A stretch of 64,000 nucleotides of DNA from Arthrobacter sp. 260. Its GTDB lineage: Bacteria > Actinomycetota > Actinomycetes > Actinomycetales > Micrococcaceae. Positions 1 through 64,000 of the stretch are shown here, piece after piece (position 1 is the first letter of the stretch; every line of letters starts with the position of its first letter). Position numbers and translations under genes: made by a program. The notes beneath the pieces were generated by a model, which worked only from the letters and a program-made list of their open reading frames with translations, had not been told where the DNA came from and made no database searches. The DNA is taken from positions 1 to 64,000 of the forward strand of contig NZ_JABFOE010000006.1 in assembly GCF_013116745.1 (NCBI RefSeq), given 5' to 3'.

Positions 1-419
1 CCGCTAAACCTGCCCCCGGCGCGCCCACCCCCGGGTCGCCTGCGGAACAGGAGCTGGCCAGGACGCGGAGCTACTTCAGGTGGTTCCTGCTGGCGATGCT
101 CGGTGCTGTCCTCACGGGCACCCTTCCCCTGCCGTGGAAGGTGATCGGCCTCGTCCTGGGTCTGGTGGCCCTGGTGCTGGGGATCTTCGCCCTCGTTCGG
201 GCGGTGCGGGACAAGCTTCCGGCTCTGCTCCGCATCACCACAATGGTGGGTCTTGGAGCAACAGCGTTCCTGGTGCTGGGTACCGGCGCCCAGGTGGCCC
301 TGTGGCCGGTCACCGTCGAATACGAGGAGTGCATGAGCACCGCCCTCACCAATGCTGCCCAGGCCAAGTGCCAGGACGACCTGATGAACCTCGGCGGGTT
401 CCTCCCCGGCGGCTCCTGA
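1..419 (+). CDS. Small integral membrane protein, 5' end cut by the window
   Basis: The reading frame is open from the window edge to the stop at 417-419, so the true start lies upstream; the first in-frame Met is at 96. The visible part has a Pro/Ala-rich N-terminal stretch, then about three hydrophobic segments (residues counted from the edge roughly 26-50, 53-67 and 78-98) and a C-terminal tail with two Cys 12 residues apart (EECMSTALTNAAQAKC). I do not recognise a function. It converges on the DUF6350 gene with only 26 bases between the stops. Confidence 0.6.
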   Translation, partial: AKPAPGAPTPGSPAEQELARTRSYFRWFLLAMLGAVLTGTLPLPWKVIGLVLGLVALVLGIFALVRAVRDKLPALLRITTMVGLGATAFLVLGTGAQVALWPVTVEYEECMSTALTNAAQAKCQDDLMNLGGFLPGGS

Positions 420-445
420 GCAGTCCCAGTCTGGGAAGTCCCGGT

Positions 446-1732
446 CTAGGCGCGCTTCTCCCGCTCCAGCAGCGGTCCGGCGGCATAGCCGACGACGACG
501 CCGACCGCCACCTCGCCGGCGATGAACAGCCCCACCCAGAGCGGGTTGGGCCCCAGATCCACCAGCCGGCCCAGGCCGAGCGAGGCGTGGGAGAGCCAGG
601 CAACAACCGCTGCCATGGCTCCGGCGGCCAGGCCGATCAGCACGGCCGCGCAGACGGTCGAGACGCTGGCGGTGAACCAGCGGGCCTCCATCTTGATTTC
701 CAGCCACTCGTCGAGGTGGTTTTCGCCTTCCCTGAAGAACCACCACCCCGCCAGCAGTCCAGCCAGAACCGGGATGGCGAGGGCGGCCAGACCGTATTCG
801 AGGGTGCCGGGCGGCACTGCGCCCAGCACGGGCAGGGCCGGGAGCGGCCCGGCGCTGGTGGTCAGCGGGGTGATCGCGCTGCCCGAGCCCAGGGCGAATC
901 CTGCACCGGACGCCCAGGAGAGGGTCCACACCACCAGGTTGGGGAGGAAACCGAGCTGCGCCAGGGTGAGGGCGCTGCCGCCGATGATCCCAGCGTCAAG
1001 ACGCTGGTAGACGGCCGCCATCTCGGCCCAGCGGAAGCCGAATGTGACAGCGAGCAGTACCGCTGACAGCCCCAGGGAGATGGTGAGGGCAACGAATCCG
1101 GCGCGCAGACAGGACCAGGCGTAGGACCCGGCCCACCGCGAGTGCTGGCTGGTGCGTGCCAGCCAGGCGACGCCATCGACGCCGATCAGCCGGCTCCACG
1201 CCCCGGCCTCACGGTAGGCACCGATCACCAGGCCAAGGCCCGCCGACAGCAGCGGGATGAGGGCGCCAGCGGCCAGCTGGATCGCCGCTTCAGCGGTGGA
1301 GCTGAGGTAGGCGACCGAGGCGCCGATCACTGCGTAGATGCCGAGTGCGCCCACCACGCCCTGCCAGAGCTGGTCGGAGTACGAGGCCCGGGCGAGCCGC
1401 CGGCCAGCACGCCAGGACAGCAGGAACGGGATGAGCGTCAGGCCCAGCGGCACTAGCGAGAGGATGCCGGTAGTGCCGGCGCCGTCGGGCTCAGCCGCCG
1501 CAAAGGTTACTTCCAGGGGCACCCCGTGGATGAGGAGCCAGATCTGCCCTCCCAGCTGCGCCATGGCGTCGGGGGTCCTGTCGCCGAACCCTCCCGCCAA
1601 CCACACGGCGGCCAGGGGTACCAGGATCAGTAGCCCGGAGATCACTGCTGACTGGGCCAGCTCAAACACACCCTGTAACCACAGGGGCATGGGCAGGGCT
1701 CGCCGACCGGGCATACGGAGAGGAAGTTTCAT
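446..1732 (-). CDS. DUF6350 family multi-pass membrane protein
   Basis: About 428 residues, almost entirely hydrophobic helices, beginning MKLPLRMPGRRALPMPLWLQ with a short basic cytoplasmic start. The overall pattern matches the actinobacterial DUF6350 family, sometimes labelled cell-division protein PerM-like. Both a GTG (1735) and an ATG (1732) are possible starts; I use the ATG, although the GAGG ahead of it is very close. The role is not established: PerM-like proteins are linked to envelope and division functions in mycobacteria, but transfer of that role here is inference. Confidence 0.75.
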   Translation of the reverse strand: MKLPLRMPGRRALPMPLWLQGVFELAQSAVISGLLILVPLAAVWLAGGFGDRTPDAMAQLGGQIWLLIHGVPLEVTFAAAEPDGAGTTGILSLVPLGLTLIPFLLSWRAGRRLARASYSDQLWQGVVGALGIYAVIGASVAYLSSTAEAAIQLAAGALIPLLSAGLGLVIGAYREAGAWSRLIGVDGVAWLARTSQHSRWAGSYAWSCLRAGFVALTISLGLSAVLLAVTFGFRWAEMAAVYQRLDAGIIGGSALTLAQLGFLPNLVVWTLSWASGAGFALGSGSAITPLTTSAGPLPALPVLGAVPPGTLEYGLAALAIPVLAGLLAGWWFFREGENHLDEWLEIKMEARWFTASVSTVCAAVLIGLAAGAMAAVVAWLSHASLGLGRLVDLGPNPLWVGLFIAGEVAVGVVVGYAAGPLLEREKRA

Positions 1733-1787
1733 CACCTCAATGGTGCCACCGGGAGCCGCGTTGCATGTCCAGCGACTCGGGCCGGGA

Positions 1788-2540
1788 CTAGACCAGCAGG
1801 TCCATCAGTCCCTTGACCAGCGCGGCCCCGGCACCAAGGAATGCGATCACAATCACAAAGAACCGGGCGTGATCGTCCTTGATGAAGCGGCCAAGTTTCT
1901 CCCCGGTGAAGATTCCGATCACGATCACGACGCCGATGGCCGACCACATCCACCACTGGAGTGCGGGGGCGTCGGTGGGATCGAGGCTGAGCTTGACGAT
2001 CAGGGTCATCAGCCCGATCACCACGAAGAACGGTTGCAGCGTCGCGGCGAACTGCCGCTGGGGCCAACGGGACAGCAGCGCGTAGGCGCTGACCGCCGGC
2101 CCGCCCACCCCTGCCATCGAGTTGGTCAGGCCCGCGGTAAACCCGGCCACCACCTTCGGCGTATTGCCCTTGACCACCACTGACGAGCGTTGCAGCACCA
2201 GCGACACCGATAGCGCAACCAGGACGACCGCTCCAACGGTCACCGAGAGCGGAGCGGACGGAAGCATCACAGCGGCCACCGAGCCGGGCACCGACCCGAA
2301 GAGGGAGGGGATCGCCAGCCACCTGAACATGCTCCAGTCGATGTCTTTCCAGACCCGTCCCACAATGAGAGTGGAGGACACCACCCCGCAAATGTTGACG
2401 AGGATCACACCCTCATGCGGCCCGAGAATGATCACCAGGAACGGCGCGATGAGCAGGGCGAAGCCAAGGCCGGCGATCCGCTGCGCTACCGCGCCGAGCA
2501 GGATGGAGAAGAGAACGATGAAGAAGATGCCGGTGGTCAC
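1788..2540 (-). CDS. Sulfite exporter TauE/SafE family membrane protein
   Basis: About 250 residues and some eight predicted membrane helices, the usual size for TauE/SafE. Family features include the repeated small-residue pattern near the N-terminus (GAVAQRIAGLGFALLIAP) and the second-half motif TAGLTNSMAGVGGPAVSAY. The family moves small anions such as sulfite, sulfoacetate or organosulfonates; the substrate here is unknown. I chose the GTG at 2540 because the frame extending further upstream is low-complexity sequence antisense to the next gene. It is divergent from the DUF1684 gene with a 75-base shared promoter region. Confidence 0.8.
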   Translation of the reverse strand: MTTGIFFIVLFSILLGAVAQRIAGLGFALLIAPFLVIILGPHEGVILVNICGVVSSTLIVGRVWKDIDWSMFRWLAIPSLFGSVPGSVAAVMLPSAPLSVTVGAVVLVALSVSLVLQRSSVVVKGNTPKVVAGFTAGLTNSMAGVGGPAVSAYALLSRWPQRQFAATLQPFFVVIGLMTLIVKLSLDPTDAPALQWWMWSAIGVVIVIGIFTGEKLGRFIKDDHARFFVIVIAFLGAGAALVKGLMDLLV

Positions 2541-2615
2541 AGATGACACAGTACGCCTGGGCAACTGTATTTCCTGTTCCGTGACGGACCGCCGGTACGG
2601 GGCCGCTAGGCTTGG

Positions 2616-3248
2616 ATGATGCCAACAGCGACCACAGCACTGCACATCGCCGACTGGCGCAACCAGGTTTTCGAGCTCTACCGCCAGGTGCGCGAGAGCG
2701 CGGCGGCCGGATCGTCGTCGGCGGCGCATGACCTGTGGCGCGCGGGCCGCGACAGGCTGTTCGCCACCCACCCGGCGTCGCCCCTGGACGACACGGCGAA
2801 GGCGTCCTTCGACGGCCTCGCGGTAGCCCCGTACCAGGCGGACTACCGGTTCGAGGCAGTGATCGACGACGACGGCGTGGGCGAGGAAATGGACGTCCCC
2901 ACCGGCACCGACGGGACCGTGACGTTCCAGCGGCTCGGCACCGTGGGCCTCGACGGCGTGGGCCGGCTGGCCCTGTGGCGGCTCGCTTCCTACGGCGGCG
3001 GGCTGTTCCTGCCATTGCGCGACGGCTCGGGTGGCCAGGATGACGGCACCTACGGGGGTGGGCGTTACGTGCTGGATACGGTCAAGGGCGCGCACCTCGG
3101 AATGGCTGGCGACAAGGTGGTCATCGACCTGAACTTTGCCTACAACCCGTCCTGCGCCTACGACGAGGCATGGGCCTGCCCACTTCCAGGGCCGGACAAC
3201 CGGGTGGACGCGGAACTGCGCGTCGGTGAGCTGTACTCCACCTACTAG
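2616..3248 (+). CDS. DUF1684 domain-containing protein
   Basis: About 210 residues, soluble. The C-terminal third carries the DUF1684 hallmark: TYGGGRYVLDTVKGA followed by DLNFAYNPSCAYDEAW and a CPLPGPDNR segment. The biochemical role of DUF1684 is unknown; conserved Cys and Asn residues in the last motif suggest a binding or catalytic pocket. Two adjacent ATGs (2616, 2619) could start it. It is single, with a TauE exporter divergent on its left. Confidence 0.8.
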   Translation: MMPTATTALHIADWRNQVFELYRQVRESAAAGSSSAAHDLWRAGRDRLFATHPASPLDDTAKASFDGLAVAPYQADYRFEAVIDDDGVGEEMDVPTGTDGTVTFQRLGTVGLDGVGRLALWRLASYGGGLFLPLRDGSGGQDDGTYGGGRYVLDTVKGAHLGMAGDKVVIDLNFAYNPSCAYDEAWACPLPGPDNRVDAELRVGELYSTY

Positions 3249-3332
3249 CGGGTGTTCCGCGCGCCGACGGGCAAGTAAGCAGCAGGCTTTATCATGGACT
3301 AAACACTCCTGTTACCCCCTTTGGAGGAACCC

Positions 3333-4928
3333 ATTACGGATACTGCTGCCCAACACGATATCTATTTCGGGGCTCCCGAGCCGGTCAACGAGGCCGAAGT
3401 CCTCGAGTCGGCGTCCCGCGCCGCGGTCGCGCGTTTCACTGACCGCACCGACATCACCACCGTCAAGCGCCGCTTCACCCTGATCAACCAGAGCGTGACC
3501 CCGCACCAGGCCATGGTCGAGGACCTCCTGTTCATCCGCGCCGCGCTCGACGACGCCGGCATCGAGTACCTGCTGGTCCGCGGCAACGACGAGCGTCCCG
3601 TCATCGCGATCGACCTCAAGTACCGCGAACGGCTGCGGGACGCACTGGTCTCCGCCTGCCGCGACGAACCGTTCTACTCACGCACCGTAGACACCAAACG
3701 CCGCACCACCCTGCTGGTCACCGACGGCTCGCTCTCGCACAGCGCGAAGGCCCGCATCTTCCGCCTGTTCCGGCCCCGCATCGAACCGATCGGCGGCCTG
3801 TCCTTCGGCCCGTCCGCCGGCGTGCAAATTGAACTGTGGTCGCTCGACGGCGACGCCATCGAACTACCGGTGGAGAACTCCCTCACCCGCCGCACCCTGC
3901 CCTCCTCGGAGGTGGTCCGCGGCTCGGTCGAACGGCACGGCCTGATGTGGCCGACCATCGACAACATGTTCGCCGACCATGCCACCGACATCGACTTCGA
4001 GATTGATCTGGTCTTCTCCTGGGTGGACGGCAGTTCAGCCGAGTACCAGGCCGCCCGCGCCGCCCGGATGAAGGACGCAGTGGTAGGTGAGGGCGACGAC
4101 CATGAGGCCCGTTTCCGGCAGATCAACGAGCTGAAGTACGCCCTGCGGTCCGTGTACATGTTCGCGCCGTGGATCCGCCGGATCTTCATTGCCACCGACT
4201 CGGACGCCCCTGAGTGGCTGGCCGATCACCCCTCGGTGACCCTGGTCCGGTCGGAAGAGCATTTCAGGGACCCATCGGTCCTCCCGACCCACAACTCGCA
4301 GGCGGTCGAGAGCCAGCTGCAGCACATTCCCGGATTGTCGGAACACTTCCTGTACTCCAACGACGACATGTTCTTCGGCCGCCCGGTGTCCCCCGAAATG
4401 TTCTTCTCCCCCGGCGGGATCACCAAGTTCATCCAGGCCGATACCCGGATTGGGTTGGGCGACAACGACGCCGAACGCAGCGGCTTCGAGAATGCTGCCC
4501 GGGTGAACCGGAGGCTGCTGCACGAACGCTTCGGCAGGATCACCACCCGCCACCTGGAGCACACGGCGGCTCCACTGCGCCGGAGCGTGCTGCTGGAGAT
4601 GGAGGAGGAGTTCTCCGCCGAGTTTGCGGCGACCGCCGCCTCACGGTTCCGTGCCAAGGACAACATCTCGGTGACCAACTCGCTGTACCACTACTACGCA
4701 CTGCTCACCGGACGGGCTGTCACCCAGGAATCGGCCAAGGTCCAGTACATCGACACCACCATGCGGTCGGGGCTGCGGAGCCTGAACAAACTGCTCGACA
4801 AACGGCACACCGATTTCTTCTGCCTCAATGACGGGAGCTTCCCTGAAGTGCCCGCCGACGAGCGGGCGCACCTGGTGACAGATTTCCTGGAGAAGTACTT
4901 CCCGATCAAGGCACCCTGGGAGAAGTAG
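3333..4928 (+). CDS. Stealth family protein (polysaccharide hexose-1-phosphate transferase)
   Basis: About 531 residues. All four Stealth conserved regions can be seen: CR1 IDLVFSWVDGSSAEY (near residue 220), CR2 NELKYALRSVYMFAPWIRRI, CR3 HFLYSNDDMFFGRP and CR4 SRFRAKDNISVTNSLYHYY. The family transfers sugar-1-phosphates onto exopolysaccharide or wall polymers; an envelope role is therefore likely, the acceptor unknown. The best-placed start is ATT at 3333, four bases after a strong GGAGGA (3323-3328). The TTG at 3321 overlaps that ribosome site and is an unlikely start. A hairpin terminator follows at 4945. Confidence 0.85.
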   Translation: MTDTAAQHDIYFGAPEPVNEAEVLESASRAAVARFTDRTDITTVKRRFTLINQSVTPHQAMVEDLLFIRAALDDAGIEYLLVRGNDERPVIAIDLKYRERLRDALVSACRDEPFYSRTVDTKRRTTLLVTDGSLSHSAKARIFRLFRPRIEPIGGLSFGPSAGVQIELWSLDGDAIELPVENSLTRRTLPSSEVVRGSVERHGLMWPTIDNMFADHATDIDFEIDLVFSWVDGSSAEYQAARAARMKDAVVGEGDDHEARFRQINELKYALRSVYMFAPWIRRIFIATDSDAPEWLADHPSVTLVRSEEHFRDPSVLPTHNSQAVESQLQHIPGLSEHFLYSNDDMFFGRPVSPEMFFSPGGITKFIQADTRIGLGDNDAERSGFENAARVNRRLLHERFGRITTRHLEHTAAPLRRSVLLEMEEEFSAEFAATAASRFRAKDNISVTNSLYHYYALLTGRAVTQESAKVQYIDTTMRSGLRSLNKLLDKRHTDFFCLNDGSFPEVPADERAHLVTDFLEKYFPIKAPWEK

Positions 4929-4944
4929 GCCGCACGGTTCCGGC

Positions 4945-4970
4945 AGCCGGGGGCGAGCCCGCCCCCGGCT
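4945..4970. terminator. Hairpin between convergent genes (probable bidirectional terminator)
   Basis: Perfect 10-bp stem AGCCGGGGGC / GCCCCCGGCT with a 6-base loop lies in the 48-base gap between the Stealth and metallophosphoesterase stops. No T-run follows, as is common in high-GC actinobacteria. Confidence 0.6.
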
Positions 4971-4976
4971 GAGAGG

Positions 4977-5888
4977 CTAGGCCCCGGTGAGCTGGCGGGC
5001 CGGTGCCGCGTCGGCGATCCGCACGCCCGCCGCGTCCAGCCGGCGGCGGGTTTCGACCAGCGGGACGGTCTCGCCGACCGGCCGGTAGGCGCCGATGGGG
5101 ACCACCGAGTGCACGATCGTGTCCTCGTAGACGTGCACCAAGTTGTACGCCTGGGCGCCGTCCTGCCCGCGGGTGCCGCCGCCGTCGTACCCCAGGTCCT
5201 GCGTGTAGCAGGTGGCCGACGCCACCGACACCGGCACACCGGCGAAAGTGGCGGTGGTGGAGTAGTGCAGGTGACCCGCCAGGATGCCACGGACATCGGA
5301 CCCTGCGACGACGTCGGCGAGCTGCCGCTGGCCGCGCAGCTCCACGAGGACCGAGAGATCCTGGATGCAGGGGATCGGGGGATGGTGCAGGGCCAGCAGG
5401 GTGCCGTGGGGTGCCGGGGTGAGCAGTTCGTTGGCCAGCCACACCAGCTGGTCGTGGCTGAACTCGCCGTAGTGGTGACCCGGCACCGTGGAGTCGAGGG
5501 TGATGATCCGCAGCCCGTTGATGAGGTAGCTGCGGTCAACGGGGGACGCGTCCGGCGCCTGGTCCAGCAGCCCGACCCGGAAATTGGCGCGGTCGTCGTG
5601 GTTGCCCATCGCCCAGATCACCTCGGCGCCGAGCTTCGCTGCGGCGGGCTCAACTATCGCGCGCAGCTTCGTGTAGGCGTCGGCCTCGCCCTTGTCGGCG
5701 AGGTCACCGGTGAAAACCAGCGCCTCGGGTCTGGCGCCCGACGTTTCGAGCTCGTCAAAGATCTGACGCAACCGGGCTTCGCTATCCACCGCCCCGTACA
5801 GTGGCCCGGACCCGCCGAGCAGGTGAGTGTCGCTGAGGTGGAGGATAAACTGCTGCGGCCGAGGATGCTCGGCCGTCCGGTAATTCAT
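4977..5888 (-). CDS. Metallophosphoesterase (CpdA-like phosphodiesterase)
   Basis: 303 residues with the complete calcineurin-like metal-site series: LHLSDTHL (D-x-H, near 18), FTGDLADKG (GD), WAMGNHDDR (GNHD), LALHHPPIP (H) and [10 protein letters not shown] (GHxH). This order and length fit class III cyclic-nucleotide phosphodiesterases (CpdA/Rv0805 type), which hydrolyse cAMP or other phosphodiesters in the cytoplasm with two metal ions. The substrate cannot be read from sequence. It is transcribed alone, with an AT-richer promoter region (5889-5990) upstream. Confidence 0.85.
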
Positions 5889-6021
5889 GGTGACCTTCTA
5901 GGTAGCTGGCGGTGACCGTTTACAACCTAATTGACCTCCATCAAAGCAGAGATCAAACCAATACAGGGTGAACACAGTACGGCAAGTCGGATAACGGTGC
6001 GAGATTGACCCTTCCCGGGGG

Positions 6022-6053
6022 CTCCGCGGCCGGGCCGAAGCCCGGCCGCGGAG
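6022..6053 (-). terminator. Strong hairpin at the end of the GH130 sugar operon
   Basis: Perfect 14-bp stem CTCCGCGGCCGGGC / GCCCGGCCGCGGAG with a CGAA tetraloop sits 7 bases past the last stop codon of the minus-strand operon. No U-tract follows. Position and strength suggest the operon terminator or a 3'-end stabiliser. Confidence 0.65.
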
Positions 6054-6059
6054 TACTCC

Positions 6060-8195
6060 CTACCGGCGGACCAGCGAGGTTTCGGTGAACCCGCCCGGCG
6101 CGAGGTAGACCTTATCGTGGCCCTTGCCATGGCCTTTCCCGCCGTCCGGCCCCTTGCTGCTGGAACCCTTGCCGCCGGAGTCCCTGCTACCCGGCACCTT
6201 CACCGGCTGGCCGGCCGCGTCGAAGGCCTGCTGTTCCAGCCGATAGCCGCGGGGTACGTCAACCGTATGCAGCGACTTCTTCCCGGAAGCGCTGACATAG
6301 ATGGTGGACTCCCCCGCCGGCCCATCAACCGTCACCGAGGAGATCACCGGTTGGAGTAGGAGCGCATCGATCGACGCGGCTCCCCGGACCAAGGCTGTCA
6401 CTGTTCGTTCGCCCTTTGCCAGCTCCCGGTCCAGGCTGAACGGCTGCAGCAGGCCCGGCGCGTCGGTGATGCCCTGCTCACCGGCGCCACCGTTGGGGGT
6501 GGTGCCGAGCTTCCGCTTCCCGGACCAGGAGGTGGTCCCCGCCTCCTCGATGGTGCGGTTCACGATCGGGTACACGTTCCGGTCCTGCTGGTGTGCCGGC
6601 ACCGGGATGCGGAGCCGTGCGCCGTTGCCGAGCTGCGCGAACGCACCGCCCGAGATGTTGGCTTCGCCTGTCCACGCGGACTCGGCCGTCACCATTGAGC
6701 CGTTCCCCCTGATGGCACCGGACTCCGCCTCCACCACCGTGAGCCCGTCGGTGGCGACTGTCTCATTGATGCCCAGGGCGTCAGCCTTCAGCTCCGGGTG
6801 GGCGTCGAGCACCAGCATCGACAGCAGCCCGTGGATGGTGGATTCGGCTCCCGAGTTGAAGTTCACGGACCCGTCCGCCTGGACACCGTCGAAGGTGACA
6901 CCGGTGGCTGGGTTGTAGGTGGGCTCGCCGCTGCGATTGGCGCCGAAGTACCAGCCGCCCATCACCGCCGCCAGCTCGTACAGCCCGGTCGCGCCGGTCG
7001 CCTCGGCCGTGGCAACCAGGCTTTGCAGCCGTGAGTCCACGCCGTTGGCGATCTGGACCTGTTCCGACGGCGTGGGGGTCCACGCGTTGTCAGGCCCGCC
7101 AGCGGCGATCAACTGCGCGGTGAACCCTGCGGTGTCACGCACAGCGGCGTCAGCCAGGTCCTGACGGTCCAGCACCACCGAGGCATCGGCGACGGCGGCC
7201 GGAGCCATGCCGCCCCAGGCGTGCCAGAAGGTCTGGGACTTGGTCCACGGCAGGATGGCGCCGAAGGGCCACGCCTGGGTATCACCCGATGACATTTCGG
7301 CGATGCCCTCGCTGAGGCGAACCAGTGCGGTCCGCGCCACCTCATCCGTTGGCGCCGCCTCGACGTACGCCGACAGTCCCAGCACGGCCTCGGCTGACGA
7401 GTCGGCGCCGTCGGCGATCAGCCAGGCGGGGACCTGTTTGCCGTCGGCCATCTCGTACTGGCCGTACTGGCCCAGTGACTGCCGGTTCAGCGCATCCAGG
7501 GACAGGTGGAGGCGGTCCTGCAGGAACGCGGCGAACTCGGGGTCGGCGTCGCGGAACGCCGCGTACCCCTCGCCGAGCGCCCACACCGTGCGGGCCACCC
7601 AGTAGGACTCGGCGGAATCGCTGGGATCGGGAAGCTCGATCGGTTCGGCGCTCGGGTTGAGATCCCCGTCGGTCTGCTGCCACAGCACCACATTGCCTGC
7701 GTTGGGGCCGTCAGTGGTCTGCAGGTAGGCCAGCGAACGCAGGGTCTGGAAGGCTGATTCCCTGCTCGCCTCGCTGCCGGTCTGCTGCCAGTGCCTGAGG
7801 TAGACCACAGCTGTGCGGGAGATGTCATCGGCGTTGTAGGCGCCCTGGCTCCAGTTCCCCTCGGCGTCGAGGTTGCCGCCGCCGATCTTGCGGTAGGTGC
7901 CGTCGTCGTTCCGGTCGGCATAGGTCCACGGCGCCAGCGCCGCCGGCTGTTCCTCCGAACGGTAGGTGCTGTGGCCCTCGATCGTGGGAACTGGCACCTC
8001 CTCGAGCAACCAGTCCAGATGGGAGGTGTTGGTCACGGGCGCAGTCTCCGCAGGGGCCGGTGCCAGGAAGGTGGAACCCGCCGGAGCCAGGGAGACGGGG
8101 CCCGGTGCTGCCGCGACCGGTGCCATCCCGACGCCGACAAACGCGAGTGCCGCGCTAACCGCCAGGCACGGGATGCGTGCGGCCCGGGGGCTCAT
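6060..8195 (-). CDS. Large secreted protein of a GH130 locus, putative (alpha/alpha) barrel carbohydrate-active protein
   Basis: 711 residues. An N-terminal signal peptide (basic MSPRAARIP, hydrophobic core, AAA cleavage region near residue 30) indicates export. Residues about 55-480 look like an alpha-helical toroid of the glycoside-hydrolase type, with WYFGANRSGEPTYNP and the motif FNSGAESTIHG. Residues about 490-640 look like a beta-rich accessory domain beginning VVEAESGAIRGNG, CBM-like in style. A Gly/Ser/Lys/His-rich linker (about 670-695) precedes a short tail. The start overlaps the GH130 stop as ATGA, so it is coupled to that gene. Probably acts outside the cell on a mannose-containing glycan; no catalytic residues can be assigned with confidence. 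Confidence 0.65.
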   Translation of the reverse strand: MSPRAARIPCLAVSAALAFVGVGMAPVAAAPGPVSLAPAGSTFLAPAPAETAPVTNTSHLDWLLEEVPVPTIEGHSTYRSEEQPAALAPWTYADRNDDGTYRKIGGGNLDAEGNWSQGAYNADDISRTAVVYLRHWQQTGSEASRESAFQTLRSLAYLQTTDGPNAGNVVLWQQTDGDLNPSAEPIELPDPSDSAESYWVARTVWALGEGYAAFRDADPEFAAFLQDRLHLSLDALNRQSLGQYGQYEMADGKQVPAWLIADGADSSAEAVLGLSAYVEAAPTDEVARTALVRLSEGIAEMSSGDTQAWPFGAILPWTKSQTFWHAWGGMAPAAVADASVVLDRQDLADAAVRDTAGFTAQLIAAGGPDNAWTPTPSEQVQIANGVDSRLQSLVATAEATGATGLYELAAVMGGWYFGANRSGEPTYNPATGVTFDGVQADGSVNFNSGAESTIHGLLSMLVLDAHPELKADALGINETVATDGLTVVEAESGAIRGNGSMVTAESAWTGEANISGGAFAQLGNGARLRIPVPAHQQDRNVYPIVNRTIEEAGTTSWSGKRKLGTTPNGGAGEQGITDAPGLLQPFSLDRELAKGERTVTALVRGAASIDALLLQPVISSVTVDGPAGESTIYVSASGKKSLHTVDVPRGYRLEQQAFDAAGQPVKVPGSRDSGGKGSSSKGPDGGKGHGKGHDKVYLAPGGFTETSLVRR

Positions 8196-9292
8196 GCCAC
8201 TACCCGATCGAGGCGGGCCACACCGATTTTGGAGTCCGCCATGCCGTAGAAGACGAATAGCTGACCGTCAATCTCCTCAATGGCGGTCGGGAAGACTACG
8301 TTGGGCACAATGCCCGACTTCTCGTCGTCCGTCTCGGGCTGCAGCAGGGGTTCACGGCTGCGGGCAATCACGATCGAAGGGTCATCAGCGGAGAGGATCA
8401 TTGCCGCCGCCGAGTAATTGACCTTCTGCTGGTGGTCGAACGCGGATTTCTCCAGCGCTCCGGCCACCCCGTGGTGGATGATCAGCCAGCCCTCGTCCAC
8501 CCGGATCGGTGGTGGGCCGCCGCCGATCTTGAGCTCCTCGAACTCGAACTCACTCATCGCCACGAGGGTGTGTTTGCCCATGTGCACCAGGTTCCGGATG
8601 TCCCTCTCGACGTCCTCCACCGACACATAGGAAATCCAGATGCCGGGCCGGTTGTCGGTGATCCCGGCGGGAAGGTGTTCGCCCTCGCCTTCACGGATCC
8701 AGCCCAGGTCCCACATGGGGCGGTGCAGGAGCGCGTAGGAGGGGACGCCGTCGGGGTCGTTGACCGGTTCGGGGAAGAACACCCCGTCCTTGTTGGGGAA
8801 CAGGTTCAGGTCCATCGACAGCTCAGCCTTGTATTCGAAGAAGCACGGGCCCAGTCGCTGCCACGACCTGAGGTCGGTGGAGTGGGCGAAGGCCATCCGC
8901 GGCCCCAGCGGGCCGTACGCCACGTAGGTCATCAGGTGCAGGCCCAGCGAGGGGACCCAGGTGGTGCGGGGGTCCTCGGTGCCCGCATTGTTGGTGCCGC
9001 GTTCCCAGCCTTCGTCGGGGGCGAGGACCACTCCCATCCGGTCCACCCCGGTGGGCACCCCATTTTCGATGATGATTTTCGCCAGACCCACGCGGGACAC
9101 GTTGCCCTTGGAGACGAGACGCGGCAGCAGGTACAGCTCTCCGTCCGGGCCGCGGCCGCTGGCCGGGTTGAGGACACCGTCAGCTTCGAACTCGTTGCCC
9201 TCCTCGGGAGTCATGATGACACCGGCACGCGTGAGCGTGAACGGAACGGTGGGTAGTGAGGTCACAGGTGTTGCAATGCTTTGCGAAGTCAT
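8192..9292 (-). CDS. Glycoside hydrolase family 130 protein (beta-mannoside phosphorylase or hydrolase)
   Basis: 366 residues, no signal peptide, so cytoplasmic. Five-bladed propeller motifs of GH130 are present: GVLNPASGRGPDGELYLLPR, GTEDPRTTW (about residues 105-113, containing the conserved acidic residue of the family), MDLNLFPNKDG, the IGGGPPPIRVDEGWLIIHHG segment and NVVFPTAIEEIDG. GH130 enzymes act on beta-1,4- or beta-1,2-linked mannosides, by phosphorolysis or hydrolysis; which applies here is open. It follows two sugar permeases (6-base gap) and overlaps the secreted protein, so imported manno-oligosaccharide is the likely substrate. Confidence 0.88.
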   Translation of the reverse strand: MTSQSIATPVTSLPTVPFTLTRAGVIMTPEEGNEFEADGVLNPASGRGPDGELYLLPRLVSKGNVSRVGLAKIIIENGVPTGVDRMGVVLAPDEGWERGTNNAGTEDPRTTWVPSLGLHLMTYVAYGPLGPRMAFAHSTDLRSWQRLGPCFFEYKAELSMDLNLFPNKDGVFFPEPVNDPDGVPSYALLHRPMWDLGWIREGEGEHLPAGITDNRPGIWISYVSVEDVERDIRNLVHMGKHTLVAMSEFEFEELKIGGGPPPIRVDEGWLIIHHGVAGALEKSAFDHQQKVNYSAAAMILSADDPSIVIARSREPLLQPETDDEKSGIVPNVVFPTAIEEIDGQLFVFYGMADSKIGVARLDRVVA

Positions 9293-9298
9293 GGTTGG

Positions 9299-10216
9299 TC
9301 AGCCCTTTGCGCTTGATCCGATATTGGTGGAGATGAACTGTCGTTGGAAGACGATGAACAGTGCGACGGCGGGTGCCGCGAGCACGCAGGCACCGGCCAG
9401 GATGGCGCCGAACGGGTTGGCTGCGGTCGCCGCGACGTTGGAGATGTAGTTTGCGAGCGACACCGCGAGCGGTTGGAACGCGGTGTCCTTGGTGACCAGG
9501 AACGGCCACAGGAATTCGTTCCACGGCCCGATGAAGGTCAGCAGGATGGCTGTCACGATGGCTGGCCGCACCAGGGGGATGGCGATCTGCAGCAGGATCC
9601 GCAGTTCAGACGCACCGTCGATCCGGGCCGCCTCGAACAGGGAGGCGGGCAATTGCAGGAAGTACTGCCTGAACACGAAAACCGCTGTGGAGTTGATTGC
9701 GAACGGCAGGATCATCCCCAGGTAGCTGTCCGCCAGCCCGTAGTCACGCACAATCAGCACGTACAACGGGATCAGCAGCAGCTGGAAGGGCACCATCTGC
9801 ACCAGCAGCAGCAGCGCGAACACCGCACCGCGGCCACGGAACTGCAGCTGCGCCAGAGCGTACCCCACCGGAATGCCGAAGAGGACCGTGCACGCAATCA
9901 CCCCTCCGGTGAAGATCCCCGAGTTGACCAGGCCCCGAAAGAGGTTGATCGACTCGTCGATCAACACATAGTTCGCCCCGGTGATGTTCTCGAAGTTGGG
10001 GAATGCCCCCGCCACGGAGGTGTCGGGTTCGGTCTGCAGGGAACCGATAAACATGTAATAGAAGGGAAACAGGAACACAAACGCGCCGACGGCGAGCAGG
10101 ATGAAGCTGACCGGCCGCAGCCCGCGCTGCTTCTCGGTCGATGAGGCGCGGGGAGCCGGAGTGACGGCCGGGGTGACCGGCGTCGTGCTGAGGGTCGGCT
10201 GGTAGTCCTTGGCCAT
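9299..10216 (-). CDS. Carbohydrate ABC transporter permease (MalG type)
   Basis: 305 residues: a Thr/Pro-rich cytoplasmic leader, then six membrane helices. The EAA loop that docks the ATPase is clear: EAARIDGASELRILLQIAIP. I chose the ATG at 10216 because AGGA lies about 9 bases upstream and longer versions run antisense through the neighbouring permease. It ends with a Lys-Gly tail. It pairs with the MalF-type permease one base upstream. No ATPase is encoded in this operon, so a shared MsiK-like ATPase elsewhere probably energises it (inference). Confidence 0.88.
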   Translation of the reverse strand: MAKDYQPTLSTTPVTPAVTPAPRASSTEKQRGLRPVSFILLAVGAFVFLFPFYYMFIGSLQTEPDTSVAGAFPNFENITGANYVLIDESINLFRGLVNSGIFTGGVIACTVLFGIPVGYALAQLQFRGRGAVFALLLLVQMVPFQLLLIPLYVLIVRDYGLADSYLGMILPFAINSTAVFVFRQYFLQLPASLFEAARIDGASELRILLQIAIPLVRPAIVTAILLTFIGPWNEFLWPFLVTKDTAFQPLAVSLANYISNVAATAANPFGAILAGACVLAAPAVALFIVFQRQFISTNIGSSAKG

Positions 10217-10217
10217 T

Positions 10218-11168
10218 TCAGTCGTCCTTTCCGCCGATAAAGCGGCGTTGGAGGAATGCCAGGAGCAGAACGCCGAGCACCAGGATGACGCCCAGTGCCG
10301 CTGCGGTGTCGGGGTTGCCCTGCAGGATGCCCTCTTGGTACATGAGGAACACCGGTGACGTCGAGGCGCCGTCCGGTCCGCCACCCCCGGTGAGGAGGTA
10401 GGGCTCGGTGAAGAGGTTCGCGCCGGTGATGGTGGCGAGCAGCGTCACCAGGAAGCTGGCCGGCCGCACGCTGGGGACCGTGATGGACCAGAACTGCCTG
10501 ACCTTGCCCGCTCCGTCCACCGAGGCGGACTCGTAGAGTTCCTCGGGGATGTTCTGCAGCGCGGCCAGATAGAGCAGGATGAAGAATCCGAGCTGCTTCC
10601 AGGTCACATACAGGGCGATAGTGGGCATGGCCAGGCCCGAGTTGACCAGCCAGGACGGGTCCGGACCCAGTGGGCCGAGGATCGAGTTGACCAGGCCGTT
10701 CTGGGCAAATAGGAACAGCCACACCCCGACGACTGCGACGCTGGCCGTCACGTAGGGAACGTAGTAGCTGACCCTGAAGAAGGTGCGGAACCGGGTGACC
10801 CGGTTCAGCGCGTTAGCCAGTATCAGGGAGAGTCCCACGGTGAGCGGAACGTTGATGATCAGGAAAACGCCGATGTTGGCGAACGACCGGCCGACGTCGG
10901 GATCCGTGAGGACTGCTGCGTAGTTGTCGAAGCCGACGAAGGGCCGTTCGACGGCGACGCCCGGAGCGGTGAAGAAGAAGTCGTGAAACGAAATGTAGAC
11001 GGCGTAGCCGAGGGGAAACGCGAGCACCGCGAGGATGAAAATCACGTATGGTGCGCTGAACACGATCCCGAGGGGCTGACGTCCCAGCAGGTTTTTGCGC
11101 CGGCGGGGGGCGGGAGCCGGGCTGGTGCCCGGATCCCGCGGCTTACCGACGGTGGTTGAAGTGGTCAC
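10218..11168 (-). CDS. Carbohydrate ABC transporter permease (MalF type)
   Basis: 316 residues, with a cytoplasmic N-terminal tail and six helices. The coupling loop reads ELYESASVDGAGKVRQFWSI, the usual MalF/UgpA form. It forms the channel together with the downstream MalG-type subunit and receives sugar from the lipoprotein encoded upstream. The gap to the downstream gene is 1 base and to the upstream gene 11 bases, indicating one transcript. Confidence 0.88.
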   Translation of the reverse strand: MTTSTTVGKPRDPGTSPAPAPRRRKNLLGRQPLGIVFSAPYVIFILAVLAFPLGYAVYISFHDFFFTAPGVAVERPFVGFDNYAAVLTDPDVGRSFANIGVFLIINVPLTVGLSLILANALNRVTRFRTFFRVSYYVPYVTASVAVVGVWLFLFAQNGLVNSILGPLGPDPSWLVNSGLAMPTIALYVTWKQLGFFILLYLAALQNIPEELYESASVDGAGKVRQFWSITVPSVRPASFLVTLLATITGANLFTEPYLLTGGGGPDGASTSPVFLMYQEGILQGNPDTAAALGVILVLGVLLLAFLQRRFIGGKDD

Positions 11169-11179
11169 CGTCGGTCCGC

Positions 11180-12472
11180 CTACTCTTCGGAGGCGAGATT
11201 GGTGATTTCCTCTGCGGCAGTGGTGAACGCGTCATCGACTGTCTCGTTGCCGAAGATCACCGAGGCGCCGTAGGCGTCACGGAAGGTCTGCCAGATCTCC
11301 ACCGAGTTGGGCACGTTCGGTACCTCGACGGCCCGTGAGGCCTGGTCGGCGAATTCGGTGTAGGCCGGGTTGGCCTCGAAGTACTCGGCGTACGCCTCGG
11401 TCAGGTCGGCACGGATCGGCATCTGGCCGGTGGCCTCGAGCAGGGCACCGTCCTGTTCCTCGCTGGTGGCGAACTTCATCAGATCCCAGGCCGTCTGCTT
11501 GTTGTCGCAGGCCGAGTAGATGGCCATGTTCTTCGCGTCGGAGAAGGTGTAGCTTTCATCGCCCTCTGCCAGCCCCGGAACCGGTGCGGTTCCCCAGTTC
11601 ACGTCGTCACCGTAGACCGGGATGGCCCACGGACCAGAAATGGCGATCGCTGCCTTGCCATCGACGAAGGAGTCGCCGGTGTAGGCCTCCTGTGAGGAGA
11701 GTCCTTCCTCATACATGGTTTGCCACATGCCAGCCACAGCCTTGCCCTCTTCGGTGTTGAAAGCTGCCTCCCCGTCAACGACCAGCTGGGATCCGCCGGA
11801 CGCGGCGGCAAAGAAGGGGTAGAAGTCGAACCAGGACTGGTAGAACTCACCGGCCGGCGACGGCCACATGGCGTACTCTGCGGCACCGGACTCGACGAGG
11901 GTGCGGGAGGTCTCCAGGAGTTCGTCCTGCGTCCCGAGGGCCGGGTTCTCGGGGTCGAGGCCTGCCGCCTCGAACAGGTCCTTGTTGTAGTACAGGACCA
12001 CTGGGTTCGATTTCCAGGGCAGCTGGTAGTACTGGCCGTCAGCCGACTTGTACTGGTCGGCGACGTCACCGCTGCGGGATTCGACGTACTCCACCCCGTC
12101 CTCGAAGGTGTCCAGCGGGACCAGCCCGCCCATTTCCTGGAACTGCGGGACGGCGACAGGCGCCGTGTTCATCACGATGCACGGGGCGTTGCCGGCGGTG
12201 ATGGCCGCGGCAATCACCTCTTCGGAGCTGGTGCCCGCGGGGATCTCCTGGGCGGTGACCTCCTGGTCCGGGTTGTCAGCGTTCCAGGCTTCCACCATGG
12301 CTTCGCCCCAGGCGACTTCCTGCTGGTTGTTCGAGTACCAGATGGTGATGGGGCCGCTGGTGAGTTCCCCGTCCGCTGCTGCGTCCCCGCCGCCGCCACC
12401 GCAGGCGGCGAGGCCGAGACCCATCATGGCGGTGGCCGTGATGGCCAGTGCTCGTTTGGTGTATCGCGTCAT
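11180..12472 (-). CDS. Sugar ABC transporter substrate-binding lipoprotein
   Basis: 430 residues of the extracellular solute-binding family 1. The signal peptide ends in the lipobox LGLAAC, followed by a Gly-rich tether, so the mature protein is lipid-anchored outside the membrane. The start at 12472 is supported by AGGAGA seven bases upstream; a longer frame would put the lipoprotein signal internally. The C-terminal half holds the Trp-rich ligand-cleft pattern (PFLVR-type segment AIAISGPWAIPVYGDD). Operon context suggests beta-mannosides or a related glycan fragment as ligand. Confidence 0.88.
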   Translation of the reverse strand: MTRYTKRALAITATAMMGLGLAACGGGGGDAAADGELTSGPITIWYSNNQQEVAWGEAMVEAWNADNPDQEVTAQEIPAGTSSEEVIAAAITAGNAPCIVMNTAPVAVPQFQEMGGLVPLDTFEDGVEYVESRSGDVADQYKSADGQYYQLPWKSNPVVLYYNKDLFEAAGLDPENPALGTQDELLETSRTLVESGAAEYAMWPSPAGEFYQSWFDFYPFFAAASGGSQLVVDGEAAFNTEEGKAVAGMWQTMYEEGLSSQEAYTGDSFVDGKAAIAISGPWAIPVYGDDVNWGTAPVPGLAEGDESYTFSDAKNMAIYSACDNKQTAWDLMKFATSEEQDGALLEATGQMPIRADLTEAYAEYFEANPAYTEFADQASRAVEVPNVPNSVEIWQTFRDAYGASVIFGNETVDDAFTTAAEEITNLASEE

Positions 12473-12518
12473 TGCGTTTTCTCCTAGATCACATTTTGCT
12501 TCTGTTGGTGATGTGCTG

Positions 12519-13556
12519 TTACTGACTGCCAGTGGTGTTCCGGCCGTGGGGTGCCGCGGAGGACCCGCGGGTAATAAGTCGTGGGGCGGGAAGGACGACG
12601 TCCTCGCCGTCGTGGGTGCCTTCGAGCTGGTTGAGCAGGACCTGGGCTGCGGCGCTCCCCCAGCGCAGCGGGTCACTGCCAATACTGCTCAGGGCCGGGG
12701 TGAGGTACTGGGCGTACTCGGTGTTGTCGTAGCCGGTAACCGAGAGGTCATGGGGGATGCGCAGTCCCTGCTGTTGGGCGTAAGCCTGGCCTGCGGTGGC
12801 CATGATGTCATTTGCGTACACGATGGCGGTCGGTGGATTTGCCCGTCCCAGCAGGTCGGCGGTCGCGGCCACCCCCTGGACGGCGCCGAAGTCGGCCTCG
12901 ACGAAAAGGTCGGTTGCCAGACCGTTCAGTTCGAGGGTGTTTGCCCAGGCGTTCCGGCGGCTGAGGCCGTGGATGTAGTGCTGGCTTCCGCCCACATGGG
13001 CGATCCGGGTGTGGCCCAGGTCGATGAGGTGCTGGACGGCCTCGCTGATGCCCTCGGTGTCATCCATGCAGACCGCGGGAAAGGGTGAGGGTGTTTCCGG
13101 CCGGTTCAGCGTGACGGCCGCGAGCCCCAGCTCCAGGAGCAGGGCGATCCGGGAATCGTTGGTGCGCATGTCGCTGAGGATGACCCCGTCCACGCGGCCC
13201 TCGTGGGCCAGCCTGCGGTAGCTGGACTCCTCGGAGCCGGTCTTGGTGGCGACGGTCAGCACCAGGGAGTAGCCGCGGTCGGCCAGCGTGGTTTCGATAC
13301 CGGCGATGAACGAGGGAAAGAACGGGTCGCTTCCCAGAAGCCGGGGGTCCCGGGCAACGACCAGGCCCAGCGCATAGGCCTTCGAGGAGGACAACGACCT
13401 GGCACGGAGGCTGGGTGTCCAGCCGAGGGCTGCCGCGGTGCTGAGGATGCGCCTGCGGGTGTCCTCGCTGACCCCCGCCTGGCCGTTGAGTGCATAGGAC
13501 ACTGCCCCTTTGCTCACGCCAGCGGCACGCGCTACGTCGCTGATCGTTACCCGCAT
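12519..13556 (-). CDS. LacI family transcriptional regulator of the GH130 sugar operon
   Basis: 345 residues. The N-terminal helix-turn-helix and hinge are classic LacI: ISDVARAAGVSKGAVSYALN (residues 4-23) then a hinge ending in LRARSLSSSKAYALG. The rest is a periplasmic-binding-like sensor with the usual SVTGYDNTEYAQYL segment near 275. It is the first gene of the minus-strand operon and sits immediately downstream of two palindromic operators containing AACCGGTT, so autorepression and control of the entire operon by an imported sugar are likely. There are 46 bases between its stop and the binding-protein start. Confidence 0.9.
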   Translation of the reverse strand: MRVTISDVARAAGVSKGAVSYALNGQAGVSEDTRRRILSTAAALGWTPSLRARSLSSSKAYALGLVVARDPRLLGSDPFFPSFIAGIETTLADRGYSLVLTVATKTGSEESSYRRLAHEGRVDGVILSDMRTNDSRIALLLELGLAAVTLNRPETPSPFPAVCMDDTEGISEAVQHLIDLGHTRIAHVGGSQHYIHGLSRRNAWANTLELNGLATDLFVEADFGAVQGVAATADLLGRANPPTAIVYANDIMATAGQAYAQQQGLRIPHDLSVTGYDNTEYAQYLTPALSSIGSDPLRWGSAAAQVLLNQLEGTHDGEDVVLPAPRLITRGSSAAPHGRNTTGSQ

Positions 13557-13628
13557 CGCTGTCGACTTCCTCGTCTAGGTGGTCCGGGGTAACGAGGTGC
13601 TGAAGCACGCCGTACAGTGATTCATATC

Positions 13629-13668
13629 ACTTAACCGGTTAAGTAGCCTTAACTAAACCGGTTCAGTT
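13629..13668. promoter_or_regulatory. Paired LacI-type operators upstream of lacI
   Basis: A perfect 16-bp palindrome, ACTTAACCGGTTAAGT (13629-13644), and an 18-bp near-perfect one, AACTAAACCGGTTCAGTT (13651-13668, one mismatch), share the core AACCGGTT, with a central CpG typical of LacI-family sites. Centres are 23 bp apart, about two helical turns. They lie 73-112 bases upstream of the lacI start. Confidence 0.8.
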
Positions 13669-13822
13669 GCCGATAGTCAAGGACGTCTTCGGGATGTGGG
13701 GGAATTCGCGCCGGTGGTGCAGCAGTCTTTCTGCGTCGCCGGGGCGAATATATGCCGCAGGCTGCGGTAGAAAACAAACAGGTTAATTCAGCGCCAACGA
13801 AGGCGTAGTACAAGGAGATCCG

Positions 13823-13999
13823 ATGAAGTCGTTTGCATGTGGTGATGTGGTTCCCGGTTGCGACGCCCGCTGGGTGTGCAGCACCGAGGACGAAATCCTG
13901 GTCCAGGTGGGAGCGCATGCCGCTGCCGCCCACGGGTTGACCACCATCCCGGACGAGCTGGTCCAGTCGGTCCGCGGTGCCATCCAGCCGGTGAGTTGA
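13823..13999 (+). CDS. DUF1059 family small protein
   Basis: 58 residues, beginning MKSFACGDVVPGCDARWVC, which is the DUF1059 signature: a C-G-x-x-x-P-G-C Cys pair plus a third Cys, then EDEILVQVGAHAAAAHG. AAGGAG six bases ahead of the ATG makes the start secure. The function of DUF1059 is unknown; the Cys pattern suggests metal binding or redox sensitivity (inference). Its TGA overlaps the TTG start of the EAL gene, so the two are translationally coupled. Confidence 0.85.
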   Translation: MKSFACGDVVPGCDARWVCSTEDEILVQVGAHAAAAHGLTTIPDELVQSVRGAIQPVS

Positions 14000-15147
14000 G
14001 CTCCACCGCCGACCCCTCCCAGTCCGGTGCCCTGGCGGCGCCGGACTGGGACTCGTTGCTGGCGGCCGCCTGCCGGGGAGAAGGTCTGGCCACCGCCTAC
14101 CAGCCGATCGTCGATACATCCCGGGGCACCGTCGTCGGGTACGAGGCGCTCGCACGCTTCCCCGGATTCGCTGAACGGAACCCGGAGGCCTGGTTTGCAG
14201 CTGCACGCCGCCATGGCAGGAGCGCGGACCTGGAGTCAGCCACCCTCAAGGTGGCCCTGCGGGAGCGGGCCAGCCTGCCTCCCAACTGCTTTCTGACCCT
14301 CAACGTCTCCCCCGAGCTGTTGACCACCGAGGAGATCCGCAGCGTCTGGCGCCAGGAGGGCAACCTCGGTGGCCTGATCGTCGAACTCACCGAGCAGACT
14401 CCCATCGACTCCTACCTTGAGCTGGAACCGGATCTGCACCAGCTGCGGTCAGCGGGCGCCCTGATCGCGGTCGACGATGCGGGTGCAGGCTATGCGGGCC
14501 TGCGCCACCTGCTGCAGCTGCGCCCCTCGATGATCAAGATTGACCGCGAACTGATCCTCGACGTCGACCGCGATGAGGCAAAACGTGCACTGATCGAGAT
14601 GCTCGGCATTTTCGCTGGCCGGGTCGACGCCTGGATCCTCGCCGAAGGTGTGGAGCGGGTCGAGGAGCTCGACACCCTGGTCAGTCTCGGCGTTCCCCTG
14701 GTCCAGGGGTACCTCCTGGCCCGGCCCGGGCCGCCGTGGGCAGGGGTGGAACTTGAGGTGGCGCACCGCCTCGCCGCCCGGCAGGCAAGCGTCGAGCGCA
14801 CGGTCCTGCGCGACGTCGTCGAGCACGCGCCCGCCGTCCTGTCCCTGACCCAGGCAGTGGACGCTTTCACTCGCGACCCCGGGCTGGGATCGGTGGTGCT
14901 GATCGACGCCGACCTGCGGCCGGTCTCACTGGTGACGCCCGACGCCGCTGCCCTCGGCGTGGTGAGCCAGGGGATGCGCGCCAACCTTGACACTCCGCTC
15001 GGGGACGCCCTCGACCGCTCGATGACCCGTGAGCCCTCCTACCGGTTCGACCCACTGCTGGTGACCGACAACGCCGGACGGTTTGCCGGGATCGCCCGAC
15101 TGGAACGGATGATCACCGCGCTGACCGCGCCGGTGCCGGTTCCCTAG
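13996..15147 (+). CDS. EAL-domain protein with C-terminal CBS-like domain (c-di-GMP phosphodiesterase candidate)
   Basis: About 383 residues from a TTG start that overlaps the DUF1059 stop (TTGA). EAL catalytic and metal residues appear in order: YEALARF, NVSPELL, ELTEQTPID, AVDDAGAGYAGL, MIKIDREL, AEGVER and a GYLLARPGPPW end. The DDFGTGY motif is DDAGAGY here, with both Asp retained, so hydrolysis of c-di-GMP is plausible. The last about 110 residues look like a CBS pair (DAFTRDPGLGSVVLIDADLR, then YRFDPLLVTDNAGRFAGI), a probable ligand sensor. No GGDEF domain and no membrane segment are seen. Confidence 0.82.
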   Translation: MSSTADPSQSGALAAPDWDSLLAAACRGEGLATAYQPIVDTSRGTVVGYEALARFPGFAERNPEAWFAAARRHGRSADLESATLKVALRERASLPPNCFLTLNVSPELLTTEEIRSVWRQEGNLGGLIVELTEQTPIDSYLELEPDLHQLRSAGALIAVDDAGAGYAGLRHLLQLRPSMIKIDRELILDVDRDEAKRALIEMLGIFAGRVDAWILAEGVERVEELDTLVSLGVPLVQGYLLARPGPPWAGVELEVAHRLAARQASVERTVLRDVVEHAPAVLSLTQAVDAFTRDPGLGSVVLIDADLRPVSLVTPDAAALGVVSQGMRANLDTPLGDALDRSMTREPSYRFDPLLVTDNAGRFAGIARLERMITALTAPVPVP

Positions 15148-15161
15148 CTATCTGGGTACAC

Positions 15162-16220
15162 CTAGCTGCCGGCGCCGAGTAACCCGTCGGGTTCGGAGAT
15201 GAAGCCCTGCTCCACCATGAAGTCAAAGGCAACGTCCGCTGGCTCCTCGCCTTCGACATCGACGCGCCGGTTCATTGCCCGCAACGCCTCATCGGTCAGG
15301 GTGGGTGCGATTGCCCCGAAAACCTCCTCCAGTGCAGGGTATGCCTGCAGGGTCTCGGAGAAGAAGACCGGCGCCGCGTTATAGGCGGGGAAGAAGCCCA
15401 GGTCGTCCTCCAGGATGGTCAGGTCCAGAGCGTCGATCCGGCCGTCAGTCGAGAACACCTCACCAAAGTTGCAGTCGCCGTTATCGGTCGCCGTGTAGAC
15501 GGCGCCGGTGTCGAAGATACTGATGTTGTCATCGGGGACCCCCTCGGATGCGCCGCGCTCCATCCCGTAGTGGGCCAGCATCGGGTTCATGCCGTCCGGC
15601 CGGGAGTTGAACTCGGCCTCCACGCAGAACGTCCGCTCCTCCACCGGCAGCTTTGCGATCTCGGAGATGGTACTGATCCCACCCAACTCCTCGACTGCCT
15701 CACTCCGCACCGCTATCGCATACGTGTTGTTCAGAGGCGCCGAATCCCCCCAGGTGAGACCGTTCTCCAGGTCCGCCTCGTAGACGGCCGCGAACTGCTC
15801 CTCCTGGTTCGGGAACCCCTCGGACATGCCGAGATAGGTGAGCCAGGCCGTGCCGGTGTACTCCCAGGTGACATCCGCCTGTCCGGCGAGCAGCAGCTCC
15901 CGGACGGGCTGGCTGCCGGGCACATTGGTGAGGTCAGTGACGTCAAACCCAGCTGCCTGTCCGGCAAGGACCGAGATCTTGCCGAGAATCAGCTGCTCGG
16001 TGAAGTTCTTCGACGTGACGGTCAGCGGCTCGCCGTCCACAATCTCTTCAATGCTGCCGGGTCCCGCGACGGGAACGTAGGAGGTGGCGGGCTGCAGACC
16101 GCAGCCCGAGGCCAGCAACCCGGCCGACAGGATCGCAGCGGCGCCGCCGAGACGACGGGTCAGGGTGCGGGTCGCCGTAGCGGGTATTGCCGCGGCGGTG
16201 GGGGTAGTGGTGAAACGCAT
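15162..16220 (-). CDS. Osmoprotectant ABC transporter substrate-binding lipoprotein (OpuCC/OsmX type)
   Basis: 352 residues. Long N-terminal leader with lipobox LLASGC near residue 40, then the OpuAC-like fold starting VTSKNFTEQLILGKISVLAG, a strong signature of glycine-betaine/choline/carnitine binding proteins, followed by DVTWEYTGTAW. It is the last gene of a four-gene operon; its ATG overlaps the upstream TGA (TGATG). The ligand, a quaternary amine such as betaine or choline, is inferred from the family. Confidence 0.88.
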   Translation of the reverse strand: MRFTTTPTAAAIPATATRTLTRRLGGAAAILSAGLLASGCGLQPATSYVPVAGPGSIEEIVDGEPLTVTSKNFTEQLILGKISVLAGQAAGFDVTDLTNVPGSQPVRELLLAGQADVTWEYTGTAWLTYLGMSEGFPNQEEQFAAVYEADLENGLTWGDSAPLNNTYAIAVRSEAVEELGGISTISEIAKLPVEERTFCVEAEFNSRPDGMNPMLAHYGMERGASEGVPDDNISIFDTGAVYTATDNGDCNFGEVFSTDGRIDALDLTILEDDLGFFPAYNAAPVFFSETLQAYPALEEVFGAIAPTLTDEALRAMNRRVDVEGEEPADVAFDFMVEQGFISEPDGLLGAGS

Positions 16221-17002
16221 CAGAGTCCTTTCGGGCGGGCGACGTGTTCAACGACGCGCCCAATCCAGTCGACCAGGAGGGCGAGCAGGGCCACGAGGAC
16301 CGAGCCGACCACCAGGACGCTGACAAGGTTGAGGTTGACTCCGGTAATGATCAGAATGCCCAGGCCACCGCCATTGATGAATGCTGCGAGCGCTGCGGTG
16401 CCGACGAGGAGGACCAGCGCGGTGCGGATCCCCGCGAGCATCACCGGGACCGCCAGGGGAAGTTCCACCCTGAACAGCACGGCTAGGGCACTCATGCCCA
16501 TGCCCCGCCCTGCTTCGACCAGCCGTTCGTCCACCTGGTTGATGCCCACCATGGTGTTGCGCAGGACCGGCAGCAGCGCGTAGAGCACCAGTGCGGTGAT
16601 CGCCGCGTTGAAGCCGAACCCCTGCCAGGAGGCGAGGAGCACGATCAGGCCGATCGCGGGAGCTGCCTGGCCCACGTTGACGACGGCGAGCACCGGTCCG
16701 GTCAGCCGCCGGAATGGACCGCGGGTCAGCACGATCCCCAGCGGAATCGCGATCAGCAGCACGATCACTGCCGATACCGCCGTCAGGGCGAGGTGTTCGA
16801 GGGTGTAACCGAGGAGGGAATCGGGGTTCAGGGTGTTGAGCTCGGTCTCCGACAGGTCTGCCGTCAGCGCCCAGGCCACCAGGGCAGCGAGGGCCAGCAG
16901 GATTCCAGCCAGCTGGTAGATCAGCGGGCGCCAGGAGGGTCCGGCTACATCCGATTGGGCGGCGAGTGCCTGGGGAGTCTGGGCGGGCGCGGCAGCGCTC
17001 AC
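16220..17002 (-). CDS. Osmoprotectant ABC transporter permease (OpuCD/OpuCB type)
   Basis: 260 residues with five to six helices. The coupling-loop pattern VDERLVEAGRGMGMSALAVL followed by ELPLAVPVMLAGIRTA is diagnostic of the OpuB/OpuC/YehW family. Compared with its partner permease it has an extra cytoplasmic leader. The start overlaps the ATPase stop by 4 bases, indicating coupling. Confidence 0.87.
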   Translation of the reverse strand: MSAAAPAQTPQALAAQSDVAGPSWRPLIYQLAGILLALAALVAWALTADLSETELNTLNPDSLLGYTLEHLALTAVSAVIVLLIAIPLGIVLTRGPFRRLTGPVLAVVNVGQAAPAIGLIVLLASWQGFGFNAAITALVLYALLPVLRNTMVGINQVDERLVEAGRGMGMSALAVLFRVELPLAVPVMLAGIRTALVLLVGTAALAAFINGGGLGILIITGVNLNLVSVLVVGSVLVALLALLVDWIGRVVEHVARPKGL

Positions 17003-18255
17003 TGCCCGTTTCCTTCGGTGACTGCCTGCAGGGTTCCGGTGTTGACTCCCACCGGACGTCCGGAGGAGTGCGCCGACCGGGCGTGCGTGTGGGCGCGTCC
17101 GATCGCATCCATCACCGTCTCGACGTCGATCACGCCCAGGAAGGCGTCCCGCTTCCCCGTGACGAGGGCAGCGCCGGCGCTGGAGACCAGCATGGTGTCC
17201 AGCGCGTCATTGAGGGTCGCGCGGTCGCCGACCACCGGGAGTTTGGCGTCACGGTCGTCGGTAACCCGGTCCAGCCGGGTGAGCTGGCGGCGGGTGAGCC
17301 ACTGGATGGGGCGGTTCTTCCCGTCGACGATCACTGCGTGGTCGTGCTGGGCCTGGTCGAGCCGGGAGAGGACATCGCTGGCAAGGTCGCCGCTGCTGGC
17401 CACCACGGCGTCGGCCAGGTCCACCTCGTTGACCCGGGTCAGGGTGAGCTGCTTCAGGCCGGCACCGGAACCGATAAAGTTTTCGACAAACTCGTTCGCT
17501 GGGTTCGCGAGGATCCTTTCGGGGGTGTCGTACTGCACCAGCTGGGCTCCGTCGGTGAAGATGGCAATCCAGTCGCCGAGCTTCACTGCCTCGTCGAAGT
17601 CGTGGGTCACGCAGACGATCGTTTTCTGCAGTTCGGCCTGGATGTTCAGCAGCTCATCCTGGAGCCGCTGACGGGTGATCGGGTCCACGGCGCCGAACGG
17701 CTCATCCATCAACAGGACCGGGGGGTCCGCTGCGAGCGCGCGGGCCACCCCCACCCGCTGCTGCTGCCCACCGGAGAGTTCCTTGGGGAAACGGTCCCGG
17801 TACTGGGCAGCGTCCAGGGACACCAGCTCCAGCAGCTCATCGACCCGGGCGGCGATCCTGTCCTTGCTCCAGCCGAGCATCTTCGGCACGATCCCAATGT
17901 TCGCTGAGACAGTCATGTGGGGGAACAGGCCACCAGCCTGGATGACATAGCCGATCCGGCGTCGCAGGCTGTCCCCGTTGATGTCGGTGACGTCGTCGTC
18001 GTCCAGGACGATCCGTCCCTCAGTCGGCTCGATGAGCCGGTTGATCATTTTGAGGGTGGTGGTTTTGCCGCAGCCCGAGGGGCCAACCAGCATGACAATC
18101 TTACCGGCGGGAATTTCCAGGGTGAGACCGTCCACCGCCGGGCTGTCCTGCCCCGGGTAGCGTTTGGTGACCTTGTCCAACAGGATGCTGGCCCCGGTAA
18201 TGGCGTTCCCGGGCGTCCCGGAGTTGTCGGTTGCTGTGGATTGGATCTCAGACAC
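16999..18255 (-). CDS. Osmoprotectant ABC transporter ATP-binding protein with CBS pair (OpuCA type)
   Basis: 418 residues. The ATPase domain shows Walker A GPSGCGKTTT, signature LSGGQQQRVGVARAL, Walker B VLLMDEPFGAVDP and the H-loop THD. The C-terminal about 150 residues carry two CBS repeats (LADAVVASSGDLASDVLSRL onward and KLPVVGDRATLNDALDTML), which in OpuA/OpuC ATPases sense ionic strength or c-di-AMP and gate transport. Which signal applies here is unknown. It overlaps both flanking permease genes. Confidence 0.9.
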   Translation of the reverse strand: MSEIQSTATDNSGTPGNAITGASILLDKVTKRYPGQDSPAVDGLTLEIPAGKIVMLVGPSGCGKTTTLKMINRLIEPTEGRIVLDDDDVTDINGDSLRRRIGYVIQAGGLFPHMTVSANIGIVPKMLGWSKDRIAARVDELLELVSLDAAQYRDRFPKELSGGQQQRVGVARALAADPPVLLMDEPFGAVDPITRQRLQDELLNIQAELQKTIVCVTHDFDEAVKLGDWIAIFTDGAQLVQYDTPERILANPANEFVENFIGSGAGLKQLTLTRVNEVDLADAVVASSGDLASDVLSRLDQAQHDHAVIVDGKNRPIQWLTRRQLTRLDRVTDDRDAKLPVVGDRATLNDALDTMLVSSAGAALVTGKRDAFLGVIDVETVMDAIGRAHTHARSAHSSGRPVGVNTGTLQAVTEGNGQ

Positions 18256-18889
18256 GGATACCTCGCGGGGTGGTTAGTCGGCCGAGGCCGATGAGCAGAA
18301 CGTCGAGTATTAGGGCAAGAATGATGACGGCGATGACGCCGGTGGCAACGGACTCCAGGGCGTTGGCGCCGCCCAGGCGGGACAGCCCGGAGAAGATGAA
18401 GCCTCCCAGCCCGGGGCCCAGTGCATAGGCGGTGATCGCGGCGATGCCCATCACCATCTGCGCCGAAACGCGGATCCCGGCGAGGATCACCGGCCAGGCC
18501 AGCGGCAGCTCCACCTGCAGGAGCGTGCGGAAGCGGCTCATGCCGATCCCCCTGGCGGATTCCACCACGCCGTGGTCAATGCCGGTCAGGCCGACAACCG
18601 CGTTCCGAAGGATCGGGAGCGCTGCGAAGAACGACACCACGATCACGGCGGGCGTGACACCGAACCCAAACGGAGCGATCATGAGCCCAATGAAGGCGAA
18701 GGACGGGATGGTCAGGCCGACGGCGGAGACGCTATTGGCGAGCGACCTGAAGAGGTTGCTGCGGTACACGAGCGCCGCGAGTCCCACCGCAATAACGGTT
18801 CCGAGGATCAGGCATTGGACCACCAGGGAAAAGTGCTGCCAGCTAGCAAACAGGATTTGAGGCAGCCGGTCTCCAAAGAAATCCAACAA
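18248..18889 (-). CDS. Osmoprotectant ABC transporter permease (OpuCB type)
   Basis: 213 residues, the normal size for this family, with the EAA-like loop IDHGVVESARGIGMSRFRTL then ELPLAWPVILAGIRVSAQ. It is the first gene of the operon and overlaps the ATPase start by 8 bases. The 280 bases upstream are shared with the divergent Asp23 operon. Confidence 0.87.
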   Translation of the reverse strand: MLDFFGDRLPQILFASWQHFSLVVQCLILGTVIAVGLAALVYRSNLFRSLANSVSAVGLTIPSFAFIGLMIAPFGFGVTPAVIVVSFFAALPILRNAVVGLTGIDHGVVESARGIGMSRFRTLLQVELPLAWPVILAGIRVSAQMVMGIAAITAYALGPGLGGFIFSGLSRLGGANALESVATGVIAVIILALILDVLLIGLGRLTTPRGIRV

Positions 18890-18997
18890 ATCAATACCCT
18901 CTTCACCTTGGTTACGTATCAGCCCGCAGGCACATTTTCAGTAGTTTCGAGGCGCATTGAATTGGCCTTCCGTCCACACTAGGCACAGCAATGTAAA

Positions 18998-19023
18998 GGA
19001 ACCATCACGCCATGGTCACGGTT
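18998..19023 (+). promoter_or_regulatory. Candidate SigR/ECF-like promoter for the Asp23 operon
   Basis: GGAAC (18998-19002), an 18-base spacer and GTT (19021-19023) reproduce the actinobacterial sigma-R/sigma-H spacing GGAAT-N18-GTT with one change. It faces the Asp23 operon and would give a leader of about 140 bases. An 8-bp inverted repeat, GGTCACGG (19014-19021) and CCGTGACC (19064-19071), overlaps it. No gene is apparent in the remaining 18890-19169 region. Confidence 0.4.
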
Positions 19024-19169
19024 TGCCGTCGATGTCAGTGTGAGGCACATCACCTTGAGGTGACCGTGACCTTTGCCCCGGACGGAGCGTCTTACCTGCA
19101 GGAGCGCCTCTTTTGGGCGCCCCCGCATCACCGATTTATCCACCGACTTCAGCATCAAGGAGCATCACG

Positions 19170-19691
19170 ATGAGCACCCAGCCACAGGACAAAAAGCCGA
19201 CCACGACGGGCTCCACCCCTCAGGCGCTCGCCAACCGCCAGCCCGCTACTGCGGCAGCCACGGCACCCCATGGGAAACGTCAGCACGACGGCGGGCGCGG
19301 CGCGACGGCCATCGCTGACAACGTGGTGGCGAAGATCGCCGGCATTGCTATCCGCGACATCCCCGGCGTCCATGCACTCGGCGGGGGAGCTGCGCGCGCG
19401 CTCGGTTCGATCCGCGGCGCTGTCGGCCAGAAGGAAGACCACACCCAGGGCATCAGTGTCGAGGTCGGCCAGACCCAGGTGGCAGTCGATGTCACCCTCG
19501 TCGTCGAGTACCCGCACCCGCTGAAGGAGGTGGCGGATCAGGTCCGCGACGCCATCTACTCTGCCGTGGAGGACCTCGTCGGCATGGAGGTCACCGAGGT
19601 GAACGTGACCATCAGTGACATCCACGTCCCCGGTGATGACACCCGCGACGGCAACGCCGAGTCCGCCCCGACCGAATCCCGCGTCTCGTGA
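19170..19691 (+). CDS. Asp23/Gls24 family envelope stress protein
   Basis: 173 residues. A polar N-terminal tail of about 45 residues precedes the Asp23 domain: AIADNVVAKIAGIAIRDIPG, the loop VHALGGGAARALGS, and VAVDVTLVVEYPHPLKEVAD followed by VTEVNVTISDIHV. AAGGAG eight bases upstream fixes the ATG. Asp23 proteins in Firmicutes sit on the inner membrane face via AmaP and respond to envelope stress; the same setting is inferred here from the downstream DUF2273 and anchor-like genes. First gene of an eight-gene coupled operon. Confidence 0.88.
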   Translation: MSTQPQDKKPTTTGSTPQALANRQPATAAATAPHGKRQHDGGRGATAIADNVVAKIAGIAIRDIPGVHALGGGAARALGSIRGAVGQKEDHTQGISVEVGQTQVAVDVTLVVEYPHPLKEVADQVRDAIYSAVEDLVGMEVTEVNVTISDIHVPGDDTRDGNAESAPTESRVS

Positions 19692-19879
19692 GCCCCACGA
19701 CAGCCGGTATCGCCACCGGAGCCACCCTGGCCTTCGCTGCACTGATCTTCGGTTTTTGGGGTTTCGTGCTGGTCGCCGTGTTCATGGTGATCGGTGCCGT
19801 TGCCGGTCGCACCGCCGAAGGTAAGCTTGACCCAGGCTCAGTCCTGGATGCCCTGCGGGGCCGGCGTTCGGCGTCGTGA
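19688..19879 (+). CDS. DUF2273-like small membrane protein
   Basis: 63 residues, GTG start overlapping the previous stop (GTGA). One long hydrophobic hairpin (about residues 8-40) is followed by a short basic tail. Size and position next to Asp23 match DUF2273, which accompanies Asp23/AmaP genes in many Gram-positive bacteria. Probably helps tether Asp23 proteins to the membrane (inference). Confidence 0.7.
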   Translation: MSPTTAGIATGATLAFAALIFGFWGFVLVAVFMVIGAVAGRTAEGKLDPGSVLDALRGRRSAS

Positions 19880-20253
19880 CCGCTACCAACCGGAGCGCCG
19901 CTCCGGGACGCACCGGGCACACCCGGATCACCAAGTCGGCACTGACCCACACCGCCGAGGCCGTGGCAGCAGCCACCTTCGGCGTCCCCCGGAGTGAGGT
20001 GCGGGTCGTGCTGGCCGACGACGACGGCGCCCTCGGCATCACGGTCTCGGTCCCCCTTCCCGCGCCCATCCTCCTGCAGGCGGCACAGGATCCCTCAGCG
20101 GTGGAACACGGCGGCGGAACGGTGTTTGACCGAGCGGACCGCGCCCGGAACGGAATCCGTGAAACAGCCCAGCAGGTCACCGGGTCCCAGGTGGGCCGGA
20201 TCAATATCCGGCTGACCGGGATCCGGCCTCCCGCGGAAAGGAAACTGGCATGA
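19876..20253 (+). CDS. Asp23-like protein (second copy)
   Basis: 125 residues, GTG start overlapping the DUF2273 stop. It resembles a short Asp23 domain: RITKSALTHTAEAVAAATFG, a strand LGITVSVPLP, and a C-terminal VGRINIRLTGI strand. No membrane segment. Weaker match than the first gene, so the assignment rests partly on context. Confidence 0.6.
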   Translation: MTATNRSAAPGRTGHTRITKSALTHTAEAVAAATFGVPRSEVRVVLADDDGALGITVSVPLPAPILLQAAQDPSAVEHGGGTVFDRADRARNGIRETAQQVTGSQVGRINIRLTGIRPPAERKLA

Positions 20254-20831
20254 GCGAAACACTTCACACCCGCCGGCTTCTCCGCCGCGAAACGCATTCC
20301 TCACGTGCCGTCGCGTCGGTGAGTGCCGCCGTCGTCCTGCTGGCCGGGTTGGCGTGGCTGGGCACCGAGGCCGTTCTCTCAGTGGTGAACCAGCCACCAC
20401 TGATCATCAGTCCACCCGCCCTGCTCAACTGGGCGGCAGGCCTCCCCAGCACCGTCCTCCCCTGGGGGCTGACCCTCGCCGGTCTGGGTCTGGCACTGGT
20501 GGGACTGATGTTTCTGCTGGTCGCCCTGACACCGGGCACCCGAGACCTCCATGTGGTGGGCCGGGACCGGACGGCCGTGGTGGTCGATTCGGAAGTCATC
20601 GCGGCTGCCGTGTCCCGCCGAACCCGCCAGGAGGCGGGGCTGGACCCGGACCAGGTGTCCACCCGGGTGGACCGGCGCCGCATCACCGTCGACGTCCGCC
20701 CGACCAGTGGGTCTCCTCTTGACGAAACGCTCATCCGCGCGGCAGTCGAGGACGAACTCTCCGGGTACAGGATCCGTCCTGAACCAGGCGTTAGGATCAA
20801 CCTCAGGCATGAAGGAGCACTAGGCATATGA
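20250..20831 (+). CDS. DUF6286 family membrane protein
   Basis: 193 residues with two membrane helices (about 20-45 and 70-93) and a cytoplasmic C-terminal domain of about 95 residues that alternates strands and helices (TAVVVDSEVIAAAVSRRT, then RRITVDVRPTSG). This layout matches DUF6286, found in actinobacterial Asp23 clusters. The soluble part is Asp23-like in pattern. Start overlaps the previous gene as ATGA. Confidence 0.7.
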   Translation: MSETLHTRRLLRRETHSSRAVASVSAAVVLLAGLAWLGTEAVLSVVNQPPLIISPPALLNWAAGLPSTVLPWGLTLAGLGLALVGLMFLLVALTPGTRDLHVVGRDRTAVVVDSEVIAAAVSRRTRQEAGLDPDQVSTRVDRRRITVDVRPTSGSPLDETLIRAAVEDELSGYRIRPEPGVRINLRHEGALGI

Positions 20832-21427
20832 GTTCCACCCATCGCTGGCTCAACCGGACCCTTCTGGTCCTGCTGGGGCTGGTACTTCTCGCCGTCGGCG
20901 CGCTCACCGCTGCTGCCGGCCTGCTCCCCGAGGTAGCCGGTACCTGGACCTCCGTGGGCACAGCCGCTGTGGAGGGCCTCCCCGGCATTCTGGCGGCCGC
21001 TCCCCTGAACACCGAGACCAGCTGGTGGACCGTCGCCGCGCTGGCCCTGGTGCTGGCGTGCGCTGCCCTGCTGTTCGGGTGGATTGCCTCGCAGGGCGGC
21101 GGGCGCACCCGCACTCTGGCGCAGCAGGACACCGGCGCGGGTACCACCACCGTCGAGACCTCCCTCGTGGAGGACGCTCTCCGTTCGAGCCTCGAGGGGA
21201 ACGGGCAGATCCTGTCCGTCGGAGTGACCTCCTGGCGGGTACGTCGGCAGACCGGCCTTCGCGTCCGGGTCCAGCCGCGCCGCGGGGCGTCTCCCGCAGC
21301 CGTGGTCGCCGCGGCCGAGGAGGCGATCAGCGGTCTGGACACCCTGCTTGGCGTGCGCCACCCCATCCTCGTCAGCGTCCACGCGGGGGCCCGGGCGCGC
21401 CTCACCCGCACGCGGAGAGTCGATTGA
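20828..21427 (+). CDS. AmaP-like membrane anchor protein of the Asp23 cluster
   Basis: 199 residues: N-terminal helix (about 10-32), second helix (about 66-86), then a soluble domain of about 110 residues. The arrangement is that of the alkaline-shock membrane anchor AmaP, which binds Asp23 to the membrane. Sequence identity to AmaP cannot be judged by eye, so the name rests on topology and neighbourhood. ATGA overlap with the upstream gene. Confidence 0.65.
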   Translation: MSSTHRWLNRTLLVLLGLVLLAVGALTAAAGLLPEVAGTWTSVGTAAVEGLPGILAAAPLNTETSWWTVAALALVLACAALLFGWIASQGGGRTRTLAQQDTGAGTTTVETSLVEDALRSSLEGNGQILSVGVTSWRVRRQTGLRVRVQPRRGASPAAVVAAAEEAISGLDTLLGVRHPILVSVHAGARARLTRTRRVD

Positions 21428-21990
21428 CGGCCCCGGCCCGCCCCCGTCTGAACCTCAACGATGCCCATGACTCGTTCCTGGTGGAGCGCGCGGCGGACGG
21501 CGACGTCGCCTCCTTCGAGGCCATTGCACGCCGGTACGGGCCGCTGATGCGCGGCTACGCCCGGCGACTCACCGGTTCGGCGGCGGACGCCGACGACGCC
21601 GTGCAGGAGACCCTGCTCCAGGCCTGGAACCAGCTCGGCGACCTGCAGGATGGCGCCGCCGTCAAGCCGTGGCTCATGCGCATCTGCGGCCGGAAAAGCA
21701 TTGACCTGATCAGGAAACGCCGGCCGGTGGACGACCTTGACGACGTCGAACCACCCGATCCGGCACCCGGTCCGGAGCGGGCCGTCGAACAGGGCTCTCA
21801 GATGCAGTCCCTGGTGGCAGCACTCCGGAAGCTTCCGGACGAGCAGCGCCAGTGTTGGGTGCTCAAGGAGATGGGCGGGCAATCCTACGAGGACATCGCC
21901 GAAACGCTGGAGATCAGCACCGACAGCGTTCGCGGCAGGCTATCGAGAGCACGAACCACCCTGATGAAGGAAATGGAGGACTGGCGATGA
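21424..21990 (+). CDS. RNA polymerase sigma factor, sigma-70 ECF-like
   Basis: 188 residues. Region 2 runs from LVERAADGDVASFEAIARRY through DADDAVQETLLQAWNQLGDL, followed by the WLMRICGRKSIDLIRKRR segment. Region 4 is LRKLPDEQRQCWVLKEMGG then YEDIAETLEISTDSVRGRLS. The TTG start at 21424 overlaps the upstream stop (TTGA). Its own stop overlaps the anti-sigma start (ATGA), the usual sigma/anti-sigma stoichiometric coupling. It probably directs this operon and others in response to envelope conditions (inference). Confidence 0.88.
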   Translation: MTAPARPRLNLNDAHDSFLVERAADGDVASFEAIARRYGPLMRGYARRLTGSAADADDAVQETLLQAWNQLGDLQDGAAVKPWLMRICGRKSIDLIRKRRPVDDLDDVEPPDPAPGPERAVEQGSQMQSLVAALRKLPDEQRQCWVLKEMGGQSYEDIAETLEISTDSVRGRLSRARTTLMKEMEDWR

Positions 21991-22586
21991 GCAACGACAT
22001 CCCTGATCCCGGTTGCGGCCACAGCCTCGACGAGCTTGAAGAGTACCTGCGGACCGGTCAGTCGACAGCAGAGCAGCACTACGAACGCTGCCCCGAATGT
22101 CAGGCAGGGTTGGCTGGGCTGCGTGCGCTGCACCGGCTGACCGGCGAACTCGCGGCGGCCGATACCGAACAGGCAGGGTCGGCTGACGAGCCCTGGCTGC
22201 AGTCAATTCTGGGCAACCTGCGGCTGGAGATGCGGTCCGGTCGGAGTATTCCGCTGTCGGGCGAGGACCCGGAGGACTCCTTCGCTCAGACCGAGGGCAG
22301 CCTCGTCGCGTTGATCCGCTCGACCGGCGACGACGTCGCCGGTGCCACGATCGGCAAATGCCGCCTGCACGGGAACATCACCGAGCCGGGCGGCGAGGTC
22401 CGGATCGAGGTAAACGTGACTGCATTCTTCGGCTACCCGCTCCCGGCCATGGTCGAGTCCCTCCGGACACGGATCGCCGACACGGTGAGAACCCAGACGG
22501 AGCTGAACCTGACCGACGTCGACGTATCGGTGACCGACGTTCACGAGCGCGTGGGTGGGGACCCGAGAGGAGAGGTGAATGAGTAA
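21987..22586 (+). CDS. Zinc-binding anti-sigma domain fused to an Asp23-like domain
   Basis: 199 residues. The first about 60 residues resemble a ZAS anti-sigma domain: CGHSLDELEEYLRTG then HYERCPEC, the H-x3-C-x2-C zinc motif. No membrane helix follows. Instead, residues about 100-195 look like Asp23: a VALIRSTGDDVAGATIG helix, VRIEVNVTAFFGYPLPAMVE and LTDVDVSVTDVHE. Placed directly after the sigma gene and coupled to it, it is probably the cognate anti-sigma, with the Asp23 domain as sensor or tether. Confidence 0.75.
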   Translation: MSNDIPDPGCGHSLDELEEYLRTGQSTAEQHYERCPECQAGLAGLRALHRLTGELAAADTEQAGSADEPWLQSILGNLRLEMRSGRSIPLSGEDPEDSFAQTEGSLVALIRSTGDDVAGATIGKCRLHGNITEPGGEVRIEVNVTAFFGYPLPAMVESLRTRIADTVRTQTELNLTDVDVSVTDVHERVGGDPRGEVNE

Positions 22587-22908
22587 GGACCAACTGGCAC
22601 TCCGGGTCGAGGAGATCATCACCGGGGTCGAAGGAGTGGCTGGCCTGTACCCGGCACGTTCGGCGATCCTGGCGGGGATTGCCAGAACCTTAGGCGCCGA
22701 TGAAACTCTGGTGGACGTTGACGTTTCCGGCTCCCGGCTGGCGGTCAGGGCCCGGATCGCCGCACTCACTGACACGGCGGCGCCGCGACTGGTCCGTGAG
22801 GTGGCCGCAGCCATCCGGGCCGGACTGGCCCGGGAACCGGATACCAGCTCCCTGCAGGTGACCGTGGAGATCACGGTCTGTGGGTTCGCGGACACGCAGT
22901 TCTCCTAG
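22579..22908 (+). CDS. Asp23-like small protein closing the envelope-stress operon
   Basis: 109 residues, no membrane segment. It follows the Asp23 pattern: LALRVEEIITGVEGVAGLYP, a central strand VDVDVSGSRLAVRARIAAL, and C-terminal LQVTVEITV. Overlaps the anti-sigma gene by 8 bases with GAGAGG upstream of the ATG. A strong hairpin terminator follows 21 bases later. Function beyond likely membership in the Asp23 complex is unknown. Confidence 0.65.
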   Translation: MSKDQLALRVEEIITGVEGVAGLYPARSAILAGIARTLGADETLVDVDVSGSRLAVRARIAALTDTAAPRLVREVAAAIRAGLAREPDTSSLQVTVEITVCGFADTQFS

Positions 22909-22929
22909 TTTCCGCGTCCGGTCAGCCAG

Positions 22930-22993
22930 AAACGGCCCCGCAGCCCAGACCCGCCGCTTGCAACCGGCGGGTCTGGGCCCCGGGGCCGTTTTT
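22930..22993. terminator. Strong bidirectional terminator between the Asp23 operon and the Nramp-like gene
   Basis: A 14-bp inner stem, GCCCAGACCCGCCG / CGGCGGGTCTGGGC (22943-22978, 8-base loop), is extended by an outer CGGCCCC / GGGGCCG pair. It is flanked by AAA on the left and TTTTT on the right (22989-22993), so it can terminate transcripts from both convergent genes. Confidence 0.92.
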
Positions 22994-23010
22994 CGTCCTG
23001 TGCGGGCGGG

Positions 23011-24336
23011 TTAACCGCCGAAGAGTGGTGCGACCGCCCCGACAAGCTGGTTGATGCCGAGCACAATGAACAGCAGCGCGACAACCGCCAGGGCGATATT
23101 CGTGTGGAGTTTGTTCGCATACTTCCTTGGGATCCGCTTACCGTTCAGCAGGCCCAAAAGAGTGACAGCGAGGAATGGCATGAACAGTGATCCGAGGACA
23201 CCGTACGCGAGGATCAGTCCGATCGGCTGGCCCAGGGCGAACAGGATCATCGGCGGGAAGGTCAGCCACAGGACGTAGAACCTGAAGTACTTGCCGCCCA
23301 CCCGGGTGTCCGGGTGGCCGGATTCCTTGCCGCGGATGTTGCCCCAGAAGTCGGCGAACATCAGGGAGACACCGTTCCAGACGCCGATGATCGAGGAGAA
23401 GGAGGCGGCCCAGAAGCCGACCAGGAACCCGATCCCGACGACGTCGCCGTACTCATCGCGGAGCACGGTGGACAGGTCGAGCAGCCCTTCGTCACCGGCG
23501 CTCAGGCTGACCCCGGCGGAGCGGACCACTTCGGCGCCGACGATGAGCATCGCGATGACGAAGATGCCGGTCATCACGTATGCCATCGAGTTGTCGATGC
23601 GCATCACCTTCATCCACTTGGGCGTGTACCAGCCCTTTTCGCGCAACCAGTAGCCGTAGGCGGCGAGCGTGATGGTGCCGCCAACACCGCCGGCGAGCGC
23701 CAGCGTGTACAGCAGGCCACCCTCGGGGATGATCGGCACCAGTCCGGTGACCATTTCCGGAAGGTTCGGCGCCGCGATGATGGCCAGGCCCACCACGGTG
23801 ATGAACATGATGCCGACCAGGGCGGCGGTGATCTTCTCGAAGGTGGCGTAGCGGCCGAACCAGACCATCACGAAGCCGGCGAGGCCCATTACGATGGCCC
23901 ACGCCCAGAGCGGGAAGATCGGGAACAGCGCGGCGAGGGGCAGCGCGGCGCTCGACATCGCCGTCGCACCGTAGACGAAGCCCCAGATCATGATGTACGG
24001 CCCGAAGTACCAGGTGGTCCATTTGCCCAGGGACCGCCAGCCCTCGAAGATCGTGTAGCCGGTGGCCAGGGTAAACCGCCCGGCACCCTCGACGAGGATG
24101 ATCTTCAGGAAGACACCGAGGATGACAGCCCAGAGGAGGCCGTACCCGTACCGGGAACCGGCCACCAGGGTGGCCACCATATCGGCGGCGCCGACACCGG
24201 TGGCGGCCACCACCAGACCTGGTCCGACGATCTTCCATTTGGCGGGCTTGCCGCCGTCGTCGTCCACGCGGTCGGCGTGGTTCAGTTTCTCGGCAGGCAC
24301 GTGGCCCGACTTCTCTGGGGGCATCTCGCCGGGCAT
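23011..24336 (-). CDS. Nramp-related transporter lacking the canonical metal-site motifs
   Basis: 441 residues and about eleven helices of the LeuT-like Nramp fold. Helix 1 begins GPGLVVAATGVGAADMVATL; the DPGN metal motif of canonical Nramp is replaced by GAAD. In helix 6 the MPH motif is missing too (TITLAAYGYWLREKG). Family assignment is from overall pattern and length; substrate may not be Mn2+/Fe2+ and could be Mg2+ or something else. ATG at 24336 has AAGGA upstream. Its 211-base upstream region has no gene and contains a 6-bp stem, GCCCGT / ACGGGC, near 24366-24388. Confidence 0.75.
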   Translation of the reverse strand: MPGEMPPEKSGHVPAEKLNHADRVDDDGGKPAKWKIVGPGLVVAATGVGAADMVATLVAGSRYGYGLLWAVILGVFLKIILVEGAGRFTLATGYTIFEGWRSLGKWTTWYFGPYIMIWGFVYGATAMSSAALPLAALFPIFPLWAWAIVMGLAGFVMVWFGRYATFEKITAALVGIMFITVVGLAIIAAPNLPEMVTGLVPIIPEGGLLYTLALAGGVGGTITLAAYGYWLREKGWYTPKWMKVMRIDNSMAYVMTGIFVIAMLIVGAEVVRSAGVSLSAGDEGLLDLSTVLRDEYGDVVGIGFLVGFWAASFSSIIGVWNGVSLMFADFWGNIRGKESGHPDTRVGGKYFRFYVLWLTFPPMILFALGQPIGLILAYGVLGSLFMPFLAVTLLGLLNGKRIPRKYANKLHTNIALAVVALLFIVLGINQLVGAVAPLFGG

Positions 24337-24547
24337 CAAAGATCCTTCAGGTTTGGGGGCGGGGAGCCCGTGCCGTCAGGGAACGGGCCCTAGGTATCCT
24401 CTCATGGATCGAGGTTCCGCCTGTGAGCTGACCCACATGATCGCAGGGCCCTGCAGCCAGTTTCATGGCCGTGTGTCAGCGGCCCTAGCGCGCGGGACCG
24501 GCCGGACGTAGGCTCGAAACGGAAAAGTCCAGCGCGAAAGGAACATC

Positions 24548-24958
24548 ATGGGTTTCACAGCAAGTCAGGTGCCGCTTCGGTTGGCTACCGGTGCTTTTAT
24601 TCTGAACTCTGGGATCGGCAAGCTTCACCTCGATCCGGGTTCCGCCGCCTACCTTCAGGGGATGGCCGCGAAGGCGATTCCCCAGGTGTCCCAGCTGGAA
24701 CCGGAGAAGTTCGGCAAGTATCTTTCCTACTCCGAGATCGGAATCGGCGCAGCATTGCTGTCTCCTTTCGTTCCCGCACGGCTGGCGGGTCTCGCCCTGG
24801 GCGCATTTGCCGGTGGCACCATGCTGATGTACTTCCGCACACCGGAGATGACCGAATCCGATGGCATCCGTCCCAGCCAGGAGGGCACCCCCGTAGCGAA
24901 GGACATCTGGATGGTCGGCATTGCGCTGGCCCTGATCCTCGGTCGCAAGAAGAAGTAG
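24548..24958 (+). CDS. DoxX-like small membrane protein
   Basis: 136 residues with about four short hydrophobic segments and the helix-1 pattern RLATGAFILNSGIGKLHLD reminiscent of DoxX-like proteins. It ends in a basic GRKKK tail. AAGGA seven bases upstream supports the ATG. Function unknown; it stands alone between the Nramp-like gene and the glutaminase. Confidence 0.65.
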   Translation: MGFTASQVPLRLATGAFILNSGIGKLHLDPGSAAYLQGMAAKAIPQVSQLEPEKFGKYLSYSEIGIGAALLSPFVPARLAGLALGAFAGGTMLMYFRTPEMTESDGIRPSQEGTPVAKDIWMVGIALALILGRKKK

Positions 24959-25035
24959 CCAAGCCGGGAGGGTCCGCAGGCCCGGGCGGCACTTCCCGCG
25001 CGGAGGGTGCGCCCGGATCGCCTAGTGTTGCTTGC

Positions 25036-26850
25036 ATGGACTCCCCGATCGAAAGCTACCTCAAACGTATCCACCAGGAGATCGCCGAGCTCAAGGATGG
25101 CAAGCCCTACAGCACCATCCCCGCCATGGCGAACGTCGATCCGAACAACTTCGGCATCTGCCTCACCACTGTGGACGGCTACATCTACGAGGTGGGAGAC
25201 ACCCGGGACGAGTTCAGCATCCAGTCCATCTCGAAGCCCTTCACCTACGGCCTGGCCCTCGCCGATCTGGGGATGGACGCCGTGGACGAAAAAGTTGACG
25301 TCGAACCGTCCGGCGACTCGTTCAACGAGATCTCGCTCGCCGAAGGTACCGGCCGCCCCTCCAACGCGATGATCAACGCCGGCGCCCTGACCGCCACCTC
25401 CCTGATCAAGGGATCCGGCGGTAACGGCCGGTTCAAGCGGATCCTCAACACCTACTCGGCCTTCGCCGGCCGGCAACTGAGCGTCAACACCGAGATCTAC
25501 GAGTCCGAGCTCAAGCACGGGCACCGCAACCGGGCGCTCGCCCACCTGCTGCGCTCATTCAATATCATCGAGGACGATCCGCAGCCGGTGATCGAGGACT
25601 ACTTCCGGCAGTGCTCGGTGCTGGTGAACTGCCTCGACCTCTCGGTGATGGCGGCTACCCTCGCCAACAGCGGCCGCAACCCGCTCACCGGGCGCCAGGT
25701 GCTGGAGATCGGGCCGATCGAACGGGTCCTGTCCGTGATGACCACCTGCGGCATGTACGACGACGCCGGCGCCTGGATCAGCACCGTTGGCATGCCCGCC
25801 AAGAGCGGCGTCGCAGGCGGCACCATCGCTGTCCTGCCTGGCCAGGTGGGACTCGCCGTGTACTCCCCTCCCCTGGATGAGCACGGCAGCAGCGTGCGCG
25901 GCATGGCGACCAGCCAGCGCCTCTCCCGGGACATGGAACTCCACTTTGTCCGGGCCGCCCGGACCGGCAAGTCGGCCATCCGGTCCACCTACGACATCTC
26001 AGCGTCGCCGTCGGGCATCCGCCGCAACGACGAGGCGATGGACATCCTCAGGGACAACGGCCACCGCGCCCGCGTGATCGAACTCAACGGCGACCTGCTG
26101 TTCGCCGGCACCGAGTCGATGATCCGCGAGCTGAGCTCCCTCGACCGGACCGTCGAGCTGATCATCCTGGACCTTCGCCGCGTGGACGAAGTAGCCGATG
26201 TCTCCCTGCGCCTACTCGCTGAAACCCGGGAGAACCTGGTCAGCGAGGGCCGCGAACTGGTCCTGATCGACAGCGACGGCACCCTCGCCGAGACCTTCCA
26301 GGACGTGGACCGCGAGGTCCCCACGTTCGACACCCGCACCGCCGCCGTCGAATGGTGTGAAGACCGGCTGATCGCCGCCTACGGCGATGACCTGTACCTT
26401 CCCACGGTGGTCCGGGTCACCGACTGCCCCGCGCTGAGCCCGCTGACCGCTGACGACGCGTCGGCGCTTGCCGACCGGATGGAGGAGCGCGAGTACGACG
26501 ACGGCCACGTGATCCGCCGCGTCGGCCAACGGTTCGGCGGTGTGTTCTTCATCCTGTCCGGGAAGATTACGACGTCGGTCCCCGGTCCCACCGGAGGACG
26601 GGTCCGCCTCACCACCCTCAGCGCTGGCATGACCTTCGGCGAACTCGCGCTCGGTAGCGACGACCGCCAGGAAACCACGGTGAAAGCCGAGGGCGGAGTC
26701 AAGGTCATGGTGCTGACCGCCGACGCCATTTCCACCCTCGAATCCGAGGATCCGCGGCTCGCCGTCGAACTCTGGAAGGCCCTGACCCGCGACGCCTACA
26801 CCCGCGTGGACCTCTACCTCCGCGAAACCGCGGTCCGGGTCCGCGACTAG
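25036..26850 (+). CDS. glsA: Glutaminase A fused to STAS and cyclic-nucleotide-binding domains
   Basis: 604 residues, nearly twice a plain glutaminase. Residues 1-305 are GlsA: SIQSISKPFTYGLAL with the catalytic Ser-x2-Lys, then AEGTGRPSNAMINAGAL, YFRQCSVLVN and the GVAGGTIAVLPG segment. It hydrolyses glutamine to glutamate and ammonia. Residues about 340-440 form a STAS domain (RARVIELNGDLLFAGTESMI, IILDLRRVDEVAD). Residues about 465-600 form a cNMP-binding domain (RVGQRFGGVFFILSGKITTS, TFGELALGSDDRQET). Regulation of the enzyme by a nucleotide or partner protein is likely but unproven. Confidence 0.92.
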   Translation: MDSPIESYLKRIHQEIAELKDGKPYSTIPAMANVDPNNFGICLTTVDGYIYEVGDTRDEFSIQSISKPFTYGLALADLGMDAVDEKVDVEPSGDSFNEISLAEGTGRPSNAMINAGALTATSLIKGSGGNGRFKRILNTYSAFAGRQLSVNTEIYESELKHGHRNRALAHLLRSFNIIEDDPQPVIEDYFRQCSVLVNCLDLSVMAATLANSGRNPLTGRQVLEIGPIERVLSVMTTCGMYDDAGAWISTVGMPAKSGVAGGTIAVLPGQVGLAVYSPPLDEHGSSVRGMATSQRLSRDMELHFVRAARTGKSAIRSTYDISASPSGIRRNDEAMDILRDNGHRARVIELNGDLLFAGTESMIRELSSLDRTVELIILDLRRVDEVADVSLRLLAETRENLVSEGRELVLIDSDGTLAETFQDVDREVPTFDTRTAAVEWCEDRLIAAYGDDLYLPTVVRVTDCPALSPLTADDASALADRMEEREYDDGHVIRRVGQRFGGVFFILSGKITTSVPGPTGGRVRLTTLSAGMTFGELALGSDDRQETTVKAEGGVKVMVLTADAISTLESEDPRLAVELWKALTRDAYTRVDLYLRETAVRVRD

Positions 26851-26893
26851 GCCCGGTAATTACACAACGCGTTCGTGACGTATTTATTGCACT

Positions 26894-26912
26894 TTAGGTT
26901 AGGCGTGCCTTA
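26894..26912 (+). promoter_or_regulatory. Iron box (IdeR/DmdR-type operator)
   Basis: TTAGGTTAGGCGTGCCTTA matches the actinobacterial iron-box consensus TTAGGTTAGGCTAACCTAA at 15 of 19 positions and lies 11-29 bases before the ATG of the siderophore ATPase gene. TTGCAC (26887-26892) may be a -35 element. No ribosome site is visible, so the transcript may be leaderless. Confidence 0.8.
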
Positions 26913-26922
26913 CCTTTGAGCA

Positions 26923-27753
26923 ATGACCTCCGTTCTCACTGGTTCCGACGTTGGCCTCACGGCTACGGATCTGACCATCTCCTACGATTCACGGCCCGCC
27001 GTGCACCAGGCAGGGTTCACGCTGGAGCCGGGCAAGGTGACCGCTTTCATCGGGCCGAACGGGAGCGGGAAGTCCACGCTGCTGCGCACCGTCGCCCGGC
27101 TGCATAAGCCGGACAGCGGATCGGTGACCCTGGGCGAGCGCGTTGATGCCTTCGCGTTATCTTCTCGGGACTTCGCCAAGCGCGTTACCCTCCTCACCCA
27201 GGGCCGCCCCACCCCCGGCGGGACCACTGTGAAAGAGGTGGTCGATTACGGCCGCCACCCCCACCGAAGCCGCTGGACCGCTAAAGACCCCGACGGCGCG
27301 GCGGTGGTGGAACGCGCGATGCGTCTCACCAACACCCACGAGCTCACCGACTCCCCCGTGGCTGCGCTCTCCGGTGGCCAGTTGCAGCGCGTGTGGCTCG
27401 CCTCCTGCCTGGCCCAGGACACCCAGGTACTGCTCCTTGACGAGCCCACCACCTACCTCGACCTGCGCTATCAGGTCGAAATCCTCGACGTCATCCGTGA
27501 CCTCGCCGTCGAACATGGCGTGACCGTCGGCGTCGTCCTCCACGACCTGGATCAGGCGGCGGCGATCGCCGACCACCTGGTGCTGCTCGAGGCGGGGACC
27601 ATCACCACTGCAGGCTCGGCAGCTCACGTGTTGACCGCCGAAAACCTGACCCGGGCCTTCGGCGTCCGGGTCGACGTGACCATCGATGCAGCCACCGGGT
27701 CCCTGACCACCCGGGCTGTCGGACGTCACACCTACCTCTCCCTCACCCCCTAG
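26923..27753 (+). CDS. Iron-siderophore ABC transporter ATP-binding protein (FecE/FepC type)
   Basis: 276 residues. Walker A GPNGSGKSTLL, Q-loop in TLLTQGRPTPGG, signature ALSGGQLQRVWLASCLAQ, Walker B LLLDEPTTYLDL and switch His in VLHDLDQAA. This pattern, including the YLDL and QAAAIADHL segments, is that of ferric-siderophore importers. First of three genes behind an iron box, so expression should rise under iron starvation. Confidence 0.9.
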   Translation: MTSVLTGSDVGLTATDLTISYDSRPAVHQAGFTLEPGKVTAFIGPNGSGKSTLLRTVARLHKPDSGSVTLGERVDAFALSSRDFAKRVTLLTQGRPTPGGTTVKEVVDYGRHPHRSRWTAKDPDGAAVVERAMRLTNTHELTDSPVAALSGGQLQRVWLASCLAQDTQVLLLDEPTTYLDLRYQVEILDVIRDLAVEHGVTVGVVLHDLDQAAAIADHLVLLEAGTITTAGSAAHVLTAENLTRAFGVRVDVTIDAATGSLTTRAVGRHTYLSLTP

Positions 27754-27780
27754 TTCGAATTACCTAGAGAAAGAAACACC

Positions 27781-28761
27781 ATGCGCAAAACACGACTCCT
27801 TGCTGCCCTGACGGCGGGGGCCATGCTGGCCATCAGCGGCTGCGGCACCACCGAGGATGCCGCTTCCAGCGACTCTTCAGCCGACACCGGATCCGGCGAG
27901 TCCATCACGATCGTCGACTCCCGTGGCAAGGAAGTGGTCCTCGACGGCCCCGCGACCCGGGTGGCAGGTTCGGAATGGGGAGTCATCGAAAACATGGTGT
28001 CACTCGGCGTGATGCCGGTGGGCGCCGCCGACATCGAAGGCTACGAAACCTGGGTGAGCTCGGCCCCGCTGGACGACACGGTCACGGACATCGGTACCCG
28101 CGGAGAGCCCAGCATCGACACCCTCGTCGCACTGGAACCGGATCTCCTGCTCGTCACCGACTCGCTGGTCGACGGAGCCATCGAACAGATCGAAGAAACC
28201 ATCCCCGTCATCGTGGTCCCCGGCGGAGACGCCGCTGACAACATCGGCCAGATGTTCGAGACGATCGGCCTGATCGCCAAGGCCACCGGCACCGAGGACG
28301 CAGCCGAGGAGCTGAAAGCCAACTTCGAGGCCAAGGTAGAGGAAGACCGTGCCGCGGTCGAAGCAGCCGGAGCCACCGGCGACGCTGTTGCCTTCTCCGA
28401 CTCGTACGTCGACGCGGGAAGCGTCTCGATCCGTCCCTACGCCGAGGGTTCGCTGGTTTCCGACGTCTTCGCCGAGATCGGACTGGAGAACGCCTGGTCA
28501 ATGGAGGGCGATCCCGCCTATGGTCTGGCACAGACCGACGTCGAGGGGCTGACTGAGCTTGGCGACGCACACTTCTGGTACATGGCCAATGACGCCTTCG
28601 GTGATCCGTACACGGACGAGTTGGCCGACAACGCCATCTGGATGGACCTCCCCTTCGTGACCGAGGACAAGGTAGTGCGGTTCCCTGACTCCATCTGGAC
28701 CTTTGGCGGTCCTACCTCAATGGAACAGATCATCGACGCAGCCGTCGACGCGCTGAACTAA
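27781..28761 (+). CDS. Iron-siderophore ABC transporter substrate-binding lipoprotein
   Basis: 326 residues. Signal peptide with lipobox AISGC near residue 20, a Ser/Asp-rich linker, then a FepB/FhuD-type fold: SLGVMPVGAADIEGYETWV, GTRGEPSIDTLVALEPDLLL and the C-terminal VRFPDSIWTFGGP. It binds a ferric-siderophore outside the membrane and hands it to the double permease encoded 8 bases downstream. Confidence 0.9.
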   Translation: MRKTRLLAALTAGAMLAISGCGTTEDAASSDSSADTGSGESITIVDSRGKEVVLDGPATRVAGSEWGVIENMVSLGVMPVGAADIEGYETWVSSAPLDDTVTDIGTRGEPSIDTLVALEPDLLLVTDSLVDGAIEQIEETIPVIVVPGGDAADNIGQMFETIGLIAKATGTEDAAEELKANFEAKVEEDRAAVEAAGATGDAVAFSDSYVDAGSVSIRPYAEGSLVSDVFAEIGLENAWSMEGDPAYGLAQTDVEGLTELGDAHFWYMANDAFGDPYTDELADNAIWMDLPFVTEDKVVRFPDSIWTFGGPTSMEQIIDAAVDALN

Positions 28762-28769
28762 CCACTCCC

Positions 28770-30869
28770 ATGCCGCAGACGACTCTCACCCGCCCCGCCC
28801 CCGCCACCCCACGCGGACCGGCCAGCACCGCCTCACGCGTTCCCCTGTTCGCTGTGGCGGCGGGGTTGGTGGGTGCTGTGGTCGTCCTATCGGTGATTCA
28901 TCTAGGTCAGGGCACGGCCGCAGTCACCCTGTCCGACCTGTGGCAGCTGGTCACCGGTAGCGCCACCGACGAGGCCACGGCAGTGGTGACCGCCTCACGG
29001 GTGCCGCGCCTCGCGGCCGGAATTCTGGTCGGCGTGGCCCTGGGCGTTGCCGGCGCAGTGATGCAGTCGGTGTCCCGCAACATCCTCGCGTCCCCCGATA
29101 CCCTCGCGGTAAACGCCGGAGCACATCTCGCGGTGGTGGCAGTGGCAGCCTTCGGGCTGCCGCTGCCCCTTTTCGGCGCGGTCGGCGTTGCGTTCGCCGG
29201 CGGGCTGGCCGCAGCAGCCCTGGTCCTGGCACTGTCCGGGGCCGGTGCCGCCGGGACGGTCCGCCTCGTCCTTGCCGGGTCGGCGATCGCCCTGGCGTTC
29301 AGTGCACTCACCACCACCCTGCTGCTGCTGTTTGCCCAGGAAACCCGTGGGCTCTACGCCTGGCAGGCCGGGTCCCTCGGACAGAGCGGAATCGACAAGT
29401 TCCTCCTCCTCGGTCCGCTGACCGGGGTGGTCATCCTGGTGCTCCTGCTCACATCGCGGTCGCTGGACCTGCTCACGCTCGGCGACGACCAGGCTCGGAT
29501 GCTCGGCGTCAACGTCCGGCGCACCCAGGTGATTGCCATCGTCCTGACGGTCCTGCTGGCGGCGGCAGCGGTCACCATGGCAGGACCCATCGGGTTCATC
29601 GGCCTGGCCGCCCCGGCGCTGGTCCGGTTGGCGGCGTCGGCGGTCCCCGGTCTGCACAAACACGCCGCAATGATTCCGGTGTCGGCGCTCACCGGCGTCG
29701 TCCTGGTGCTCGGCGCCGATGTGGGCCTGCGCGCAGCGGTCGGAGCGCAAAGCGCCGTCGAGGTACCCACCGGGGTCATCACCACCATGTTTGGTGCGAT
29801 CTTTCTGGTGCTGCTGGCGCAACGCCTGCGGACAGCCGGCCCAGTGCGCGAGCCCCGCCGCATCAGCATGGCCGCATCCCGCTCGCGCGGCCGGGTCATC
29901 CTCATCATCGCGGGGATCGCCGCCCTCACCGTCGCCACCGCCTTTGCCAGCGTCCTGATCGGCGACACCAAACTCCTCCTGGGTGACCTCGCCAACTGGG
30001 CTGCCGGTCAGGCCGGACCAGTGGTGTCCAACGTGATGGATACCCGCCTGCCGCGGGTCGGCGCCGCACTGCTCGCGGGGGCCTCCCTGGCACTGGCTGG
30101 CACCACCGTGCAGGCAGTGACCCGGAACCCGCTCGCCGAACCAGCGATTCTCGGTGTCAGCGGCGGGGCCGGGCTCGGCGCGATCGCCGTCATCACCTTC
30201 GTTCCGATCGCCGGGTTCTGGTTCATCAGCGCCGGCGCTGGCCTCGGCGCCGCCGTGACCGCCGCGATCGTCTTCGGCCTCGCCCTCCGCGGCGGTCTCC
30301 AGACGGACCGGCTGATCCTGATCGGCTTCGGCGTTTCAGCGGCAGCCACCGCAGGGATCACCCTCCTGATTGTCCTCACCGACCCCTGGAACGAAGCGAA
30401 GGCGCTGACCTGGCTGTCCGGTTCCACCTACGGCAGGTCCCTGCAACACCTGGTGCCAATGATCGTCGCGCTGATCCTCACGGCTCCGATCATCGCCAGT
30501 GCCCACCGCACCCACGACCTGCTGGCGCTCGACGAAGACACCCCCCGCCTGCTCGGCATCCGGGTCCCGACGGCCAGGGCCATCCTCATTGTCTGCGTCG
30601 TTGTGCTGACCGGCTCCGCGGTGGCAGGCATCGGTGTGATCGGCTTCGTCGGTCTGGTGGCACCCCACGCGGCACGCGCGCTGATCGGCCACCGGCACAA
30701 GCTCGCACTACCGACCGCCATGCTGCTCGGCGCCCTGCTCGTCTGCCTCGCGGACATGCTCGGGCGGACGGTGATCGCGCCGTCCCAGCTCCCCGCCGGA
30801 CTGCTGACCGCGATCCTCGGCGCGCCGTACTTCATCTATCTGCTCTACCGCAGCCGCCGGAACACCTGA
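28770..30869 (+). CDS. Fused double iron-siderophore permease (FhuB-like)
   Basis: 699 residues made of two complete FecCD permease units (about 25-345 and 365-699), each with about ten helices. The two halves repeat the motif set: AVMQSVSRNILASPDTLAVN in the first and TTVQAVTRNPLAEPAILGVS in the second, plus TMAGPIGFIGLAAPALVR and AGIGVIGFVGLVAPHAAR. Such fusions replace a permease heterodimer, as in FhuB. No ribosome site is evident; coupling to the upstream gene is likely. Confidence 0.92.
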   Translation: MPQTTLTRPAPATPRGPASTASRVPLFAVAAGLVGAVVVLSVIHLGQGTAAVTLSDLWQLVTGSATDEATAVVTASRVPRLAAGILVGVALGVAGAVMQSVSRNILASPDTLAVNAGAHLAVVAVAAFGLPLPLFGAVGVAFAGGLAAAALVLALSGAGAAGTVRLVLAGSAIALAFSALTTTLLLLFAQETRGLYAWQAGSLGQSGIDKFLLLGPLTGVVILVLLLTSRSLDLLTLGDDQARMLGVNVRRTQVIAIVLTVLLAAAAVTMAGPIGFIGLAAPALVRLAASAVPGLHKHAAMIPVSALTGVVLVLGADVGLRAAVGAQSAVEVPTGVITTMFGAIFLVLLAQRLRTAGPVREPRRISMAASRSRGRVILIIAGIAALTVATAFASVLIGDTKLLLGDLANWAAGQAGPVVSNVMDTRLPRVGAALLAGASLALAGTTVQAVTRNPLAEPAILGVSGGAGLGAIAVITFVPIAGFWFISAGAGLGAAVTAAIVFGLALRGGLQTDRLILIGFGVSAAATAGITLLIVLTDPWNEAKALTWLSGSTYGRSLQHLVPMIVALILTAPIIASAHRTHDLLALDEDTPRLLGIRVPTARAILIVCVVVLTGSAVAGIGVIGFVGLVAPHAARALIGHRHKLALPTAMLLGALLVCLADMLGRTVIAPSQLPAGLLTAILGAPYFIYLLYRSRRNT

Positions 30870-30889
30870 TCGCCTGACAGACTGGGCGG

Positions 30890-31618
30890 ATGGTGATGTT
30901 CGAAGAACTCGACTGCAAAAAGACCCGACTCGGCGAGATCAGCCTCAGGCGGCGCTGGGACCGGACCTTCGACAAGGAGGTCTACGAGGTCAAACTCGAC
31001 GACGACTTCCTGATGTCCAGCCTCTTCACCGTCGCCGAGATTGAGCTGACGACACTGGCACTCGCCGAGCTCCCGGGCGACGGGCTCGATGTCGTCGTCG
31101 GCGGGTTGGGGCTCGGCTACACGGCGCAGGCGGTCCTCGACAGCCCGAAGGCCAGGTCGTTGCTGATCGTTGAAGCGCTCGGCGAAGTCATCGAATGGCA
31201 CCAGACCGGGCTGATCCCGGCGGGCAGAACCCTGACCGCTGATCCCCGCAACCGCTATGTCCACGGTGACTTCTTCGCGCTGGCGGCCTCCGCCGAGGGG
31301 TTCGATCCCGAGGCACCGGGCCGGCAGTTCCACGCGGTGATCCTCGACGTCGACCACTCCCCCCGGCATGTCCTCCACCCCAGCCACGCGCCGTTCTACG
31401 ACCCGGCCGGGACACAGCGGCTGGCAGGCCACCTGCACCCCGGCGGGGTCTTCGCCCTCTGGTCCAACGACCCGCCCGACGACGACTACCTCGCGGTCCT
31501 CGGCAAGGTGTTCACCGAGGTGCGTGCCGTCGTCGTCAGTTTCGACAACCCGCTGCAGGGCAGGGACTCGACCAACACGGTGTATCTGGGCCGCAAGGCG
31601 CTGGACTCACAGAGCTGA
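30890..31618 (+). CDS. Spermidine-synthase-like SAM-dependent protein
   Basis: 242 residues. The Rossmann motif VVGGLGLGYTAQAVLDS, the acidic strand-2 end LIVEALGEVIEWHQTG and the VILDVDHSPRHVLHP segment follow the polyamine-synthase (SpeE-like) fold used by several stand-alone actinobacterial proteins. The key SpeE Asp/Gln residues cannot be verified by eye, so polyamine synthesis is not assured. ATG codons at 30890 and 30896 are both possible; the GGGCGG upstream is better spaced for 30896. It converges on the GNAT-AAA gene. Confidence 0.75.
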   Translation: MVMFEELDCKKTRLGEISLRRRWDRTFDKEVYEVKLDDDFLMSSLFTVAEIELTTLALAELPGDGLDVVVGGLGLGYTAQAVLDSPKARSLLIVEALGEVIEWHQTGLIPAGRTLTADPRNRYVHGDFFALAASAEGFDPEAPGRQFHAVILDVDHSPRHVLHPSHAPFYDPAGTQRLAGHLHPGGVFALWSNDPPDDDYLAVLGKVFTEVRAVVVSFDNPLQGRDSTNTVYLGRKALDSQS

Positions 31619-31634
31619 CTCACGCTTCGTGACG

Positions 31635-32924
31635 CTAGAGCCTCGCGATCCGTTCAATGTCCTCGCGGAATTCCTGCGCGACGGACGCCGAGACGGTGGT
31701 CCGGGTCTCGGCGATCGCCTTCAGGTAATCATCGCTTGATGGACCCGGCGCCGGCGTGCCGCTGTCAGCCCCTCCGAAGACCGCCTGCTCCAGAGCCCGT
31801 TGGGAGGCTTTGCGTGCCGCGAATTCTATGTCAGCAGGGGAAAAACCGTCGGAGGTGTCCACGAGCCGGGCAAGGTCAATGTCGGCTGCCACCTCGGACG
31901 GGATATACCGCTGCCAGATGGCGTGCCGGGCGGCACTGTCGGGCAGCCCGATGGGGATGACGTAGTCGAAGCGTCCGTGGCGGAGAAAAGCGGTGTCAAG
32001 GGCCCGAATGAAGTTCGTGGCGCACACCAGGAGGCGGCCCGGCTGCTCCCGGAAGGCAGGAATGATCTTGAGCAGTTCGTTGGTCACGCCCTGCAAAGGT
32101 GACGGCGGCTCTCCTTGCCGTTGCGCGGCAATTTCCTCGACCTCGTCAATGAACACCACTGCGTGTTCCAGTTCGGCAATTTCGAGGAAGGTCTCCCGCA
32201 ACGCGCCCGCCAGCCCTTTGGAGTCAGTGGCCAGCCTTGACGGGAACACCTCGACGAAGGGCCACTCCAACCGTGAGGCGATGGCCTTGGCGAACGTGGT
32301 TTTACCGGTTCCCGGCGGACCGAACAGCATCACTGCGCGCGGCGGCACCACCCCGTACTGGTCGGCGAGGTCGGGGTTGGCGAGGGGTAGGACCAGCCTG
32401 CGTTCGAGCAGTTCTTTCTCGCGCTGCATGCCGCCCACGTTGCTCCACAGGTTCCTCGGCATCAACCGTCCACCGAGTTCGCTGAGCAGGCCCATCTCCT
32501 GGCGTTGCACAGGGATGTCCCGTTCAAAGTACCGCAGGTGTTTCCGGTCATGGAATCCTGAGTTGAGCAACGCGTCCACGCGCTGTTCGGCATCGGGCAC
32601 CAGGGTGGAGAGTTTCGTCAGGCCATGCGGGGCCATCCTGCCCTCGATGGCTGCAAGCAGCGCGCTGCCGATCCCCTGGTTCCTCCAGGCCTCGTCAATG
32701 GCGAAGAACACGATCCATCCCTGGTCGTGCGCAGCGCGGGCTACCGCCGTGCCGACCACCGTCTCACCATGGACGGCGACGACGGCGTGATCCTTCTGGC
32801 AGGAGGCGAGGACCTCGGAGAGGGCGTACACCGGTTCGACACCAGCACTGCGGGACTCCTCCCACAGGTGCAGAATTGCGTCCATGTCCGCGGAGTGAAA
32901 GTCCTTGATTCTCCAGCCGGTCAT
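31635..32924 (-). CDS. GNAT acetyltransferase-AAA+ ATPase fusion protein
   Basis: 429 residues. Residues 1-140 are a GNAT domain with the acetyl-CoA loop WRNQGIGSALLAAIEG and ends FHDRKHLRYFERD. Residues about 160-429 are a Cdc48/FtsH-like AAA+ module: Walker A FGPPGTGKTTFAKAIASRL (about 200), Walker B AVVFIDEVEEIAA, sensor-1 LLVCATNF and the arginine-finger region AFLRHGRFDYVIPIG, then a helical lid DGFSPADIEFAARKAS. The ATG at 32924 has AAGGAG eight bases upstream. No substrate is known; a remodelling machine coupled to acetylation is one reading. Divergent from another ATPase gene. Confidence 0.85.
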   Translation of the reverse strand: MTGWRIKDFHSADMDAILHLWEESRSAGVEPVYALSEVLASCQKDHAVVAVHGETVVGTAVARAAHDQGWIVFFAIDEAWRNQGIGSALLAAIEGRMAPHGLTKLSTLVPDAEQRVDALLNSGFHDRKHLRYFERDIPVQRQEMGLLSELGGRLMPRNLWSNVGGMQREKELLERRLVLPLANPDLADQYGVVPPRAVMLFGPPGTGKTTFAKAIASRLEWPFVEVFPSRLATDSKGLAGALRETFLEIAELEHAVVFIDEVEEIAAQRQGEPPSPLQGVTNELLKIIPAFREQPGRLLVCATNFIRALDTAFLRHGRFDYVIPIGLPDSAARHAIWQRYIPSEVAADIDLARLVDTSDGFSPADIEFAARKASQRALEQAVFGGADSGTPAPGPSSDDYLKAIAETRTTVSASVAQEFREDIERIARL

Positions 32925-33048
32925 ACGGGTGACTCCTTCGTCGTGTGTCGAGTGCGGCGCAAGTGAAACGCGCCCTGCGCTGATCATGGCATACGGCTGG
33001 ACGGTACCGGAGATTGTGACTGTCAGAGGGTGCTGCCAAGATGCTGAG

Positions 33049-33771
33049 ATGCAGCTCAACCGGTTTCCCATCCGGCGGGTCACCGCCCACCCGGCCCATC
33101 CGCTCGATCCAGGCACCTGGCCGGCGACCCTGCCGCCGGTAACGCAACTCCTGAATGGCGGGATGGACCTCGGCGCCGCGACGGTGCTGGTGGGCGAGAA
33201 CGGCTCCGGCAAGTCGACCCTGGTGGAGGCTATCGCGCTGGCATTCGGATTGTCCCCGGAGGGAGGGTCGACCGGCGCACGGCATTCCACCCGACCCTCC
33301 GAGTCCGACCTGGCGGAGCACATCCAGCTGGTCAGGAATCCGGGCGGCACCAAGCGCGGTTACTTCCTGCGCGCCGAGACGATGCACGGGTTTTTCACCT
33401 ACCTGGAACAGAATCCGGGGATGTCCAGCATCGACCGCCAGTTCCACTCGATGTCCCACGGGGAATCGTTCCTGGAACTGACAGTGGACCGGTTCCGCGG
33501 GCCCGGTCTGTGGGTGCTGGATGAGCCGGAATCGGCGCTGTCCTTCGGCGGCTGCCTGGCCTTGCTCGCCATCCTGAAGGAACTGCTCGCCGACGGGAAG
33601 TCCCAGGTGCTGCTCTCCACCCACTCCCCGCTGCTGGCGGCGCTGCCCGGGGCAGCAATCCTGGAGATCGGGCCGTGGGGGTTCCGTGAGAGGCACTGGG
33701 ACGAGCTGGACCTGACCGTGAACTGGCGAAGCTTCATGAACGAACCAGACCGGTATCTGCGCCACCTCTAA
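33049..33771 (+). CDS. Predicted ATPase, ABC/SMC-like (COG3910 type)
   Basis: 240 residues. Walker A VLVGENGSGKSTLVEAIALA is near residue 45-60, ABC-like signature HSMSHGESFLEL, Walker B GLWVLDEPESALS and H-loop LLSTHSPLLAALP. There is no coiled-coil arm and no membrane domain, which fits the small stand-alone AAA_21-like ATPases of unknown function. ATG at 33049 is chosen over the longer frame because upstream codons overlap the divergent gene. Confidence 0.8.
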   Translation: MQLNRFPIRRVTAHPAHPLDPGTWPATLPPVTQLLNGGMDLGAATVLVGENGSGKSTLVEAIALAFGLSPEGGSTGARHSTRPSESDLAEHIQLVRNPGGTKRGYFLRAETMHGFFTYLEQNPGMSSIDRQFHSMSHGESFLELTVDRFRGPGLWVLDEPESALSFGGCLALLAILKELLADGKSQVLLSTHSPLLAALPGAAILEIGPWGFRERHWDELDLTVNWRSFMNEPDRYLRHL

Positions 33772-33810
33772 CCCCGGTAGCGTGCCGGTCACCTGCCGCG
33801 GGTCCGCAAC

Positions 33811-33834
33811 ATGGCTGTAACACTATGGCTGTAA
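33811..33834. repeat. Direct repeat in the urease promoter region
   Basis: ATGGCTGTAA occurs twice (33811-33820 and 33825-33834) with a 14-base period, directly ahead of ureA. It could be a regulator site or a small duplication. Confidence 0.5.
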
Positions 33835-33843
33835 AACTCTTAC

Positions 33844-34146
33844 ATGTTCCTCACACCGTCAGACCAGGACAAGCTGCTGCTCAGCGTCGCTGGCATGGTG
33901 GCCCGTGACCGCCTCGACCGGGGTGTGCTGCTGAACTACCCCGAAACCGTCGCCCTGCTCTCCTGCTGGGTCATGGAGCGCGCCCGGGAGGGCGCCCAGG
34001 TCGCCGACCTGATGAGCCGGGGCCGCAGCGTCCTCACCCGCGCCGAGGTGATGGAAGGGGTGCCCGAGATGATCCCCGATCTGCAGATCGAAGCCACCTT
34101 CCCCGATGGCCGCAAGCTCGTCACCATCACCGAGCCCATCCCATGA
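33844..34146 (+). CDS. ureA: Urease gamma subunit
   Basis: 100 residues, the standard UreA length. Typical features are [38 protein letters not shown] and [20 protein letters not shown]. It is the first gene of ureABCFGD and overlaps ureB by 4 bases. Urease hydrolyses urea to ammonia and CO2 in the cytoplasm; gamma packs around the alpha subunit. Confidence 0.95.
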
Positions 34147-34469
34147 CCGGCGAGCCGAGCCGGATGATTCCCGGCGAGATCCGCACCCTTCCCGGGTCCC
34201 TTGAGATCAACGCCGGCAGGGAGCATCGCACCCTGGTGGTGGTGAACGACGGCGACCGCCCCATCCAGGTGGGATCCCACTTCCATTTTGCCGACGTCAA
34301 CGCTGCCCTCAGCTTTGACCGTGCCGCCGCCACCGGGTTCCGGCTGGGCATCCCGGCCGGGACCGCCGTCCGCTTTGAACCCGGGGCCTCCCGTGAGGTC
34401 CTGCTGGTCAAACTCGCCGGCACGGGCACCGTTCCCGGGCTCCAGCGTCGACCCGCACCGGAAGGCTAA
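34143..34469 (+). CDS. ureB: Urease beta subunit
   Basis: 108 residues. Starts [13 protein letters not shown] with the UreB core [20 protein letters not shown] and [14 protein letters not shown], all highly conserved. ATGA overlap with ureA; 3-base gap to ureC. Kept separate from UreA, as in most actinobacteria. Confidence 0.95.
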
Positions 34470-34472
34470 CCC

Positions 34473-36179
34473 ATGGACATCAGCAGGCACGACTACTCCC
34501 ACCTGTATGGGCCCACCGTCGGCGACCAGATCAGACTCGGTGACACCGACCTGTGGATCACCCCCGAACAGGACTACACCTTCGGTGGCGACGAGTCGGT
34601 GTTTGGCGGCGGCAAGAACATCCGCGAGTCCATGGCCCAGTCCACCAGGACCAGCGCCGAGGGCGCGCCGGATCTGATCATCACCAACGCCGTCATCCTG
34701 GACCACTGGGGCATTGTCCGGGCCGACGTTGGGGTCAGGCACGGGCGGATCGTCGGCATAGGCAAGTCGGGCAACCCGGACATCATGGACGGGGTTGACC
34801 CGGCCCTGGTCATCGGCCCGGGAACCGAGGTGATTTCCGGGGAGGGCAAGATCCTCACCGCCGGCGGTATCGACAGCCACGTGCACCTGATGGGCACCGA
34901 CGCGCTCCGGGAAGCGGTTGCCTCCGGAATCACCACTGTCGGAGGCGGTGGGACCGGCCCGGCCGAGGGCACCAAGGCCACCACTGTGACCCCCGGCGCC
35001 TGGAACCTCGCCACGATGCACCGCGCCCTCGATTCACTGCCCCTGAACTTCCTCCTCTATGGGAAGGGCAACACCGTCAGCGACGCGGCCCTCGACGAGC
35101 AGGCCCTCGCCGGTGCCGCCGGCTACAAGGTCCATGAGGACTGGGGCTCCACCCCCGCCGCCATCGACGCAGCACTGCGGGCCGCCGACCGGTGGGGAAT
35201 GCAGGTGGCCCTCCACGCCGACTCGCTCAACGAGGCGGGCTACGTCCAGCAGACCCTTGAGGCAGTCGCCGGCCGCGGCATCCACGTGTTCCACGCCGAG
35301 GGCGCCGGCGGGGGCCATGCCCCGGACATCATCACCGTTGCCGCCGCAGCCAATGTCCTTCCCGCGTCAACGAACCCCACACTGCCGTTCACTGTCAACA
35401 CCGTCGCGGAGCACCTGGACATGCTGATGGTCTGTCACCATCTCAACCCGCGCATCCCCGAGGACCTGGCCTTCGCCGAGTCGCGCATCCGCGCCACCAC
35501 CATGATGGCCGAGGACGTACTGCAGGACCTGGGTGCGCTGTCCATCACCTCCTCCGATGCGCAGGCGATGGGCCGCATCGGGGAGACCATCACCCGCACC
35601 TGGCAGGTGGCCCACGTGATGAAGCACCACCTGGGCACCCCCGAATCCGCGTCACCGGCCGACAACGAGAGGGCCCGACGCTACGTCGCGAAGTACACCA
35701 TCTGCCCCGCCGTCGCGCACGGCATCGATGCCGAGGTGGGCTCGATCGCCGTCGGGAAGCTGGCTGACCTGGTGCTGTGGCATCCGGCGTTCTTCGGGAT
35801 CCGCCCGTCGCTGGTGATCAAGGGCGGGGCGATTGTCGCCGGCCAGATGGGCGACCCCAACGCTTCACTCCCCACCCCTCAACCCGTCTGGATGCGTGAG
35901 GCGCTGGCGGGGACCCCGACGTCGGCGCCGCACCTGTCGACGTCGTTCGTCACGCCCGCCGCGCTTCAGGACGGGCTCGCCGACCGGCTGGGCCTCACCC
36001 GCCGCCTCACGGCCATCGCCGACACCCGAGGGGTTACCAAAGCGTCACTGCCGAACAACACGGCGCTCCCGGACATCCAGGTGGACCCTGAAACGTTCAG
36101 GGTGAGCATCGACGGCCAGGAGATCGAGCCAGCCCCCGCCGTCGAGTTGCCCCTGACCCAGCGCTACACCCTGTTCTAG
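34473..36179 (+). CDS. ureC: Urease alpha (catalytic) subunit
   Basis: 568 residues, full length. Nickel ligands and catalytic residues are present: [10 protein letters not shown] (H-x-H), carbamylated Lys in [10 protein letters not shown] (Lys about 219), [20 protein letters not shown], the flap [13 protein letters not shown] with the catalytic His, and the metal Asp in [12 protein letters not shown]. All signs point to an active enzyme. It assembles with UreA and UreB and needs the accessory proteins encoded next. Confidence 0.97.
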
Positions 36180-36195
36180 GCATGGGACTTTAGGG

Positions 36196-36912
36196 ATGGG
36201 TGCCAGCGCATCGGCTCTTGCCGGCTTCCTGCTCGCGGATTCCCGCCTGCCCTCGGGTGCGTACGCCCATTCGGCGGGACTGGAGCCGGCGGTCCTGGGC
36301 GGGCTGGGACCGGACCAGGTCTACGGCTACCTGCTGTCCCGGCTCCATACGGTGATGCGGGTGGAAACAGCGGCGGCAGTTCTCGCCTTCCGGCGCGCGG
36401 TGCTGGCACAGGACCAGTCGGCAGACACTGTCAGCGCGACCCCCGGAAGGCCAGCCTTCGCGCCGATTGAGGCGGCACTGGACGCACGGACACCGTCAGG
36501 TGCCCAGCGTGACGCGTCCCGACGGCTCGGCCGCGGAATGCTGCGCCTGGCCGTAACCCTCGTCCCGGGCAACCCTGCCGTCGACCTGCTGGCCAGGGAG
36601 GTGCCGAAGCCCACCCGCCCGGTTGCCCTCGGCGTCCTTGGGGCGGCCCTCGGGGTTCCGGAACTGGAACTGGCACTGCTCTGCTGTTACGACGACGCCC
36701 AATCGGTGGTCGCCGCGGCGCTGAAGCTGCTTCCCATCGATCCGATGACTGGCACCCGCTGGATTCTCGACGCTGGCGCCGCCATGGACGATGTCGCGCG
36801 TGCAGCGCTCACCACTCAGACCGAAGACGACCTGCCCGCGCTCAGCGCTCCGTGGATGGAGCAGTGGGCGCAGGAACACACCACCAGAACAAGGAGACTG
36901 TTCGTTGCCTGA
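36196..36912 (+). CDS. ureF: Urease accessory protein UreF
   Basis: 238 residues. [20 protein letters not shown] near the start is the UreF hallmark, and the all-helical remainder includes [20 protein letters not shown]. UreF bridges UreD and UreG during nickel insertion. ATG at 36196, 16 bases after ureC; its end overlaps ureG. Confidence 0.92.
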
Positions 36913-37654
36913 AATCCCTACCCTTTCCACCCGTTCTTTCCGGCTTGGCATTGCAGGCCCGGTCGGCACCGGGAAAAGCTCGCTGATCGCGTCGATTTGC
37001 CGCGCCATGTCCGGCGAACTGTCCATCGGCGTCATCACCAATGACATCTATACCGACGAGGACGCCCGGTTCCTGAAATCGGCTGGCGTGCTGCCCGGCG
37101 AGCGGATCCGTGCTGTCGAGACCGGCGCGTGCCCCCATACGGCCATTCGCGACGACGTCACCACGAATCTCCTGGCGGTGGAGGACCTCGAGTCCGATTT
37201 CGCGCCCCTTGACCTGGTAATGGTGGAAAGCGGTGGCGATAACCTCACCGCCACGTTCTCGCCGGCCCTGGTGGACGCCCAGATCTTCGTGCTCGACGTG
37301 GCGGGAGGCGGCGACGTCGCCCGGAAGGGTGGCCCCGGCATCGCGCGGGCCGACCTGCTGGTGATCAACAAGATTGACCTGGCACCGCACGTGGATGTCG
37401 ACGTCGATCTGATGCTTTCCGATGCCTTCGACGCCCGCGAGGGCGGCCCGGTCCTCGCCCTGTCACGGAAGGTGCCCGCCACCGTTGCCGAACTCGCCGA
37501 GTGGGTCCGTTCGATGGTGGTGCAGCACCGGGCCGGAACGCACACACCGCAGGATCCGGGACCGATGGCGCCGCACTTCCACGCCGACGAGGACGGCGGC
37601 TACGTCCACACCCACGACGACCCCTCCGGGGCTGCTGGAACGCACCGGCACTAG
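36905..37654 (+). CDS. ureG: Urease accessory GTPase UreG with His-rich C-terminal tail
   Basis: 249 residues from a TTG start overlapping ureF by 8 bases. P-loop [18 protein letters not shown], the metal-binding region [13 protein letters not shown] (CPH), switch [13 protein letters not shown] and base motif VINKIDLAP are intact. Unlike the usual about 205-residue UreG, the protein carries about 30 extra residues ending [16 protein letters not shown] and HRH. With no ureE in the cluster, this tail may store or deliver nickel (inference). Confidence 0.93.
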
Positions 37655-37657
37655 CCG

Positions 37658-38425
37658 GTGGCCGCTGTCGCAGGGTCGCTGGAAGTGCCGGCAAGGTCCA
37701 CCCGGATCGGTGTCGAGTTGGCCGGTGGCCGGGCGAGCTACACGGTGCTGGACCAGGGCCAGTTCCTGGCGCCCCGCCCGGTGCACCGCGCCGCTGGTCG
37801 TTCCGGGAGCGGACCCGACCCAACCCATGCCCGGGTCGCCCTGATCGGGATCTCGATGATGCTCCTCGGTGGCGATGATGTGTTGATCGAGGTGTCGGTG
37901 GGTGCCGGGGTCACGCTTGAGGTGGTGGAACCGGCTGGCCTGGTCGCCTACAACGCGGCAGGCGTGCAGGCCCGGTGGCGGCTCTCGGCCACCGTGGCCG
38001 ACGGCGGTACGCTGCTGTGGGCGGGGGCGCCGTTGGTCGTCGCGGAGGGCGCCAATGTGCTCAGGGACACCCGGGTGTCGCTGGCGGCTGGCGCCCGCCT
38101 CGTCCTGCAGGAAGTGCTGGTGCGCGGCCGTACCGGGGAAACCCCCGGCGAGCTGCGCAGCTCGGTGCGCTGCTCGGGACCGGCCGGTGACCTCCTCTAT
38201 GAGGATTTGGACCTGACCGGCGACCACCGGTCAGCGGTGGGAGTGCTTGGTGGGACCCGGGTCCTGGGCGCCGTCACCGCGCTGGGCTTCACGCCTCCGG
38301 CACTGGAGCGTTCAAGCCTCACTCGGTTCGACACGGCGTCCGGCGGTGCGGTGGCCCGGATTCTGGCGGACAGTGCCCACCACGTGACGCAGCAGGTGGA
38401 GCGGGTTTTCGCCGCGTGGCGATAG
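37658..38425 (+). CDS. ureD: Urease accessory protein UreD (UreH)
   Basis: 255 residues, GTG start 3 bases after ureG. The UreD pattern is seen in VALIGISMMLLGGDDVLIEV, VGAGVTLEVVEPAG and LAAGARLVLQEVLVRGRTGE followed by SSVRCSG. UreD docks on apo-urease and forms the nickel tunnel with UreF. It is the last gene of the cluster; neither ureE nor a urea or nickel transporter lies next to it. Confidence 0.9.
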   Translation: MAAVAGSLEVPARSTRIGVELAGGRASYTVLDQGQFLAPRPVHRAAGRSGSGPDPTHARVALIGISMMLLGGDDVLIEVSVGAGVTLEVVEPAGLVAYNAAGVQARWRLSATVADGGTLLWAGAPLVVAEGANVLRDTRVSLAAGARLVLQEVLVRGRTGETPGELRSSVRCSGPAGDLLYEDLDLTGDHRSAVGVLGGTRVLGAVTALGFTPPALERSSLTRFDTASGGAVARILADSAHHVTQQVERVFAAWR

Positions 38426-38435
38426 GCTCTTGATT

Positions 38436-39692
38436 ATGCGTCTACACCACCCGAAGCGCCTTGTTGGCTTCGCCCGCACCGTCGTCGGACGAGCAGCCCT
38501 GGCACTCGCAGCCCTGCAGGCCGTTGTTGCCGCAACACTGGTCATCATCGATGCGATCCAGAAAAAGATCAGGACCAAGCGCGAGGGGTTCCCCAAACCG
38601 GGCATCTTCGAGGGCCAGGTGGCCGGTTCATCGACCACCGTCTACACCTACGGGGAAGACCTGTACGAGGCGATGCTGGAGGCCATCCGGTCGGCCGAGC
38701 ACCAGATCCTCATGGAGACCTACATCTGGAAGGGCGACGCCGTGGGGCGCACCTTCCGTGACGCGCTCAACGACGCCGCCGCGCGTGGGGTCAAGGTCTA
38801 TGTGATCTATGACGGGTTCGCGAATCTGGTGGTCAGGCCGTCGTTCTACAAGTTCCACCCCGATGTGCGGGTCTTCAGGTTTCCGGTGCTGCGGCCGTCG
38901 ATCGTCTTCACGAACATCCGGGGCACCGGGTTCGACCACCGCAAACTGCTGGTCGTCGACGAGACCACCGGGTTTGTGGGCGGCTACAACATCGGCAGCC
39001 TCTACGCCACCAAGTGGCGCGACACCCACCTGCGGATCGTCGGGCCGTCGGTCTGGGAACTGCGTGAGGCATTCGTCAGTGTCTGGAACCTCGCCACTGC
39101 CCGGTCCCGGCCTCCCCTTGACGACACCAGCGCCGACTTCTGGGAGCCTCGGCTGCGTGCCGTCAACAACATCCCGGCGAACCTGGTGTTCCCCATCCGT
39201 GGGGTCTACCTCGACGCGATCAACCGCGCCAAGGACCACATCTATATCACCACCGCCTACTTCATACCGGACCAGCAGATCCTCAACGCACTGCTGAGGG
39301 CCAGCAAGCGCGGGGTGGACGTGCGGGTCATCCTGCCCGAGGAATCCAACCACGTGCTCTCCGACTGGTTGTCCCGCGGGTTCTACTCGTCGCTGTTGGA
39401 GAACGGGATCCAGGTGCTGCTTTACCAGAATGCGATGATCCACGCGAAGACCGCCACCGTTGACGGCCAGTGGTCCACCGTGGGCACCGCCAACATTGAC
39501 CGGTTGAGCCTGACCGGCAACTACGAGATCAACCTGGAAATCTTCGACGAGGGTCTCGCCAGCAGCATGGAGCAGATCTTCGCGATTGACAGCGGGAACA
39601 GCCGCATCCTGACCATCCAGGAGTGGGAGCGCCGGCACATTGTGGCCCGCGTCAGCGAAGCCATCCTCGCCCCGCTCCGCCCGCTCCTGTAA
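38436..39692 (+). CDS. Phospholipase D-like protein, cardiolipin-synthase type
   Basis: 418 residues. One N-terminal membrane helix (about 15-40), then two PLD domains. HKD motif 1 is FDHRKLLVVDETTGFVGG (about residue 168) and motif 2 is MIHAKTATVDGQWSTVGTAN (about 336), both complete H-x-K-x4-D. Such bacterial enzymes condense phosphatidylglycerol to cardiolipin or transfer phosphatidyl groups. ATG at 38436 is preferred over the TTG two codons earlier. Confidence 0.87.
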   Translation: MRLHHPKRLVGFARTVVGRAALALAALQAVVAATLVIIDAIQKKIRTKREGFPKPGIFEGQVAGSSTTVYTYGEDLYEAMLEAIRSAEHQILMETYIWKGDAVGRTFRDALNDAAARGVKVYVIYDGFANLVVRPSFYKFHPDVRVFRFPVLRPSIVFTNIRGTGFDHRKLLVVDETTGFVGGYNIGSLYATKWRDTHLRIVGPSVWELREAFVSVWNLATARSRPPLDDTSADFWEPRLRAVNNIPANLVFPIRGVYLDAINRAKDHIYITTAYFIPDQQILNALLRASKRGVDVRVILPEESNHVLSDWLSRGFYSSLLENGIQVLLYQNAMIHAKTATVDGQWSTVGTANIDRLSLTGNYEINLEIFDEGLASSMEQIFAIDSGNSRILTIQEWERRHIVARVSEAILAPLRPLL

Positions 39693-39705
39693 TCCGCGAA
39701 CCCTG

Positions 39706-40407
39706 TCAGGGGGCAGCGAAGCGGTCCAGGTACCCCACCCGCGACTGATGCACGTGACCGGCCATCAGCCGCTCGGCCTCAGCCGGGTTGCCGGCGTCGA
39801 TTGCGGCCATGATCAGTCGGTGTTCGCTCCAGGACTGCTTGCCCCGATTGTCGACGTCGGTGGCGTAGAGCCATTCGATCTTGCCGGAAATCTGGCGCAA
39901 CAGTGCCGTCAGGGATGCACTGCCGCTGAGTTCGGCGATACCCAGGTGGAACCTGATATTCAGCTCCGGCAGCAGCTCGAGGTTGCCCGCGGCGACGGCC
40001 TGGTCGCCGTCGTCGAGCAGGTCGGCGAGCTGACGGCGCACCCGCCACCACACACCGTTGGGGGCACCGGCGCTGAACTGCGCGGCAGCGCGCCGCGCCG
40101 CACGCCGTGCCGTGGCGGCCTCCAGCGCCTCGCGGACGGAGAAGAGATCGTCGGCGTCGTCCACCGGGATCTCCGAGACCGTGGACCCGGCGTAGGGCTT
40201 CGACTCGACGAACCCCTCCGCCTCCAGCGCGCGCAGCGCCTCACGCACCGGGATGCGGGACACCCCGTACTTGGCGGCGAGCACCGCCTCGGTCACCCGG
40301 GTGCCGGGCTGCAGCGAGCCGAAAATGATGTCGTGCCGGATCTCGTCCTGCACCCGCTGTTTGGGTGCAGGCTCGGCCGGGCTGGGGTCAGGCGGCAAAT
40401 TCAGCAC
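39706..40407 (-). CDS. GntR family regulator, FCD type
   Basis: 233 residues. N-terminal winged helix: RVQDEIRHDIIFGSLQPG and LAAKYGVSRIPVREALRALE. C-terminal FCD helical domain with the metal-binding pattern NIRFHLGIAELSGS, SWSEHRLIMAAI and MAGHVHQS. GTG start overlaps the upstream ABC gene by 20 bases. As the last gene of the gamma-glutamyl/peptide operon it is the likely local repressor, with an amino acid or carboxylate as effector. Confidence 0.9.
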   Translation of the reverse strand: MLNLPPDPSPAEPAPKQRVQDEIRHDIIFGSLQPGTRVTEAVLAAKYGVSRIPVREALRALEAEGFVESKPYAGSTVSEIPVDDADDLFSVREALEAATARRAARRAAAQFSAGAPNGVWWRVRRQLADLLDDGDQAVAAGNLELLPELNIRFHLGIAELSGSASLTALLRQISGKIEWLYATDVDNRGKQSWSEHRLIMAAIDAGNPAEAERLMAGHVHQSRVGYLDRFAAP

Positions 40408-42088
40408 CGGGGATCGCTCCCAGCAGTTCCCGGGTGTACTCGGATTCTGGCCGGTTGTAGACCTGGTCCACGCTTCCCGATTCCATCACCTCGCCTGCCT
40501 TCATAACCACCACATTATCGGCAATCTGCCGGACGACGGCGAGGTCATGGCTGATGAACAGGTAGGTCAGCCCCAGCCGGTCCTGCAGATCGGCGAGCAG
40601 CCGCAGGATCTGGTCCTGCACCAGCACATCAAGGGCCGACACCGCCTCGTCGAGGATCAGCATCTCCGGCTCCAGGGCCAGGGCCCGCGCGATTGCCACG
40701 CGCTGGCGCTGCCCACCGGAGAGCTCGTTCGGCCGGCGCTGCGCCATGCTGTGCGGCAAGCCCACCTGATCCAGCAGGTCGGCCACCTTCTTTCGGCGGC
40801 TCTCCTTGTCCCCCACCTTAAAGATCCGCAGGGGTTCGTCGATCAGCCGTTCAATGCTGAACGTCGGGTCGAGCGAGCCGTACGGGTCCTGGAACACCGG
40901 CTGCACCTTGCGCCGCAGCGCCCGGCGTTCCTGCCCCCGGCTGGCGGTGATCGTCTGCCCGTCGATCAGGGCATTGCCCGAGCTGGCGGTTTCGAGGCCC
41001 AGGATGATCCGGGCCACGGTGGTCTTGCCCGACCCGGATTCGCCGACGACGGCTGTCGTCGTTCCCCGCTGCACACTGAAGGACACGTCCTTCACCGCCT
41101 GCACGGTGCCGCCGCGCTGGCCGCGCAGCTTGAATTCCTTGAACAGGTCCTTGATGACGAGGATCGGTTCCGGTCCGGCGATCGAGGACATCCCGCCTCC
41201 GGCCGGTTCGCGGCCGAGCACCGCAGCGACCGACGGTGCCGCCGCCACGAGGGCCTTGGTGTAGTCCTCCTGCGGGTTCAGCAGGATCTCGCGCGGTGTG
41301 CCCACCTCGACGATGCGCCCTTCGGACATCACGATGATGCGATCGGTGCGGTCGGCGGCGAGGCCCAGGTCGTGGGTGATGAACAGCAGCGAGGTTCCGC
41401 GGGCGTCCACCAGGTTCTGGAGGTGGTTCAGGATCTGCCGCTGCACCGTCACGTCCAGGGCCGACGTCGGCTCGTCAGCGATCAGCAGTTCCGGCTCACC
41501 GGCGAGGGAGATCGCGATGAGGACCCGCTGGCGCATGCCACCGGAGAACTCGTGCGGGTACTGCCCGTACCTCCGTTCGGCGTCGGGAATTCCCGCCTCT
41601 GCCATCAGCGCCACGGCCCGGGACTTCACCTGCGCCCGGTCGAGCCGTTCGCTGCCCGGAGCCCGGTTGGACATCAGCGCGTCAGCGATCTGCGCTCCGA
41701 CCTTCATCGACGGATTGAGGTTGGACATCGGATCCTGCGGGACCAGGCCGAGGCGTGAGCCGCGGATGGAGCGCATCTGGGCGTCCGACGCGTCGGCCAG
41801 GTCCACCCTGTTGCGGGAGGACCCCAACTGGATTGATCCGTTGGAGACGTAACCGTCGCCGGGCAGCAGCTGCAGGATGGCACCGATGGTGGTGGACTTG
41901 CCGGAACCGGACTGCCCCACGATCGCCACCCGCTCCCCCTGCCGCAGTTCGAAACTGACGCCGTGGAGCACCGGGGCGGTCCCGAACGTGACCTCCAGGT
42001 TCTCGACCTTGAGCAGGACCTCACGGGGCCCCGTGTCCACTGCAACGCCGCTCGATCCAATGCCGTTCACATCATCGCCCTGCTGCAT
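40388..42088 (-). CDS. Peptide ABC transporter ATP-binding protein, two fused ATPase domains (DppD-DppF type)
   Basis: 566 residues with two full ATPase cassettes. First: GQSGSGKSTTIGAIL, FSGGMRQRVLIAISLAG, LLIADEPTSALDV. Second: GESGSGKTTVARIIL, LSGGQRQRVAIARALALEPE, LILDEAVSALDV (the Walker B ends DEA rather than DEP). Both carry the DppD/F C-terminal segments for docking to peptide permeases. Overlaps the gamma-glutamyltransferase gene by 17 bases. It energises the DppB/DppC-like permeases encoded upstream. Confidence 0.92.
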   Translation of the reverse strand: MQQGDDVNGIGSSGVAVDTGPREVLLKVENLEVTFGTAPVLHGVSFELRQGERVAIVGQSGSGKSTTIGAILQLLPGDGYVSNGSIQLGSSRNRVDLADASDAQMRSIRGSRLGLVPQDPMSNLNPSMKVGAQIADALMSNRAPGSERLDRAQVKSRAVALMAEAGIPDAERRYGQYPHEFSGGMRQRVLIAISLAGEPELLIADEPTSALDVTVQRQILNHLQNLVDARGTSLLFITHDLGLAADRTDRIIVMSEGRIVEVGTPREILLNPQEDYTKALVAAAPSVAAVLGREPAGGGMSSIAGPEPILVIKDLFKEFKLRGQRGGTVQAVKDVSFSVQRGTTTAVVGESGSGKTTVARIILGLETASSGNALIDGQTITASRGQERRALRRKVQPVFQDPYGSLDPTFSIERLIDEPLRIFKVGDKESRRKKVADLLDQVGLPHSMAQRRPNELSGGQRQRVAIARALALEPEMLILDEAVSALDVLVQDQILRLLADLQDRLGLTYLFISHDLAVVRQIADNVVVMKAGEVMESGSVDQVYNRPESEYTRELLGAIPGAEFAA

Positions 42089-43880
42089 AGCCCTGAGCTC
42101 CTCTCGGGTTGGCGGCGGCCTTCAGGACGCCGGTTGCGGGGTCGCTGACCACCGAGGAGATGCGGCCGAGCGCCCAGTCTCCGGCACGGGTGACGACGTG
42201 GCCGCGCTCCTGAAGGTCGGTGATGACGTCCTCGCCGAGCCGGTCCTCGACCACAGCTCCGCCGGGCTCCCAGGTGCGGGGGAAGAACGATCCGGGGATC
42301 GACGTGGTGTGCAGCGAGGGTGCATCGATCGCCTGCTGCGGCGAGTAACCGCCGACAATGGTGCGCAGAATGTAGAGCAGCTGCCACTGGTCCTGCTGGT
42401 CGCCACCGGGTGACCCCAGCGCCACCACAGGGAGGCTGTCCTTTAGGATCAGGGTAGGTGTCAGCGTGGTGCGGGGCCGCTTGCCCGAACGCAGGGTGGA
42501 CGGCGCCCCGTCCTCCAGCCAGGTCATCTGCAGCCGGGAGCCCAGGCAGAACCCGAGTTCCGGGATGGTCGGTGAAGACTGCAACCAGCCGCCCGACGGC
42601 GTGGCGGAGACCATGTTGCCCCACTGGTCGACGACGTCGATGTGGCAGGTATCCCCGCGGGTCTCACCACTGCGTGAAACGGTCGGTTCGCCGACGCCTG
42701 CCATGGCTCCCACGCCGGCGAGGGCCGGCGCCGTGTATTCGGTGCGTAGCGGCGGGATGAAGGGTTCGCGGCCCGGCACAGTGCCGGGGCGGAACTCAGT
42801 GGAGGCCTTCTCGGTGATCAGGGCGCGGCGCTCGGCGGCGTACTCCTCGGACAACAGGTAGTCCAGGGGGACGTCGGCGTCGCCGTAGTAGGCCTCGCGG
42901 TCGGCGATGGCCAGCTTCTGCGCCTCGAGGATGGTGTGGGCGCCGAGCGCTGTGGATGGGTCCAGGTGCTCATCGTCGTACCCGGCGAGGATGGCGAGGG
43001 TCTGCAGCAGCGCCGGACCCTGCCCCCAGGCACCCGTCTTCGCGATCGTGTACCCGCGGAACTCGAAGGTCGTAGCTGGCTCGTAGCCAGCCTGGCAGCC
43101 GGCGAAGTCCTCGAGGCTCATCACCCCGGCGTGGTCGGTGCCGGAGGAGTGGCGGTGCGGCTGCGCGGAGAAGGCGACGGCGGCCTGGGCAACGAAGCCC
43201 TCGCTCCACTCGTGGCGGGCGGCATCGATGCGCTCCTCCCGTGTGGCATCAGGCGCGCCGGCTGCGGCCAGCCGGTCCAGGACCGAGGCGTAGGCCTCGT
43301 TCTTGACCATTTCGCCCGCCACGGGGGCGCGGCCCTCGGGCATCCAGAGCGCTGCCGACGTCGGCCAGTGCTCGGTGAACAGTTCGGCGACCGAGGAGAT
43401 GGTGGCGCCCACCCGTCCCACGATCGGGTGCCCGTTGCGGGCGTAGCCGATGGCGAAAGCCAGCACGTCGCCGAGTTCCCAGGTGCCGTGGTCGCGGAGC
43501 AGCAGCAGCCACGCGTCGACGGCGGCGGGGACCGCGGCGGCGAGTGCGCCAGAGCCGGGTACCAGTTCCAGTCCCTCCGCGAGGTAGTGCTCGCGGGTCG
43601 CGGCGGCGGGGGCTGGGCCCTGCCCCATCAGGACGATGGGTTCGGACGGGTTCTCCGCTGTCGCAAACACGCCGGTCATGTCACCGCCGGGACCGTTCAG
43701 GTGCGGCTCGACAACATGCAGCACGAAGGCACTGGCGACTGCGGCGTCGAACGCGTTCCCGCCACGTTCCAGGACCGCCTGCGCCGAGGCGGTGGCCAGC
43801 CAGTGGGTGGAAGCGGTCATCCCGAAAGTGCCCTCAAGGGTAGGCCGCGTGGTGAAGGGAGCTGGGGTGGTGTAGGTCAT
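42072..43880 (-). CDS. Gamma-glutamyltransferase family Ntn hydrolase
   Basis: 602 residues. Conserved GGT features include MTASTHWLATASAQAVLERG, GNAFDAAVASAFVLHVVEPH followed by GPGGDM, and the autocleavage/nucleophile region SGETRGDTCHIDVVDQWGNM, in which the Thr of GDTCH should become the N-terminal nucleophile of the small subunit. SPGGDQQDQWQLLYI is the oxyanion/substrate segment. No signal peptide is seen, so it should act in the cytoplasm on imported gamma-glutamyl compounds. ATG at 43880, 4 bases after the permease gene. Confidence 0.9.
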   Translation of the reverse strand: MTYTTPAPFTTRPTLEGTFGMTASTHWLATASAQAVLERGGNAFDAAVASAFVLHVVEPHLNGPGGDMTGVFATAENPSEPIVLMGQGPAPAAATREHYLAEGLELVPGSGALAAAVPAAVDAWLLLLRDHGTWELGDVLAFAIGYARNGHPIVGRVGATISSVAELFTEHWPTSAALWMPEGRAPVAGEMVKNEAYASVLDRLAAAGAPDATREERIDAARHEWSEGFVAQAAVAFSAQPHRHSSGTDHAGVMSLEDFAGCQAGYEPATTFEFRGYTIAKTGAWGQGPALLQTLAILAGYDDEHLDPSTALGAHTILEAQKLAIADREAYYGDADVPLDYLLSEEYAAERRALITEKASTEFRPGTVPGREPFIPPLRTEYTAPALAGVGAMAGVGEPTVSRSGETRGDTCHIDVVDQWGNMVSATPSGGWLQSSPTIPELGFCLGSRLQMTWLEDGAPSTLRSGKRPRTTLTPTLILKDSLPVVALGSPGGDQQDQWQLLYILRTIVGGYSPQQAIDAPSLHTTSIPGSFFPRTWEPGGAVVEDRLGEDVITDLQERGHVVTRAGDWALGRISSVVSDPATGVLKAAANPRGAQGYAAGR

Positions 43881-43884
43881 CGAG

Positions 43885-44832
43885 TCACTTTCGGTTCTTT
43901 TTGCCGGAACGGGAGCGGGAAGTGCTGGTGGGGTCGAGTGCGTCGCGCAGAGCATCCCCAAAGAGGTTGAAGGCCAGGCAGATCACGGCGATCGCAATGC
44001 CGGGGAAGATGGCAGCCGTGGGAGACCTGAAAATGTACTGCTGCGCATCCGAGAGCATGATACCCAGGCTAGGCGTTGGCGGCTGGATGCCAAGACCCAG
44101 AAAGGACAGCAGCGCCTCGCCGATCACCGCGACCGGCATGATCACGGTGGCCTGCACGATGATCGCTGACGCAGCATTGGGCAGCACATGCTGGGCCATG
44201 ATCCGCAGCCCGGAGGCGTCCATGGTGCGCGCACCCAGGACGAAGTCGCTTTCCTTGATCCTCAGTGTCTCGCCGCGCACCACCCGGATCATGGTGGGGA
44301 TCTGCGCGATCCCCAGGGCGATTGCCGCGTTGGACAGGCTGGGTCCGCTGATCGCGGCCAGCCCGACGGCGATGATCAGGAATGGGAACGCCAGGGTGAC
44401 GTCGGTGAGGCGGGAGATGACGGCGTCGAACCCTTTCCAGTAGCCGGCAAGCAGCCCCAGGGGCGTACCGACGACCACGGCGAGCAGCACCGACAGTGCA
44501 CCCACCTGGAGTGAGGCCTGCATGCCGAAGAGCATGCGGGAGAAGATGTCACGGCCCAGGTCGTCGGTGCCCAGCAGGTACCCGACGGTGAGGGGGTCCT
44601 GGAAGGGTGCGTCGAAGTGGACCTCGGTGGGATCGTAGGGTGCGATCACGGGGGCGAGGACGGCGGCGAGGACCACCAGCGCCAGCATGATGCCGCCGGC
44701 AATGCCGAGCGGGTTCCGGCGCAGCGAGCGCCAGATCCGGCCACGCGCCGAGCCGAGGCCAGCTGAAGCGGATCCGTTACCCGGACCATTGTCCGGGCCT
44801 GTACCGGTTGCGGCGATTTCTGTGGCGGCCAT
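43885..44832 (-). CDS. Peptide ABC transporter permease (DppC type)
   Basis: 315 residues: a Gly/Ala-rich cytoplasmic tail, then six helices. DppC marks are LGTDDLGRDIFSRMLFGMQA, the EAA-like loop DFVLGARTMDASGLRIMAQH and PNAASAIIVQATV, and SFLGLGIQPPTPSLGIML. Its start overlaps the DppB-type stop by one base. Confidence 0.92.
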   Translation of the reverse strand: MAATEIAATGTGPDNGPGNGSASAGLGSARGRIWRSLRRNPLGIAGGIMLALVVLAAVLAPVIAPYDPTEVHFDAPFQDPLTVGYLLGTDDLGRDIFSRMLFGMQASLQVGALSVLLAVVVGTPLGLLAGYWKGFDAVISRLTDVTLAFPFLIIAVGLAAISGPSLSNAAIALGIAQIPTMIRVVRGETLRIKESDFVLGARTMDASGLRIMAQHVLPNAASAIIVQATVIMPVAVIGEALLSFLGLGIQPPTPSLGIMLSDAQQYIFRSPTAAIFPGIAIAVICLAFNLFGDALRDALDPTSTSRSRSGKKNRK

Positions 44833-45785
44833 CAGTTGGCTCCTCCGACTCGGATTTTCGGGTTGACGACTGAGTACAGGATGTCCACGGCCAGGTTGAT
44901 CACGATGTAGGAAACGGTGATGATCAGGACCACCGCCTGGATGACCGGGTAGTCACGGGTGAACACTGCGTCGAGGGTGAGCTTCCCGAAACCGGGGAGA
45001 GCGAAGATCCGCTCGGTCACCACGGCGCCGGAGATCAGTCCACCGAGCTGCAGGCCGACGATCGTGACGACCACGATCAGCGAGTTCCGCAGCCCGTAGC
45101 GCATCAGCACCCGGCCCCGTCCCAGGCCTTTCGCCCGGGCCGTGCGCACATAGTCGGTGCTCATGGTCTCGATCATTGAGGCCCGGGTCTGCCGCATGAT
45201 CACCGCGGCCAGTCCGGTGCCCAGGATGATCGCTGGGAGGGTCAGGTAGTAAAGGCCCCGCAACGGGTCACTGGCGACGTCGACGTAGCCCGACGCCGGG
45301 AACCAGCCAAGCGTCACCGCCAGGTAGAGGATCGCCAGGATTCCCAGCCAGAAGTTCGGGACGGACAGCCCTACGAGCGCGAAGCCGTTCGCCAGCCATT
45401 CGGGCCACCGCCCGCGGAACCGTTCAGCGATCACGCCGAAGAGAATCCCGACGACGACGGCGACGACAATCGCGTACGCCGACAGCCACAGGGTGACCGG
45501 CAGAGTGGTGGCAATCAGCTCCGTGACCGGCGTTCCGGTGCGGGTGGATTCACCGAAATCGCCACGCAGCAGGTTGCCGACGAAGGTGAAGTACTGGCTC
45601 GCCAGCGATTCGTTGAGTCCGAGCATTTCGCGGATGGCTTCCACCCGTTCGGGGGTGGCTTCCTCGCCGGCCATGGCGAGGGCGGGATCGCCGGGGAGTT
45701 GGCGGACACCGATGAACACCACCAGCGATGCCAGGATCAGGGTAAGCGCCGACTGCCAGAGCCGGGTACCGACGTAGCGGATCAT
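44832..45785 (-). CDS. Peptide ABC transporter permease (DppB type)
   Basis: 317 residues. DppB signature at the start, YVGTRLWQSALTLILASLVV, then QLPGDPALAMAGEEATPERV, and the loop DYVRTARAKGLGRGRVLMRY with GLRNSLIVVVTIVG. Overlaps the solute-binding gene by 4 bases (ATGA), so the operon is translationally coupled. Confidence 0.92.
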   Translation of the reverse strand: MIRYVGTRLWQSALTLILASLVVFIGVRQLPGDPALAMAGEEATPERVEAIREMLGLNESLASQYFTFVGNLLRGDFGESTRTGTPVTELIATTLPVTLWLSAYAIVVAVVVGILFGVIAERFRGRWPEWLANGFALVGLSVPNFWLGILAILYLAVTLGWFPASGYVDVASDPLRGLYYLTLPAIILGTGLAAVIMRQTRASMIETMSTDYVRTARAKGLGRGRVLMRYGLRNSLIVVVTIVGLQLGGLISGAVVTERIFALPGFGKLTLDAVFTRDYPVIQAVVLIITVSYIVINLAVDILYSVVNPKIRVGGAN

Positions 45786-47476
45786 GGCTGGGCCCCTTCG
45801 TTCTCGATGAAGGCCACGTTGGACAGGTGCACCACACCGTCGGCGAAGGTTTCCACCCCGGCGATGTTGGTGGTGTACGCGGTGAGGCTGCGGACACGGT
45901 ACAGGTAGATCAGCGGGTTGTCTTCCTGGATCTTCTCCACCACCTGCCCGTAAAGCTCGGCGCGTTCGTCGTCGTCGGTGGCCTGCGCAGCCTCCCGGAG
46001 GAGGGTGTCGACCTCGTCGACGCTGTAGCCGGAGTAGTTGTTGCCTCCCCCGGTGGAGAGGAAGTTGAACATGTTGCCATGTGGGTCGACGCGCCCGGAC
46101 CAGCCGAGCTGCAGCATCTCGAAGTCACCGCGTGACTGCACGTCCAGCAGCGTGGAGTACTCCACGGGGACGATTGTCAGGCTGAACGCACCCTCCTCGG
46201 ACACGGCGGCCTGGAGCGCCTGCGCGAAGCGGAGCGTGTCCGGGGCGTTGGAGACCTGCATTTCAATTTCGTACGGGGTCTCGATGCCTGCCTCCTCCAG
46301 CAGTGCGACGGCGCCTTCCGGATCGAACGGCGGGCAGGCTTCGCTGAGCTCGGAGGTGAAGGGGCTTTCCGGGGAGATCGGCGAACAGGCTGGCTGGTAC
46401 CAACTGTTGAACACCGTGTTGACCAGGGCTTCGCGGTCGATCGACATGGACAGTGCCATCCGCACCGCTGCCTCCTGGGCCAGCGGGGTGTCGATGGTGC
46501 CGACCGGTTCGCCGACCCCGTCGGTGTTGCCAAGGTTGATGGTCAGGCCCTGGTAGCCGAGGGAGCCGACCTGGAGGATGCCGATGCCGTCCTCCTGGAT
46601 CAGCGCGTCAATGTCCTGTGGCGAGATGGTGTCCGCGACGTGCACGTCACCGGATCGCAGGTTCGCTGCGCGGATGTTCGCATCGGTGATGATCCGGTAG
46701 GTGATGGTGTCCAGGTGGACATTCTCGGCGTCGTAGTAGAGCGGGTCGCGCTCGACCGAGATGGAGGTCTGGGGGACGCGGTCAACGAACTTGAACGGTC
46801 CCACACAGACCGGGCTGTCGCCGAAGTTCTCGCCCGCTGCATCGAGGGCCTGGGGCGAGAGCATCATCCCGGCCCGGTCGGCCAGTGCTGCGGTTAGCGG
46901 CGCGAAGGGTGTCTCGTAGGTGATCTCGACCGTGTACTCGTCGGTCGCCTCGATGCTGGTGATCGGTCCGAGTTCGCTGGCGCGGGAGGATCCCTCCAGG
47001 TTCAAATGTCGGTCGAGGGTCTGGCGGACCGCCTCGGCGTTGAATTCGGCGCCGTCGGCAAACACGGCGTCCTGGCGGACCGGGATGGTGATGGTCAGTC
47101 CGTCCTCTGAGACCTCGGGAAGTTCGGTGGCGAGCTGGGGAATCAGCTCACCGGACGCGTCGATGTCGTAGAGCTTCTGGCACATGGTCTGCATGACGTA
47201 GCGCGTGTAGAGCGACGACGACGTCGTGGGGTCGAGGCGATCCGGCTCCGCGGAGAGGGCCATCACGAGGTCCCCACCCTCGACGATGGTCTTGCCGTCG
47301 AGTGAAGCGGTGGTGACCTCTTCGCGTTCGGGCGCCGGTTCAAGGGCCTGGAGTGGCTGGCAGGCGGTCATCGCGAGGGCCACGGCGACGGCGCTGGCAA
47401 ACACGCCGGCCAGTTTGAACGGGGACCGTGATCGCGTCTCCGGCGGGGCCGGTGGCGTGAATGGTGTGGGCGGCAT
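45782..47476 (-). CDS. Peptide ABC transporter substrate-binding lipoprotein (SBP family 5)
   Basis: 564 residues. A Pro-rich leader, a hydrophobic core and lipobox LAMTAC (about residue 38) predict a lipoprotein. The family 5 fold includes SAEPDRLDPTTSSSLYTRYV, VCVGPFKFVDRVPQTSISVE and the MALSMSIDREALVNTVF motif. AAGGA lies five bases before the ATG. First gene of the operon SBP, DppB, DppC, GGT, DppDF, GntR. The GGT gene suggests gamma-glutamyl peptides such as glutathione as ligand (inference). Confidence 0.9.
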   Translation of the reverse strand: MPPTPFTPPAPPETRSRSPFKLAGVFASAVAVALAMTACQPLQALEPAPEREEVTTASLDGKTIVEGGDLVMALSAEPDRLDPTTSSSLYTRYVMQTMCQKLYDIDASGELIPQLATELPEVSEDGLTITIPVRQDAVFADGAEFNAEAVRQTLDRHLNLEGSSRASELGPITSIEATDEYTVEITYETPFAPLTAALADRAGMMLSPQALDAAGENFGDSPVCVGPFKFVDRVPQTSISVERDPLYYDAENVHLDTITYRIITDANIRAANLRSGDVHVADTISPQDIDALIQEDGIGILQVGSLGYQGLTINLGNTDGVGEPVGTIDTPLAQEAAVRMALSMSIDREALVNTVFNSWYQPACSPISPESPFTSELSEACPPFDPEGAVALLEEAGIETPYEIEMQVSNAPDTLRFAQALQAAVSEEGAFSLTIVPVEYSTLLDVQSRGDFEMLQLGWSGRVDPHGNMFNFLSTGGGNNYSGYSVDEVDTLLREAAQATDDDERAELYGQVVEKIQEDNPLIYLYRVRSLTAYTTNIAGVETFADGVVHLSNVAFIENEGAQP

Positions 47477-47533
47477 TTTTATCCTTGGCTCAGGAGGCGG
47501 GGACTGCGTGTGGTGCAGGTCTCATGTGACCGA

Positions 47534-47574
47534 TTGCATACAACAATAAACAGGAAGGTGTATTTTGTATACAT
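47534..47574. promoter_or_regulatory. Paired TTGYATACAA palindromes, probable GntR/FCD operators
   Basis: TTGCATACAA (47534-47543) and TTGTATACAT (47565-47574) are each one change from the palindrome TTGTATACAA. Centres are 31 bp apart, about three helical turns, and lie 58-98 bases ahead of the binding-protein gene, in the region divergent from the DUF1275 gene. A weaker third copy, TTCGTATAACAA, is at 47594-47605. Confidence 0.65.
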
Positions 47575-47643
47575 GCCGTTCGAAATATGACGGTTCGTAT
47601 AACAACACTTTCGCGGCACCAGTCGTACATCACGGAGGATCCA

Positions 47644-48375
47644 ATGAAGCGTCAGCCTGTCCCCACCGACCGCCTCCATCTGTGGCTCATGCTGACCCTC
47701 ACCTTTTCCACAGGCGTGGTGGACGCCGTCGGCTTCCTCGGTCTGGACCAGGTCTTCACCGGCAACATGACTGGAAACGTGGTGCTGCTGGGCATGGCCA
47801 TTGCCGGGGGCAGCGACCTGCCGGTGCTCAGACCAGCCCTGGCGTTGCTCTTCTTCATGGTCGGCGCCGTAATTGGTGGGCGGGTGTTGCGAAAAGCACC
47901 CGAGGGATGGAGCGGCCGCACCTCACTGACCTTCCTCACGGTGGCCGTGCTCATCGGTGGATTGGCCCTCTTCACCGCCCTCGTCGATGTCACCGGCGAC
48001 CACTTGCTGGGCAGCATCACCACCAGCACGCTCGCACTGGCCATGGGCATTCAGGCCGCCACGGCGAAGCGCCTCAAGGTCGCCGAGATCACCACAGTCG
48101 TCGTAACCTCAACGATTACCGGGCTGGCCTCGGACTCACGCCTCGCAGGTGGGAAGAGCCCCTTCTGGGCACGCCGGGCTCTGGCCATCGCGTTGATCCT
48201 GCTCGGCGCGCTGGTGGGGGCGGCGGCGCTGCACATCGACCTCTGGGTCGGGATAGCGCTCTCGGCCGTCCTGTCCGCAGTCGTGACCCTTATCGGCCAA
48301 CTGCGGCACCGGAAGGACAAGCGGGCAGCCGCCGCAGCGGTCGAACCCGAGTCGGAGCCCGTGACAGCCGGCTAG
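47644..48375 (+). CDS. DUF1275 (YoaK) family membrane protein
   Basis: 243 residues with six to seven helices. The DUF1275 pattern is clear: FSTGVVDAVGFLGLDQVFTG, NMTGNVVLLGMAIAGG and ALAMGIQAATAKRLKVAEIT followed by TTVVVTSTITGLASDS. The family role is unproven; some members are annotated as transporters. CGGAGGATCCA precedes the ATG. Divergent from the peptide operon, and it may share the TTGYATACAA operators. Confidence 0.85.
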   Translation: MKRQPVPTDRLHLWLMLTLTFSTGVVDAVGFLGLDQVFTGNMTGNVVLLGMAIAGGSDLPVLRPALALLFFMVGAVIGGRVLRKAPEGWSGRTSLTFLTVAVLIGGLALFTALVDVTGDHLLGSITTSTLALAMGIQAATAKRLKVAEITTVVVTSTITGLASDSRLAGGKSPFWARRALAIALILLGALVGAAALHIDLWVGIALSAVLSAVVTLIGQLRHRKDKRAAAAAVEPESEPVTAG

Positions 48376-48449
48376 GTCCCCGCGCTGGCCCACGCCCCTG
48401 TACGCTCGACATTTAAGGCATTTCGGCCGGTTCGAGAAGGGTAAATGGC

Positions 48450-49334
48450 GTGAGCGAGGACAGTGCGATCCCAAGCGGAGTGCTGATTGCCGGGTGCGGT
48501 GATCTGGGGACCGAGGCCGGGCTGAGATTCGCTGCGGCCGGACACCGGGTCACCGGATGGCGGAGATCGGCGGACAAGCTCCCGGCGGAGCTTAACGGGG
48601 TTTCGGTGGATCTCACCGGCGAGCTGCCGACCATCCCCGCCGACACGACCATTGTGGTGGTCGCAACCGCAGCCGACGGCCGCACCGAGGATGCCTACCG
48701 CGCCGCCTACCTGGAAGCTACCGGCAACGTTCTTGACGCCCTGGACCGGGACGGCATTGACGCCCGCATCCTCCTGGTGTCCTCCACCGCGGTGTATGGG
48801 GGCGACGACGGCGAGTGGATCGATGAATCACACCCGGTGGCACCCGCCACTGCAACCGCGACCATCCTGGCCAGCACCGAGGAACTCCTCCGTGCCCGGC
48901 GTCCGGAGGCCATCATCCTTCGACTGTCGGGAATCTACGGGCCGGGCCGCACCCGGCTGATCGATCAGCTGACCGCCGGGACCGCCGTCGTCCCGCAGGA
49001 GATCCAGTGGACCAACCGCATCCACCGCGATGACGCGGCTGCGGCAATCGTGCACCTGACCACTCAGGTCGGCGACCCCGGAACCGTTTACATCGGGGTC
49101 GACAACGAACCGGTTGACCAGGGTGAGGTGGTCGAGTTCCTCGCAGCACAGCTGGGTCTACCGACCCCACCGGTGGGACAGCCGTCGTCTGCCAGGACAG
49201 GCGGGACAAACCGCGGTAACGGTAAGCGCCTCAGCAACGCAGCGCTGCTGGCGACTGGGTTCAGGTTCACCTACCCGACGTTCCGCGAGGGGTACCTGGC
49301 CGTCATCAACGGTGACGGAGTCAGGCACCCCTAG
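48450..49334 (+). CDS. NAD(P)-dependent epimerase/dehydratase-like protein (YeeZ type)
   Basis: 294 residues. The dinucleotide motif LIAGCGDLGTEAGLRFAAAG opens the protein, followed by ILLVSSTAVYGGDDGEWIDE (Ser-Thr-Ala plus Tyr region) and ILRLSGIYGPGRTRLIDQL. This is the short extended-SDR form seen in YeeZ-like proteins. Substrate unknown. GTG start with AAGGG upstream. Single gene. Confidence 0.8.
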   Translation: MSEDSAIPSGVLIAGCGDLGTEAGLRFAAAGHRVTGWRRSADKLPAELNGVSVDLTGELPTIPADTTIVVVATAADGRTEDAYRAAYLEATGNVLDALDRDGIDARILLVSSTAVYGGDDGEWIDESHPVAPATATATILASTEELLRARRPEAIILRLSGIYGPGRTRLIDQLTAGTAVVPQEIQWTNRIHRDDAAAAIVHLTTQVGDPGTVYIGVDNEPVDQGEVVEFLAAQLGLPTPPVGQPSSARTGGTNRGNGKRLSNAALLATGFRFTYPTFREGYLAVINGDGVRHP

Positions 49335-49346
49335 CGATCGACAAGG

Positions 49347-50861
49347 TTAGTGGACGGCTGGGACTCCGGCGCCGTCCACCGGGGCCTCAGCGGCGTCCAC
49401 CGGTGCGTCCACGGGCTTCCGGATAAAGAAGGCAGCCACGACGGCGAACATGAACACGATCGCGCCGCAGAAGAACGCGGCCTGGATGCCGCCGGCTTCG
49501 GCGGCCACCTCGGAGACGCCGTCGTCGAGCAGGGCGGTCGCCTGGATGGTCATCACCGAGATAAACAGCGCGGTGCCTGCGGCTCCCGCAAGCTGCTGAA
49601 CGGTACCCACGATTGCGCTGCCGTGGGAGTAGAGCTGCGGACGCACCGATCCGAGAGCCGAGGTCAGCAGCGGAGTGAACATCAGGGCAAGGCCGATGCT
49701 CAGGAAGACGTGCGCCACCATCACCATGAGGAAAGGGGTGGTTTCGCTGAGCATCGTCAGGCCCCAGAAGACCAGGCTCACGAGGATCGCGCCAGGCACC
49801 ACGAGCACCCGGGGGCCACGCTTGTCATAGATGCGACCCACCACCGGTCCGAGCAGACCCATGGTCAGGCCACCCGGGAAGAGGAGCAGGCCAGCTACCA
49901 CCGGTGAGAGCCCCAGCACGTTCTGGACGTAGAGGGGCAGCAGGATGATGGTTCCGAAGAGCGCCATCATTGACACCGAGATGACCAGGATGGAGATGGT
50001 GAAGGTGCGGGACTTGAAGGTCCGTAGGTCCAGCAGGGCCCGGTCGGCGCGCTGCAGACTGCGCTGCCGCAGGACAAACAGCACCAGGGCCACGCCGCCG
50101 ACGACGAGCGGCAACCACGGCGGTACTGGTCCGCCACCCTCGGCCGCCTCGCCGAACTGGCTGAGACCGTAAATGATCCCGCCGAACGCGAGCGCCGAAA
50201 GAATGACCGAGAGCACGTCGATGGGCAGGCGCCGCGGCGTGGTGACGTTCTGGATGCGCGTGGCACCGAGCACCAGGGCGCCAACGGCAATCGGGAGGAC
50301 CAGCCAGAACAGCCAGCGCCAGTCCAGCACGCTGAGGATCAAACCGGACACGGTAGGGCCGATGGCCGGTGCTACCGAGATGACGATGGCAATGTTGCCC
50401 ATGGTGCGGCCGCGGGACGCCGGGGGCACCAGGGTCATCACCGTGGTCATCAGCAGCGGCATCATGATGGCCGTGCCGCTGGCCTGGATGATCCGCCCGA
50501 CAAGCAACACCTCAAAGCCCGGCGCGAGCGCCGACACCAGGGTGCCGAGGCTGAACAGGGACATGGCGGCCATGAAGACGGGACGGGTGTGGAACCGCTG
50601 CAACAGGAACCCGGTGACCGGGATGACCACCGCCATGGTGAGCATGAAGGCCGTAGTAAGCCACTGCCCAGCGCTGACGGTGATGCCGAGATCGACGGTA
50701 AGCGACTGCAGCGCAACGCTCATGATCGTCTCGTTCAGAATCACCACGAACGCGGAGACCAGCAGCAGCGAGATCACCAGCCGGTTGCGTTTGGTGTTGT
50801 CGATGTCGTCCGGTCGCTCGGCCGACTGGGTCTCAGCGGCGGGCGGGGCACTATGGGGCAC
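49347..50861 (-). CDS. MFS drug exporter, DHA2 (EmrB/QacA) family
   Basis: 504 residues and about 14 helices. DHA2 motifs include SAFVVILNETIMSVALQSLT in helix 1, QWLTTAFMLTMAVVIPVTGF, motif C VAPAIGPTVSGLIL and DWRWLFWLVLPIAVGALVLG. It probably exports drugs or lipophilic compounds by proton antiport. The GTG at 50861 has AAGGA six bases upstream; the longer frame lacks a site. Three copies of the heptamer GAATCCT or its complement lie just upstream. Confidence 0.87.
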   Translation of the reverse strand: MPHSAPPAAETQSAERPDDIDNTKRNRLVISLLLVSAFVVILNETIMSVALQSLTVDLGITVSAGQWLTTAFMLTMAVVIPVTGFLLQRFHTRPVFMAAMSLFSLGTLVSALAPGFEVLLVGRIIQASGTAIMMPLLMTTVMTLVPPASRGRTMGNIAIVISVAPAIGPTVSGLILSVLDWRWLFWLVLPIAVGALVLGATRIQNVTTPRRLPIDVLSVILSALAFGGIIYGLSQFGEAAEGGGPVPPWLPLVVGGVALVLFVLRQRSLQRADRALLDLRTFKSRTFTISILVISVSMMALFGTIILLPLYVQNVLGLSPVVAGLLLFPGGLTMGLLGPVVGRIYDKRGPRVLVVPGAILVSLVFWGLTMLSETTPFLMVMVAHVFLSIGLALMFTPLLTSALGSVRPQLYSHGSAIVGTVQQLAGAAGTALFISVMTIQATALLDDGVSEVAAEAGGIQAAFFCGAIVFMFAVVAAFFIRKPVDAPVDAAEAPVDGAGVPAVH

Positions 50862-50983
50862 AGAGAATCCTTCGAAAGGGTGTGGGCGTGGGAATCCTAT
50901 TAGCGGCAACGCCAAAAGGATTCAGTTCTATTCCGGTCCCTCTGACGGCGCCCACTGTCGGCGCGAGCCTATCGACGGCTGTC

Positions 50984-51991
50984 CTAGGAGGATGTCGGCA
51001 CGTACCCAAGCTCCTTATCGACCTGATGGGGCAACGCCTTCCCGGCATGCCAGGTGAGGAAGTTGCGCTCGAACTGGAGGGCAAGATCGTTCAGCCAAGA
51101 GTCGGCGTCGCTGGCCATGTGGGGTGAGATGAGCACCTGGTCCATCCCCCAGAGCGGGCTGGAGGGCGGTAGCGGTTCGACGGCGAAGGTGTCCAGTACT
51201 GCTCCGGCGATGCCGCCGTCGTCGAGCACCCGCACCAGCGCTGCCTCGTCCACCAGCTTTCCCCTCCCCACGTTGATGAGGACCGAGGTCGGGGCCATGG
51301 CGTCGAGCACCGCGGCGCTGACCATGCCGTGGGTCTGCGGGGTCAGCGGGGCCACCAGGACCAGGTAGTCGTAGCCGCCGGCGATGGTGGCCAGGTCGGA
51401 GCTGGCATGGACCGTCGCAAAGTCGGGGTCATTCGTGCGGGCGCTCCGACCGGCGCCGTCAACGTTGGCTCCGGCAGCTGTCAGAAGCCGTGCGGTGCAC
51501 CGCCCGATACTGCCGGTACCCACCACGAGGACCCGGGAACCGGCAATGTTCCGGGTAGTACGCCGCCCCCAGAGCTTCTGGCGCTGTTGATCCCGGGTCT
51601 GGCCGAATCCCTTGGCGGCAAACAACATGGCGCCGAGCACGTACTCGGCCATGGGACGGTCAAACACGCCGTGCGCGTTGGTTATGGTCACCGGGGAGGT
51701 GACCAGTTCCGGGAACAGCAGCTTGTCGACGCCAGCGGCCGCAACATGCAGCCACCGCAGGGATCCGGCGTGCTGCCAGGCCGGTTCCAGTGCACCCGAG
51801 AAGAAGTCCCAGAGGTAGAGCACGTCAGCTCCGTCGAGCGCTTCCGGCAGGCCGGCAGCGTCAGTTTCGCGGATGTCCGCGAGAGCTGCGACGCGTTCCA
51901 GGCCGACCACGGGCCGCTCCCCTACCAGGACAGCGACAATGGGGCGGCGCCCGGCGGGGGTGGATCCTGGTGGGAGGGTCGAAGGTGTCAT
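50984..51991 (-). CDS. D-2-hydroxyacid dehydrogenase family protein
   Basis: 335 residues. NAD loop VLVVGTGSIGRCTARLLTAA (about 145), and the catalytic set Arg in INVGRGKLVDEAALV, Glu in DTFAVEPLPPSSPLW and His in LISPHMASDADSW. Substrate unknown (glyoxylate, hydroxypyruvate or another 2-ketoacid). ATG at 51991 is preferred to 52000 because of the GGGAAG spacing. Confidence 0.87.
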   Translation of the reverse strand: MTPSTLPPGSTPAGRRPIVAVLVGERPVVGLERVAALADIRETDAAGLPEALDGADVLYLWDFFSGALEPAWQHAGSLRWLHVAAAGVDKLLFPELVTSPVTITNAHGVFDRPMAEYVLGAMLFAAKGFGQTRDQQRQKLWGRRTTRNIAGSRVLVVGTGSIGRCTARLLTAAGANVDGAGRSARTNDPDFATVHASSDLATIAGGYDYLVLVAPLTPQTHGMVSAAVLDAMAPTSVLINVGRGKLVDEAALVRVLDDGGIAGAVLDTFAVEPLPPSSPLWGMDQVLISPHMASDADSWLNDLALQFERNFLTWHAGKALPHQVDKELGYVPTSS

Positions 51992-52040
51992 GGTCAGCAT
52001 CTTCCCACGGCGCACCAGGTCGGCTAGCGGGAGTCATCAT

Positions 52041-52937
52041 CTAGAGAAAGTCCAGGATCTCCTGCAGGACGTCCTCGGGCGCTTCCTCGGGGAGGTAGTG
52101 TCCGGCGTCGAGTGCACGGCCGGTGGCCTTCGGGGCCACCGCCTGCCAAAGGGCGAGCGGATCGAACTGCTTGCCGACGACGCCGTGCTCGCCCCACAGG
52201 ACCCGCAACGGGGTGTCGATGAGCGCACCATTGTTCCGGTCGTCGCGGTCGTGCTCCAGGTCAATGGTTGACGACGCCCGGTAGTCCTCACACATGGCGT
52301 GCACTGCACCGGGCCGTGACAGCGCCGCAACGTAGCTGTCCAGCACCTCAGCCGGGAACGGGGTGAGCCCGGCGTACCGGCTGCCCATCAGATTCTCGAT
52401 GTAGCCTCTCGGGTTCGCCTCGATCAGCGACTCCGGCAAGGGCGCCGGCTGGATCAGGAAAAACCAGTGGAAGTAGGCCTCGGCGAACGCCCGGTCGGTG
52501 GATTCGTACATGTCGAGGGTGGGGGCGATGTCCAGGAGAATCGCGGCGGTCACCTTGTCCGGGTAGTCGGCGACCAGCCGGTGGGCCACGCGGGCGCCCC
52601 GGTCGTGGGCGCAGACGGCGAACTGTTCAAAGCCACGCTCTGCACCGAAGAGTTCCATCAGCAACGCCTGATCACGTGCCATGGTGCGCTTGCTATAGGC
52701 GAGGTGCTGCGGGTCGCTGGCCGGCAGACCCGATGCGCCGTAGCCGCGCAGGTCCGGCATCACCACCGTGTACTTCTCTGCGAGCCGGTCGGCGATCTTG
52801 TGCCACATCAGGTGGGACTCGGGATGCCCATGCAGCAACAGGAGAGCTGGCTTGGGCTCAGCGGTCGGCTGGGAGATCCGGCCTGCGATCTCGACGCCGT
52901 CGACAGTGACAGCAAACTTGGTGAATGTCTTAAACAT
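52041..52937 (-). CDS. Alpha/beta hydrolase, haloacetate (fluoroacetate) dehalogenase-like
   Basis: 298 residues. The nucleophile motif is CAHDRGARVAHR with Asp112, Arg113 and Arg116; then Asp136 (LLDIAP), His157-Trp158 (YFHWFFL), Tyr219 (CEDYRA) and His280 (AGHYLPEE). These fall at, or two positions from, the catalytic, carboxylate-binding and halide-pocket residues of fluoroacetate dehalogenase. HGHPESHLMW supplies the oxyanion loop. The likely reaction is hydrolytic dehalogenation of a 2-haloacid; related hydrolases with other substrates remain possible. Confidence 0.8.
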   Translation of the reverse strand: MFKTFTKFAVTVDGVEIAGRISQPTAEPKPALLLLHGHPESHLMWHKIADRLAEKYTVVMPDLRGYGASGLPASDPQHLAYSKRTMARDQALLMELFGAERGFEQFAVCAHDRGARVAHRLVADYPDKVTAAILLDIAPTLDMYESTDRAFAEAYFHWFFLIQPAPLPESLIEANPRGYIENLMGSRYAGLTPFPAEVLDSYVAALSRPGAVHAMCEDYRASSTIDLEHDRDDRNNGALIDTPLRVLWGEHGVVGKQFDPLALWQAVAPKATGRALDAGHYLPEEAPEDVLQEILDFL

Positions 52938-53135
52938 GCAGCCACCCTACCCTCCGCCGAGTGGTTAGATCGGGCGGGTTGAGCGCGTCGTAGGTCGCCA
53001 CATCTCACTTCTCGGCGGAGGTAAGTTAAGGCAACTGACCGCCAGGGAGATCCAGGCACAATTATTGGCGCTAGTGCCCAACTCTTATCAACGTGCGAGG
53101 ACGACGGGTGGGAACCGCCCGAAGGGTAATCTCCC

Positions 53136-53786
53136 CTAGCTCCTGTCCGCCACGTACGCTTCGACGTCTTCGGCCGTGATACTGAGGGCATTCCCTGGCA
53201 GTGGAGCGAACTCACCGGCTTCTTTCGGGATGAGCCCGTCCTGCGGATTGAGAAGACTGAATGGTTCGCCGTCGAAGCTCTCCAGGAAGACCAGTGCGGC
53301 ATCGATATCCGATAGCGACTCCTGCTGCCCGGCCACGTAGGTTGCCCCGGCACTCACACCCCCCAGTTGCTGGATTTCAATGAGATCCCCCACCTGAGCT
53401 TCGCCCTTGACCACCGTTGCCACCTCTGCTGTGAAGACAGTGACAGTAATGGGCGGCGGGGTGGGCGCGTTCGGATCAGCCGGAGGCGCGCCATACTCGG
53501 GGTTTTGCATTGGATCAGTCGGGTCCTCGGGCTCGATCGGCTCCAGGACGTCGGCCCGGGACTCCCCGGTGAGGAGAACTTCGACGACCAGATCAGCGCT
53601 CTCCTCAAGTGATTCCAGGGACTCGTACGCCGGATAATCGGCAAGGTAAGTTGCCCCTGGCAGGTCGGTCGCAGAGGGCGCCACTTCCCGCTCGCCCGGG
53701 GTCGAAGCGCATCCGGTGAGGCACACGCTTGCCGATAGCATCCCGACCGCGGTCACCTGGAGCCGTGCGCGCAAACTCAGTGTCAT
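53136..53786 (-). CDS. Hypothetical secreted lipoprotein
   Basis: 216 residues. Signal peptide with lipobox CLTGC near residue 25. The mature part is acidic, with a Pro-rich insert (EPIEPEDPTDPMQNPEYG, PNAPTPPPI) and beta-strand pattern ITVTVFTAEVATVVKG then VGDLIEIQQLGG, resembling the small ligand-binding lipoproteins of Gram-positives. No function recognised. Short repeats of AACTGACCG flank the gene. Confidence 0.7.
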   Translation of the reverse strand: MTLSLRARLQVTAVGMLSASVCLTGCASTPGEREVAPSATDLPGATYLADYPAYESLESLEESADLVVEVLLTGESRADVLEPIEPEDPTDPMQNPEYGAPPADPNAPTPPPITVTVFTAEVATVVKGEAQVGDLIEIQQLGGVSAGATYVAGQQESLSDIDAALVFLESFDGEPFSLLNPQDGLIPKEAGEFAPLPGNALSITAEDVEAYVADRS

Positions 53787-53893
53787 GTGGACCGTCCCTC
53801 CTGGGGTTGCCGGGCCGCCTGAGAAACTCGACCGTTCCTGCCAAGAATAACCACGCGGTGGTCAGTTGTCCCCCGGGTCAGGCGTTAAAGACG

Positions 53894-53925
53894 ACTGACC
53901 GCCGGGGTCTCCCCCGACGGTCAGT
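53894..53925 (-). terminator. Hairpin after the catalase gene
   Basis: ACTGACCGCCGGGG / CCCCGACGGTCAGT forms a 14-bp stem with one G-T pair and a small loop, 17 bases past the catalase stop. The stem is built from two inverted copies of a motif repeated around the neighbouring lipoprotein gene. Confidence 0.65.
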
Positions 53926-53941
53926 TATGCCTCTTGCCTAT

Positions 53942-56155
53942 TTACTTTGCGGGTGTCGGAAACCGGTCCCAGACGCGGTGCTCGGCCAGCAACTCACCCA
54001 GGGTGGTGAGAACCGGAGTGGCGTCACCGGTCACCACGCCCGGCGCATCGATGCTGATGGCGCTGGCCTGCAGGACTGATGCCACGTCACCGACGCCGCC
54101 GATGGCCTTGCAGTGCCTGAACGCCTCGGAAAGAAGCAGGGCAACCCGTGGGTCAATAGTGACCCCCGGTGATCCTGCCTTCGCGTCACGGCTGTTCGCC
54201 GCATCGTCGCCCGGTGTTGCAGCACCGGCAAGGATCAGTGCGTCGAACTCGGTGGAACGGGCGGTGAGGTAGGTCCGCTGGACCACCATCTCGCCGTCGA
54301 GCTTTCCGCCGGTGGGAGCAATGAGAAGTGGAACCATCCCGGCGTCGTGAATGCCGCTGGTCAGCTTGGCAACGGCCGTGAGGTCGCTGCTGGCGTCGGC
54401 GATGATGCCGATGATCCGGCCCTCGATCGGCCAGGTGCCGCCGATCTGCGAGACGGTCGGGCTTGGCTCGTGGTCCTCGACCTGCACCGTTGGTGCTGGA
54501 GCTGTCAGACCAAGACCCAGGGCAACCTCGGCGGCAAGACGCTCGTCGATGTTGGCCAGGTGCTGGAGCTGACGTACCCGCAGTGTCTCTTCGTAGACCT
54601 TGCCAAGTTCGAAGGTGAACGAGGAGATGACGTGGTCCTGCTCCAGCGGGGTGAGGGACTTGAAGAACATCCGCACCTGGCTGAAGTGGTCCTCGAACGT
54701 GGCGGGGCTTTCCCTTACCTTGTGCGAAGCGGGCAGTTCCTCGGGCACCTCGATGTAGGCGCTCATGTCCTCGCCAGCGAGGAACGGGCAACCGCCGTCG
54801 AGCGAGTTGGGCCGGTACGGCGCCACTCCGCCGTGGACGGCAGTCTGGTGCATTCCGTCGCGCAGCATGTCGTTCACCGGTGCGTGGGGACGGTTGATCG
54901 GCAGCTGTGCGAAGTTCGGGCCTCCGAGACGGCTGATCTGGGTATCGATGTAGGAGAACAACCGGCCCTGCAACAGGGGGTCGTTCGTGACGTCGATGCC
55001 CGGCACCAGGTGCCCCGGGTGGAAGGCGATCTGCTCGGTCTCAGCGAAGTAGTTGGTCGGATTGGCGTTCAGGGTCATCGTGCCGATGATCTGGACGGGA
55101 GCCAACTCTTCTGGGACGAACTTGGTAGGGTCCAAAAGGTCAATGCCTTCGAACATTTCGTCGTCGGTATCCGGGAAGGTCTGGATGCCCAGGTCCCACT
55201 GTGGGAAGGCGCCGGCCTCAATCGAGTCGGCAAGGTCCCGGCGGTGGAAGTCGGGGTCCATGCCGTTGATGATCTGGGCTTCTTCCCAGACCAGCGAGTG
55301 CACTCCCTGCTTGGGCTTCCAGTGGATCTTCACGAGCGTGGTCTCCCCGGCCTCGTTCTGGAGCCGGAAGGTGTGGACGCCGAAGCCTTCCATGGTCCGG
55401 TACGACCGAGGGATGCCACGGTCGGACATGTTCCACATCGTGTGCGCCTGCGCTTCGCTATGCAGGGAGACGAAGTCCCAGAACGTGTCGTGCGCACTCT
55501 GCGCCTGTGGGATCTCGCGGTCCGGGTGCGGCTTTCCGGCGTGGACGACGTCGGGGAACTTGATGGCATCCTGGATGAAGAAAACCGGGATGTTGTTGCC
55601 AACCAGGTCGTAGGTGCCCTCATCCGTGTAGAACTTGGTGGCGAAGCCGCGGGTGTCACGTACCGCGTCAGCTGAGCCCCGCGAGCCCAGCACTGTGGAG
55701 AATCGCACGAAGACTGGGGTCTCGACGTCCTTGGCGAGGAAGCCAGCCTTCGTGACGCCTGCTGCGGCACCGTTGGCCACAAAGGTTCCATGAGCACCCG
55801 CGCCGCGGGCGTGGACTACACGCTCGGGGATGCGCTCGTGGTCGAAGTGGGTGATCTTTTCGCGCAGGTGATGGTCCTGGAGCAGTACCGGCCCACGAGG
55901 TCCCGCCTTGAGTGAGTGATCGGTGTCAGCGACCCGTGTGCCCTGGGCGGTGGTGAGGAAGCGCCCGCTCTGCGAGTTGACCGTCTTGGCGGCGCCGGTG
56001 GGAGTGCCGGTGGGCGACACCGTCTCGGGCGCGTCCTGATCTGGCTTGGGTGGCAGTGGCTCGCGAGGTTCCACCGGCTCCGTCAGGCTGGGTGGCTCCA
56101 CCGAGGGTGCACCGGGAATAGGCGGGTTGGTCTTGGGTGAATTCTCTTCAGTCAT
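53942..56155 (-). CDS. katE: Large-subunit catalase (HPII/KatE type) with C-terminal flavodoxin-like domain
   Basis: 737 residues, the size of clade 2 catalases. A Pro-rich leader (about 1-60) precedes the core: catalytic His in RVVHARGAGAHGTF, Asn in DLVGNNIPVFFIQDAIKFPD, and proximal heme Tyr in GRLFSYIDTQISRLGG. Residues about 590-737 form the DJ-1/PfpI-like domain typical of HPII (GRIIGIIADASSDLTAVAKL, FDALILAGAAT). It removes hydrogen peroxide in the cytoplasm. GGAG six bases before the ATG at 56155. Confidence 0.95.
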   Translation of the reverse strand: MTEENSPKTNPPIPGAPSVEPPSLTEPVEPREPLPPKPDQDAPETVSPTGTPTGAAKTVNSQSGRFLTTAQGTRVADTDHSLKAGPRGPVLLQDHHLREKITHFDHERIPERVVHARGAGAHGTFVANGAAAGVTKAGFLAKDVETPVFVRFSTVLGSRGSADAVRDTRGFATKFYTDEGTYDLVGNNIPVFFIQDAIKFPDVVHAGKPHPDREIPQAQSAHDTFWDFVSLHSEAQAHTMWNMSDRGIPRSYRTMEGFGVHTFRLQNEAGETTLVKIHWKPKQGVHSLVWEEAQIINGMDPDFHRRDLADSIEAGAFPQWDLGIQTFPDTDDEMFEGIDLLDPTKFVPEELAPVQIIGTMTLNANPTNYFAETEQIAFHPGHLVPGIDVTNDPLLQGRLFSYIDTQISRLGGPNFAQLPINRPHAPVNDMLRDGMHQTAVHGGVAPYRPNSLDGGCPFLAGEDMSAYIEVPEELPASHKVRESPATFEDHFSQVRMFFKSLTPLEQDHVISSFTFELGKVYEETLRVRQLQHLANIDERLAAEVALGLGLTAPAPTVQVEDHEPSPTVSQIGGTWPIEGRIIGIIADASSDLTAVAKLTSGIHDAGMVPLLIAPTGGKLDGEMVVQRTYLTARSTEFDALILAGAATPGDDAANSRDAKAGSPGVTIDPRVALLLSEAFRHCKAIGGVGDVASVLQASAISIDAPGVVTGDATPVLTTLGELLAEHRVWDRFPTPAK

Positions 56156-56251
56156 TGATCGCTCCAAACGCTCAGGCGGGGCAGTGTTCCTGCTCCACCT
56201 TCCCAGCCTACACTTAATACTAAGCAGGCTTTGTAGTTGGCGGCGAGATAG

Positions 56252-58300
56252 TCAGACCGGGGTGAAGGCCCCCGGGATGTCGGCGACTTTCCTGCGGATT
56301 TGATAGACCAGCCAGTCGACCAGCAGACGACCAGCCGCCGGATGATTCGCATCGGTGTCGTGCTGCTGGGCGTGCCAGCGCATCACATCGTCGTTGGCAG
56401 GACTGTCATCGAGGAGCCCGGTAAGAGGGCACTCTTCCAGCGGCCGCGGGTGCGGCGCCCCCAACCGCGCAAACTGCCAGTGATACGCCAACCCACCCAG
56501 ATAGGTGCGGGGGACAGCAGGATTGATGTCCAGCGTGAATCCTTTCGCCCACTGGACCGCCTCGACAGCAGGAAAAGGGCGGGTGATGTAATACCCCTGC
56601 CCCAGGGGTGAGCCGAGGACGACGGCGGCCTCAGCTATTCCCAGATCCTCCAGTCCTTCAATCGCCACGTCCATTCCGAAGTCCCGACCCATCTGGATGA
56701 GTGAGGCAATCATGCTCAGCGTTTCCACCGGTTTCCTGCGGATTTCGGACAACAGCTCACGGTCCAGCTTGATCGCGTTGAAGGGGAGGGCGGAGAGCCG
56801 TTTGAGGCTGCTATAACCGGCACCCAGGTCATCCATTGCCAGCCCGACGCCGAGCGCTACCAGTTGGTCCAGGGCATCCCGCTGCACCTCCCACTCGAGG
56901 GTCTGGGTTTCCAGCAGTTCAAGCCCCAACCGGTCCGCTGACACTCCATGGCGCTGCAGCGCACTCCGCACCAGCTCAAGGCACTCGGGATTCAGCAGGG
57001 TGCTCGGGGGAAGATTCACTGACACCTTGGCATTGAGCCCTTCCCGCTGCCAGGCAGCAACCCACCCGAGCGCCTGGTCGACCATCCGGGAGAACAGTTC
57101 GTCGAGCTCAACCTCGGTCAGGTAGGGCAGGAACTCCCCCGGAGCAATCAGCCGCCCATCGGGCATCCGGAGGCGTGCCAGCGTCTCGAACAGGTGAACC
57201 GTCCCATCCCTGAGATCGATCACTGGCTGCACGTGCGCTTCCAATCCGCCGCCACGCAGCTGCCTGCGATAGGTGTCGATGACATCCGCGTCGGGACGCG
57301 GCACCGCACCCCCTCCGCGCAGGTAGGTCAGGTTCGACCCTTCTCCGACAAGTGGATCAGCTGCCGCAAGCGTCCACCACCGGGCACGGTTGTTTTTCGT
57401 CTTCTTCGATTGGTACAGGGCATCGTCGGCCCGGCGCAGCAGCGATGCCATGTCGCAGCCCTCCCGAGGAAACAGTGCCAGCCCCATGCTCATGCCCACC
57501 TTGACGCTCCGGCCCGATGCGAGGAACGGTCGCTCCACTGAAGCGTGGAGCACGTCGAGAATGTCAGCGAGCACAGCCGCCGCGGACGCCCGGTCGATGT
57601 CCTGCACCACCAGGATGAACTCGTCCCCACCCATCCGGCCGAGAAAGTCGCCGTCGCGCAGGTTCGCCTGCATTCTGAGAGCCCATTCCTTGAGCAGCTG
57701 GTCACCGGCCTCGTGGCCGAACGCGTTATTGACCGAACGGAAGTCGTCAAGGTCGATCATGCCGACGGCAGCTGTGACGTCGGCGTGATTCCCGCCGGTG
57801 AAGATTTCCGACAGGCGCTCCGCGAGCGCTACCCGGTTGGGCAGCCCGGTGACTGGATCATGCAACGCCTGGAAGCGGAGCTGTTCGTGCAGGGCCATCC
57901 GGGTATTGATGTCGCGTTGGACACTGACGAAGTGCGTCACTTTCCCCGCGGCATTGCACAGGGGCGTAATGCTGAGATCGTTCCAGAAGGCCGATCCGTC
58001 CTTGCGATAGTTGAGGATCTCACCCCGGAAAGGCTCACCCGCAGCCAACGCGGCCCTCATGGCGCTCTTGGTCTCCGGGTCTGACCCCGGGCCCTGCAGC
58101 ATGCTGCAATTCCGGCCGATCACGTCCGCCGCACTATGCCCGGTAATCGCAGTGAACGAGTCTGAGATGTGGAGGATTCGCTGGTTCGCATCGGTGATGA
58201 GCGAGACTTCCGACATGGCAGCGTGCGCACGCGCGAAGAGCGACTCAGGCAACCCCTCCCCCTTGAACCGGGGTCCCCATTTCAGCGCCATATGGCTCAT
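56252..58300 (-). CDS. LOV-GGDEF-EAL protein (putative blue-light c-di-GMP enzyme)
   Basis: 682 residues. LOV/PAS domain (about 20-135): GRNCSMLQG with Cys65, then Asn97, Asn107 (FWNDLSITPL) and Gln128 (FVSVQRDI). GGDEF (about 145-315): ALHDPVTGLPNR and GRMGGDEFILVV, active-site motif intact. EAL (about 345-590): first motif altered to LFETLARL but Glu kept; NLPPST, LELLETQTLEW, MDDLGAGYSSLKRL, AIKLDREL, IEGLEDLG. A tail of about 90 residues follows with no recognised domain. Cytoplasmic, no membrane helix. ATG at 58300 or 58291 could start it; AAGGA is very close to the first. Confidence 0.9.
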   Translation of the reverse strand: MSHMALKWGPRFKGEGLPESLFARAHAAMSEVSLITDANQRILHISDSFTAITGHSAADVIGRNCSMLQGPGSDPETKSAMRAALAAGEPFRGEILNYRKDGSAFWNDLSITPLCNAAGKVTHFVSVQRDINTRMALHEQLRFQALHDPVTGLPNRVALAERLSEIFTGGNHADVTAAVGMIDLDDFRSVNNAFGHEAGDQLLKEWALRMQANLRDGDFLGRMGGDEFILVVQDIDRASAAAVLADILDVLHASVERPFLASGRSVKVGMSMGLALFPREGCDMASLLRRADDALYQSKKTKNNRARWWTLAAADPLVGEGSNLTYLRGGGAVPRPDADVIDTYRRQLRGGGLEAHVQPVIDLRDGTVHLFETLARLRMPDGRLIAPGEFLPYLTEVELDELFSRMVDQALGWVAAWQREGLNAKVSVNLPPSTLLNPECLELVRSALQRHGVSADRLGLELLETQTLEWEVQRDALDQLVALGVGLAMDDLGAGYSSLKRLSALPFNAIKLDRELLSEIRRKPVETLSMIASLIQMGRDFGMDVAIEGLEDLGIAEAAVVLGSPLGQGYYITRPFPAVEAVQWAKGFTLDINPAVPRTYLGGLAYHWQFARLGAPHPRPLEECPLTGLLDDSPANDDVMRWHAQQHDTDANHPAAGRLLVDWLVYQIRRKVADIPGAFTPV

Positions 58301-58732
58301 TTCCTTCAGTACTACCGCGCGCCGACATGACACGCCTGTGACCGTATGTCATTACTGCCGAAAAGGCGCAGCACGTCTCCCCAGACTGACTTCCTAACAC
58401 GAATGCTAGCCCTATTTATGGCCGGTACCTCACCCGCGGTCCAACCAGTCTTTAAAGCGGACGACGACGGGGCCGCCCGAGCCGCCTAGAACCCGGCCGG
58501 CAAGCTCTCATCGGAGCGGATGAGGGACGCCAGCTCGGGCGTCCCTCAGTCTGGTCGAGGGCACGACACAGAGCGTCATTATGGGCGGGCCGGGCGGCGC
58601 GACCAACGCCGCCCCAGGTGCCGGTCCTGATCAGATGAGGACGTTGGCCCGTGCTGGCAACCGGCGTAGGGTGTCATCACACCCACGCGTACCCCGGCCG
58701 GGTTGCCGGAATCTCACCTGGAAGGACCTCCC
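58301..58732. other. Gene-free 430-base region with two RNA-like hairpins
   Basis: No convincing gene. TGAGGGACGC / GCGTCCCTCA (58521-58548) is a perfect 10-bp hairpin with an 8-base loop. Further on, GGCAACC (58656-58662) pairs with GGTTGCC (58701-58707) around an inner hairpin GGGTGT-CATC-ACACCC (58669-58684), placed in the leader of the VPG-repeat gene. Confidence 0.55.
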
Positions 58733-58951
58733 ATGACCATCCCGCAGCCACCGGAGCCTGATCCGGATCCAACCTCCCCGTCGCCGGACCCGGACACCGC
58801 GCCGGAGCCATTCCCTCCGGGCGAGCCAGGCATCCCGGAGGTACCCGGCGTTCCCGGCGTTCCGGGCGTTCCCGGCGAGGACCCGCTGCCCGGGACCCTT
58901 CCTGAACAGCCCTATCCGGAACCCGGGCCGTCGGTCCCACCCTTTGGGTAA
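58733..58951 (+). CDS. Small Pro/Gly/Glu-rich protein with VPG repeats
   Basis: 72 residues, about one third proline, with no predicted helix or membrane segment. It begins MTIPQPPEPDPDPTSP and contains four VPG units in a row (residues 37-48). AAGGA six bases before the ATG is a good ribosome site. The stop overlaps the TTG start of the next gene, suggesting coupling. Function unknown; elastin-like or spacer-like composition. Confidence 0.6.
   Translation: MTIPQPPEPDPDPTSPSPDPDTAPEPFPPGEPGIPEVPGVPGVPGVPGEDPLPGTLPEQPYPEPGPSVPPFG
58841..58876 (+). repeat. Four tandem 9-bp units encoding VPG
   Basis: GTACCCGGC, GTTCCCGGC, GTTCCGGGC, GTTCCCGGC in direct succession, in frame inside the small Pro-rich gene. 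Unit number could change by slippage. Confidence 0.85.
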
Positions 58952-59822
58952 GACCACTCCCTCGGACAGCGCTCCGCTGGCCGAGGCCGCCGCGTACCTT
59001 TACGGACTGCCCCTGGAGGAATTCACCGCCGAACGCAACGCCCGAGCCAAGGACATTGCCGACAAGGAAATGGCCAGCCAGGTCAAAAAGCTACCCAAAC
59101 CGTCACTGGCGGGCTGGCTCATGAACATGTTGACCCTGCACCGCCGTCCCGCGGTGGACGAAGCCCTGGCATTGGGAGTTGAGTTGCGGGCTGCCCAGGA
59201 GAACCTCGATCAGGCCCGGATGAAGGACCTTGGCCAACAGCGGCAGCGGCTACTGGCTGGGCTGGGCAAGGACAGCTTGGCCCTCGCCAAGGAGCTGGGC
59301 CACGGTGTCAGCGCATCGGTTGCCGCCGAAATAGAACAGACGTTCCGCGCCGCGATGACCGACCCGGACGCGGCAGCTGCGGTGGCCACCGGCCGGTTGT
59401 TGCGCGCCCTCACTGCCAGCGGCTGGGATGCAGTCGATCTTGCTGGCGCAGTGGGTGGGCCCTTTGACCGGCCCACCAGCGGCCCTGCCTCCGGGTCGCA
59501 GAAGGCCGGGGACGACGGCGACGCAGAGGTCGAGGACGCCCGCAATGACCTGGAAGACGCCGAACGGACGCTGGCAGATGCCGACGACGACGCCGAGGAT
59601 GCGGGACGGCGCATCGCCAAGCTGCAGGACCGCCGTCAGGACCTCTCCTCCGAGATTGAGGAGTTGCAGCGCCGCCTGACCGAGCTGAGGAACGATCTGC
59701 GATCACTGGACGGGCAGATTGACGACGCCGAACGCGTCCAGTCGGGCGCCGTACGCGCCGCCCGCGACGCGCAGCGGGCCGTGGACAAGGCCAAACGCCA
59801 GCTGGAGCGACTCCTCGGCTGA
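58944..59822 (+). CDS. Coiled-coil hypothetical protein
   Basis: 292 residues. The N-terminal part (AAAYLYGLPLEEFTAERNAR, VKKLPKPSLAGWLMNML) resembles a conserved actinobacterial protein family without known function. The C-terminal about 110 residues are a charged coiled coil (DARNDLEDAERTLADADDDA through AVDKAKRQLERLLG). Starts with TTG overlapping the upstream stop. Possibly DNA- or nucleoid-associated by composition, but that is only a guess. Confidence 0.7.
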   Translation: MGKTTPSDSAPLAEAAAYLYGLPLEEFTAERNARAKDIADKEMASQVKKLPKPSLAGWLMNMLTLHRRPAVDEALALGVELRAAQENLDQARMKDLGQQRQRLLAGLGKDSLALAKELGHGVSASVAAEIEQTFRAAMTDPDAAAAVATGRLLRALTASGWDAVDLAGAVGGPFDRPTSGPASGSQKAGDDGDAEVEDARNDLEDAERTLADADDDAEDAGRRIAKLQDRRQDLSSEIEELQRRLTELRNDLRSLDGQIDDAERVQSGAVRAARDAQRAVDKAKRQLERLLG

Positions 59823-59927
59823 CGAAGGCAGGCTCTTGCGGAACCTCCCGGACCGGTCCAGACTACGACCAGCACCGCGTTGAACCCGTATTCAGTCCCC
59901 TCCACCCCGCACCCGAGGAGCCCCGAT

Positions 59928-60404
59928 ATGTCAGTGATGACCACCTGTCTCTGGTTCGACACCCAGGCCGAGGAGGCAGCGAAGTTCTATGTGTCGCTGA
60001 TTGGGAATTCTCGGATCACCAACATTTCCCGGTACGGCGACGGCGCCCCGGTCCCCGCCGACACGGTGATGACTGTGGATTTTCTTCTCGACGGCGTCCC
60101 CTACCAGGGCCTCAACGGTGGGCCGATGTTTCAGTTCACCGAAGCGGTGTCGCTGGTTGTCAGCACTCCTTCCCAGGAGGAAACCGACCGGCTCTGGACC
60201 GCGCTGACGGCTGATGGTGGAGAGGAGTCGATGTGCGGCTGGCTCAAGGACAGATACGGGCTGTCCTGGCAGATTGTCCCCGCACGCCTCGGCGAGCTAT
60301 TGGCTGGCCCCGACGCCGAGGGAGCCTCCCGCACCATGCAGGCCATGCTGACGATGCGCAAGATTGAGATCTCTGAGCTGGAGCGCGCCTACAACGGCGG
60401 ATAG
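59928..60404 (+). CDS. VOC family protein (PhnB-like, 3-dmu-9_3-mt domain)
   Basis: 158 residues. The family pattern is CLWFDTQAEEAAKFYVSLIG, MTVDFLLDGVPYQGLNGGP and the C-terminal GWLKDRYGLSWQIVP followed by AMLTMRKIEISELERAY. GAGGAG seven bases upstream supports ATG at 59928. Members belong to the glyoxalase/dioxygenase fold; most have no assigned substrate. Single gene. Confidence 0.82.
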   Translation: MSVMTTCLWFDTQAEEAAKFYVSLIGNSRITNISRYGDGAPVPADTVMTVDFLLDGVPYQGLNGGPMFQFTEAVSLVVSTPSQEETDRLWTALTADGGEESMCGWLKDRYGLSWQIVPARLGELLAGPDAEGASRTMQAMLTMRKIEISELERAYNGG

Positions 60405-60529
60405 ACGGGCTGGCCCGCTCCACCAACAGTTCCTCGTATCGCTTCCAATGCTTACCCTCCGGAAACCGCGCGTTAATCCGGCGGTGTCACCATGGGGTTT
60501 GACTGACCGGCCAATTCAACGAGGGATCA

Positions 60530-61213
60530 ATGACACGTATCGGCCTCATTAGGGTTCTCACCTCCTCTGATCCACGTCTACTGAACATCCATGGGCGAGC
60601 GGTCCGGGAGTCTTTCGGCGTCGACGTGCTGTCCCGCGCGGTGCAGGACCAGCCGGAAGGCGTGCACAATCGCCTGACCCACAACGCTGCCGCGCCTAAG
60701 GTCCTGGCCATTGCGGCGGAGCTGGCGCCCCTGGTGGACGGCATCATGATCAGCTGCTCCTCCGATCCAGGACTGGACGAGGTCCGCAGCCTTGTCGACC
60801 TGCCGGTGGTCGGCGCCGGTTCGGCGGGCGCAGCAGCTGCGCTGGCGCTGGGATCCCGCGTGGGAGTGCTGGCTCTGGGTGCCGCGCCGCCACGCGCGGT
60901 ATCGCAGATCCTGGGCAGCCAGCAGTACTCGGTCCGCTCCCCCGACGGCGTCCGGCATACCCAGGATCTGCTCACGCCGTCCGGCGTGTATGAAACCTAT
61001 CGTGCAGCGGAACGTCTGGTCGACGATGGCGCGGATGTGATTCTGCAGGCGTGCACCGGTCTGACCAGTATGGGAGTGACCCGCGAGCTGCGCCGCCGTT
61101 ACGGCCTACCAGTTGTTGACGCAGTGCTCGCCGCCGGGTCTGCCCTCACCCTTCAGCTGGCAGCCCTCGGTACCCGGCGCTCATCGGAGCAATTGGCCGG
61201 CGCAACCCGATAG
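60530..61213 (+). CDS. Asp/Glu/hydantoin racemase family protein
   Basis: 227 residues. Two catalytic Cys are in place: MISCSSDPGLDEV (about Cys75) and ILQACTGLTSMG (about Cys178), symmetrical as in Asp/Glu racemases and hydantoin racemase. The substrate could be an amino acid, hydantoin or maleate-like acid. GAGGGATCA precedes the ATG. No linked catabolic genes. Confidence 0.82.
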   Translation: MTRIGLIRVLTSSDPRLLNIHGRAVRESFGVDVLSRAVQDQPEGVHNRLTHNAAAPKVLAIAAELAPLVDGIMISCSSDPGLDEVRSLVDLPVVGAGSAGAAAALALGSRVGVLALGAAPPRAVSQILGSQQYSVRSPDGVRHTQDLLTPSGVYETYRAAERLVDDGADVILQACTGLTSMGVTRELRRRYGLPVVDAVLAAGSALTLQLAALGTRRSSEQLAGATR

Positions 61214-61269
61214 GGCAGCCCGACCTGCCGACCGCGTCCCGAACCGTCGTACTTCGCCGTGAGGGCAGG

Positions 61270-61530
61270 TTACTGGCCGCTGGGCCGGGTGCGGCGGCTG
61301 AGTTTGGTCAGTGAATCCCATCTCCGGGCGGCGAGCCGCTGCAGGTCGCTATTCGAACCAGTTGAGACAGGGTTCCGCGATCTGCGCCGATTCGGCCAGC
61401 TGACCCTCTTCCGGTCTGCTGACCGGGTTGCCCTAGGATCGTCAGCTGGCTGTGTCTCCTCTGGCTGTGTCACCGCATCGCTGCTGTCCGGCTGCGCTGG
61501 TGTGTCCTCGCTGACTTCATGATTGCTCAT
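61270..61530 (-). CDS. Small hypothetical protein, acidic head and basic tail
   Basis: 86 residues beginning MSNHEVSEDTPAQPDSSD with an Arg/Lys-rich second half (SWPNRRRSRNP, TKLSRRTRPSGQ). The ATG lies inside the last codons of the upstream small gene (14-base overlap), so coupled translation is likely. No family recognised; may be a disordered regulatory or nucleic-acid-binding protein. Confidence 0.45.
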   Translation of the reverse strand: MSNHEVSEDTPAQPDSSDAVTQPEETQPADDPRATRSADRKRVSWPNRRRSRNPVSTGSNSDLQRLAARRWDSLTKLSRRTRPSGQ

Positions 61531-61843
61531 CATCGTCCGCCCCCTCCACAACATCATGTGTCAGCCGCCCCTCGGCTGACCTGTGCTCTCCCCTGGACTG
61601 CAGCTCCTCAGTAAGGAGCCGGTAGTCCTCGTGTGCCCCGAATGTGGGAAATTCCTGGTCCAATTCGCTGAAGACTCGGTCACACAGAGTTGCAAGCTCA
61701 CTGACCGAAAGTTCTGAGAGGTCCTCCGGAAGCCCGGACTCCGGGGCCTCAGGATCGGACGGCTTCGAGGGGAAATCAGGTTCCCACTCGGCTGTGGCCA
61801 TCAGGCGTGAGCCCGCCTCAGCTGCCATCTCGTGCTGTTTCAT
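61517..61843 (-). CDS. Small acidic hypothetical protein
   Basis: 108 residues. A Pro/Glu-rich N-terminal half is followed by a probable helical segment DLSELSVSELATLCDRVFSE and FGAHEDYRLLTEELQSRGEH. GGAG seven bases ahead of the ATG at 61843. No known domain. First of a two-gene unit with the overlapping downstream gene. Confidence 0.55.
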   Translation of the reverse strand: MKQHEMAAEAGSRLMATAEWEPDFPSKPSDPEAPESGLPEDLSELSVSELATLCDRVFSELDQEFPTFGAHEDYRLLTEELQSRGEHRSAEGRLTHDVVEGADDDEQS

Positions 61844-62177
61844 TTTTTCACTCCACAAGACACTTCTGTTCCTGTGGCCCCCTGCTAAACCTTGATCTGA
61901 TCATAAGACCAAACACCCGTTTGGTAAACAGGTGTCGGGGCTGATGCGGGCCCATGGATGCTGCCTACACTGGCCTCCTCGGCAGATAGTAAGTACACTT
62001 GGTGGTTGAACTAAGCGATAAAACGCATCTGCACCCCCATGATCATCCTGTTTTAACTCTCGCCGGGTAGTGAGGATGTCCGACCGCGTACCGAGCCTCC
62101 CGATTCGGGTAGCTACCACTCGTTACAACGTGGACGGAAGCTTCTAACCTGAAGACCCCCGGGAAGAACAGGACACC
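61844..62177. other. Intergenic region of 334 bases upstream of the Hpt-like gene
   Basis: No gene supported. It is AT-richer than its surroundings. A dyad at 61913-61935 (ACACC and GTTT pairing with AAAC and GGTGT, one mismatch, 3-base loop) resembles an operator or short hairpin. The rest would be the leader/promoter of the divergent genes at 61843 and 62178. Confidence 0.4.
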
Positions 62178-62546
62178 ATGATCGACTACGCCATTGAAGC
62201 GCTACCCCTCCATTCGCCGCAGGCGTTGGTCAATTTGGAGCGCGAACTCGAGAATCCCGTCGCCTGCCATGCCTTCATCCAGATCTCCATCGGCATGTGG
62301 GACCAGCGGTACTACCGGCTGACCCACGCTCTCGATGATCGCGACGAAGCACAGTTGATGGACGTCATCCTCAGCATCGAGAGCTCCTGCAAGATGCTCG
62401 GACTCCAGCAACTTGCCGCGTTGGCCACCCTGATGAAAACCCGACTCACGAACCACGACCTGAACGGTGTGCAGAATCTCCTTGAGCCTCTTGAGCACTG
62501 CGGACAGTTGAGCATGCGGGCGCTTCGAGCTGCCTACCCGGCTTAG
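62178..62546 (+). CDS. Hpt-like helical protein lacking the phospho-accepting His
   Basis: 122 residues, all alpha-helical. The segment ILSIESSCKMLGLQQLAALA aligns by eye with the Hpt core H-x-L-K-S-S-x-x-x-x-G, with Ser66 where the His should be. The following helix pair (LMKTRLTNHDLNGVQNLLEP onwards) fits Hpt bundles too. If right, it cannot relay phosphate and may act as a binding partner. Low similarity makes the assignment tentative. AGGACACC precedes the ATG. Confidence 0.5.
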   Translation: MIDYAIEALPLHSPQALVNLERELENPVACHAFIQISIGMWDQRYYRLTHALDDRDEAQLMDVILSIESSCKMLGLQQLAALATLMKTRLTNHDLNGVQNLLEPLEHCGQLSMRALRAAYPA

Positions 62547-62586
62547 GCAGGCACCAAATAAGACTGGGCCGGACACTATCAACTGG

Positions 62587-62946
62587 TCAGGACCCGGACC
62601 CGGCCGACCCTGATCGGCCTGCGCGCCACCGCGCAACCTCGGCATCGATGTCGCGCGTCCGGGTAATCACCGGCGGGCCACCCAGCAACTGACGACGCGC
62701 GTTGATCACCCTCCGATTGAACTCCTCGAGGATCTCCCGGACCCCCGCCTCTGTCCGTTCGGCCCTGAGACGACCGTCCAGCTCAGCGTCGTCCTTCCGC
62801 AGAAGGAACGGCTCCGGGGCCAGACCCGTCAACCGTTCCCGAACAATCAGTTCCTTGACCCACCAGTCGGGGTCGACGCTCTGCGCGGCACGATACCCCT
62901 TGGCCCGCTGCACCCGGCGGGCTGCGTCATTCATCTTGTCGTTCAT
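62587..62946 (-). CDS. DUF1992 domain-containing protein (DnaJC28-like)
   Basis: 119 residues. The DUF1992 pattern is DPDWWVKELIVRERLTGLAP, PFLLRKDDAELDGRLR, VREILEEFNRRVINARRQLL and GPPVITRTRDIDAEVARWRA. GGGAGA five bases upstream fixes ATG at 62946. The family is named after a DnaJ-related domain but lacks a J domain here; function unknown. Confidence 0.82.
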   Translation of the reverse strand: MNDKMNDAARRVQRAKGYRAAQSVDPDWWVKELIVRERLTGLAPEPFLLRKDDAELDGRLRAERTEAGVREILEEFNRRVINARRQLLGGPPVITRTRDIDAEVARWRAGRSGSAGSGS

Positions 62947-63045
62947 GTCCGTCTCCCGTGCGCTAACCGCCTGCACACCCAGTATCCAAAGATCGCGCAC
63001 CAGCGGCAACAGGAATACCCGGGGCCGCAGATGGTTGTACCGGGC

Positions 63046-63723
63046 ATGAGTGAACAGATAAAGACAATCGGTTTGATCGGCAGCGGCCACATAGGCTCCC
63101 AGTTGGCACGACTTGCCGTAGCGCATGGCTACGACGTCGTGGTGAGCAACTCGCGGGGGCCTCAGACCCTGCAGGACCTGGTCGCCGAACTCGAATCATC
63201 ACCTGGCACGGGCACCGCCCGCGCGGGAACCCCCGCCGAGGCAGGCGCGGCGGGCGACGTCGTCGTCGTGACTATTCCGCTGAAGAACATCGCCTCGGTA
63301 CCCGCCGAGCCGCTGGCGGGGAAGATCGTCATCGACACCAATAACTACTATCCGCAGCGTGACGGGCACATTCCGGTCCTCGACAACGAAGCGAGCACCA
63401 CCGCCGAACTGCTGCAGGACCTCCTAGCTACCTCGCAGGTAGTGAAGGCATTCAACAACATCTACTCGGCGGATCTGACCACGAAGGGCACCCCCGAGGG
63501 ATCTCCGGGGCGGCGTGCCCTGCCGATTGCCGGGGACTCTGCTGCGGCCAAGGAGACGGTTGCCTCCCTCATGTCGCAGTTCGGGTTCGACCCGGTCGAC
63601 GCCGGCGCGCTGTCCGAGGGATGGCGTTTCCAGCGGGATACACCCGCGTACGGTCCCACGTTCGACGTCGATCAGCTGCGGGATGCGCTCTCGCGGGCGA
63701 AGCGCTACGCGGAGATGGACTAG
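63046..63723 (+). CDS. NADPH-dependent F420 reductase-like oxidoreductase
   Basis: 225 residues. Starts TIGLIGSGHIGSQLARLAVA (NADP motif) with VVVSNSRGPQTL, then VVVTIPLKNIASVPAEPLAG, IVIDTNNYYPQRDGH and VVKAFNNIYSADL, the pattern of F420-dependent NADP reductases and related proteins. The actual acceptor is unproven. ATG codons at 63031 and 63046 are possible; neither has a strong ribosome site. Its stop overlaps the convergent hydrolase stop. Confidence 0.82.
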   Translation: MSEQIKTIGLIGSGHIGSQLARLAVAHGYDVVVSNSRGPQTLQDLVAELESSPGTGTARAGTPAEAGAAGDVVVVTIPLKNIASVPAEPLAGKIVIDTNNYYPQRDGHIPVLDNEASTTAELLQDLLATSQVVKAFNNIYSADLTTKGTPEGSPGRRALPIAGDSAAAKETVASLMSQFGFDPVDAGALSEGWRFQRDTPAYGPTFDVDQLRDALSRAKRYAEMD

Positions 63724-64000
63724 GCGGCGCGCTGGTCGCCGAAGTAGGCCAGGGCCTGGTCGCGGACCACGTCCGGGCGGTCATCGACGATGAAGTGCGC
63801 CGCGTGATCGACCACCTCAAGGGTGACGTCGCTGGCATAGGCCTCGTAGCCGTGGACCAGTTCCGCTGACATGACCGTGTCCTTCGCGCCCAGCAGCACC
63901 CTGGTGTCAGTGGTCAACGGGGTACTGCGGTAGGTGCCCTTCAGCGCCCGGACACCCTCGGGCTGAATGAAGCGGCGGTACAGCGCCGACCCCGCGCGGG
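63720..64000 (-). CDS. Alpha/beta hydrolase, C-terminal part (cut by the window end)
   Basis: The frame is open to the right-hand edge, so only the last about 93 residues are visible. VLLGAKDTVMSAELVHGYEA gives the late catalytic Asp region, and EVVDHAAHFIVDDRPDVVRD the catalytic His near the C-terminus, as in epoxide-hydrolase-like alpha/beta hydrolases. The N-terminal part with the nucleophile is outside the window. It converges on the F420-reductase-like gene with a 4-base overlap. Confidence 0.75.
   Translation of the reverse strand, partial: RAGSALYRRFIQPEGVRALKGTYRSTPLTTDTRVLLGAKDTVMSAELVHGYEAYASDVTLEVVDHAAHFIVDDRPDVVRDQALAYFGDQRAA

Follow-up and report, generated by a model that had tools for sequence, protein, structure and literature searches.

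An eight-gene Asp23 operon of Arthrobacter sp. 260 with a predicted ECF sigma factor and anti-sigma protein of its own

The forward (+) strand of the window, a 64,000-nt stretch of the soil actinobacterium Arthrobacter sp. 260 (NZ_JABFOE010000006.1 of GCF_013116745.1, positions 1 to 64,000), carries eight open reading frames at 19170–22908, and every gene after the first starts inside its predecessor. A preliminary description of the sequence had proposed a coupled eight-gene operon here, and we confirmed all reading frames and all seven overlaps: GTGA at 19688 and 19876, ATGA at 20250 and 20828, TTGA at 21424, ATGA at 21987, and 8 bases (ATGAGTAA, 22579–22586) between the last two genes. The order is A-D-B-6-P-S-Z-8, encoding respectively Asp23, DUF2273, Asp23-like, DUF6286, AmaP-like, ECF sigma, anti-sigma and Asp23-like proteins; we refer to the first five genes as the quintet and to the sigma and anti-sigma pair as S-Z. 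Since the same order was found again in other genomes, it is more than a chance arrangement.

Gene A (19170–19691) encodes a soluble Asp23-family protein without a transmembrane (TM) segment, whose match to PF03780 (2.6e-26, 92.6 bits) passes the curated cut-off, as does that of Z (29.6 versus 28 bits). D (19688–19879) is a small DUF2273 membrane protein (PF10031, 3.3e-6; 27.4 bits over a Pfam cut-off of 25.4) that is hydrophobic at residues 5–45, and 6 (20250–20831; TM segments 17–39 and 68–98) exceeds the Pfam cut-off for DUF6286 (PF19803, 2.7e-10; 41.1 versus 35 bits). The match of P (20828–21427; TM segments 6–38 and 64–92) to the AmaP model NF033218 (5e-10, 39.4 bits) does not reach the cut-off of 55, and we call P an AmaP-like anchor because of this weak, full-length match, its two TM segments and its gene position. 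The three kinds of membrane companion previously proposed were thus all recovered, the AmaP-like one more weakly. Neither B (19876–20253), at the second Asp23 position of the quintet, nor 8 (22579–22908), a soluble protein following Z, has a significant Pfam match in the window, and neither reaches the PF03780 cut-off. This family is matched by 24 of the 32 position-equivalents of B and by 8 of the 34 position-equivalents of gene 8; as the window copies themselves lack the match that these relatives have, we call B and 8 only Asp23-like. Profile–profile comparison relates A to B (1.2e-6) and to 8 (1.1e-8), with unrelated and shuffled controls at 0.04 or worse except for the overlapping Zn/Zc cut pair. 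The distantly Asp23-like C-terminal domain of 6 gives profile matches to P (3.4e-11) and to the C-terminal domain of Z (3.7e-5), and P, which also ends in an Asp23-like domain, matches the latter at 6e-7; by profile comparison, Asp23-like domains are common to six of the eight operon proteins. The model of 8 (pLDDT 89.5) has the same PDB fold as the Z C-terminal domain, and a PDB sequence search with A found no relative. Several Asp23-like proteins had been claimed (those starting at 19170, 19876 and 22579, and part of the anti-sigma protein), and Pfam, profiles and position-equivalents uphold this, the fold of the extra copies being favoured by models for 8 and Z and by profile alone for B.

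S (21424–21990), whose TTG start overlaps P, is a protein of 188 aa with sigma-70 regions 2 (PF04542, 1.4e-16) and 4 (PF08281/PF04545; 5.3e-13 for PF08281) alone, and it lies above the cut-off of NCBIfam TIGR02937 (sigma70-ECF). We took as marks of an ECF factor regions 2 and 4 with neither 3 nor 1.1 in about 190 aa, and an adjoining anti-sigma gene; S has both this domain content and such a neighbour. Z (21987–22586) overlaps S by 4 nt, and an overlap of 4 or 10 nt recurs in 39 of 40 homologous S-Z loci. The soluble Z protein lacks a TM segment, its model (pLDDT 84.3) has four N-terminal helices and an alpha-beta-beta-alpha-beta C-terminal domain, and its PF03780 match (1e-6) is confined to the C-terminal half. 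Foldseek and VIA-align covered mainly the Asp23 domain (residues 100–188) and did not place the helical half by fold. The top PDB sequence match of the N-terminal domain, weak at E 0.014, was 3hug chain B, which we take to be the ZAS anti-sigma RslA, and this helical domain contains H-x3-C-x2-C, the sequence criterion for ZAS proteins. The putative zinc/thiol residues C10, H31, C35 and C38 (22014–22100) are invariant in 16 genus sequences and H-x3-C-x2-C is present in 34 of 40 class-wide Z sequences; the six without the full motif (L095, L096, L099–L102) retain the S-Z arrangement. From the overlapping genes, the domain type and the motif we infer that Z is an anti-sigma protein that would bind S via its N-terminal domain and hold it inactive.

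Searching with Z collected 41 S-Z loci, and DUF2273 and Asp23 genes lie within about 5 kb in 33 of them. S-Z, with or without 8, is linked to the quintet co-directionally, divergently or with S-Z first, in both orders and both orientations. An Asp23-like gene directly follows Z in 34 loci (one wrong entry excluded); gene 8 was not detected at L109, L110 and L112–L115, and three genus genomes carry S-Z-8 without the quintet (orphan loci L042–L044). Window A groups with the A of L094 in an A-gene tree of few columns and many open forks, whose other groupings we left unused. This linkage, seen at 33 of 41 loci across Actinomycetes with either gene order and either orientation, shows that the sigma gene does not adjoin the Asp23 genes by chance, and it bears out the earlier view that a dedicated sigma factor belongs to the Asp23 set.

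A motif discovered among the loci without a preset pattern, CGTGA[C/G]-N16-17-CGTCTTA, lies 76 bp upstream of A at 19065–19094, where it forms a predicted ECF-type promoter (CGTGAC-N17-CGTCTTA; -35 at about 19065–19070, -10 at about 19088–19094). At mid stringency it is found upstream of Asp23 in 24 of the 35 operons linked to a sigma gene and in 0 of the 18 sigma-less operons, with a background of 84 in 7000 random windows (1.2%). Even the loose motif is missing before A in 8 of the 35, among them the S-Z-first loci L097 and L098, where the motif stands upstream of S. The orphan loci have no such motif upstream of S, and a search of their three genomes gave a raw count of 8 matches, in two genomes, and did not reveal the targets of the orphan sigma factors. 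A tighter pattern, applied to 149 genomes order-wide, had a single match, already within the discovery set. Our first promoter candidate, GGAACC-N-GTT at 18998–19023, is kept in the three closest relatives and was dropped because GGAAC is not enriched (18 of 40 loci versus 37% of random windows). The conserved promoter upstream of gene A agrees with the self-regulation proposed earlier, which stays a prediction. As read from sequence comparison, the predicted eight-gene stress-response circuit is real and uncharacterised, and it recurs across Actinomycetes with a shared promoter.

The strict motif has three matches in the 3.9 Mb genome of the window, the one at 19065–19094 among them; two lie before sigma-linked Asp23 operons and one before the stress gene csbD. 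The csbD gene has the motif in each of the three genus genomes that yielded a window-type operon, as against 0 of 25 csbD genes from genomes where no S-Z turned up, and the 14 sites of the genus for which a stress gene was assigned all lie in genomes with S-Z. Predicted targets are Asp23 operons, csbD and, in one species, a PRC-barrel gene. Because raw motif counts in the three genomes with a window-type operon do not exceed those of the reversed-pattern control (7 versus 20), the case for a regulon rests on where the matches lie. In a second genus, represented by 119 genomes mostly unused before, 12 of 12 motif matches precede Asp23 or csbD, compared with 0 for the control; S-Z adjoins 1 of the 10 new motif-bearing Asp23 sites there, and a different ECF sigma lies beside two motif-bearing Asp23 operons. 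In Curtobacterium, desiccation is accompanied by a joint rise of Asp23, CsbD and two sigma-factor genes (PMC12029717).

The ECF–Asp23 pairing itself is not new, being already catalogued as ECF286/ECF292, groups in which an ECF factor lies beside a soluble Asp23-family protein predicted as its anti-sigma and for which the review reports no experimental data and offers no further discussion (PMC8999054). By group description, S resembles these in adjoining the soluble Asp23-domain protein Z, and the window adds an eight-gene operon with its Asp23 paralogues and promoter, as well as csbD as a predicted target. In Staphylococcus aureus, Asp23 oligomerises, is anchored at the membrane by AmaP from the same operon and has a role in envelope stress (PMC6954212). 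The window operon likewise joins the Asp23 family to an AmaP-type anchor, but the asp23-amaP operon is not known to include a sigma/anti-sigma pair of its own. That operon is under SigB, and Asp23 and CsbD are targets of the SigB general-stress regulon in Bacillus and Staphylococcus, whereas in the present case control appears to lie with an ECF sigma and its anti-sigma partner, not with an RsbW/RsbV switch; this suggests that what SigB does for Asp23 and CsbD in Firmicutes is the task of a dedicated ECF sigma in Actinomycetes. Z shares the N-terminal H-x3-C-x2-C motif with RslA of M. tuberculosis and RsrA of Streptomyces; whereas Z has a soluble Asp23 domain as its second half, RslA possesses a membrane segment plus an extracytoplasmic portion. 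The operon would tie the Asp23 family to a transcription switch; as its promoter is delimited and its predicted regulon small, the stress signal can be sought by reporter.

We favour, with moderate confidence, a self-regulating stress circuit that couples an ECF sigma/anti-sigma pair to an Asp23 complex, in which S would drive the operon and csbD, and comparative genomics lends good support to this predicted transcription by S. RNA polymerase–S holoenzyme would read the promoter at 19065–19094 and transcribe the entire operon and at least one csbD elsewhere, and the anti-sigma-like domain of Z would keep S inactive. The soluble A, B and 8 and the two-TM proteins P and 6 would form an Asp23 assembly at the inner membrane face, which P and 6 could anchor by similar domains at their cytosolic ends. 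Z, by way of its Asp23 domain, would attach to the assembly. Damage to the membrane or dehydration would disturb the assembly and change the grip of Z on S, and the operon products would restore the assembly and supply more Z, closing the feedback loop. Docking and sensing by Z, for which the shared domain is the direct support, is the least certain step, and Z may sense stress either via the membrane Asp23/AmaP assembly or via the zinc/thiol site. In the preliminary description, one membrane complex responding to envelope stress was to control the sigma factor; this stays a hypothesis, and the earlier interpretation is upheld in part. A more speculative version, which we hold only tentatively, has Z co-assemble via its Asp23 domain into a membrane-anchored polymer that stores S, with scaffold integrity as the stress signal; if true, such sensing differs from proteolysed membrane anti-sigmas, partner switches and zinc thiol switches.

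Z might instead act mainly as an RsrA-type zinc/thiol switch, in which oxidation or zinc loss at the four ligands frees S and the Asp23 domain dimerises or localises Z. The invariance of these residues within the genus, the class-wide motif and the resemblance to 3hug chain B speak for this, but S-Z is kept where the full motif is lost, the predicted targets are Asp23, CsbD and PRC-barrel rather than thiol-defence genes, and redox sensing is absent from many zinc anti-sigma factors; we consider it unlikely as the main mode. A partner switch, also rather improbable in our judgement, would let 8 or free A/B, released from the membrane assembly, act as an anti-anti-sigma by binding the Asp23 domain of Z and freeing S, as suggested by the Asp23-like gene 3' of Z in 34 loci and by the profile relationship of 8, A and the Z C-terminal domain, but gene 8 went undetected at the loci listed above.

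Because S-Z lies beside just 1 of the 10 new sites in the second genus, another sigma could read the motif there; in a third alternative, the promoter of the operon is read by another sigma as well, S has different targets and S-Z merely travels with Asp23 genes. The different ECF beside two motif-bearing operons and the orphan loci fit such a reading, which we nevertheless judge quite improbable, since the 14 assigned sites of the genus are all in S-Z genomes, sigma-less Asp23 operons lack the motif, and the motif shifts to S when S comes first. That the sigma pair and the Asp23 operon are unrelated neighbours has next to no probability: the three genus genomes with S-Z-8 and no quintet would agree with it, but it is contradicted by the linkage across the collected loci.

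We confirmed in the sequence the eight open reading frames at 19170-22908 and all seven overlaps of the preliminary description. Pfam and NCBIfam placed A (Asp23, 19170-19691), D (DUF2273, 19688-19879), 6 (DUF6286, 20250-20831), S (ECF sigma factor, 21424-21990) and the C-terminal half of Z (predicted anti-sigma factor, 21987-22586); P (AmaP-like, 20828-21427) scored below the AmaP cut-off, and B (19876-20253) and 8 (22579-22908) had no match of their own. Transmembrane segments were present in D, 6 and P, and a search of Z and 8 found none in either. The minus-strand flanks (16999-18889 and 23011-24339) presumably encode, by sequence reading, an osmoprotectant-type ABC transporter and an Nramp-type metal transporter. 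The multiple Asp23-like copies proposed earlier were also borne out. PF03780 matched 24 of 32 position-equivalents of B and 8 of 34 of those of 8, and profile comparison related A to B (1.2e-6), to 8 (1.1e-8) and to the Z C-domain (7e-12), P to the Z C-domain (6e-7) and 6 to P (3e-11). Controls with D, S and shuffled alignments gave 0.04 or worse, the one exception being the N-part against the C-part of Z, due to overlapping cuts. By profile, six of the eight proteins carry an Asp23-like domain. AlphaFold models of 8 (pLDDT 89.5) and Z (84.3) both contained an alpha-beta-beta-alpha-beta core, supporting the Asp23 fold, and matched one PDB fold in common, that of the C-terminal domain in cation-diffusion transporters (for example MamM), a model-based match that is evidence on fold and none on function.

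A class-wide search matched Z in 37 of 297 genomes, and at 33 of the 41 loci having S and Z, genes for DUF2273 and Asp23 lay no more than about 5 kb away. Because these loci were collected with Z as query and not with the quintet A-D-B-6-P, the linkage is no search artefact; the synteny check named in the preliminary description thus ties the sigma gene to the Asp23 genes rather than leaving it a chance neighbour. The quintet precedes S-Z-8 in the window and at L040, L041, L093, L094, L099, L100 and L116, S-Z-8 comes first at L097 and L098, and the two are divergent at the remaining linked loci. In the A-gene tree, the window copy groups with that of L094, a locus of identical gene order in a different genus of the family. 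The window's own genome (G000; 3.9 Mb, 193 contigs) holds a second locus (L038, C150:128000-142000), where S-Z-8 is divergent from A-D-A-6-P and the promoter motif recurs; the sigma factors of the two loci may cross-regulate. A third quintet of this genome, on C105, lacks a sigma gene. S-Z-8 occurs without the quintet at L042, L043 and L044, directly followed at L044 by a 136-aa membrane protein that by eye resembles the product of window 24548-24958.

An unbiased 6-mer and dyad count upstream of A revealed GCGTGA and CGTCTT at fixed spacing, placing a predicted promoter at 19065-19094. Of the 35 sigma-linked operons, 24 had the pattern CGTGA[CG]-N14-19-GTC[TC][TA] upstream of A, against none of the 18 sigma-less operons; random windows drawn from these loci matched in 84 of 7000 cases. 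At L097 and L098, whose leading gene is S, the motif lay upstream of S. Since related loci are non-independent samples and the motif was counted where it was discovered, genome scans are the better test. The strict motif, CGTGA[C/G]-N16-17-CGTCTTA, matched three sites in G000: those of the window and C150 operons, and one 60 bp upstream of a 59-aa CsbD protein (PF05532, 1e-14). A near-identical pattern gave 18 matches in 38 genomes of the genus against 14 for the reversed control; 14 of the 18 were assigned to a stress gene (11 Asp23, two csbD, one PRC-barrel), by gene inspection and, for the remaining Asp23 sites, by locus position, and the other four had no convincing gene. All 14 assigned sites were in genomes having S-Z. 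The PRC-barrel gene (PF05239; L130, G015 C131), with the motif 98 bp upstream, is a predicted further target. Motif-bearing csbD was found in G000, G005 and G009, the genus genomes with the window-type operon, and in none of 25 csbD in genomes without detected S-Z.

In a second genus (119 genomes), which overlapped motif discovery only in G159 among matching loci plus a few genomes, a strict pattern gave 12 matches against 0 for the control, all 46-79 bp upstream of Asp23 (11) or csbD (one). S-Z adjoins just one of ten new Asp23 sites there; therefore either S acts in trans or another sigma factor reads the site, and two new Asp23 sites are adjoined by another ECF sigma. Near the window promoter, GGTCACGG (19014-19021) and CCGTGACC (19064-19071, at the -35 element) are reverse complements of each other, and this inverted pair is a possible operator. 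Upstream of the promoter, the block GGAACC..TCACGC..GGTCACG (18998-19021 and 19064-19071) is conserved in L040 and L041.

Residues C10, H31, C35 and C38 of Z were invariant in 16 genus sequences and match the H-x3-C-x2-C of zinc anti-sigma factors, kept in 34 of 40 Z sequences class-wide; six homologues (L095, L096, L099-L102) lack the full motif and nonetheless keep the S-Z arrangement. The N-terminal half was modelled as four helices, and its best PDB sequence match, weak (E 0.014), was 3hug chain B, annotated 'probable conserved membrane protein', which we take to be RslA of M. tuberculosis. Z of the relative Arthrobacter sp. Bz4 is 79% identical to that of the window.

Gene content, coupling, linkage and a shared promoter are established at the sequence level, and the operon represents a genuine variant of ECF/anti-sigma control that is widespread and uncharacterised. 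We infer that S would read the promoter at 19065-19094 and that Z would inhibit S. In S. aureus, Asp23 oligomerises and AmaP is its anchor (PMC6954212); here P and 6 would likewise anchor an Asp23 assembly, on which Z may dock. According to a review, ECF286 and ECF292 adjoin soluble Asp23-family proteins predicted as anti-sigmas, with no experimental data (PMC8999054), and a partial literature search turned up no published account of either the promoter or the connection to csbD. As supporting context, desiccation of Curtobacterium jointly induces Asp23, CsbD and two unspecified sigma-factor genes; the paper itself draws no link between them (PMC12029717).

Other Asp23 operons were also observed. 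A sigma-less Asp23-DUF2273 operon without the promoter motif (L039, L022-L037), present in many genomes of the genus, is likely a housekeeping copy. Quintets at L117-L120 are adjoined by a divergent Asp23-domain protein, with neither sigma factor nor promoter motif. At L234 (2878-3768), L236, L241, L242 and L243, a 270-327 aa protein 3' of the quintet combines an N-terminal Asp23 domain with long amphipathic repeats, which match apolipoprotein weakly; the protein recalls those of desiccation.
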